Shown piece after piece: positions 1 through 33,087 of a DNA stretch of 33,087 nt (positions are counted from its first letter, which is position 1; each line of letters begins with the position of its first letter). Origin of the DNA: a virus. The stretch spans positions 1-33,087 of IMG/VR virus record IMGVR_UViG_3300017735_000050. One strand, written 5' to 3'. The position numbers and the translations under genes are program-made. Below the pieces are notes generated by a model. That model saw only the letters and a list, made by a program, of their open reading frames with translations. It was not told the origin of the DNA and searched no databases.

Positions 1-15
1 GGAAGCCAAGCTTCC
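1..15 (-). terminator. Possible terminator hairpin downstream of the last gene
   Basis: A perfect 6-bp inverted repeat (GGAAGC, loop of 3, GCTTCC) starts 12 bases past the stop codon of the gene ending at 28. It is GC-rich compared with its surroundings, which suits an intrinsic terminator for the minus-strand unit. The bases that would show a U-tract, and any extension of the stem, lie outside the window, so this is only a candidate. Confidence 0.35.
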
Positions 16-27
16 CGTGTATTACTT

Positions 28-270
28 TTAAATTCCACTTTCCATTCTCTGAACATTCTCATGGTGGAGATATTCAGTATAAACTTTTAGGTTTAAGTAA
101 TCACCTAATTTACTATAATCACCAATATAAAAAGTATCTTCTTTTATATCTTTGTCATATGAAAAACAAAAATCATACTCCTCTTTTGTAAGGTATGTTT
201 TTGTATTCATAATCATTTCAAATCGATTGAACTCTTGTTCTGCAAAATAAACACTTTCTGGACTCATCAT
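28..270 (-). CDS. Hypothetical 80-aa protein
   Basis: I do not recognise this protein. It is short, acidic and rich in Tyr, Phe, Glu and Asp, with no signal peptide, membrane segment or metal motif. The start has two consecutive ATG codons (270 and 267) and either could be used. No Shine-Dalgarno sequence is visible. A 75-nt gap separates it from the preceding nuclease gene, and that gap holds one of two copies of a TACCCTGTTRATAAT motif, so it may be transcribed separately. A small hairpin follows its stop codon. It is probably a real gene, because position, strand and spacing match its neighbours, but the function is unknown. Confidence 0.6.
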   Translation of the reverse strand: MMSPESVYFAEQEFNRFEMIMNTKTYLTKEEYDFCFSYDKDIKEDTFYIGDYSKLGDYLNLKVYTEYLHHENVQRMESGI

Positions 271-296
271 ATAACCTTTATTTAATGCGTTGACTT

Positions 297-312
297 AATT
301 ATCAACAGGGTA
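297..312 (-). promoter_or_regulatory. TACCCTGTTGATAATT motif, candidate early/middle promoter element
   Basis: Read on the coding strand this is TACCCTGTTGATAATT, ending 26 nt before the ATG at 270. A copy matching at 14 of 15 positions lies before the small-protein/sigma-factor operon (30881-30895). I saw this motif in no other gap. The shared position before transcription units that lack the ATATTTATAA motif suggests a second promoter or operator class. With only two copies, chance or another role cannot be excluded. Confidence 0.35.
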
Positions 313-345
313 AATATACGAAAGATAGCCCGGGTAGCCAAATTT

Positions 346-1125
346 TTACGCGGTTCTCTTTGAAGTAGTTTGGAAGGTATTTGTGTATGGTTTTGGTTTG
401 GGATTTTCAATATCAAATAACGCTTTAACATGAGTAAATATTTCTATATTTTCTTCTTGGGTACGAGGTGATTCATACACTTCCCAATTTTTACCTTTTA
501 AACGTTTGCCAGATTTATCTTCACCTCTTGATTTTGATTTTAACCATAAAACTCCAATACGGTCTATTTTTTTACCATAACATTCTTCATAACATTGGGC
601 ATATATTGCACTTTGTAAATCATAAGTGGTTTGTAAATGGTTAGATGTTTTAAAATCTATAATCCAACGTTCCATTTTACCATCTATTTCAATTTCACAT
701 ACTAAATCACAAGTACCTGCTACTTGTATTTCATCTGAAAATAGATGTACTTCCGCTTCAATTAGTGTTGGGTTATAAGTTTCCCAAAAATCTACAAATC
801 TAAGGAACATTTGCCATACATGGGTGGGCATTTTAGGATTCCCATTATCATATAAAAATGTAATTTCTTTCCCATTTAACCAATCTTCAATCATTTCATG
901 GACTAATGTACCTTCCTCAGCTGCCTTTTTAACAATCCATTCAGCACTATATCCTACTTTTTTAAGCCAGTCTTCGAAGTATTTGCCTTTTGGATAGGAA
1001 CCCAAAACATGAGTTACTGAGGGGTAATATTTACCATTTCGTCTATAATACCTTGAATCAGGCATTGTAACTTGTTGATAGTCATCTGAAATTTCTAGTA
1101 ATCTTTTGTATGATTTTTTGATCAT
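346..1125 (-). CDS. PD-(D/E)XK family nuclease (RecB/Cas4-like exonuclease)
   Basis: A 259-aa protein with the layout of a RecB-like PD-(D/E)XK nuclease. Visible elements are GTLVHEMIE (His76, Glu80), GTCDLV with Asp140, the central WIIDFKTS (Asp157, Lys159), and QSAIYAQCY (Gln171, Tyr175), the QxxxY motif of RecB and Cas4 relatives. These residues would bind a divalent metal and cut DNA. Phage members act in recombination, replication repair or host DNA degradation. I see no 4-cysteine iron-sulfur set, so a full Cas4 is unlikely. The start overlaps the primase stop (ATGA), so the two are probably translated together. The family call is strong; substrate and direction are unknown. Confidence 0.88.
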   Translation of the reverse strand: MIKKSYKRLLEISDDYQQVTMPDSRYYRRNGKYYPSVTHVLGSYPKGKYFEDWLKKVGYSAEWIVKKAAEEGTLVHEMIEDWLNGKEITFLYDNGNPKMPTHVWQMFLRFVDFWETYNPTLIEAEVHLFSDEIQVAGTCDLVCEIEIDGKMERWIIDFKTSNHLQTTYDLQSAIYAQCYEECYGKKIDRIGVLWLKSKSRGEDKSGKRLKGKNWEVYESPRTQEENIEIFTHVKALFDIENPKPKPYTNTFQTTSKRTA

Positions 1126-2051
1126 ATAGCTAGTTTTTGTTCCATTAAATCATAGTAGGTAAGTGGAACTGTATTTTGTATAAGTCTAGTGAAATTTTCG
1201 AAACCCATCTCACTCGGGTCCTTATCTTGTAAATCTACAAGATAGACTTCTTTGCCTTCTGCCATTAATCGCTCACAGAATTTCAAAGCTTGTTTAATTG
1301 CATCCCTATCTAATGCAATATAAATTTTATCTACTACAGAGGTAACTATTTTTTTCATTAAGCTACTCTGTATGTTTTTCCCTAATAGGGGAATTGCGTT
1401 TCTTTTTATAGCCATAGCATCAAATAGTCCCTCACATAAAATAACGGGTACATTCCAGTTTATTAAATGTTCATTTGGGATTACATCTCTACTTGCTGAT
1501 GGATTACGATATTTAATATATGGTTCTTTTTCAAAAGAACGAGCAGTAAAGTAATTTAGCCTACCATCTGCGTCATATGTTGGTATAATAATCATATTTT
1601 TATATAAACCTTCTTTACAGTAACCTATATTATATTTGATAATATCGTATTTACTCACGTGTCTATTTTTTAGGTACGCGAGCGCGTGCCTAGCCATAAT
1701 CCCGCTGTTATCCACGTTATTTAGGCTAATATATTCATTTGGAAGCGATACGCTAGACACAACTTGTGTCTCTTTTATTGATTTAGATGTTTTAACAAGT
1801 GATTTAAGTTCAGTAAACTTACTTACATCTGCTTTTAACTGTTTAAATAAAGAATATATAGTAGTACCTCTTACATCACAAGCCCAACAGTGCCAAGGAT
1901 TTTTACCTTCACGATTTTCTGTTAAATTAACCTCCATTTTTGGTTTATGGTGGTGACAGAAAGGACAGTGATAAGCATAATTATTTCGGGCAGTAGCTTT
2001 GCCTGAACCCAACACGGAGTTTACTAACGTAACCAATAATTGATTTACCAT
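1122..2051 (-). CDS. DNA primase with zinc-binding and Toprim domains (DnaG/T4 gp61-like)
   Basis: A 309-aa primase, which makes RNA primers for lagging-strand DNA synthesis. The N-terminus has a zinc-binding set, C29-x2-C32 and C55-x2-C58, with His-rich sequence between, as in CHC2-type domains. The Toprim core is clear: VILCEGLFDAMA with catalytic Glu207, then IYIALDRD with Asp248 and Asp250 for Mg2+, and a final DKDPSE (Asp278). It is shorter than bacterial DnaG and close to phage primases; there is no helicase domain, so a separate helicase would be expected elsewhere. It lies between two nuclease genes and overlaps the next one by ATGA. A GC-rich near-palindrome (1673-1690) sits inside the gene. 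Confidence 0.9.
   Translation of the reverse strand: MVNQLLVTLVNSVLGSGKATARNNYAYHCPFCHHHKPKMEVNLTENREGKNPWHCWACDVRGTTIYSLFKQLKADVSKFTELKSLVKTSKSIKETQVVSSVSLPNEYISLNNVDNSGIMARHALAYLKNRHVSKYDIIKYNIGYCKEGLYKNMIIIPTYDADGRLNYFTARSFEKEPYIKYRNPSASRDVIPNEHLINWNVPVILCEGLFDAMAIKRNAIPLLGKNIQSSLMKKIVTSVVDKIYIALDRDAIKQALKFCERLMAEGKEVYLVDLQDKDPSEMGFENFTRLIQNTVPLTYYDLMEQKLAI
1673..1690. repeat. GC-rich inverted repeat inside the primase gene
   Basis: The plus strand reads GGTACGCG-AG-CGCGTGCC, an 8-bp inverted repeat with one imperfect pair, in a gene that is otherwise about 70% A+T. On the coding strand it spells GGCACGCGCTCGCGTACC (residues RHALAY of the primase). It is too GC-rich to be typical of the local composition. 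It could form a stem in mRNA or be a protein-binding site; no U-tract follows, so a terminator is unlikely. Confidence 0.5.
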
Positions 2052-2069
2052 ATGTGGTAATATATGAAA

Positions 2070-2555
2070 CTATTTAACTTCAGGCACGAGATTTTCATCA
2101 AAATCTATATCTTGTAAATCTTTTGTAAAAAACTTACCTAAAATGTTATCATTAAAAAATTCATCTGGTTTTTCTAATACTTGATATATCATTTGAAATT
2201 TAATTTCAAAATATGTCATTGATTTTTTATCAGGACACATTTTTAAAATTGTACGTTCAAATTCATCTTTTTTACCCTCTAAAAGTAGTTGTTTAATATC
2301 TTTTTGGGAACCATAATAATTCATCCAATCCGATTCTTTAACTTCTAATTTATAGGTAGGACGACGTCCAACAATTCCAGTTAATGCTGCTAACTCTTTT
2401 TTACCAAGTCGCTTTTTTTTATTATGAAATAAGACTTTTTTCCCAATATATGATTTTCCAGTGGGTTTGTGTGTAACTATATAAACGAAACCAAATGTAT
2501 TTTCTGGAAATTGAGTGATGTCCCCTATTTTATGTGTTTTATAGGTCCAACTCAT
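2070..2555 (-). CDS. GIY-YIG family endonuclease
   Basis: A 161-aa protein with a GIY-YIG nuclease signature: FVYIVTHKPTGKSYIGKK (residues 23-40), in which the GIY strand appears as F-V-Y-I-V and the YIG strand is intact (Tyr36-Ile37-Gly38). Downstream are DWMNYYGSQKDI (76-87) and Glu117 in MTYFEIKFQ, a fair candidate for the metal-binding glutamate. Between them is a basic stretch (45-53, 64-72) suited to DNA contact. It is a stand-alone gene between the fibre genes and the primase, as free-standing homing endonucleases often are, but a resolving or host-degrading role is also possible. An ATATTTATAA motif lies 19 nt before the ATG. Confidence 0.8.
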   Translation of the reverse strand: MSWTYKTHKIGDITQFPENTFGFVYIVTHKPTGKSYIGKKVLFHNKKKRLGKKELAALTGIVGRRPTYKLEVKESDWMNYYGSQKDIKQLLLEGKKDEFERTILKMCPDKKSMTYFEIKFQMIYQVLEKPDEFFNDNILGKFFTKDLQDIDFDENLVPEVK

Positions 2556-2574
2556 ATGTTTGTTTTAAAGTTAA

Positions 2575-2584
2575 TTATAAATAT
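2575..2584 (-). promoter_or_regulatory. ATATTTATAA motif (candidate late promoter) before the GIY-YIG gene
   Basis: Coding-strand ATATTTATAA, 19 nt before the ATG at 2555, in an 80-nt gap. It is one of seven copies found only in gaps in this window. No -35-like element is apparent. Confidence 0.5.
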
Positions 2585-2586
2585 AA

Positions 2587-2600
2587 CTAAAAGATTTTAG
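2587..2600. repeat. 14-bp AT-rich palindrome (CTAAAA-GA-TTTTAG)
   Basis: A perfect 6-bp inverted repeat with a 2-bp centre lies between the stop of the BNR-repeat gene (2636) and the ATATTTATAA motif. Its stem is nearly all A/T, so it would make a weak terminator at best. It might mark the end of the long virion operon or be a binding site beside the candidate promoter. Confidence 0.35.
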
Positions 2601-2635
2601 AAATACAAATAATTATAAAATTTAAACTTTTAAAA

Positions 2636-3805
2636 TTAGGATACATCTATTAGATATATAGGACCTTGACCAACAGAGTTAGGGGCAGATGTTGGGGTGC
2701 TCCAAGTAACACCAAAATCATCTGAAAAAATATAATCTGGGGATGAACTTCCTTCATCTGACCAAAACATTGTTTCTCCACTATTTGAGATTCTAACATT
2801 TGCTGCACTTCCTTGCAGAGTTTGGGTGTTTTGAGGTAATGAAGAAGCATAGTTATCACCATATGACATTTGTGATGAAAATGGTCTTACTATCATGTAA
2901 TACTGGCCAGTTTCATTCATAACTGTACCCACGGATCCTTTCATTCCTAAATTTGTTAATCCACTATAATTTTTAGAGGAGAAATTTTCTCCATAATCTG
3001 AAGAATACCAACTATTAGTTGGACTTTGTCCATCTATAAAAATAATATATTGACCATTACCGGATATAAGTATATTCCATTTTTTACCTGAATTAGCTCC
3101 AAAAGAAGTAACATTAGTCCAAGTAGACCCATAATCTGTACTGTAATATCCATAGTTAACATAAGAAGAACCATTATAACCCCTAAAGGATAAAGCTATA
3201 AACTTACCACCAGAAGATATAGCCATGTTGTATAAATCTCTTACTCCCACAATTCCAGAAAATGTTATTTTACTAAAATTATCCCCATAATCTGTAGATA
3301 ACATCCAATTGTTATTACTTGTAGGTGGGGATTGGAGTGGTTCTAATAAACTTAATATAACTTGACCAGATTTTGAGGCAAATGTATTATTAAAATCAGA
3401 TGCAAAAGTTCCACTGGAGGGGTTGGAAAAAGTTTGACCTCCATCATTGGATATTTTTATATCTTGATAGTTAAAAGATTCACCTACTGCAACCATATAT
3501 GTTAAATTATCACTAACACCTCCTAAATTATAATTACTACTTGGCAACGTAGCAAAAGGGTTTGGGGGAGTTACAGTATTAAAAGATGTATCGTAAAGAG
3601 TTATAACACCTGAATTATTTGTGGCTATAAACCTAGCTGTACCATCAATTGGTGTATAGGGATCATCTGGACCACTACTAATAGGCCATACCAAAGTTGA
3701 ACCTTGGTATATTTTAAGTACATTAGAACTACCAAGCTTTATTTTCCCTTCAGCTGGTGTTATATGTGTTCCTGAAGTGGGACTATATATTTTAAAATCT
3801 GCCAT
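2636..3805 (-). CDS. Asp-box (BNR/sialidase-like repeat) fibre-tip or receptor-binding protein
   Basis: A 389-aa protein with at least five Asp-box motifs, S-x-D-x-G-x-x-[FW]: residues 119-126, 170-177, 222-229, 268-275 and 361-368, plus a worn copy near 313. These sit at about 50-residue spacing, as in six- or seven-bladed beta-propellers of sialidases and BNR proteins. The first 45 residues look like a separate attachment segment before a proline/aspartate-rich linker. No sialidase catalytic Arg triad or FRIP motif is evident, so binding is more likely than hydrolysis. It is the last gene of the tail block, its ATG overlapping the stop of the 1552-aa fibre (TAATG). By position and fold it is a good receptor-binding candidate; function is inferred. 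Confidence 0.65.
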   Translation of the reverse strand: MADFKIYSPTSGTHITPAEGKIKLGSSNVLKIYQGSTLVWPISSGPDDPYTPIDGTARFIATNNSGVITLYDTSFNTVTPPNPFATLPSSNYNLGGVSDNLTYMVAVGESFNYQDIKISNDGGQTFSNPSSGTFASDFNNTFASKSGQVILSLLEPLQSPPTSNNNWMLSTDYGDNFSKITFSGIVGVRDLYNMAISSGGKFIALSFRGYNGSSYVNYGYYSTDYGSTWTNVTSFGANSGKKWNILISGNGQYIIFIDGQSPTNSWYSSDYGENFSSKNYSGLTNLGMKGSVGTVMNETGQYYMIVRPFSSQMSYGDNYASSLPQNTQTLQGSAANVRISNSGETMFWSDEGSSSPDYIFSDDFGVTWSTPTSAPNSVGQGPIYLIDVS

Positions 3806-6800
3806 TATACTATAACATATAAAACATTGGATGATGGAGTTAGACCATCATAGGTTGTTTGATTTAAGGTAACAATTTCTGTTACTTGTGTTGATATAGG
3901 TGATACTGCACTACTACTAACAAAACCGTCTCCTTCAAATGATCCACTAAACACAGAAGCAGAAACTGTACCTTCTACATCTAGGTTGTTCATGAAGGTA
4001 TAACAAGATTTATCAGCTGTTAGGTTTGCACCTATTACAAATGTACAAGTATGATCTAAAATACAGTTAGATATTCCTCCTATAATAGCACTATGTGGTG
4101 AAGATCCAGATATTACGTTATCCTGTCCACCACCAATAAAAGTACAACCTACATCTGATCCTGATATTTGATTTGTATATCCTCCTATAATACTATTAAA
4201 TCCTCCCCCATCACCAAGGGTTGTGTGGATTTTGTTAAACCTTCCTCCCCCTATAAATTGCCCATATATTGGCTCATCATCCGTACCATTAGCGGGGGAT
4301 TCAATTAAGTTATTTAAACCTCCGATCATTGCACTATAGGAAGTACCTAGTTGCCCATTTGTAGGTTTTATACAGTTATAATATCCTCCAACTATTGTAC
4401 CTGTAGAACTAGCATGTAATTGATTATTAGACCCTCCAACAACAACATTATAAGATCCTGAAATGCTGCTGTTATGGGCACTATAGAAACCATTAAAAAT
4501 AGAGTTAGCGCATTGGGTATTATTATTACCTCCTATAGAAAAAATCTCTGACCCATTATTTGTGATACCTGATCCTATTATTATACCTGAACTACCTGAT
4601 ATAGTTTCTTCTACTCTAATTTCTACAGAAGAAGATATATATGATGTACCATCATACCAATCACTATCTCCCCCACCTCCACCTCCAGAGTTATCTATCC
4701 AATTTAAACCAGTACCTGTTGAAGATAATATTTGACCTGGATCTCCAGTCTTACCGGTTGAATCTGCTAAACTACATTCAATATTTAAATTATTAACAAA
4801 TGTTGTATTTGGAGCATTAGTTACAAGATCTGAACCTATAATAAATGATTTACAATGGTCTACAGTATTTTGATCTCCACCTAAGATACCACTGTAATCT
4901 GCGCCAGAACAAATTTCATTATTACTACCCGCACCAATAAATCCATAATCCGCTGATGCTGAATTTCTACTACCTCCACCTACTACAGATACAATACTTC
5001 CACTAGTTGCATTAAATTGACCACCTCCAATAAAATTACAATTACCTGCTATAGTATTAAGACATCCACCTGCTATTGTACCACCACTTCCAGTTGCAGT
5101 ATTACGTAGTCCTCCAACTATTACATTATAACTACCAGATATACAGTTTCTAGATCCTGCTCCAATAAGGTTATGTTGGCCTGAGTCTCCTGCTATAATA
5201 CTATTTCTATTACCTCCAACTATAACAGACCTTAAACCTGACCCAGTATTGAAAGTACCAGTTAAAATAGCACCATAGCTTGAATCAATTATATGGTTAC
5301 ATTGACCATTTCCAATAAAAGCAAATTGTGATCCTGTTATATGGTTGCTTGCTCCATTTACTATAGAAGAATAAATAGCATCATTATTACCACTACCAGA
5401 AATTTTATTGTTACCCCCAGTTAAAATACTACTAAAACGAGAAGAAATAAAATTATTATCACCTGCTCCAATAAAGTTATTACATGCATCATAACCACTT
5501 GCGGATATTATATTTGACCCCCCTGTTATAATTGCAGATTTACTACTAGTAAATATTATGTTGTTAGCCCCTGCTCCTATAAAGGAAAAATTTATAGTGT
5601 TACAACAAATTGCATTTGAGAGACCACCAGCAATAACACTACATTTTGCTTCTATACAGTTATTTATACCACCAACAATAGAAGAGTTAGCACTTGATAT
5701 AGTATTTGTTTGACCCCCACCAATAAAAGTACATGGACCCGTTAATGTATTATTTGACCCTCCTACTAATACGGCATGTGTTTCCTGAGATTTATTTGAG
5801 ATACCCCCTACTACAATCCCATAATTTTTGGTAGTGCAATTACAACTTCCACCCCCTATAAAACTACAAGCTCCTGATGCTGTGTTTAATATACCACCTA
5901 CTACAGTAGAAAAATCGTTATTAACTAGATTTTTACAACCTCCCAATATAGAGGTATGATTAGCAGTTGTACAATTGCAACTTCCCCCACCTATTGTTGA
6001 TCCCAGTCTACCAGATGTATGTGCTATTATATTTAATCTTCCTCCACCAATAAAAGAAGTACAACTATTACCTGATATGTAATTTGTCATTCCTCCTACA
6101 ATTGTACCATGTCCACTTCCTTGAATACAATGTCCACAACCTCCACCTATAAAACTACAGCAACTTGTTATGTTATTGCATACACCACCTACTATGGAAG
6201 AATCCTCAGTACTACTAATGCTATGAGTACGACCAGCTCCAATAAAAGAATCATTACTACTATCAATTTCATTACATCTACCTGCAATTATAGTTGAATA
6301 CGTTGAATTTGATACTATATTTAAACACCCACCACCTATAAAACTATAATCTCCTGATGCTGTATTTTTGGATCCTCCTACAATTGATGAGTATGATGAT
6401 GGTATTTTGTTCCCTAAACCACCACCTAAAAATTGATAACAATCACCTGATGTACCCCCAATGCAGTTATTTTTACCACCACCTAAAAATGCTAAGGCGT
6501 TTAATCCTGTTATACAGTTTCCTTCCCCTCCTACTAAAACATTTCTACTATTTCCAGAGTTAAGAGAGTTATTCAACCCCCCTCCAAGAAACGAATTACC
6601 TGGGTCTGCAAGAGTATTATTATTTCCTCCACCTATTACTGAATGACCACCAGTTAGAGAATTACTCCAACCACCTCCTATAAAACTATAAGTACCTGAG
6701 CCCGTGTTTAGAGTACCTCCTACTATACTTGCATAACTAGCACAAACTTCATTTGAACCTCCTGCTCCTATAAAAGAATTATTTGAACCAGAAATTTTAT

Positions 6801-8463
6801 TTTCACAACCCGTACCTATAAAATTGTAATTTTCGGTGTTAGAACCAGTTATTATATTATTACATCCACTTCCTATCACACTATTTTTAGTAGTAACTTT
6901 ATTAGCTCTACCCGCTAAAATTACAGAGCAACCTCCTCCTGCAAGAGTTTCAACACAGTTATTGAATCCAGTTATAATAGCGTTATCATCACCATCAGTT
7001 ATTTTATTAGCGGCACCACTCCCTATGACTGAACCATCAGCATCTGTTATACAATTTCCACTACCATTACCAATAAAATTATAAGATTTACTAGATCCTG
7101 CTATGCAGTTAAGACTACCTCCAGTAATTACACCGTATCCTCCTAGTCCAGATATATTTATAGTATTTGCAGTACCCCCTCCAATAAAACTATTACAAGC
7201 TTGAATATCATTTCTACATCCACCTACAACAACATTACAACCAACACCCGCTGCATTATTATTTAATCCACCTCCTACAAAACTATAATTTCCAGAGGCT
7301 GTGTTTAATACACCACCTCCTACAAAACTATAAGTTCCAGAGGCTACTTGACAAACCCCACCAACAACAATAGCATAATTCGCAGAGCTTGTATTTAAAA
7401 AACCACCTCCAATAAAGGTATTAGTATTGGATGTAAGGTTTCTAAGACCACCTACTATAATTGAACGGTTACATTCTATACAATTGCTTTCTCCACCTCC
7501 TATAAAAGAAAGACACCCACTAACAATATTAGTTTGTCCACCAACTATTACACTTTTACACCCATCAACAGTATTATTAGTTCCAGATCCTATAAAACCA
7601 AAACAATTGGTTACACAATTGGAAATACCATTTCCTATAAAGCCATTACAAACATTAATTATTTTATTACCATTTCCGGATCCTATAAAACTACATCCTG
7701 ATCCAGTTATATGATTACCTGTTCCATTTAATATAGAAGAATATTGTGAACCATCGCATCCACTACCTGATATTTTATTAGCGTTTCCAGATCCTAAAAA
7801 ACCAAATTGTGCTGAAATAAGACTTGTTTGTGTTGTTCCTATAAAATTATTACAAGCATTATAACTACTTGCAGATATTGTACTTGTAGCTCCACCTATT
7901 ATTGATGATTTAGAACCATTGATAATACTATTACTATTACCTCCTATAATACTGCTAAATGCCTTAGCTCCACACCCAGCGGATGAAGTTATTTTTAAGG
8001 ACTGCCCAGCACCTATAAAAGAACAATTTGCTGATGCTGTACTATTAATACCTCCTCCAATAAAAGTATAACCAATTGAAGCATCTATTTTATTATTATT
8101 ACCAGAAGCTATAACGGAATTAGTACCTTGATTATCAAAAGTACCAAATTTAGCAGGAATAATATTAGAATCACTTGAACCAGTTCTATAAACTTCATTA
8201 TCATTATCCTGGATACTACTTGTTTCCATTTTAAATACTCGACCTGTAGTATCATCATATGAAAGAACATAATTTCTTATTTGGTTATTAATACTATTAG
8301 GTTCAAAAGCTACTGAACCTGTTACATTAAAAGAACCAGATACTGAAATATCATAAGCTTGTTGGTCAGTTGAAGAAAAAGCTTCTACTGATTGAGAAAC
8401 ATGCCATGATTCTATTACTTTTCCTTGTTCTATATCATTTATGTATTTTAACTTATTTGCCAT
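3805..8463 (-). CDS. Giant Cys-rich beta-roll tail fibre (YadA-head-like repeats)
   Basis: A 1552-aa fibre. Residues 1-110 form a non-repetitive N-terminal part (ESWHVSQSVEAF, SGSFNVTGSV) suited to attachment. From about 114 to 1205 there are about 68 copies of a 15-residue unit, S-[FIS]-[IV]-[GV]-G-G-x-x-N-x-[IA]-x-G-x-x. This resembles the left-handed parallel beta-roll of YadA and Hep_Hag proteins, with an Asn in place of the usual small residue. A cap (IIGSDLVTN...TFVNNLNIEC), a linker with six glycines, about nine more repeats (1288-1480), a second cap (VIGANL...TFMNNLDVEG) and a C-terminus ending LYVIV follow. I count about 59 cysteines, against 5 in the neighbouring 3141-aa protein. 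It is probably a homotrimer at the phage surface. It is preceded by an ATATTTATAA motif and coupled to the BNR gene. Confidence 0.8.
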   Translation of the reverse strand: MANKLKYINDIEQGKVIESWHVSQSVEAFSSTDQQAYDISVSGSFNVTGSVAFEPNSINNQIRNYVLSYDDTTGRVFKMETSSIQDNDNEVYRTGSSDSNIIPAKFGTFDNQGTNSVIASGNNNKIDASIGYTFIGGGINSTASANCSFIGAGQSLKITSSAGCGAKAFSSIIGGNSNSIINGSKSSIIGGATSTISASSYNACNNFIGTTQTSLISAQFGFLGSGNANKISGSGCDGSQYSSILNGTGNHITGSGCSFIGSGNGNKIINVCNGFIGNGISNCVTNCFGFIGSGTNNTVDGCKSVIVGGQTNIVSGCLSFIGGGESNCIECNRSIIVGGLRNLTSNTNTFIGGGFLNTSSANYAIVVGGVCQVASGTYSFVGGGVLNTASGNYSFVGGGLNNNAAGVGCNVVVGGCRNDIQACNSFIGGGTANTINISGLGGYGVITGGSLNCIAGSSKSYNFIGNGSGNCITDADGSVIGSGAANKITDGDDNAIITGFNNCVETLAGGGCSVILAGRANKVTTKNSVIGSGCNNIITGSNTENYNFIGTGCENKISGSNNSFIGAGGSNEVCASYASIVGGTLNTGSGTYSFIGGGWSNSLTGGHSVIGGGNNNTLADPGNSFLGGGLNNSLNSGNSRNVLVGGEGNCITGLNALAFLGGGKNNCIGGTSGDCYQFLGGGLGNKIPSSYSSIVGGSKNTASGDYSFIGGGCLNIVSNSTYSTIIAGRCNEIDSSNDSFIGAGRTHSISSTEDSSIVGGVCNNITSCCSFIGGGCGHCIQGSGHGTIVGGMTNYISGNSCTSFIGGGRLNIIAHTSGRLGSTIGGGSCNCTTANHTSILGGCKNLVNNDFSTVVGGILNTASGACSFIGGGSCNCTTKNYGIVVGGISNKSQETHAVLVGGSNNTLTGPCTFIGGGQTNTISSANSSIVGGINNCIEAKCSVIAGGLSNAICCNTINFSFIGAGANNIIFTSSKSAIITGGSNIISASGYDACNNFIGAGDNNFISSRFSSILTGGNNKISGSGNNDAIYSSIVNGASNHITGSQFAFIGNGQCNHIIDSSYGAILTGTFNTGSGLRSVIVGGNRNSIIAGDSGQHNLIGAGSRNCISGSYNVIVGGLRNTATGSGGTIAGGCLNTIAGNCNFIGGGQFNATSGSIVSVVGGGSRNSASADYGFIGAGSNNEICSGADYSGILGGDQNTVDHCKSFIIGSDLVTNAPNTTFVNNLNIECSLADSTGKTGDPGQILSSTGTGLNWIDNSGGGGGGDSDWYDGTSYISSSVEIRVEETISGSSGIIIGSGITNNGSEIFSIGGNNNTQCANSIFNGFYSAHNSSISGSYNVVVGGSNNQLHASSTGTIVGGYYNCIKPTNGQLGTSYSAMIGGLNNLIESPANGTDDEPIYGQFIGGGRFNKIHTTLGDGGGFNSIIGGYTNQISGSDVGCTFIGGGQDNVISGSSPHSAIIGGISNCILDHTCTFVIGANLTADKSCYTFMNNLDVEGTVSASVFSGSFEGDGFVSSSAVSPISTQVTEIVTLNQTTYDGLTPSSNVLYVIV
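3990..4600 (-). repeat. Second beta-roll repeat array (about nine units) with terminal cap
   Basis: Codes for residues about 1288-1490 of the fibre. Units follow the same GG-x-x-N-x-I pattern but with longer insertions between turns (for example after GGLNNLIE). The array ends in the second cap, VIGANL...TFMNNLDVEG. A linker with a run of six glycines separates it from the larger array. Confidence 0.75.
5287..5508 (-). repeat. Copy B of a 74-residue internal duplication
   Basis: Residues 986-1059 of the fibre (from ISASGYDACNN to NHII). Aligned without any gap to residues 196-269 it has 42 of 74 identical residues, well above what neighbouring repeat units share. Both copies also follow a similar [SA]-[SI]-I-[IT]-G-G stretch, so the true duplicated block may be longer. 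Confidence 0.75.
7657..7878 (-). repeat. Copy A of a 74-residue internal duplication
   Basis: Residues 196-269 of the fibre (from ISASSYNACNN to NKII). It pairs with residues 986-1059 at 42/74 identity with equal length, showing that the array grew partly by copying blocks of about five repeats, not only single units. Confidence 0.75.
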
Positions 8464-8478
8464 TTTAATTGGTATTTA

Positions 8479-8488
8479 TTATAAATAT
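8479..8488 (-). promoter_or_regulatory. ATATTTATAA motif (candidate late promoter) before the giant fibre
   Basis: Coding-strand ATATTTATAA followed by TAAATACC, 15 nt before the ATG at 8463 and filling most of the 28-nt gap. If it is a -10 element the leader would be under 15 nt. There is no Shine-Dalgarno sequence in the gap. Confidence 0.5.
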
Positions 8489-8491
8489 AAG

Positions 8492-9553
8492 CTATCTATC
8501 TATATTTACTAAAATTGTAGTATCTGTTGTTGGAGATGATTGTAAAGGTTGAGCTAATTTACCTACAGCTAGTAATTGATAATTACTGTCATATAAACCT
8601 ACAGTTGTAATATAAGGTTCGAAATATGAACTTGTTACAAACCCTAATGGAACACCAATAGAAGCTGTATTTTTAAAATTAAGGTTACTTCCTGAGAATA
8701 CTGTTGGTATTGTGCTTCCTGTTATTGCACTTGGGTTTAATGTATAATTAAATTCATTTTCATCTATAGTACATTGGTATTGTGTTTCAAATAATTTATA
8801 TGAACTTGAAAAAGACATTGTAACATTAGATCCAGAAAGAAAGGATTCAATAAAATCAATTCTAGATATTCTTGTTATTCCATATTCCTCTGTTCCATAA
8901 ACTGCTGTGCCATATAAAGCTTCACCTGCATTTCCTTCTGTTCTCGAGTTAAATAAAGTTATTATACCATGTTGGTATATAATATTACCATTCATATATT
9001 CATATGGAGAAGATGGGGTATTAGGGTGTAACCATAATAATCTACCATTACCATCATCTTTAATAGAACCACTTGGTCCTTCTAGAAAGAAAGAATTTGG
9101 TTGAATATAGTCTCCAAATAATTTAGATGGAATTGATATTACACCAATTGAAGATGTTGGGAATGCTTTATTTGGCCAAAGAGTGGTTTGTTCGTAGTTA
9201 TAAAAATTTGTTTGATGAACTCCACCTATTAAAGTGTTTCCTGCTTCATTTGCACCTAAGAGAACACTAGATGTTATAGCGTCACTTGTAAATCCTGCAC
9301 TACCCGAAAGATAATTTGTATAATATAATTGTTTTATAGAATCATATACTAATACTGTTGGTAATTGTTGGTCTGGGATTGTTCCTGTGAGTTGACTGCC
9401 AGATATTAGATAATCTCCTTTACTTCCTGTAAATCTATTAATACCAACATCAGATCCAGTTAGGATATCTCCACCTTTAAAATAAAATCCCTTATTTACC
9501 TCAAGTGGTGATACTATTAAATCCTGTGCATTGAATTGTTTGTAAGCGCTCAT
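8492..9553 (-). CDS. Virion structural protein, paralogue of the preceding gene
   Basis: A 353-aa putative tail or fibre component. It opens with SAYKQFNAQDLIVSP, a motif also seen at the N-termini of the 358-, 385- and 3141-aa proteins. From about residue 266 it shares a domain with the 358-aa protein: NEFNYTLNPS, then TTVGLYDSNYQLLAVGKL and a hydrophobic final strand (TILVNID). The centre (about 20-260) is Gly/Ser-rich and differs between the two. I see no enzymatic motif. The common ends and variable middle suggest that both proteins dock at one place and display different surfaces. It lies 5 nt after the paralogue and before the giant fibre. The exact role is not known. Confidence 0.65.
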   Translation of the reverse strand: MSAYKQFNAQDLIVSPLEVNKGFYFKGGDILTGSDVGINRFTGSKGDYLISGSQLTGTIPDQQLPTVLVYDSIKQLYYTNYLSGSAGFTSDAITSSVLLGANEAGNTLIGGVHQTNFYNYEQTTLWPNKAFPTSSIGVISIPSKLFGDYIQPNSFFLEGPSGSIKDDGNGRLLWLHPNTPSSPYEYMNGNIIYQHGIITLFNSRTEGNAGEALYGTAVYGTEEYGITRISRIDFIESFLSGSNVTMSFSSSYKLFETQYQCTIDENEFNYTLNPSAITGSTIPTVFSGSNLNFKNTASIGVPLGFVTSSYFEPYITTVGLYDSNYQLLAVGKLAQPLQSSPTTDTTILVNIDR

Positions 9554-9558
9554 TCATT

Positions 9559-10635
9559 TTAGAAATCTAGTTTCACTCGTATTAGAGCTTCTTTTGTAAA
9601 ATCTTTTTGTATTGGTCTAGATAGTTTAGCTACTGCTAGTAAATCATTTGAATTATTATACATTCCTACTGTTGTTGGGAATGTTTGTGGGTTATTAATA
9701 AAATAAGGATAAATTACTTCACCAGTTGAACCCGATATAAATGATGGATTTTCTGTATAATTAAATTCATTATTTCTAGCTCTAATAAATACATAATCTG
9801 ATGATATTGTTTCTTGAGAATTTAATTCAAAAATATTATCAACCCCAGACAAACCTACTGATCCAGATATATGGTTATATAATCTTTCAGGATTATTTCC
9901 AAAGTCATCTGCCGTGGTATCTGTTGCTAAATCAATCCCTCCTCCAGTTTGTGTATTATCATCTAATGCAGCGGCATTTAGTAATATTGTTGAAATATCG
10001 GGACAAAACCAACCATAAGAACCACTAGTTTCAGTATATCCATTACCCCCAGTTGATGCATTCCATGCAACACCATTAGAACCACTTATTAATTGGTAAA
10101 CTCTTTGGGTACCATAATAAGTTGGTAAAGGTACCATACCAGAATTGTCCGTTAAATGAAGAGCGGGGTTGTTTACAACAACATCATTACTGCTTGATAA
10201 AACTAAATTTAAAGTACCTGGTAGGAGTGATTGTTTGTATCTTGCTCTTTCTATACTAATTACGTAAAAATCATTATCAACACTACCTGTAAAAGAATCA
10301 CCCCATACAAAAGATGAATTTTCATCTTCTAAAATTAATGTTCTATATTGACCATATATTGTTGTTGTTGGGGATACAAAAGATACAGATGAGTCAAAAT
10401 TAACTCCCCCACCACCATTTTTATTGGCATAAGCAATTTGAAATTGAACAGCTGCTGTATCATCATCCGAAGATGTTTGGTAAATATTTAGGTAATAAGG
10501 ACCTGAAGATCCTTCGGTTTGAGTTGAGGATGTAAAATAAGTATTTAATACCGGGGAGTTATTACTCCAAACAGTTGAAGTAACTGAATCCGAACTTACT
10601 ACAAAATCTTCTGGATCTAATTGTTTAAAAGCCAT
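9559..10635 (-). CDS. Virion structural protein with shared N- and C-terminal motifs
   Basis: A 358-aa protein. The N-terminus MAFKQLDPEDFVVSS matches the KQ[FL]xxxD pattern of its downstream neighbour, and the C-terminal 74 residues carry the same domain: NEFNYTENPS (from about 285), TTVGMYNNSNDLLAVAKL and a last strand ending VKLDF. The middle is Thr/Ser/Gly-rich with many short beta-type stretches and no catalytic motif. Its stop is 5 nt from the next ATG, and it follows the 223-aa gene by 4 nt, so the three are one translational group. A tail-fibre connector or baseplate decoration is plausible. The assignment rests on position and paralogy only. Confidence 0.65.
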   Translation of the reverse strand: MAFKQLDPEDFVVSSDSVTSTVWSNNSPVLNTYFTSSTQTEGSSGPYYLNIYQTSSDDDTAAVQFQIAYANKNGGGGVNFDSSVSFVSPTTTIYGQYRTLILEDENSSFVWGDSFTGSVDNDFYVISIERARYKQSLLPGTLNLVLSSSNDVVVNNPALHLTDNSGMVPLPTYYGTQRVYQLISGSNGVAWNASTGGNGYTETSGSYGWFCPDISTILLNAAALDDNTQTGGGIDLATDTTADDFGNNPERLYNHISGSVGLSGVDNIFELNSQETISSDYVFIRARNNEFNYTENPSFISGSTGEVIYPYFINNPQTFPTTVGMYNNSNDLLAVAKLSRPIQKDFTKEALIRVKLDF

Positions 10636-10639
10636 ATTT

Positions 10640-11311
10640 TTATGATGTTAATGATTGTTTAGTTACTGTAATTGGTACTGTTAATCTAGCTCCACTATCT
10701 AATCCTGTTACAGTTAAAGTAGTTCTTAATATTGAATTTGCACCAAATAAAGTATTAACTGTTGTTGCTGTTAAATTTAGTTGAGTTCCAATTACTGTTT
10801 TTGAAACACTAGTACCAATAGTTTGAGTTGCATTTTGATTAGCTTCAATAGAAGCATCAGATTGTATACCTTGTCCTGTAAATGTACTTAATAATCTTAC
10901 ATCTCCAATAGTTGCGCTATATCCCGATGTTTCAAATGTTTGATTATTTCCTAAGTAATTTAATGTTTGTGGTGTAATAGATAATTGTGCTCCTTGTTTT
11001 AATGTAATAGCTGCATAACCTAAATCTAATACAGGTAATTTAGCTGTACCTCTAGGTAATGTGGTTAATTTATATTTCATTATTTGAAGTTCGCTTGGAA
11101 ATGCTTCTAAAAGAGGCATATTATCAATTGCTTCACCATAATATGCAGAACCAGATGGGTGGTTTGGATTGTAAAGTGTATAATCAATTTCATCATCCCC
11201 TAAAGCAAATTGTGTAATTTGAAAAGAACCATCGTTTCTTGCTAGCAACTCCCTTCCTTTAGTAGTTAAAATAGCATCAACTGTTATTACTGCGTTATTT
11301 AAATATCCCAT
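10640..11311 (-). CDS. Putative virion structural protein (223 aa)
   Basis: A 223-aa protein starting MGYLNNAVITVDAILTTKGR, followed by ELLARNDGSFQITQFALGDD and a PLLEAFPSE segment. I recall this type of protein from tail regions of large environmental phages, where it is usually called structural without a defined job; I cannot confirm this here. The N-terminal half is well ordered by eye; the C-terminal half is Thr/Leu/Val-rich and beta-like, perhaps a small fibre domain. There is no signal peptide or enzyme motif. It begins a new cluster after the 3141-aa gene. The 49-nt gap before it holds two ATATTTATAA-type motifs. Confidence 0.6.
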   Translation of the reverse strand: MGYLNNAVITVDAILTTKGRELLARNDGSFQITQFALGDDEIDYTLYNPNHPSGSAYYGEAIDNMPLLEAFPSELQIMKYKLTTLPRGTAKLPVLDLGYAAITLKQGAQLSITPQTLNYLGNNQTFETSGYSATIGDVRLLSTFTGQGIQSDASIEANQNATQTIGTSVSKTVIGTQLNLTATTVNTLFGANSILRTTLTVTGLDSGARLTVPITVTKQSLTS

Positions 11312-11323
11312 TTTGTTGTTTTT

Positions 11324-11333
11324 ATATAAATAT
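11324..11333 (-). promoter_or_regulatory. ATATTTATAT variant of the candidate late promoter, proximal copy
   Basis: Coding strand ATATTTATAT, 12 nt before the ATG at 11311. It differs from the seven-copy consensus at the last base. It is the nearer of two copies in the same 49-nt gap. Confidence 0.4.
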
Positions 11334-11342
11334 TGTTATATG

Positions 11343-11352
11343 TTATAAATAT
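11343..11352 (-). promoter_or_regulatory. ATATTTATAA motif, distal copy before the 223-aa gene
   Basis: A full match to the motif, 31 nt before the ATG at 11311 and 8 nt beyond the stop of the 3141-aa gene. Two tandem copies might raise expression of the following fibre genes. Confidence 0.45.
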
Positions 11353-11360
11353 GTATTCTA

Positions 11361-14300
11361 TTAGGATTCTATTATTCCTTTAGAAATTAAATCATTTACT
11401 ATTATAGAGGCACTTTGTACTAGATATTCCGTTGGAAAATCTGGGTATAAAATACCAGGTGTTGATGATATCTCCAAGTCACTAAATGAAGCAGTATACG
11501 AACCATCATCACTACTTCCTGATGGTAAAAAGTTACTACTAGTTAAAGCAAACGAACCTGTAGCTCCTGGGGTTGTTATAAATGTACCCCTACTAGCACT
11601 TGATAATGTTGCATAAGGGAATGGTTGGTCTAAATACAATGAATTTGGATTAACAACTGGTCTTCTTACTAAGAAGAAATCACCATTTACTGAGGTTGGT
11701 ACTTTACCATTTACTACAATTTTTAATCTACCTTTACCACCTACTATATTTTCAGAGGGTGCAAATACTTCTAAAATTCTATATGTAAAATTTTCATTAT
11801 TACCAAATCTAATTTCATCTCCTTCTTGTAGTGATATTGTATATTTTATAGGATCAAAATTTGTTCCTTTTGGTTCTACACCTCCAGGGAAATATTGAGA
11901 TGGTCCAGGGAAGTATTCCATATCTCCTTGACGGAAAGTTGTACCATATGCTTCATTCATGTTTGAAGAAGACATTATTAATACATTTGAAAGATTATTG
12001 TTATTTGGATTTAAAGCATCATTACCACTAGTTGAACGTACCCAAAATGGGGCTTGTGCTGTATTAGCTTCTGCTAATAAATAATCATTAGCACCTTGAC
12101 CTTGTATATTAACTGGGGTGTAGGAACCTGGATAGTCAAATGGGAAAAACATCCCTTGTGGTTCATTACTTCTTGTACCAGTTTTAAATTTACCTTTTAT
12201 TCTCCAATTTATTTCATCCCCTACTTTAATTGTGTATGCACCAGAATTTGCAGTAATAATCCATTCTATATAAGCTATTTCTGTATGTACTTTATTTCTA
12301 TATATTCCAAGATCAATTAAAGTATTATACATTTCCCAATCTGCGGTACATACTATACCTCCTGTTGGAACTGGGACATATGAATACTTCCATCTATTCC
12401 TAAACCAATTAAAACCTCTTTTTCTAACCTTTCTCTCATAATTTACTATATTTTGGAAATTAAACCAACTATATTCTAAAACACTTCCTATATTTCTTAC
12501 ATTTCCATCACTAGTGTATATTTTAGCTGTAATATCTTCAAGATTAAATGGTACTTCAGTGCTAGGGTCTTGAGAACCTGTTTCCATGTGTATTTCAAAC
12601 TGCAGTTCATCTCTAGTACGGTTTGTTTCACTTACATAAGTGGTTACAATTGAGGTTTGCATGGATATAATTTGTTCATTTCCTAAATCATCTCCAATAC
12701 TACCATTCCAAGAATTAACACTATACTTAGCTGCTTCGTTATTTCCTGCAGACCAAACATCTATATTTTCTGTTTGATTAGGGAGAGTTACTGCTTCGCT
12801 AGGATCTAGATAATATTCTACCTCCTGTTGTGGGAAGTTAGTATTTATCGATGCTGTACCTAAAGCTGTAAATCTACCAAATTGTATACTATTTTCATCA
12901 TCATTATCATATCTTGAAATATATCCTGAACCTGATAATGGTATAACATTAGTATAGTTATTTGATGAATTTTGTGAATATATAACGGGAGAAACATATT
13001 CCATTAAACGTTCTATTGGTGCAGGATCTCCTAAAATTTTATATTGGTTTTTTCCAGATTTTACTGCTATTTTACCTAATGTTGTTGTAGGAAAAACTGC
13101 TTTAAATGTATCTATAGTTATTGGTTGAATTGATGGTGGTAAAGCATTACCTTGTTCATCAATTAAATAGTTTAGATTAACTCTAGTTAAACCATTAATA
13201 TTTGGATATGGATCATCTAAATCATTAAAATACCCAAAAAATGCATCTCTTAATTCTATTGTTGGGTTTTTACCATATGTTCCTACATCCCCTATATTCC
13301 AAACATTTAATTCTTGGCTTGTTGATTTAGCACCTAAATATCTTGGGCTAATAGAGCTAAATTGTGTATAATTTGATACTGGGACATTTGCTCTAACTGC
13401 ACTACCTGATAATATTTGTATAAAATTAACAGGTGCTAATGAACTAGAATAATATATAGAATTGCCTTGAAAATTGTAATCTATATCCATTAAATAAGGG
13501 TTTAATCTTTGAAGATTATAATTATTTAATAAAGGTTGACAATTAACTGCAAAATTAAATGGTAAAACCCCAGGATAATATGATGGAACAATAACACCAG
13601 TATCTTGTGGTATTCTAAAATTATTATATTCAAATGGGTCTTTTATTTCAGACCATATAGATTGGGATGGAACTATACTTGCCGTTATACTTTGAATAAA
13701 TAAACTAGAAGCATTTGTTGTTTTAGTATTTCTTACTGAAAATCTAAAAGTATCATTAACATTATATAACCCTGTAAATGAACCTGTTAAGTCTACTCTT
13801 AAACCATTAGCATTTTCATCAAGTATAAAGTCTAAATTATCGACTATTGTTCCTAAACTTGTTGGGGTTTGAGTATTACCTTGGCGTACTAATATACTAC
13901 CAGTAGCATTAAATGTTTGACCAGTACCGGGAACCTCATAAGATTGTGTTATTAAAATTGTAGATTTATCGCTATTAGTTTGAAAATCAAAATCTTGGAA
14001 GTTTCGAGCGATGCCATTATATTTTCCGTTAGCAAATTGACTTGCAGAATATTCAACATAATACATATCCCCTTCTTTATTAATTGTTCTATCACTATCA
14101 GTTGTACTATCATTAAAAATAGTATTAATAGGAGAATCTTCAAAAGTAAAAGTTCCACCATCATATACTGATCCAGTATATCCTTCAGATTGGGTAATTA
14201 TAAAATCTCCTTCAGAACCTGTTCTTTTTAAGAAAACATCAATTTTAGCTGATGCGTATGTGTTGGTTCCATATTTAAGTGCGTTTGATGTATTTTGGAA

Positions 14301-17300
14301 TAAATTACCAGCTCCAGAACCTGTCATTATAGGTCCATAAAGAGTATTACCTGGGTATTTTGTAGCTATTGTGGTACCATTAATAGAATACTCAACTTGA
14401 ATAGCAAAATTATGAACTTCAAATGTATATTCTAAATTTTCACCAACTCTATTAGTATTTTGAACTTGAAATATATATCTATAACAATATGGTAACAGTT
14501 GGTTGATGGCATTATGAGAATTAATAAGTAAAGGATTTGCAGTAAATACTTCGTCTATATCTACTACCCCACCAATAGATTGAATAGGAGAAATTTGTTC
14601 TGTAGTATATCCAATGGTATTTATAGGAGTATATACCGATGGATCTATGGGTTGGGTATAAAATCCAGCACCAACTCCAGTTTGTTCTTTAAGAGCAACT
14701 GTAAAAGTTTGTGAAGGATCAGTCGCACTAATAGAAGCACTTACTTTTACAGAAATACTAACTAAACCTAACTGTGAGTAAGTAACACCTGGGAGATTTG
14801 ATGCTAATGTCTGTTGTACCTGTTGTACATTTAAAAGAAAAGAACCATCGTATTCTTCACCTGCAGGCCCATCTAAGTAATTAATAGCAGAAAAATCACT
14901 AGGAGATACATTAAGACTATAAGCTACATCACTATTCCAAACATTTGATAATGAAGTATCTATAGATTGTAAATCTGTTGGATAATCTGGTGTAAAATCT
15001 TGGGTGAGTGCTGATACTGTAGAGTAATAACTTCCCGAAAATGGTCTTAGATTATTACCCACACCATCTATATTAGGTATTGTACCAGCTAAAGTTAATG
15101 AAGGGAATGACCAATCCATGGAAGCAGTACCTCCTGTTTTGATTTTAGAATGACCCCCAAAAGTTGTAAGAGGTGTACCTGAGCCAGAATTACCTGGGAT
15201 TTGCTGTTTAACTACTTCAAGATTACCATTAAATGCTACTGTTCCTAACCCTTCAACAAAAAGTGGGGCTGGTCTAAATAATGTTGGGATTGCTTGTGCT
15301 GCTGGAGCTGGAATTATTGACTGATTATCAACTTGTGGAGTACCATTAGTTGGATATCTTAAAGTTGTTGGCATGTCTCCAAATCGAAAAGCAGGTAGAG
15401 TTGATGTAGATCCTAACGAACTTGTATTAGTCATTTGTGCTACAAAAAATGTAGGTGTTCCCTGGTAATTAACACCATTAGCAAATTTATAATATTTTCC
15501 TACTGTTAAAACTGGTGGGCTATTTAAAGCTACTGTTTTGTATGCATTTGTAGCATTAAAAAAATCATATTGCACAATAACTTCACTAAAACCTCCCTGA
15601 ACATCAACAAAAACTTGATTGTCAGTAATACTAGGGATATCTGCATTATCAAATGCATCTTGTGCCGTATCATATCCATTACTATTATAGTCAACATAAA
15701 TTAATCCTATGTTTAAAGTACGATTTGTTCCCAAACGGAAATCTTGATTTGTCATACCCGCTCCCTGGTAAAAAGATCCAGAGTGATATACCCCAACATC
15801 TTCTTGTGTTCCAATTGCAGCTGCAGAATTAAATGATGAACTATAAACTACAGAAGCTGATATTACCCATGGTATATTTGGGGTATAAGGTATTGTGTAA
15901 GCCGAATTTTTAAAGAAATCAAAATCGGTGTTGATAATTTTACCCGTGTTTACACCACCACTTCCTGTATTAAAAAATCCTAATTCATCTTTTGTATCTC
16001 CATTCCAATAATATATGTTTTGTTCTTGGATTGAGATATTAGGATTAGCTAATACATTTTGTTGAGTATTATCGGATGATTGTGTTGAAATTACATTAAT
16101 TGTAGAATAACTTGTTTTTGTTTCTAATGACCAATCCATTGAACCTCCTTGGTCCGAACTTGTTATAGGATAATATACTATACCCCCTACTGTTTGTTGG
16201 TAGTTATTACCACCAACTCCAGATCTTTGGTCTATTCTTAATAATGCATGTTCGGAAAATATTGTTCTTCCTAAAACTTTATATTCTGTTGCTTTACTAT
16301 TAAAGGGGATTTTAGCGTCATCAAATAAAAATCTTAATTCACTAAAATCATCTAAATAATTAATTACCTCTGTCCCATTTATATCAATTTGGGATAACTT
16401 TACAGCATAAACTTGTTGTTCATTAGTATCAGCATTTATTTGTTGTGAGGCTATCCAAGCATATCCATTAATAGGGAAATTATTTTGATTTAAAAATGTA
16501 TTTTGGCTGATTGGAGAAGGTGTTCCTATATCATAATTTGGTATCTCTTCTATTTCAACCCATGCTATAGACATATCATCACCATCTGCTGAAGCGCCAC
16601 TAAATTGTATATCAACAAAATGATAAGTAGATTGGGGTGTTCTATTTGCTGTTGCTGTAACTGTGAATTTTTGATATTCACCTGTTAAATCAAAAGTAAC
16701 GGGTGTTGTTTCTGTAGAATCAGCAATGTCGATAACTATTTTGGGAACTGCCATTGTAGTACCTTGTTTTGCCCAAACAGAATATCTATAACTACGGCCT
16801 AAAGTAATAATATTATTAAGCCTATAAGCTAAATTAGCTGTTGCACCAGCTCCCCTTGTTATAATTGTAGGGTTAAAAGTTACATCAATATTTGGTAGTG
16901 TTTCTTGGATTGAGCTTTGTTGGACAGTAGCACCATTATATACTTGCCAACTAGCATTATCTACATTAAATCCAGGTTCATTATAATAAAGCTGTACATC
17001 AGGGGTTGTTGTAAAAAAGATGGGTTTATAAAAAATAGGTGTATCCGTTATATTTAAATAAGGCTCACAACCTGGGTTTAAATCCCCATTAGTTATTTCT
17101 ACATACGAACCTGAAAATATACCATTGTAAAATTCAGATTGATCATTATGTATAACACCTTCTTTAATACCCTTATAAGAGGCACTAATATATTGTGAAC
17201 TACTTCTATGAAAAAATAAACTATTAACCACAGATCTATCTATTGCTCCATAATCGAATGATTCTGTCCAACTTTGTGTTAAATTAAACCTGTTATCTGG

Positions 17301-20300
17301 TCCTAAACCTTTAGATCCTGAAATGTAAGTTTCTAGACCGTTAAATTTATTAAATGAACCACCGGGCCCACCACTAAATTTATATATTGCAGATCCTTCA
17401 GTTGAATATTGTGGAAAATCCGCTGATCCCGAACTATAATCTTTTGGTAAATTAACTATTAAGCCTTCATAATCATGTAATGAAGATGATACTTGAGCTG
17501 GTCTTAATCTATTTCTTTCTAATAAATGTTGTTTTACTATTACACCAGAAGCTAAACTTGTTCTAGCAGGTGTAAAATCCTTAATCATTTTAAATAATGA
17601 ATTATCAAAGAATTTTATTAATCTAATAAAATCAACTATATCATACCCTTTTATATACTTTTCAAAATATGCATCCCTTAATCTATCTAAATCTGGGTAT
17701 GAATCTAATGATGAAGATATAAATCTTGGATCTCCTATATAATCTCCTAAATTAAAATATCCTAGTTGAGCATTAATATCATCATTTATTTGATTTGATG
17801 GTGAAAATCCAACTTCTAAATAATTTACATTTGGAGTATAACTTTGACTTACAAATGATTGTTGTTGTATAGACTCCATAGGTGATATCACATCACTTAT
17901 TGGAGATGAAATAACAGCAGTAGATCCACTTATACCATAAGGAGCTTCAGCTAATATTAAATTTTCATTATATATTTTATCTGTAATTCTATTTTTAATA
18001 CCTGCTGGTACTTGATCTTGGAATATGTCTTCTACATTAGTTACAAATAATTTATCATCTCTAAATATTGGACTTGTAATAAAATAATCACTAGTACCAT
18101 CACTAAATGATTGTGTGATTTGTATAGCTGATCCTGTTACTCTAGGGTGAATAGATGTTCTACTTCCAGTATCTAATTGTGTACCTAAAGCAGCTCTAAA
18201 AAACTGTTGGTCTGGTGTTGAATTAATACCGTTTCCTTCGTTAGAATATGGGTTAACAGTATAATCAAAGAATCTACTTTCACTAACTGCTTGACAATAC
18301 ATTCTATACTCTTGGAATGATCCAGAAAATGGTTCATAAACATTACTATCTATTGTTCTATTAGAACCTAAATTTAATGCTCCAAAGTCAGCTTTTGTCC
18401 ATGATCTACCATCCACACCTAAAAGTTGGCCTGATCCACTAAACCCAATTTTTCCATTTATTTCATTTGCCGCAAATAAAGAAGCAGTAACTGTTGAAGT
18501 TGAACCAAATATACCAGACCCTGTAAAATTCATCTGTACTGACCACCAATCTTTATTAAAGAAAGGTAAATATATATCTATAGACTGATTAGAAAAACCT
18601 AAATCAGGGTAAAATTTTAATGTACCCCAAGTATCATATGGATCCGGGATAGAACCTGAGTAAGAACCAGTTACAAAACCTGCACCATTGTATTCTAATA
18701 CAACAGCAGATCCTATTTGGGTAAAATCATTTCCATTAGCATCATTAATCCATAAAAGTTGTTTTTCTCTAATATCACTACTAGCAACATTATTTACAGC
18801 TGCCGGGATACCAGGTGATTTAAATCTAAATTGAACAGTATTTAAACCATTTTCAAAAATAAAACCACCACCTGGATTCCAAAATGTTTGGTTAGCTAAA
18901 AGTGAAGATGATACAAAACTTTGAGCATTAGTACCAGTATCAAATGCATAGTTAAATACATTTTGTTTTAAATCATAATCCTGAGATTCATTTCTATCTT
19001 TACCTCCAAATTCACTAATTCGTAAAATTGTATCAGGTATTCCATATGATGTAATTAATGCTCTAATACCAGCTATTGTACCTTTAGTTTTAAGTAAATA
19101 TGGTATATTATGGTATATTCGTTTATATACTTGCTTTTGAACATTATTTAATGGCACTATATCATTTGAAGCAGATATTTCAGTATCTACGTACTCAAAC
19201 CCAGAAGGTATGTCTAAATTACCACTACCATCTACAACAGAACCTGTCATATTTGGAAATGGAAATGCACTTCCTGATGGTGTTAACCCTAAAAATGCTG
19301 TAAATAAATCATTTGTATTAAAATTATTAGCATATAGTTTAACCCCAAAATCTCTAATTGCATCTGCTACTAAATCTTTAGCTATACCATACTCTAAACG
19401 GTTATCAGCATCAAATTTATTTGAAATATCTTTAGTATAAACCCAAACATTATCATAGTATTGAGCAACCATATCAACAAATAATTCATATCCCTCATTT
19501 GCAGGATCATCTCTTAAGTATTCTGGGATAGACCAGTATAACCAATTTCTATTATCTTGATCATAATTTGAAGCAGACAATGCCTGTCCTCCATAGTATG
19601 GGTCTCCAACTGTTGCGTTACCAATCCAAGTTAAAGCTTCTGTACTACCAGTGGAAGCAAGTTGATAGGGAGGAAATTGGTTTGTTTTAGGGTAAGAATA
19701 TTGTGATCCACTATTAAAATATAAAAATGATTCATAACCATCAAAATTTTTTATAATGTTATCAATTTGATTAGTAAGTAAAGCTTTACTCTCTATATAA
19801 GAAAGTGTAGTAGATGTAGGTGATGTTGTAGTAAAAACTTGAGATAATTGATTACTAGCGGATTCGATTAATCCTACTTTATAATAAAAATTTTCTAAAC
19901 GTATTTTAGCAGAACTAAAATGAATAAAATTAGCATAATTTTCATAATTAATATTAATATCAATTTCTTTTTGATTTAAAAGATTTTGAATTTGATTAAT
20001 TGAACTTGTTACATCTGATTGTAGTAATGTACTAAATGAGAATGCTTCGCCCCCTGTTGATGTTTCTTGTATTATATTAAGATTATAATTAGGACCCGCT
20101 ATATAAGTAAAATCATCTTCTATAATGGGTTCAAAAGGAAAATCTAATTCATATGCTTGGGGATCTGATAGTTCTTCTACTACCCATAGTTCGTCCTTTA
20201 CGTTAAAATTGGATGGTAAAGGTTCATATAATTTAATTAAAACAGTGGGGTCAATCCCCTCTTCTGTTTCTAACTTTATATTATTAGCTATTACTGTTTG

Positions 20301-20786
20301 ATTATTACCAAAGTTTAAGTAAAAGTCAACAAAATAATCAGCTGTTTCTCTATATTGTATAAATAAATTTGAGGAAGAAATTATTAAATTATTAGATATA
20401 ATATTACTATCTAACCTAATTTCTGTTCTATCAGATGAAATATCAGAAATAAAATATTTTTCGGATATATTGGATGCTAATCTTTTTCTATAAAAAGTAT
20501 ATAAAATATTATATGTACCTATATCAAAACCCGAATTTGTTAAATCTTTTTGTGGGTTTAAAAGTACATCCCCATTTCTTACATCATAATCTAATAAAGG
20601 AATTGTAGAACCTGGGTATATTAAGTTTTGGTTTTGATCATAAACATAATATTCAATATAATCAGTACTAGCAGAAAAAACCGTATCTAATTGTGATTGT
20701 ACAATTAATTGAGAATCCGAATCTGAATATGTTTGGTATTCAAATGTATTTGGATCTAATTGTTGTATTGTTACATTTTTATTCAT
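11361..20786 (-). CDS. Giant 3141-aa tail/baseplate protein with gpI-like segment and adhesin modules
   Basis: One uninterrupted frame of 3141 residues. The N-terminus has IQQLDPNTF, like the neighbouring structural proteins. Around 420-450 is an Asp/Tyr-rich helix; around 560-590, YLLKTKGTIAGIRALITSYG resembles the core of Phage_tail_I (P2 gpI, T4 gp7) proteins that join wedge to fibre. Residues about 637-850 look like a LamG/concanavalin-type fold ending FFDYTVNPYSNEG. About 1047-1100 is a conserved-looking helix (RLIKFFDNSLFKMIKDF). About 1266-1414 resembles a carbohydrate-binding module. The remaining half is beta-rich with YLGAKSTSQ (about 2485) and a C-terminal module with FRFGN-like strands. 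It follows gp6 by two genes, where P2 has I and H. I infer a wedge protein carrying a large adhesive arm; module names are by eye. Confidence 0.7.
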   Translation of the reverse strand: MNKNVTIQQLDPNTFEYQTYSDSDSQLIVQSQLDTVFSASTDYIEYYVYDQNQNLIYPGSTIPLLDYDVRNGDVLLNPQKDLTNSGFDIGTYNILYTFYRKRLASNISEKYFISDISSDRTEIRLDSNIISNNLIISSSNLFIQYRETADYFVDFYLNFGNNQTVIANNIKLETEEGIDPTVLIKLYEPLPSNFNVKDELWVVEELSDPQAYELDFPFEPIIEDDFTYIAGPNYNLNIIQETSTGGEAFSFSTLLQSDVTSSINQIQNLLNQKEIDININYENYANFIHFSSAKIRLENFYYKVGLIESASNQLSQVFTTTSPTSTTLSYIESKALLTNQIDNIIKNFDGYESFLYFNSGSQYSYPKTNQFPPYQLASTGSTEALTWIGNATVGDPYYGGQALSASNYDQDNRNWLYWSIPEYLRDDPANEGYELFVDMVAQYYDNVWVYTKDISNKFDADNRLEYGIAKDLVADAIRDFGVKLYANNFNTNDLFTAFLGLTPSGSAFPFPNMTGSVVDGSGNLDIPSGFEYVDTEISASNDIVPLNNVQKQVYKRIYHNIPYLLKTKGTIAGIRALITSYGIPDTILRISEFGGKDRNESQDYDLKQNVFNYAFDTGTNAQSFVSSSLLANQTFWNPGGGFIFENGLNTVQFRFKSPGIPAAVNNVASSDIREKQLLWINDANGNDFTQIGSAVVLEYNGAGFVTGSYSGSIPDPYDTWGTLKFYPDLGFSNQSIDIYLPFFNKDWWSVQMNFTGSGIFGSTSTVTASLFAANEINGKIGFSGSGQLLGVDGRSWTKADFGALNLGSNRTIDSNVYEPFSGSFQEYRMYCQAVSESRFFDYTVNPYSNEGNGINSTPDQQFFRAALGTQLDTGSRTSIHPRVTGSAIQITQSFSDGTSDYFITSPIFRDDKLFVTNVEDIFQDQVPAGIKNRITDKIYNENLILAEAPYGISGSTAVISSPISDVISPMESIQQQSFVSQSYTPNVNYLEVGFSPSNQINDDINAQLGYFNLGDYIGDPRFISSSLDSYPDLDRLRDAYFEKYIKGYDIVDFIRLIKFFDNSLFKMIKDFTPARTSLASGVIVKQHLLERNRLRPAQVSSSLHDYEGLIVNLPKDYSSGSADFPQYSTEGSAIYKFSGGPGGSFNKFNGLETYISGSKGLGPDNRFNLTQSWTESFDYGAIDRSVVNSLFFHRSSSQYISASYKGIKEGVIHNDQSEFYNGIFSGSYVEITNGDLNPGCEPYLNITDTPIFYKPIFFTTTPDVQLYYNEPGFNVDNASWQVYNGATVQQSSIQETLPNIDVTFNPTIITRGAGATANLAYRLNNIITLGRSYRYSVWAKQGTTMAVPKIVIDIADSTETTPVTFDLTGEYQKFTVTATANRTPQSTYHFVDIQFSGASADGDDMSIAWVEIEEIPNYDIGTPSPISQNTFLNQNNFPINGYAWIASQQINADTNEQQVYAVKLSQIDINGTEVINYLDDFSELRFLFDDAKIPFNSKATEYKVLGRTIFSEHALLRIDQRSGVGGNNYQQTVGGIVYYPITSSDQGGSMDWSLETKTSYSTINVISTQSSDNTQQNVLANPNISIQEQNIYYWNGDTKDELGFFNTGSGGVNTGKIINTDFDFFKNSAYTIPYTPNIPWVISASVVYSSSFNSAAAIGTQEDVGVYHSGSFYQGAGMTNQDFRLGTNRTLNIGLIYVDYNSNGYDTAQDAFDNADIPSITDNQVFVDVQGGFSEVIVQYDFFNATNAYKTVALNSPPVLTVGKYYKFANGVNYQGTPTFFVAQMTNTSSLGSTSTLPAFRFGDMPTTLRYPTNGTPQVDNQSIIPAPAAQAIPTLFRPAPLFVEGLGTVAFNGNLEVVKQQIPGNSGSGTPLTTFGGHSKIKTGGTASMDWSFPSLTLAGTIPNIDGVGNNLRPFSGSYYSTVSALTQDFTPDYPTDLQSIDTSLSNVWNSDVAYSLNVSPSDFSAINYLDGPAGEEYDGSFLLNVQQVQQTLASNLPGVTYSQLGLVSISVKVSASISATDPSQTFTVALKEQTGVGAGFYTQPIDPSVYTPINTIGYTTEQISPIQSIGGVVDIDEVFTANPLLINSHNAINQLLPYCYRYIFQVQNTNRVGENLEYTFEVHNFAIQVEYSINGTTIATKYPGNTLYGPIMTGSGAGNLFQNTSNALKYGTNTYASAKIDVFLKRTGSEGDFIITQSEGYTGSVYDGGTFTFEDSPINTIFNDSTTDSDRTINKEGDMYYVEYSASQFANGKYNGIARNFQDFDFQTNSDKSTILITQSYEVPGTGQTFNATGSILVRQGNTQTPTSLGTIVDNLDFILDENANGLRVDLTGSFTGLYNVNDTFRFSVRNTKTTNASSLFIQSITASIVPSQSIWSEIKDPFEYNNFRIPQDTGVIVPSYYPGVLPFNFAVNCQPLLNNYNLQRLNPYLMDIDYNFQGNSIYYSSSLAPVNFIQILSGSAVRANVPVSNYTQFSSISPRYLGAKSTSQELNVWNIGDVGTYGKNPTIELRDAFFGYFNDLDDPYPNINGLTRVNLNYLIDEQGNALPPSIQPITIDTFKAVFPTTTLGKIAVKSGKNQYKILGDPAPIERLMEYVSPVIYSQNSSNNYTNVIPLSGSGYISRYDNDDENSIQFGRFTALGTASINTNFPQQEVEYYLDPSEAVTLPNQTENIDVWSAGNNEAAKYSVNSWNGSIGDDLGNEQIISMQTSIVTTYVSETNRTRDELQFEIHMETGSQDPSTEVPFNLEDITAKIYTSDGNVRNIGSVLEYSWFNFQNIVNYERKVRKRGFNWFRNRWKYSYVPVPTGGIVCTADWEMYNTLIDLGIYRNKVHTEIAYIEWIITANSGAYTIKVGDEINWRIKGKFKTGTRSNEPQGMFFPFDYPGSYTPVNIQGQGANDYLLAEANTAQAPFWVRSTSGNDALNPNNNNLSNVLIMSSSNMNEAYGTTFRQGDMEYFPGPSQYFPGGVEPKGTNFDPIKYTISLQEGDEIRFGNNENFTYRILEVFAPSENIVGGKGRLKIVVNGKVPTSVNGDFFLVRRPVVNPNSLYLDQPFPYATLSSASRGTFITTPGATGSFALTSSNFLPSGSSDDGSYTASFSDLEISSTPGILYPDFPTEYLVQSASIIVNDLISKGIIES

Positions 20787-20795
20787 ATATTATAT

Positions 20796-21368
20796 TTAAT
20801 ATGATCCACCACCACCTCCACCACTAGAAACTGCTGATGAAATACTAGAAACTGTTCCTCCTGATGTTCCTCCCCCTCCAGATGTTCCTCCTGATGAAGG
20901 GGTATTTTGCGATGTTTTAGTGTCTTGTGATAATCTTGTATTTGTTATTATAACTTTTTCATTAGCTGCCTGAAGTTCTCTTTCAAATACTTCTAAAGCT
21001 TCATTTGTTTGTTCATTTTCAGATGGTTCTGCTGCTATTCTTATATTATCCATTTGTGCTGATAGTAGGTCACTTCTTAATTGTGCTATTTCAGCTTGGA
21101 GTGCTTCAATCTCTTCATTTCTTTCTTCGTAATTTATATACTGACCACTTGTTTTAACTAAGTATTCATGTGAATTAGTTTCACCTAGGGCAGGTATATC
21201 ATAAAAAAGAGAGTTATATAATCCAAAGAATTCTTCAACAGTTGGTTGAAGTTGTTGGTCTTCAGTAATAGAAGTAACACCCAATTCACTAAAACTTGTA
21301 TTTATAGTTTTAATGTATTCAGCTTTATTAAAAACATCTTTAATTAAGTCTAATCTTTCTTCTGCCAT
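20796..21368 (-). CDS. Coiled-coil baseplate protein with Gly-rich C-terminal tail
   Basis: A 190-aa protein. Residues 80-108 (EERNEEIEALQAEIAQL onward) and 124-145 form heptad-type coiled coils. Residues 157-190 are almost only Gly, Ser and Thr, with GGGG and GGGGGG runs, ending in Tyr. I do not recognise a family. A coiled coil with a flexible end fits a trimeric connector or a chaperone for the 3141-aa protein that follows 9 nt later. Its ATG overlaps the stop of the DNRLRE-like gene (TAATG), so synthesis of the two is probably linked. The Gly-rich tail could also be an inter-protein linker. Its function is unknown. Confidence 0.6.
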   Translation of the reverse strand: MAEERLDLIKDVFNKAEYIKTINTSFSELGVTSITEDQQLQPTVEEFFGLYNSLFYDIPALGETNSHEYLVKTSGQYINYEERNEEIEALQAEIAQLRSDLLSAQMDNIRIAAEPSENEQTNEALEVFERELQAANEKVIITNTRLSQDTKTSQNTPSSGGTSGGGGTSGGTVSSISSAVSSGGGGGGSY

Positions 21369-22525
21369 TATCTATTAATAACTTTAAAATAATAATTATC
21401 ATCTTTTACTATTGTACTTCCACTAATAGTAGTTTGTATTAAAATTTTATAATATCTTTCTGGTTGTAAACCATTCATATAAATGTCAAAATAATTACTT
21501 TGACTATCACAACTTATTTTTGTAAATTCAGGGTCAAAATCAATTAATGTTTCATTAGTATCTAAATCTTTAACAGAATACATCGAACTGCTATTTAAAT
21601 AGTGGTTTTGGGTATCTATAGATGAAGTTAAAAACCTTCTTACTGGGTAATCTGGTCTAACATTAAGTCTAAATCTATTTATACTTTCACTATAAAATAT
21701 TCCTGGGTTGCTATCCAATGCCACAAATAGATCTGTTGTTTGAATTGGAGGTAATGAGCCAGTTTCAAATGATGAATCATCCCATTTTATTTCTAATTGT
21801 GGAGGATAAATAGTATTTGTGTCTACTGAGTAAAATTGCATTATGGGTTGGATTGCATCTGTAGTTGAAAATTCAATAGCATCTTCCCATTTTACTAAAA
21901 ATCCATTATTTTCTATATTAGTATATCCTCCTATTGATTTTGAACTAGAATACCATACTTTAACTATATCAGTAACGGGTGCATTAAGATCTTTTTGTGA
22001 TCTTAGAGTAAAAGATTGAGAAACATAAATATTTGTATTATAGGGGTCTGATGAACCCGTAAACCAATTTCCACCCCCACTATTATTACTACCAGAAAAT
22101 GAAGCAGTAACATAAGGATTAAAATTATTTATAAGCCAAGTAGTACCTCCTGACCCAGAAAATGTTCTTGATCTCCAACTTACTCCATTAGTTGTAAAGG
22201 GTTGGTCTAAATAAGTACCTGAACCATTATTCCATGATCCTGATACTGGGTATATTTCTAATTCAGTATCAAAAATAACACCTTGGGCATTAGCTATAAA
22301 ACATTTTAAACTACTAGAAAATTGAGTTCCCCCTACTTTATTATCTATTACCTCTTCAATTTCATTTTGATCAAATTCAACTAAATATCTAAATACCTGT
22401 GGTACGGGGTTTATATTTACATTTAAATTACCTACTTCAATCATGGCATCAATACCTGTATTCATGTAAGGGTAAAATGAATATATTGATGCATCTTGTA
22501 AAGGGAAAAGTTTATATACTGCCAT
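21368..22525 (-). CDS. DNRLRE-like baseplate/tail structural protein
   Basis: A 385-aa protein. The start, KLFPLQDASIYSFYPYMNTG (residues 5-24), resembles the opening of DNRLRE domains (D-A-x-I-x-x-x-x-P-x-x-N-x-G), which are beta-sandwiches known from secreted and surface proteins. An SGSWNNGSGTY segment near 96 fits the W-x-x-G-x-x-T/Y element of the same fold. The C-terminal 100 residues look like an FN3-type sandwich (MNGLQPERYYKILI). It lies between gp6 and the coiled-coil protein, so it is probably in the outer baseplate. The YKLF...QD start echoes the N-termini of three other structural proteins here. Alternatives are a fibre-attachment or decoration protein. Confidence 0.65.
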   Translation of the reverse strand: MAVYKLFPLQDASIYSFYPYMNTGIDAMIEVGNLNVNINPVPQVFRYLVEFDQNEIEEVIDNKVGGTQFSSSLKCFIANAQGVIFDTELEIYPVSGSWNNGSGTYLDQPFTTNGVSWRSRTFSGSGGTTWLINNFNPYVTASFSGSNNSGGGNWFTGSSDPYNTNIYVSQSFTLRSQKDLNAPVTDIVKVWYSSSKSIGGYTNIENNGFLVKWEDAIEFSTTDAIQPIMQFYSVDTNTIYPPQLEIKWDDSSFETGSLPPIQTTDLFVALDSNPGIFYSESINRFRLNVRPDYPVRRFLTSSIDTQNHYLNSSSMYSVKDLDTNETLIDFDPEFTKISCDSQSNYFDIYMNGLQPERYYKILIQTTISGSTIVKDDNYYFKVINR

Positions 22526-22535
22526 AATTTATTTT

Positions 22536-24425
22536 TTAATAACCGGTGGATGATCCTCCTCCACTAGTGCTAAATGTTCCTGTTCCTAACGAAACTACTC
22601 TACCTTTAATATCTGTATTTGGGTATTTTACTTCGAATATACTTGGGTCTAAAGATGGATAAATAATACCACTTTGAGTAGCTCCCTTTATATCATAAGC
22701 AAATTGTGAATATCCACTATTTGTACCCGCTTTATTTGTAATACTTACATTTTGCACAGTTTGAACACCAGGTATATTATCTAATAATATTGTTATCTCT
22801 CTTAATATAATAGGTTGGTTAATCTGCCACTTACTAACCTCAAAATATGTTTGTAATGCTGTTATACATCTAGTTAGTACTTCACTATTGTTAAAATTAG
22901 GTAATGTAATTATTTCAAAATCTACACAAATATTAATAATAAAGGCATCTTTAACATTAACAGTATCACCTATCATTCTTGATTGGTTTAAATATGTAAT
23001 TAAATTACTTTTAATAGTATTAGATGTTGTTACCAAATTACCATTTGTATTATAAGCTAACACATATAAATCTAAAATGGTGTCCGGGTCTTTTGTGCTT
23101 GGTTTTGTTGTATATGCCTTAGATAGATCACCAAACTTAGGAGGCATACTTAAAGCTCTAATTAAATAATCATCAGCCGTAACGTTTCTTTGTTGTGTAT
23201 TAAAATTAGATAATGAATTTTGTCTTATTTCTTCTATAGTGTCTCCATCCCCACCACCACTTGCGGCTATAGGATTATTTACAGCTAAAGAATTAAATAT
23301 AAATTGTGCTATAGATGTATTACTTAAATTTGAATTTTTAAATAAAGTATTACTAGTATTTAATTGGGTTACTTGGTTAGCATTAACATTATCTCTAGTT
23401 CCTCCACCTGTTATATATCTAACGGTTAAAGTAGTATTACTTGGAGCTGTTCCATAAGTATTTGTAAAAACAAAATTTGTTGGTGAGTAAGCAGCCGTTA
23501 ACTTGCTTTGACCAAATGGTAATCCAATTCCTACATTATCAGGATTAGGAACTATTTGTTCATCAATTTGTAATGCATTTCCTGCACCGAATTGGATTTG
23601 TAATGTTGTTTCATTTAAATATCTAGTAACAAATCTATTATTTGTTGATTTTGTTCTTAAAACATAAGGTGCATCTCCATCTTGATATGTATTAGGATCA
23701 TTAGTATTTGTATTTTTAATACTATCATACACTAAATCTTGACCTAAATAATCTACTTCATAATATTGATTACCATCGGAATCAAATATATCAAGGATAC
23801 CACCTATATTATTAGAATTAATTTCTAAAGTTGGGAATTGTTGATAAGCACCTAAAGTAAAATCTTGTGTTACAATAGTACCAGATGATGCTTTTCTTGT
23901 TTTCTTTAATAAGTAATAAGTAGGTTCTCCACCTGCTACTTGGGCTATTGATATTTCAGTAGGGTCACTTGAAGATGAAATTGAAAAATCTATTATATCT
24001 TCTATTATAAAACTAGTACCCGTTTGAGTATTTGAAATTGTATTTGCACCTATTATTAAAGCATAATTAAAATCAGGTACTACAGTTACCCCTTCTACTT
24101 TAGATGGAACCTGTTGGTAAAAATCTAAATCTACAGTTGCTAAACCCGTTGCCTTTGGTTTATAACTAAACATATAGGCAAGATCATATAAATTATCAAA
24201 TTGTCTTGCATATTGTAGATAAGTTTCTTGAATTTGATTATCTAAATAAAATGATAAAACATCACTTACATATGCTGATTGTTCTATAAACATCATACCA
24301 GGGGATGATGGGCTAAAATCTGTATAAGTATTAGGAAAATATGTTTGTGAGAAATTAATAAGTTGAGCTCTAATATCATTAAAGTCCTTATTAATATATG
24401 TTATATCTTTATTTAACAATGCCAT
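22536..24425 (-). CDS. Baseplate wedge protein, T4 gp6/P2 gpJ-like
   Basis: A 629-aa wedge subunit. In the T4 and P2 families this protein forms the ring that holds wedges together around the central hub. The N-terminal TYTDFSPSSPGMMFIEQSAY (34-52) and VSDVLSFYLDNQ (53-64) match the gp6 pattern of a D-F-x-P-x-S-x-G turn followed by a helix ending in FYLD. The Baseplate_J core near 415-440 (TADDYLIRALSMPPKFGDLS) is typical. Its length is close to that of T4 gp6 (660 aa). The ATG overlaps the stop of the gp25-like gene (TAATG), the same order as W-J in P2 and 25-6 in many T4 relatives. The C-terminus is Gly/Ser-rich. Confidence 0.92.
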   Translation of the reverse strand: MALLNKDITYINKDFNDIRAQLINFSQTYFPNTYTDFSPSSPGMMFIEQSAYVSDVLSFYLDNQIQETYLQYARQFDNLYDLAYMFSYKPKATGLATVDLDFYQQVPSKVEGVTVVPDFNYALIIGANTISNTQTGTSFIIEDIIDFSISSSSDPTEISIAQVAGGEPTYYLLKKTRKASSGTIVTQDFTLGAYQQFPTLEINSNNIGGILDIFDSDGNQYYEVDYLGQDLVYDSIKNTNTNDPNTYQDGDAPYVLRTKSTNNRFVTRYLNETTLQIQFGAGNALQIDEQIVPNPDNVGIGLPFGQSKLTAAYSPTNFVFTNTYGTAPSNTTLTVRYITGGGTRDNVNANQVTQLNTSNTLFKNSNLSNTSIAQFIFNSLAVNNPIAASGGGDGDTIEEIRQNSLSNFNTQQRNVTADDYLIRALSMPPKFGDLSKAYTTKPSTKDPDTILDLYVLAYNTNGNLVTTSNTIKSNLITYLNQSRMIGDTVNVKDAFIINICVDFEIITLPNFNNSEVLTRCITALQTYFEVSKWQINQPIILREITILLDNIPGVQTVQNVSITNKAGTNSGYSQFAYDIKGATQSGIIYPSLDPSIFEVKYPNTDIKGRVVSLGTGTFSTSGGGSSTGY

Positions 24426-24832
24426 TATCGAAAGTTTAATTCTAAAGTATCATTTATACCTGTATTAGGAATATTATATACTATATTTATTTGTATTGTA
24501 TTTTCATTAACACTTCTTAAGACTTCTACCTCTTCAACTTGAATATTTGGAAAATTATCATTTAATTTAGTTTGGATATCTTCCTTTATAAAATCTAAAT
24601 TCCCAGTTTCTATTTGAGTAAATATATATCTTCTTAAACCTGCACCAAAAAGTGGGTTTTCTATTCTTTCCCCTGGGTTTGTTAAAAAATAGTTAATTAA
24701 ATTATTTTTAATTGCATCTTTAGTTTGATAATTAGGTTGGAACACCTCAGGTGCACTAAATGGTAAATTAACACCAATAGCAACTCTAGGTCGTAAATCA
24801 TTAGGATATACTCTTCTTGCTCCAAATGCCAT
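24425..24832 (-). CDS. Baseplate wedge protein, T4 gp25/P2 gpW-like
   Basis: A 135-aa member of the GPW/gp25 family, the small wedge protein that contacts the sheath initiation point. Diagnostic features are NYQTKDAIKNNLINYFLT (34-51) and NPGERIENPLFGAGLRRYIF (52-71), where the P-G-E-R, N-P-x-F-G and L-R-R elements are the family core (compare the E-P-R motif region). Length equals T4 gp25 (132 aa). Despite the lysozyme label in some databases, the T4 protein is structural. It lies immediately before gp6 with a stop/start overlap, and its start follows the 121-aa gene by 5 nt, so the three are one translational group. Confidence 0.93.
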   Translation of the reverse strand: MAFGARRVYPNDLRPRVAIGVNLPFSAPEVFQPNYQTKDAIKNNLINYFLTNPGERIENPLFGAGLRRYIFTQIETGNLDFIKEDIQTKLNDNFPNIQVEEVEVLRSVNENTIQINIVYNIPNTGINDTLELNFR

Positions 24833-24837
24833 AGCTA

Positions 24838-25203
24838 TTATCCTTTACTATTCATTAAACCCATTATTTGATCCATACTAACATTTCCTTGTGGTAAACT
24901 ACCATTAGGGGAAGTTGTATCTACAGGACCAGTCATTTTTAAAGGTACATTTGCTGATGTTGCACTTAAAGTACCATTTGCCCCGGGCATCATTCCCCCT
25001 AACACATTTTGTATATTTTCCTTCATTGCCATTCTTTTATCTTCAGGTAAAGGTTGGTGTTTTACTTGTTGAGGAGGTTGGATAACTTCTTGTACTACTT
25101 GTTTAGGAGCACGAACTGCTTCTATTAGAATGTCTTTCATCTCCTCTTGTATTGCCTCTTTTACGGCCTCTTTTACAATAGTTTTTAATTGACTTAATTT
25201 CAT
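24838..25203 (-). CDS. Small helical protein, function unknown (121 aa)
   Basis: I do not recognise a family. The first 40 residues are an amphipathic, charged helix (SQLKTIVKEAVKEAIQEEM); the rest is rich in Pro, Gln, Gly, Met and Asn, and looks disordered. It lies between the 561-aa protein and gp25. Possible roles are tail assembly chaperone or minor virion protein, but nothing in the sequence is specific. An ATATTTATAA motif lies 14 nt before the ATG, so it opens a unit that then runs through gp25, gp6 and on to the 3141-aa protein. Confidence 0.55.
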   Translation of the reverse strand: MKLSQLKTIVKEAVKEAIQEEMKDILIEAVRAPKQVVQEVIQPPQQVKHQPLPEDKRMAMKENIQNVLGGMMPGANGTLSATSANVPLKMTGPVDTTSPNGSLPQGNVSMDQIMGLMNSKG

Positions 25204-25217
25204 GTTATATTGATTTA

Positions 25218-25227
25218 TTATAAATAT
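25218..25227 (-). promoter_or_regulatory. ATATTTATAA motif (candidate late promoter) before the baseplate-wedge unit
   Basis: Coding-strand ATATTTATAA followed by TAAATCAA, 14 nt before the ATG at 25203. The gap of 28 nt has no Shine-Dalgarno sequence. It would drive the 121-aa gene, gp25 and gp6. Confidence 0.5.
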
Positions 25228-25231
25228 TAAA

Positions 25232-26917
25232 CTAGTTAGCTTTTAAATTGTTTTGTTGTATGTAGAATACAAGTTCATCTATTAAAATTTGATCTGATGA
25301 ACTAAATGAAGGTTCTCCTTTAAGTAAAGTAATTCCTCTAGAATCTTTTGCTACAGCAAATCTTCTTTTTAAAGTACCTACAGGATTTTTATTATCAGTT
25401 TCAACACTAAAATTAAAACCATTTACATTACCTATTATAGGATTCCCATCTTCAGCTTCTTCTTCAGCTAAATCAAGTAATTCTTGATTGATAGCTTCTA
25501 ATTCTAGATTTGTTACACCATTTTCTTCTGCACATTCTTGGGCCATTTTATCAATGGATTTTAATATTAATATTACAGTTGTAACTCCTGCTATTAAAAA
25601 TATTAATGAAACTAAAGTAGCTCTGCTTGTTCCTTTATTTGCATCTTCTAATTTTTCTAGTTCATCATTTATGTGTTGTAGTTTAGCTGTAAATGAGTAT
25701 GGTTGTGCAAATATTAAACCCCCAAAATCTTTGGCAGGAAAAACACCTGTTGCTTGGGGGGCTGGGAGAGCATCCAGTGCTAATCTTACCCCTCTTAAAA
25801 CGTTAGCTAGAGCAGTAAAAGCTAAAGCTAGAGCTGTATTTATAGTTATTGCCCTAAAAAGTTGGTTAAGCTGTCTAACAACCCTATTTCTAGTTCTTAT
25901 TACATTATTTAAAGCATCAGGAGTAGGGCATGTTTTTCTATTTTCTTGTGTTAATTTAGAAATACCAAAGGCTAATAATAAACTAATTGCTAAAGGTATT
26001 AATTTTGATTTAATATTATCTACTAACTTACCAATACTAAATTTTTTAGCATAGATAAGTTTATCTAAAATATCCATAGCTAAGGCCGCAACCCCAGCTT
26101 GTGCTAAATCAATACCATCATTAAATTTTTGAGATATTTCTTCTGCTGCCTTATCTAAATTAATTAAACTAGTTAATGATAAGTCTGTTTTAATTGTTTT
26201 ATCACCATTTATAATAGCTTGTGTTCCAGGTATATATCCACTTTTAGAATAAAGTAAACCAAAAACAAGTGGGGTTTTTTGATTTTCGGGGATAATAGGA
26301 ACCTTAACTTCAATTGAAAAACTTCCTTGTTTATCTGTTCTAGTGGTTTGTCCTGGGATAGGAATAAAAATTAAATCATTTAAATTAACTGAGGGTTTAT
26401 TGGGGAGTAATTCTTCACTTACATTTAAAGGGTTATCGGCACCAACTTTTTCATCTACAAAATCCTGATTAACCCCTAATGTTATTTTAGCTCCTTGTAA
26501 TGGAGTATTTGTATTTTTATCCTGCAGTCTACCTGTAATTGTATAAGTTTGGAGTGTGGGTATTTGACTTTTTAATTTAGCTTTTAAGAGAGCAATTTCT
26601 GCTCTTACTTTTTGTTCGGCATTTACTTTAGTTATATTAACTTCGTCTAAACGTTCTTGTAATTTTTCTTTAGCAGACAATCTTTTTTGTCTTCTTTTTT
26701 CTCTTTTTTGTTCTCGAGTTAAATTAGAACCTAAAGATAAATTAATATTATCTAAAGATGTTTCTTCTAAAGTAGATAAATTAATATTAAATTTAGAAGA
26801 AAGATCTTGTATTCTATTAGTTATATCCTCTATATTTAAAGATTCACCTAACAATGATTTACCACTATCAGTTTTTAAAAATTTATTTGCTAATTGTAAA
26901 AGTGCTTCTTCTCCCAT
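25232..26917 (-). CDS. Baseplate-region protein with beta-sandwich and three hydrophobic helices
   Basis: A 561-aa protein. Residues 65-118 are a charged coiled coil with a strong basic run (KREKRRQKR, 71-79). Residues 124-248 resemble a carboxypeptidase-regulatory-like beta-sandwich: TITGRLQDKNTNTPLQGAKI, then TRTDKQGSFSIEV and SKSGYIPG. Three hydrophobic segments follow, 305-321, 357-374 and 433-453, long enough to cross a membrane. The C-terminus is acidic (487-490), then beta-like. It follows the spike gene with a TAATG overlap. Membrane helices are known in tape-measure proteins, which can insert in the host membrane during DNA entry. At this position a hub or tape-like role is possible; it could also be a membrane-anchored assembly factor. 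The role is not established. Confidence 0.6.
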   Translation of the reverse strand: MGEEALLQLANKFLKTDSGKSLLGESLNIEDITNRIQDLSSKFNINLSTLEETSLDNINLSLGSNLTREQKREKRRQKRLSAKEKLQERLDEVNITKVNAEQKVRAEIALLKAKLKSQIPTLQTYTITGRLQDKNTNTPLQGAKITLGVNQDFVDEKVGADNPLNVSEELLPNKPSVNLNDLIFIPIPGQTTRTDKQGSFSIEVKVPIIPENQKTPLVFGLLYSKSGYIPGTQAIINGDKTIKTDLSLTSLINLDKAAEEISQKFNDGIDLAQAGVAALAMDILDKLIYAKKFSIGKLVDNIKSKLIPLAISLLLAFGISKLTQENRKTCPTPDALNNVIRTRNRVVRQLNQLFRAITINTALALAFTALANVLRGVRLALDALPAPQATGVFPAKDFGGLIFAQPYSFTAKLQHINDELEKLEDANKGTSRATLVSLIFLIAGVTTVILILKSIDKMAQECAEENGVTNLELEAINQELLDLAEEEAEDGNPIIGNVNGFNFSVETDNKNPVGTLKRRFAVAKDSRGITLLKGEPSFSSSDQILIDELVFYIQQNNLKAN

Positions 26918-28194
26918 TATATAGATTTTACAATTTTAGACTTATAATTTTTAATGTTATTTAACATTTTAGAAGCTTGGGTTTTTAAAGAACCAGCAGG
27001 ACCACCACTAATATATATTTTAGGTTCTGTTGATAATGTTTGACCTAAAGTTTGTAATTTCCTTAATAAATCAGCAAGATCATCTAGAAAAGTATCTCCT
27101 AATACAACTGATTCACTAGCCGTAGAATCTCCCAATCTAATATTATTTTTAGAAGATTGTAAAACAACATCCCCTTCTTGCGAATATATTCCTGTTGTAT
27201 TTATTGAAGTTAAAGATATTGTTCCTTCGGAATTTAACATTATACTACCTGTAGAGTTAGCATTAAAAACTAATCTATTAGAATTTAACAATACCTGACT
27301 TCCTTGAAAGGAACCTATTGATTCGGGTTTGTTATCCTTTATTGAAGGATTATTAGTAATTGTTGTTACTAGGGGTATTGATTGGTTAGATGTTAAATAA
27401 ATTGAAGATAGATCTTTATTTATATCTTCTATAATAGGTAGATATCCTTCTTCACTAGCATCTTCAGGTTGACCATTTCTTATTATTGTTATAGGATTAC
27501 CATCTTCCCCTGTGTTAGACCAATTATTACCATATAAAATACTATCAGTTTTAGCAGTACTACCAAATCTAATACTGTTACCCCATCTACCTTCAGTAAT
27601 TATATCCCCAGCAAAAGCTAATAAAGGGTGGATATTTGATCTTTCAATAAAAGTACCTCCTACTAAAGGGGAATTATAAGCATACTCTACTTCTTCATTT
27701 GATGTTTTTCTAGTTTGCCCTTGTTCTATTGCTTGATAACTTTTTTGTTGTGAAGGTTGTGATGATGGATAACTATTTAAATTAGGATAGGCATTTAAAT
27801 GGGGAGTATTCCAGATAGCAATGGGATTAATATAAAAATATTTTTTAGTATTACTACCTAAATTTACTTGATTATTTGGTAATAAAAATAATAATACTAA
27901 TTCATTAACTAGGGGATAATTTTTTAAATATGGAATCAAAGGAGATGCTATATCTGGGAGATTTGATGAAATTGTAGGGGAACCCTCAACAGCTTCAAAA
28001 AAGATAGTTCCAACAGCATTCCATTCACCATAATCTTCAAATCTAGGGTGTTGATCATCCAAGATAATATCTGTTACTCTAGCAGATATCATATTAGAAG
28101 CCAAAGCATTAAGCTGTTGTTGTGTAGTTGATTGATTATCTCTCCCAGTATTTAATTGAGAGTTAACCGAAGCAAATCCATATTTATGCGCCAT
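26917..28194 (-). CDS. Central baseplate spike protein (T4 gp5/P2 gpV-like)
   Basis: A 425-aa spike/puncturing protein. Residues about 35-210 fit the OB-fold of gp5/VgrG spikes: SARVTDIILDDQHPRFEDYG at the start, LVNELVLLFLLPNN (95-108), and ITEGRWGNSIRFGST (199-213), a strong marker of this family. Residues about 297-360 are short alternating strands (VLLNSNRLVFNANS, IMLNSEGTISL, VVLQSSKNNIRLG) that make the trimeric beta-helix needle. T4 gp5 carries a lysozyme domain between these parts; here there is none, as in P2 gpV. The extreme C-terminus is basic. It overlaps the preceding gene by 11 nt and the following one by TAATG. Confidence 0.85.
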   Translation of the reverse strand: MAHKYGFASVNSQLNTGRDNQSTTQQQLNALASNMISARVTDIILDDQHPRFEDYGEWNAVGTIFFEAVEGSPTISSNLPDIASPLIPYLKNYPLVNELVLLFLLPNNQVNLGSNTKKYFYINPIAIWNTPHLNAYPNLNSYPSSQPSQQKSYQAIEQGQTRKTSNEEVEYAYNSPLVGGTFIERSNIHPLLAFAGDIITEGRWGNSIRFGSTAKTDSILYGNNWSNTGEDGNPITIIRNGQPEDASEEGYLPIIEDINKDLSSIYLTSNQSIPLVTTITNNPSIKDNKPESIGSFQGSQVLLNSNRLVFNANSTGSIMLNSEGTISLTSINTTGIYSQEGDVVLQSSKNNIRLGDSTASESVVLGDTFLDDLADLLRKLQTLGQTLSTEPKIYISGGPAGSLKTQASKMLNNIKNYKSKIVKSI

Positions 28195-28540
28195 CTTTCT
28201 TTTGTTCGAAATTAGTATTAAGTTTATCTAATTCCTCCATTAATTGTTGTTTTTCTTCTTCCGTTATACCCATGGATTCTTCACCACTACTATTATTGAG
28301 CGCACGTTGCACTATAGTAGCCATTTTAATTAATTGTTCATCGTTACGAACGCCAATTTCCATATATTCTTTAATAAGTGGTACAATTAAAGTAGCATCA
28401 CCTATATCATTTATTAATGGTTTTAATTCCGAAATTAAACCTGTAATTTGGGTTTCTTTTTTCTTTTGGTTATCGTAAATTTCGCTTAAGATATCCGAAA
28501 ACTTTTTTTTCTTAAATACAATATTGTCTAATGATCCCAT
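28184..28540 (-). CDS. Hypothetical 118-aa helical protein before the spike
   Basis: I do not recognise it. It is helical and charged throughout: a basic start (VFKKKKFSDILSEIYDNQKK), two likely amphipathic helices (LIPLIKEYMEIGVRNDEQL region) and an acidic C-terminal helix with EEEKQQLMEELDKL. No cysteine, membrane segment or enzyme motif is seen. It opens the virion unit after the sigma-factor operon and overlaps the spike gene by 11 nt, which suggests a partner or chaperone of the spike or hub. An ATATTTATAA motif lies 12 nt before its ATG. Confidence 0.6.
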   Translation of the reverse strand: MGSLDNIVFKKKKFSDILSEIYDNQKKKETQITGLISELKPLINDIGDATLIVPLIKEYMEIGVRNDEQLIKMATIVQRALNNSSGEESMGITEEEKQQLMEELDKLNTNFEQKKDGA

Positions 28541-28552
28541 AATATTATTTTG

Positions 28553-28562
28553 TTATAAATAT
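28553..28562 (-). promoter_or_regulatory. ATATTTATAA motif (candidate late promoter) before the spike unit
   Basis: Coding-strand ATATTTATAA followed by CAAAATAA, 12 nt before the ATG at 28540, directly after the gp55-like sigma gene. It may separate sigma-factor transcription from virion transcription. Confidence 0.5.
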
Positions 28563-28577
28563 GGATATAGAAAGGGG

Positions 28578-29297
28578 TTAGAATCTAGCGTAACCATTTT
28601 CTAAATAAAAAATATATTGCTCTTTAAATATGTTATGAAGTTTATCAGCTATTTTAGTAATCTTTGGGGTTTTAACATCAACCATTTCTCTAATATAGAT
28701 GTAAAGGGCTTTTTTATTAAATACTTCTAAATCTTCTCTTTTGCGAAATAATTCTAAAATTGCATCCGCTATTTGAGCATCATTTTTCTTTGGAAATAAT
28801 TCAAATATATTTTCTGACACATGGTCAACAAAAATATCTACATATTTATCTAAATCACTTTTTACTTTTTCATCTCCTTGTGTGTAAACATGGGTTGAAT
28901 TTTCCCCAGTTAATACTTCAACTCCAACTTTATTAATTTTCTTTTTATAATTTTTAGTATTGTATAAAATTAACCAACGCTTAACAATAGTACCGAAATA
29001 AGAATAGGCTTTAGCCCCTCTAGTTGGGTCAAATAAATGAATTTTAGATAACAAAAAGGTTATTATTTCATGTTGTAAGTGCTCTAAATTACTAACCTCT
29101 GTATGGTAAAATTTAAAAGTATGTATTATATTTTGGGTAAGTTTAAAAAAAGCATAATGTATATGAGTTTCATAAATTCTACTTCTTTTTTCCGAATCCT
29201 TTACTGAGTCTAAGTTATTATATTTTACTATATAATCTTCTGTTTCTTGGGTAAAATAATTTTTACTTTTTTTCCTTCTTTTTCTTTTTTGGATCAT
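28578..29297 (-). CDS. Late-transcription sigma factor, T4 gp55-like
   Basis: A 239-aa protein with a sigma-70 region 2-like core at about 41-117. The segment FKFYHTEVSNLEHLQHEIIT (61-80), then FLLSKIHLFDPTRGAKAYSY (81-100) and TIVKRWLILYNTKNYKKK resembles T4 gp55 in the F-Y-x-T, D-L-x-x-L-Q-H and S-Y-F-x-x-I-x-K-x-x-L-I-x-x-N elements. Such factors replace the host sigma on RNA polymerase and recognise only a -10-type element to start late genes. It lacks an obvious region 4, as does gp55. The N-terminus is highly basic (KRKRRKKSK). It overlaps the membrane-protein gene by ATGA. Candidate targets are the ATATTTATAA motifs here. Confidence 0.85.
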   Translation of the reverse strand: MIQKRKRRKKSKNYFTQETEDYIVKYNNLDSVKDSEKRSRIYETHIHYAFFKLTQNIIHTFKFYHTEVSNLEHLQHEIITFLLSKIHLFDPTRGAKAYSYFGTIVKRWLILYNTKNYKKKINKVGVEVLTGENSTHVYTQGDEKVKSDLDKYVDIFVDHVSENIFELFPKKNDAQIADAILELFRKREDLEVFNKKALYIYIREMVDVKTPKITKIADKLHNIFKEQYIFYLENGYARF

Positions 29298-29581
29298 TTT
29301 TCTTTGGAGTTAGTTTTAAACTGAGATAAACCTGTTTGTAAAACCTTTATTTCATTAAAAAACCAACCTATTTCATCATCGCTTTTGAATATGCCTTTTT
29401 CATCTATTTGTTCTAACCTTTTTTCTGAAAATGTGACTTGTTCATCTACTTTATTAATAAATTCCTGTTGGGAGATTATAATATCTTCTGTTCTTTCATT
29501 TTTACGTAAAAGGTTAAAAGTCGTATATCCAAGGATAACGACTAATAAACCTAAAACTATAATAGTAATTTCTAATATCAT
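29294..29581 (-). CDS. Small single-pass membrane protein (95 aa)
   Basis: Residues 2-22 are a hydrophobic helix (ILEITIIVLGLLVVILGY) followed by positive residues (LLRKNER), so the protein is probably an N-terminal anchor with the rest inside the cell. Residues 30-60 are a charged, coiled-coil-prone helix. I know no specific function; spanin, holin accessory or membrane-tether roles are possible, but no lysis enzyme is adjacent. It overlaps both neighbours by ATGA (HD hydrolase upstream, sigma factor downstream), so all three are probably translated together. Confidence 0.6.
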   Translation of the reverse strand: MILEITIIVLGLLVVILGYTTFNLLRKNERTEDIIISQQEFINKVDEQVTFSEKRLEQIDEKGIFKSDDEIGWFFNEIKVLQTGLSQFKTNSKEK

Positions 29582-30348
29582 AAACTATCTAACATATTTT
29601 TTAACCCAGAGCTTGCTATAGTATTAAGTGCTTTGGATTTAGAACTAGTTTTCGATTGTAATGTATAATTTTTCTTTGGCTGCTCCACGTTATCTTTAGA
29701 AAATTTAGGTAACCATTCAATTTCAAATTCAATACGCGCCGCCATCATATCTGCCTGGTGTAGAATATAAGGTAAAGATGTACGTGGTTTTTGTTCTGGC
29801 ATAAATGCTTTTAAATATTTTTCATTAGCAGCATCATATAAACCATCATGAGTCTGAATGGCTACCATTTCGTTAAATGTATAAGAAATGTCATGCTGTT
29901 GAAGTAAAAATAACCCACGATCTGGGACAGAACAAAATGCTAATTTTTTATTAAACATATAATCTTCACCTAATTTATCTTTTCTCCATTGATCAGTCTG
30001 GGGGATGTAAGCTTCATGTTCTTTATCTCCCATTTTACCCAAATCATGGTTAATAGCAGAAAATACTAATTCTTCCTTAGTAAATGTTGTCATATCACAA
30101 CCTTCAGATTCCCAAAGATCATATTGTTTTAAAGCACATCTAACTACTCTATTTACATGATCAACATACCCTCCAGGAAATGCTGAATGGTATTCTTTTT
30201 TATGGGCAGCAGGCATTAATATAACACGTTCTTCATAACGTTTATAAAAACTAGATAATTGTTCTCCTCTATTTCCTGGGATATGGGTGTTTATATTATC
30301 TAAAAATATTTCCCAATTTAATTGAATTTGTTCCGCTGATAATTTCAT
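29578..30348 (-). CDS. HD-domain metal-dependent phosphohydrolase
   Basis: A 256-aa HD-superfamily protein. The metal-binding set is visible: His64 in GGYVDHVNRVV, His101-Asp102 in INHDLGKMGD, then Asp200 in LHQADMMAAR. His167-Asp168 (QTHDGLYD) is a likely further ligand. Members hydrolyse phosphate esters in nucleotides, including dNTPs, (p)ppGpp and cyclic nucleotides. In a phage, changing nucleotide pools or a host alarmone is plausible, but the substrate cannot be told from sequence. It lies in the sigma-factor operon, 5 nt after the zinc-ribbon gene. The last 35 residues are Lys/Ser-rich and probably flexible. Confidence 0.82.
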   Translation of the reverse strand: MKLSAEQIQLNWEIFLDNINTHIPGNRGEQLSSFYKRYEERVILMPAAHKKEYHSAFPGGYVDHVNRVVRCALKQYDLWESEGCDMTTFTKEELVFSAINHDLGKMGDKEHEAYIPQTDQWRKDKLGEDYMFNKKLAFCSVPDRGLFLLQQHDISYTFNEMVAIQTHDGLYDAANEKYLKAFMPEQKPRTSLPYILHQADMMAARIEFEIEWLPKFSKDNVEQPKKNYTLQSKTSSKSKALNTIASSGLKNMLDSL

Positions 30349-30353
30349 AACTT

Positions 30354-30719
30354 TTATTTTATATTATTTTTTAATTGTTCTTCCATTTTTTTGGGCATGA
30401 AAGCAGCCCATTTATTTTTAGGACAATATGCAGATAAAGATCTAACTTTTAATGTAAGGATACACCCACAATCTGAACAACAAGGTTGAGTACCTGGGAC
30501 TGCACAGTGAGTGCCTTTAATATCAAATAAATTACAACTTGTGCAAATATCCCATCTAATTTTAGCTATTTGTTCTACATCATCTTTAACAAAAACTTTA
30601 TTTTTAATACCCTCATATATTAAATCTAAATTACCAAAGGCATTAATAAGTTTGTTAAACCTACCCACTTTATCTAACTGAACTATTTTGTTCTGAATGT
30701 GAACGAGGTTCCCTTTCAA
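30354..30719 (-). CDS. Cys-rich zinc-ribbon-like protein
   Basis: A protein of up to 121 aa with eight cysteines in the C-terminal half: C59-x2-C62, C72, C80-C81-x2-C84-x-C86 and C99 in YCPKNKW. Pairs of this kind usually bind one or two zinc ions. The function is unknown; it may touch nucleic acid or RNA polymerase given its place in the sigma-factor operon. The start is uncertain: 30719 is a TTG right after an in-frame TGA and overlaps the upstream gene by 50 nt. A GTG at 30668 (residue 18) starts 1 nt after that gene's stop, giving 104 aa and keeping every cysteine. I think the GTG is the likelier start, but the longer form is reported. Confidence 0.68.
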   Translation of the reverse strand: MKGNLVHIQNKIVQLDKVGRFNKLINAFGNLDLIYEGIKNKVFVKDDVEQIAKIRWDICTSCNLFDIKGTHCAVPGTQPCCSDCGCILTLKVRSLSAYCPKNKWAAFMPKKMEEQLKNNIK

Positions 30720-30873
30720 TCATAGATCTAATGTCTTCAGCTATTCCCTGAGCTTTAATTATGTTGGCTCTATAAGATTCAATTGGTTCTTGAGTGTTTA
30801 CTATGCGTTGAAGATTTATTAATGTATGATCTAAAGTTTCTAACTTTTTATATAACAATTCTCTATTTCTCAT
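30670..30873 (-). CDS. Small coiled protein (67 aa), function unknown
   Basis: A short helical protein, MRNRELLYKKLETLDHTLIN at the start, then an amphipathic helix ending in IRSMIEREPRS and a polar tail. I cannot assign a family. It is the first gene of the unit that runs through the zinc-ribbon, HD, membrane and gp55-like genes, and it follows a 127-nt purine-rich leader with the second copy of the TACCCTGTTRATAAT motif 7 nt before its ATG. The position suggests a regulatory or accessory protein, but nothing in the sequence demonstrates this. Confidence 0.6.
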   Translation of the reverse strand: MRNRELLYKKLETLDHTLINLQRIVNTQEPIESYRANIIKAQGIAEDIRSMIEREPRSHSEQNSSVR

Positions 30874-31000
30874 AATTTATATTATTAACAGGGTATCCCT
30901 TAACCCCTTATTACCTTTATTCCTATCCCTTCTTATTCCCTTTTCTTACAAAACCTGTAATACTAATGTACGAGGGATTTTTTGTATATCCTAATTATTT
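30874..31000 (-). promoter_or_regulatory. Purine-rich leader before the sigma-factor operon
   Basis: This 127-nt gap is the longest in the window. On the coding strand about 60 nt are nearly all A and G, with recurring AAGGGATA (complement at 30894-30901 and 30924-30931) and AAGGGAATA (30934-30942). Next to the gene are TACCCTGTTAATAAT and an A/T-rich leader. It holds no open frame of useful size. The repeats could bind a regulator or form a structured leader; I see no strong hairpin. Confidence 0.4.
30881..30895 (-). promoter_or_regulatory. TACCCTGTTAATAAT motif, second copy
   Basis: Coding strand TACCCTGTTAATAAT, ending 7 nt before the ATG at 30873. It differs from the copy at 297-312 at one position out of 15. 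The spacing to ATG differs (7 versus 26 nt), which argues against a translation signal and for a transcription-level element. Confidence 0.35.
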
Positions 31001-31426
31001 TTAAATTTCTTTAACTACTTTTTTTATTTTATAAAGATGTGCACATTTTTCATATTCTTCATATTGTTCAAAAAATTGAATTGCATTACCTAATACTTTA
31101 GAAAATATTTTATTATCAAAATTTATAATAGCATTGACATCATCATGACTATCTAAACTAATATTTTTAATATAAGACCAAGCCCTATTATAAACAGTAA
31201 ACTCAGATGCCTCTTTTGTAGATTCAACATTATAATTAGGTTGTTCTTTTTTTAAGAATTTTTCTAATTTACGGTGAAATACTTCATGATTTTGGATTAA
31301 TTTGACAAACATTCCTATTTTAGCGAAAGGACCGTTCATAAAATCCCTTATTTCAGATTTAGTTTTATCATCATCAATTTCTTTTCCTTCTACAAATAAT
31401 TTAAATATTTTATCTTTGTCTATCAT
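31001..31426 (-). CDS. Hypothetical 141-aa protein
   Basis: I do not recognise a family. The sequence is charged and largely helical. A C-terminal stretch, FFEQYEEYEKCAHLYKIKKV (118-137), has the spacing of a UVR-type helix hairpin (E-x-Y-E-x-C-A-x-L-x-x-I), the element that UvrB and UvrC use to pair; this is a weak resemblance. The ATG overlaps the stop of the nuclease gene (ATGA). The start is the only one here with a perfect GGAGGT 5 nt upstream, but those bases also code the GGKR end of the nuclease, so this may be chance. Confidence 0.58.
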   Translation of the reverse strand: MIDKDKIFKLFVEGKEIDDDKTKSEIRDFMNGPFAKIGMFVKLIQNHEVFHRKLEKFLKKEQPNYNVESTKEASEFTVYNRAWSYIKNISLDSHDDVNAIINFDNKIFSKVLGNAIQFFEQYEEYEKCAHLYKIKKVVKEI

Positions 31427-31767
31427 CTTTTACCTCCAAAATAAGCTACAGCATGTCCTTCTGTAATTAATAAATCATTTAATTTAACATCTCCTAAGAA
31501 TATATCACCTAAACATCTACCATATTTCCCAACACCTTGTGAGTGTAGTACAAATTCATTATTATGTTTGGCTAGAATATCTTTAACATATTGTTTAGCA
31601 GCTAGTCCTCTTGCTTTTTCCTCAAGATCTCTAGTTCTAGATTCTGCTGCATTAATTCCAACTAACCTAATTCTTATTTTTTTCCAAGTATCAAAACCAA
31701 GATCAATGATAGCATCAATGGTATCCCCATCTACTACTCTTTCACATTTTGCTTTATAAATGTACAT
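31423..31767 (-). CDS. Staphylococcal-nuclease-like enzyme (thermonuclease fold)
   Basis: A 114-aa SNase-family protein. VVDGDTIDA (11-19) holds the Ca2+-binding aspartates (Asp13, Asp15), IRIRLVGINAAES (31-43) holds Arg34 and Glu42, and GKYGRCLGDIF (80-90) holds Arg84. These match Arg35, Glu43 and Arg87 of staphylococcal nuclease in type and spacing, so it should cut DNA or RNA. It has no signal peptide, so it acts inside the cell, or is packaged. It is shorter than the secreted enzyme. Possible roles are host DNA breakdown or processing of phage DNA. An ATATTTATAA motif lies 12 nt before the ATG. Confidence 0.87.
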   Translation of the reverse strand: MYIYKAKCERVVDGDTIDAIIDLGFDTWKKIRIRLVGINAAESRTRDLEEKARGLAAKQYVKDILAKHNNEFVLHSQGVGKYGRCLGDIFLGDVKLNDLLITEGHAVAYFGGKR

Positions 31768-31779
31768 AATAACGTTTAG

Positions 31780-31789
31780 TTATAAATAT
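31780..31789 (-). promoter_or_regulatory. ATATTTATAA motif (candidate late promoter) before the SNase gene
   Basis: Coding-strand ATATTTATAA followed by CTAAACG, 12 nt before the ATG at 31767, in a 25-nt gap. This is the only copy in the accessory region. Confidence 0.48.
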
Positions 31790-31792
31790 ACA

Positions 31793-31987
31793 TTATTTAT
31801 CTAATTCTGCTAATTCAGATTCAATATCTTTTTGAATTTGTTTTAGAATATTATATTCTTCTATTACATCTTTTTTTTCTGGGTTTTCTGGGTGGTATCT
31901 CCAAACTTCCTCCATTACAGTAGATGTTGCTAATAAATCATTAATTAACTCTGCCTTTTGCTGATCTAATTCTTCTTGTTTTGTCAT
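31793..31987 (-). CDS. Small helical protein (64 aa), function unknown
   Basis: A short acidic helical protein (KQEELDQQKAELINDLLATS at the start; KQIQKDIESELAELDK at the end), probably a coiled coil. There is a conserved-looking centre, EEVWRYHPENPEKKDV, and no enzyme motif. It starts 1 nt after the stop of the T5orf172-like gene. Size and placement fit the many small accessory proteins of large phages. Confidence 0.55.
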   Translation of the reverse strand: MTKQEELDQQKAELINDLLATSTVMEEVWRYHPENPEKKDVIEEYNILKQIQKDIESELAELDK

Positions 31988-31988
31988 T

Positions 31989-32465
31989 TTATTTAAATTT
32001 ACTTCCTATTAAGTTAATTGTTTCTTTTGCCTCTTCCAAACTAATTTGAAAAAATTCTTTACTACTATTGACACGTTGTGCTTTTAATTTATGGTGTACT
32101 TCTCTTTCTACCATTTCCCCATTAAAACACTGGTATGCCCATTCTACTTTATAGGGTAAGGCAACACCTGTTGCTGATGATATTTGTTTAGCTCGTTCTT
32201 CAGGTAATTTTTTAGTATAACCTATTTTTAATAACCCGGGTTGGGTTGAGTTGGATAAAATATATACCCATTGATCTCCATCGCCTTTATCCGCATATAA
32301 CCCATATTTTTTATCGGTATAATACGTTACATTCTCCCATCCATCTCCTTTCGCACTGGGAGTTAGGGTAAAGTATTTAGCATGCTCTAAATCCGTATTC
32401 CCATAGTTTTCTTTTAATGGGATAAACTGTTTAGCTTTTTTAACTGTAATTTTATTTAGACTCAT
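31989..32465 (-). CDS. T5orf172-like (GIY-YIG superfamily) protein
   Basis: A 158-aa protein. Residues 66-150 fit the T5orf172/MUG113 branch of the GIY-YIG superfamily: WVYILSNSTQPGLLKIGYTK (66-85), in which V-Y-I-L is the GIY strand and K-I-G-Y the YIG strand, then ERAKQISSATG (90-100) with the usual Arg, EREVHHKL (120-127) with a likely metal-binding Glu, and SSKEFFQIS. The first 60 residues are a separate domain without known motifs. Members are predicted nucleases found in phages and mobile elements; activity is unproven for many. It overlaps the lipoprotein gene by ATGA. Confidence 0.78.
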   Translation of the reverse strand: MSLNKITVKKAKQFIPLKENYGNTDLEHAKYFTLTPSAKGDGWENVTYYTDKKYGLYADKGDGDQWVYILSNSTQPGLLKIGYTKKLPEERAKQISSATGVALPYKVEWAYQCFNGEMVEREVHHKLKAQRVNSSKEFFQISLEEAKETINLIGSKFK

Positions 32466-33079
32466 TCGAATATTATTTTAAATTCTTTTTCTATTTCTAT
32501 ATCCTTTGGAAATATAGTTTTAACAAAAACTTTAGCTGTGTCACCTACCATCTGATTATCAAAAAATATTTGTTGTTGAGGTTCATAGGTATATTTACTA
32601 TAAGTCCCTAAACTCTGAATATCAGAATTGGGGTTATATGAATAACCTGCTATATTAAGTGGTGGGTGATTATTTGCCATATCTTCAATAGTATACGTTA
32701 GATTACCAATAGGTATAGGATTTACAAATCCACCTCCAGTAAAATAACCTAATATACTATATAACGGAACTGTAAATGTAATTCCATTGATCCATATCCA
32801 ATAATCAGAATCAAATAGTGTTTCTATTAATGGTACCCCATTAACAACATAATCAGGGTGCAATTCATCTAATTGACCTTTAATTGTAAAGTAATTGTAA
32901 CCTTGATGTTCAATATGAAAATAACCATTAGCATCCTGATATACACCAGGTGATACTAAGGGATCAATTTCAAAAAATGATTCACAATCACCACTTAAAC
33001 AAGGGTAAGGTGAAATAAGCTCCTCTGGGCTACATGCCCAGAAGAAACTTATTAAGGTTATGTAAACTAACTTTTTCAT
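32462..33079 (-). CDS. Putative lipoprotein (205 aa)
   Basis: The N-terminus MKKLVYITLISFFWACSPEE is a short lipoprotein-type signal: two lysines, a hydrophobic stretch, then Cys16 as the lipid site. The lipobox FWAC is unusual at its -2 Trp. After the Cys come S-P-E-E, acidic residues at +4 and +5 that resemble Bacteroidota surface-export signals. C27 and C32 could form a disulfide. The rest is beta-rich and aromatic (Tyr, Trp, Phe), with no family I know. A phage lipoprotein displayed on the host could mask a receptor and exclude other phages, or it could act in lysis. There are only 8 nt of sequence before the ATG, so its promoter is unseen. Confidence 0.62.
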   Translation of the reverse strand: MKKLVYITLISFFWACSPEELISPYPCLSGDCESFFEIDPLVSPGVYQDANGYFHIEHQGYNYFTIKGQLDELHPDYVVNGVPLIETLFDSDYWIWINGITFTVPLYSILGYFTGGGFVNPIPIGNLTYTIEDMANNHPPLNIAGYSYNPNSDIQSLGTYSKYTYEPQQQIFFDNQMVGDTAKVFVKTIFPKDIEIEKEFKIIFE

Positions 33080-33087
33080 TATGCTAC

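Follow-up and report, generated by a model that had tools for sequence, protein, structure and literature searches.

A cysteine-rich YadA-like beta-roll array in a predicted phage tail fibre

Introduction

Extracellular proteins usually avoid exposed cysteines. In left-handed beta-rolls, positions 5 and 7 of the coil lie in the trimer core and the rise per coil is 4.8 Å (PMC9543794); in UspA1 most coils have 15 residues, an additional Gly standing at position 9, and S105 occupies the place of G@8 (PMC9543794). Among contractile phage tails, that of Agrobacterium phage Milano has structural proteins with 2.1% Cys (PMC10811340), and metal binding has been proposed for the HxH motifs of tail fibres (PMC11705849).

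Here we analysed a virus sequence of 33,087 bases (hereafter the window), which is the whole of an IMG/VR record and probably a genome fragment; one of its genes encodes a fibre with 59 Cys. A literature search did not find Cys-rich YadA-like phage fibres described, which does not prove their absence, and the fibre is apparently an undescribed Cys-rich variant of a known beta-roll fold.

Results

A cysteine-rich gene in the tail module of an immuto-like phage

The genes relevant to the location of the fibre are the following:

3805 to 8463, minus strand: Cys-rich YadA/UspA1-like tail-fibre gene, 1552 aa, 59 Cys
8492 to 10635, minus strand: two proteins of 353 and 358 aa, homologous to the neighbours of the annotated tail fibre of Flavobacterium phage immuto
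11361 to 20786, minus strand: 3141-aa protein with 5 Cys, residues 18-1100 related to immuto35A_161
22536 to 24832, minus strand: baseplate wedge (phrog_219, Baseplate_J-like) and gp25-like baseplate protein (phrog_261), a contractile-tail module

The exceptional Cys content claimed in the original prediction held, as did the count of only 5 Cys in the 3141-aa neighbour. Cysteine makes up 3.8% of the fibre (50 TGT and 9 TGC codons), while the other 23 larger proteins of the window have 40 Cys in 8,881 residues, an average of 0.45%; at that rate the probability of at least 59 Cys in 1552 residues is about 2e-34.

The nearest isolates are the Flavobacterium phages immuto (45% identity for the baseplate, 46% for the primase), and the Cys-rich gene occupies the slot of the immuto tail fiber protein QQO92084, downstream of the two homologous tail proteins, although the fibre itself shows no homology to QQO92084. 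With gp6- and gp25-like genes upstream, it lies within a tail/baseplate module and in the position of a tail fibre. In two related phage contigs, L001 and L002, the fibre adjoins the same GIY-YIG-like and primase genes and contains 51 and 23 Cys, respectively, the L002 fibre being incomplete. When the fibre was compared by tblastn with 50,697 phage records, no match was obtained at 1e-5 and weak ones appeared at E values up to 10, in a search whose low-complexity filter probably masks the fibre repeats; two of these weak matches fall on annotated tail-fibre proteins, neither of which is Cys-rich.

Directly downstream of the fibre, with a one-base overlap, lies a 389-aa gene (2636-3805) with BNR/Asp-box matches and no Cys, which is absent from L001 and L002, where the GIY-YIG-like gene comes after the fibre. 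Elsewhere in the window we recognised by eye a small staphylococcal-nuclease-like protein (31423-31767) and an N-terminus resembling that of a lipoprotein, in which a Cys follows the signal sequence (32462-33079). No tRNA or Rfam family was found within the 33,087 bases.

The repeats match the UspA1 head in register

Segmentation of the protein by dynamic programming divided it into the following parts:

8119 to 8463, minus strand: N-terminal non-repeat part, residues 1-115, without Cys, conserved in L001 and L002
4861 to 8118, minus strand: main beta-roll array, residues 116-1201, 67 units
4450 to 4860, minus strand: interruption, residues 1202-1338, with a GDPGQILSSTGTGLNW linker
4060 to 4449, minus strand: second short array, residues 1339-1468, 7 units
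3805 to 4059, minus strand: C-terminal end, residues 1469-1552, with a weak PF24243 Phage_tail_C match below the cut-off

Residues 1-115 are presumed to be the attachment domain, and residues 1220-1256 of the interruption weakly match annotated Synechococcus phage tail-fibre genes (tblastn). The 74 units found, spaced mostly by 15-16 residues, agree with the approximately 75 units of about 15 residues originally counted. The consensus of the main array is x-C/Y-S-F-I-G-G-G-x-x-N-x-I-x-x, and we number each unit (-2)(-1) S1 F2 I3 G4 G5 G6 x7 x8 N9 x10 I11 x12 x13. Along the main array (4861-8118), units with F2 and G4 (SFIGGG) alternate with units that have a small residue at 2 and Val or Ile at 4 (SxIVGG). 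The resulting period of two coils would be compatible with knobs-in-holes packing at trimer core sites.

The YadA-like beta-roll of the original prediction was supported by the alignment with UspA1, and the structure comparisons pointed in different directions. The array aligns without gaps over 103 residues, and in the same register, with the UspA1 head 3PR7 (E 3.9e-10), sharing its 14-15-residue coils, glycines and inward hydrophobic residues, with site conservation as expected. YadA-like heads were prominent at the top of the structure comparison of a short, 138-residue AF2 monomer model, itself of low confidence (pLDDT 60.6): the best matches were the BoaA head (Z 12.7), the Lolium ice-binding beta-roll (Z 12.5) and the BpaC head (Z 11.6), all three with an rmsd of about 7 Å, and GlmU-type helices scored lower (Z 9.8). 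A longer, 319-residue monomer model is a beta-solenoid (pLDDT 86.8) for which Foldseek returned no significant PDB match, and in a further structure comparison other beta-solenoids ranked first and YadA heads were not retrieved. The Pfam scan of the fibre found no YadA-type beta-barrel anchor family of the kind that marks trimeric autotransporter adhesins.

Since S105 stands in the place of G@8 in UspA1, counting along the 3PR7 chain places our sites 2 and 4 at the trimer-core positions; sites 2, 4 and 5 would thus correspond to the published positions 5, 7 and 8, and site -1 to position 3. Side-chain directions, taken from residue patterns and from this mapping to published structures, would put sites 8, 10 and 12 outward on the second strand and sites -2, -1, 7 and 13 at edges and turns. 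We expect the fibre to consist of three identical chains, each with about 74 coils.

Cysteine-rich arrays are widespread

A scan for the motif C-S-F-I-G-G-G-x-x-N gave at least 119 stretches, with a median array Cys content of 4.4% among the matches listed. Two further scans carried no Cys requirement, and among the matches listed their arrays covered a broad range of Cys content, from 0-1% up to 7.7-8.4%: the first gave a median of 2.6% Cys in 63 new arrays, and in the second 36 of 55 new arrays had at least 2%. Cysteine richness is therefore not unique to the fibre of the window, most of the arrays sampled without regard to Cys being Cys-rich among the matches listed. Judged by its repeat pattern, the Cys-rich design is widespread, appearing in well over a hundred environmental viruses. 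For the analyses below we pooled 170 Cys-rich environmental phage arrays (5,227 units) from the matches listed, the Cys-selected set included.

Bacteroidetes MAGs also carry Cys-rich arrays with the same site pattern. On several of their contigs (L222, L226, L229, L237, L249, L255 and others) we observed a recurring three-gene cassette. One of its genes encodes a Cys-rich array protein that has FCDP and often GQTLRS at its N-terminus and lacks an obvious signal peptide; another encodes an NHL-repeat protein that carries a T9SS sorting tail (PF18962 in L255). The product of the remaining gene is conserved, contains 'GGIGKSVxATAVC' and has no Pfam match. The cassette is flanked by genes of chromosomal type, among them ORFs that by eye resemble dnaK, ATP synthase gamma and cysD.

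Cysteines occupy variable sites and are absent from the core

The arrays hold 55 of the 59 Cys of the fibre, distributed over site -2 (11), site -1 (10), site 7 (7), site 8 (6), site 10, the middle of N-C-I (14), site 12 (3), site 13 (2) and other linker positions (2). The two preferred locations named in the original prediction are real, in that -2/-1 and N-C-I account for 35 of the 55, but they are not exclusive, the other 20 being at 7, 8, 12, 13 and in linkers; moreover, N-C-I is not favoured for Cys in two close relatives (5/49 and 2/19).

The inward and core sites of the fibre (1-6, 9 and 11) contain Cys at 0 of 592 positions, so that its array Cys are restricted to the variable sites (-2, -1, 7, 8, 10, 12 and 13) and linkers. 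The same was seen across the 170 pooled arrays, where among the matches listed Cys occupies 3,621 of 36,589 variable sites (9.9%) and 24 of 41,816 inward sites (0.06%). Because of this difference, the suggestion that the Cys simply fill the core is refuted.

Continuous cysteine ladders are not supported

The original prediction also considered that Cys stacked on successive coils could cross-link as disulfides or bind metal. Disulfide ladders, or inter-chain or inter-fibre disulfides formed after lysis, would stiffen or cross-link the fibre, and the 4.8 Å coil rise (PMC9543794) does bring same-site Cys near disulfide range; disulfide networks are, besides, present in the contractile tail of phage Milano (PMC10811340). 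In the fibre, however, there are 6 adjacent-coil same-site Cys pairs against 5.99 expected. In the pooled arrays, with array and unit type controlled, Cys neighbours at -1/-1 were avoided (30 against 62 expected, a ratio of 0.48, bootstrap over arrays 0.31-0.70, among the matches listed), and at the places where neighbouring chains should meet, no coupling between Cys at -1 and Cys at 7 or 8 was detected at any offset in the same set. Within units, the Cys pairs 7/10 and 8/10 were depleted (0.58 and 0.69, matches listed). Asn-Asn (1.68) and Tyr-Tyr (1.30) neighbours were enriched at -1 in the pooled arrays among the matches listed; therefore ladders exist at this site, though not of Cys.

Some signals go the other way. 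Same-site adjacency of Cys was weakly positive at -2 (1.4-1.6x) and at 8 (1.2-1.4x) in the pooled arrays, among the matches listed, and the fibre contains one notable run:

7513 to 7695, minus strand: five consecutive coils with Cys before the strand, at residues 257, 272, 287, 302 and 317

This run, with 3 adjacent same-site Cys pairs against 1.2 expected (P 0.10), is the best local candidate for a true Cys ladder. Many pair classes were tested and only the strong ones deserve weight. Taking both sides together, we consider disulfides of these kinds improbable.

Further enriched pairs involved His. At -1 of adjacent coils, His-Cys occurred 52 times against 24 expected (2.2x, from 38 arrays), and Cys-His (1.6x) and His-His (1.8x) were also enriched, all in pooled arrays among the matches listed; in the window, residues 896 and 911 are an adjacent-coil His/Cys pair at this site. 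Together with the -2/-2 and 8/8 adjacency, this could mean metal binding or pairing at some places. As a general explanation, metal ions bound by scattered Cys/His sites seem to us very unlikely, given that Cys-Cys is depleted at -1, that most Cys have no His neighbour, and that no convincing or consistent third ligand was found near the His-Cys pairs of the pooled arrays (matches listed).

Since the thiols are outward, not stacked beyond chance in this fibre and individually exchangeable (see below), the results argue against continuous disulfide or metal ladders, and we rejected the continuous Cys ladder.

Single cysteines are lost while the content persists

MAFFT alignments of distant arrays slip register, and we restricted the turnover counts to places where related arrays align well locally. 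There, 78% of Cys were retained, a rate shared by Tyr, Asp and Glu, and a lost Cys was replaced by Tyr, Ser, Leu, Gly, Asn, Arg, Thr or Phe. Free replacement among homologues, originally named as a sign against stacked Cys, was half borne out when the window was compared with L001: the two agree at 10 Cys columns and disagree at 11, with varied replacements, compared with 121 shared and 50 differing columns for Ser/Thr/Asn/Tyr. Any one Cys is about as readily lost as the rest of the surface residues, and the overall content persists.

These patterns bear on the main rival to an adhesive role, in which Cys would be near-neutral filler, a small residue tolerated without special function on an uncharged, Ser/Asn/Thr/Tyr-rich surface. 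Filler would be replaced as fast as the rest of the surface, and Cys is, both by residues one base change away (Y, S, G, R, F) and by others; differences in Cys content are, besides, offset mainly by Tyr, Ser and Gly. Against it, about 10% exposed Cys per site is very unusual when the other proteins of the same virus average 0.45%, and the avoidance of stacking at -1, specific to Cys, suggests that selection sees the thiol. Furthermore, some arrays with the same motif are almost Cys-free among the matches listed, so the fold does not need Cys and something keeps the content high. We therefore regard filler as possible but rather unlikely.

Two other influences on Cys content were considered. 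Arrays with high Cys had half the Asp and Glu of arrays with low Cys, but the correlation across arrays (rho -0.08) led us to drop the replacement of acidic residues by Cys, and the effect of G+C was weak (r -0.29).

Discussion

The reading we favour, at a little better than even odds (about 0.55), is that of a trimeric YadA-like tail fibre with isolated thiols scattered over its surface, where they would take part in an adhesive chemistry. The phage would be an immuto-like one of Bacteroidetes with a contractile tail, and the gene would encode its tail-fibre shaft or adhesin, every unit of 15-16 residues forming one coil of a left-handed parallel beta-roll of the YadA/UspA1 type. About 59 thiols per chain, or about 177 per trimer, would then lie on the surface, mostly kept apart, on a fibre that is probably not a disulfide-locked or metal-filled ladder. 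An adhesive role is probably the likeliest mechanism for these Cys: they may serve a surface that meets the host envelope through polar, aromatic, soft and weakly hydrophobic contacts, with transient thiol exchange as a possible addition. A more specific proposal, covering phage fibres and their Bacteroidetes relatives alike, is that free, isolated and reactive thiols, with stacking selected against, adhere by reversible thiol-disulfide exchange or thiol-metal contact; this we hold to be improbable.

Nearly one Cys per coil, placed outward and recurring in phage arrays, raises the question of whether fibres use thiol chemistry where they meet the host surface. A Cys-rich beta-roll is also a scaffold, provided by nature, on which thiols are dense and regularly spaced.

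Three known systems resemble the fibre in part. Phage Milano likewise has a contractile tail rich in Cys; its Cys are engaged in defined disulfides of the sheath, baseplate, spike and fibre (PMC10811340), whereas those of the window cluster in a single fibre, where they lie at outward sites of the repeats and give no pairing signal. The Lolium ice-binding beta-roll (PF21300, 3ULT) shares GxxNxVxG repeats through weak Pfam and structure matches, the Pfam match being below the family cut-off, but its aligned part is not Cys-rich. The third likeness is to the YadA-like heads (UspA1 3PR7, BoaA 3S6L, BpaC 7O23), which belong to autotransporter adhesins, while the fibre lies in a phage tail module and has no anchor that we could find. 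With the UspA1 head it shares 15-residue units in the same register (S-T/F-I-G-G-G-x-x-N-x-A/I), variable outward sites, and conserved glycines and inward residues; the aligned stretch of UspA1 has no Cys, whereas in the fibre about 10% of the outward sites are Cys.
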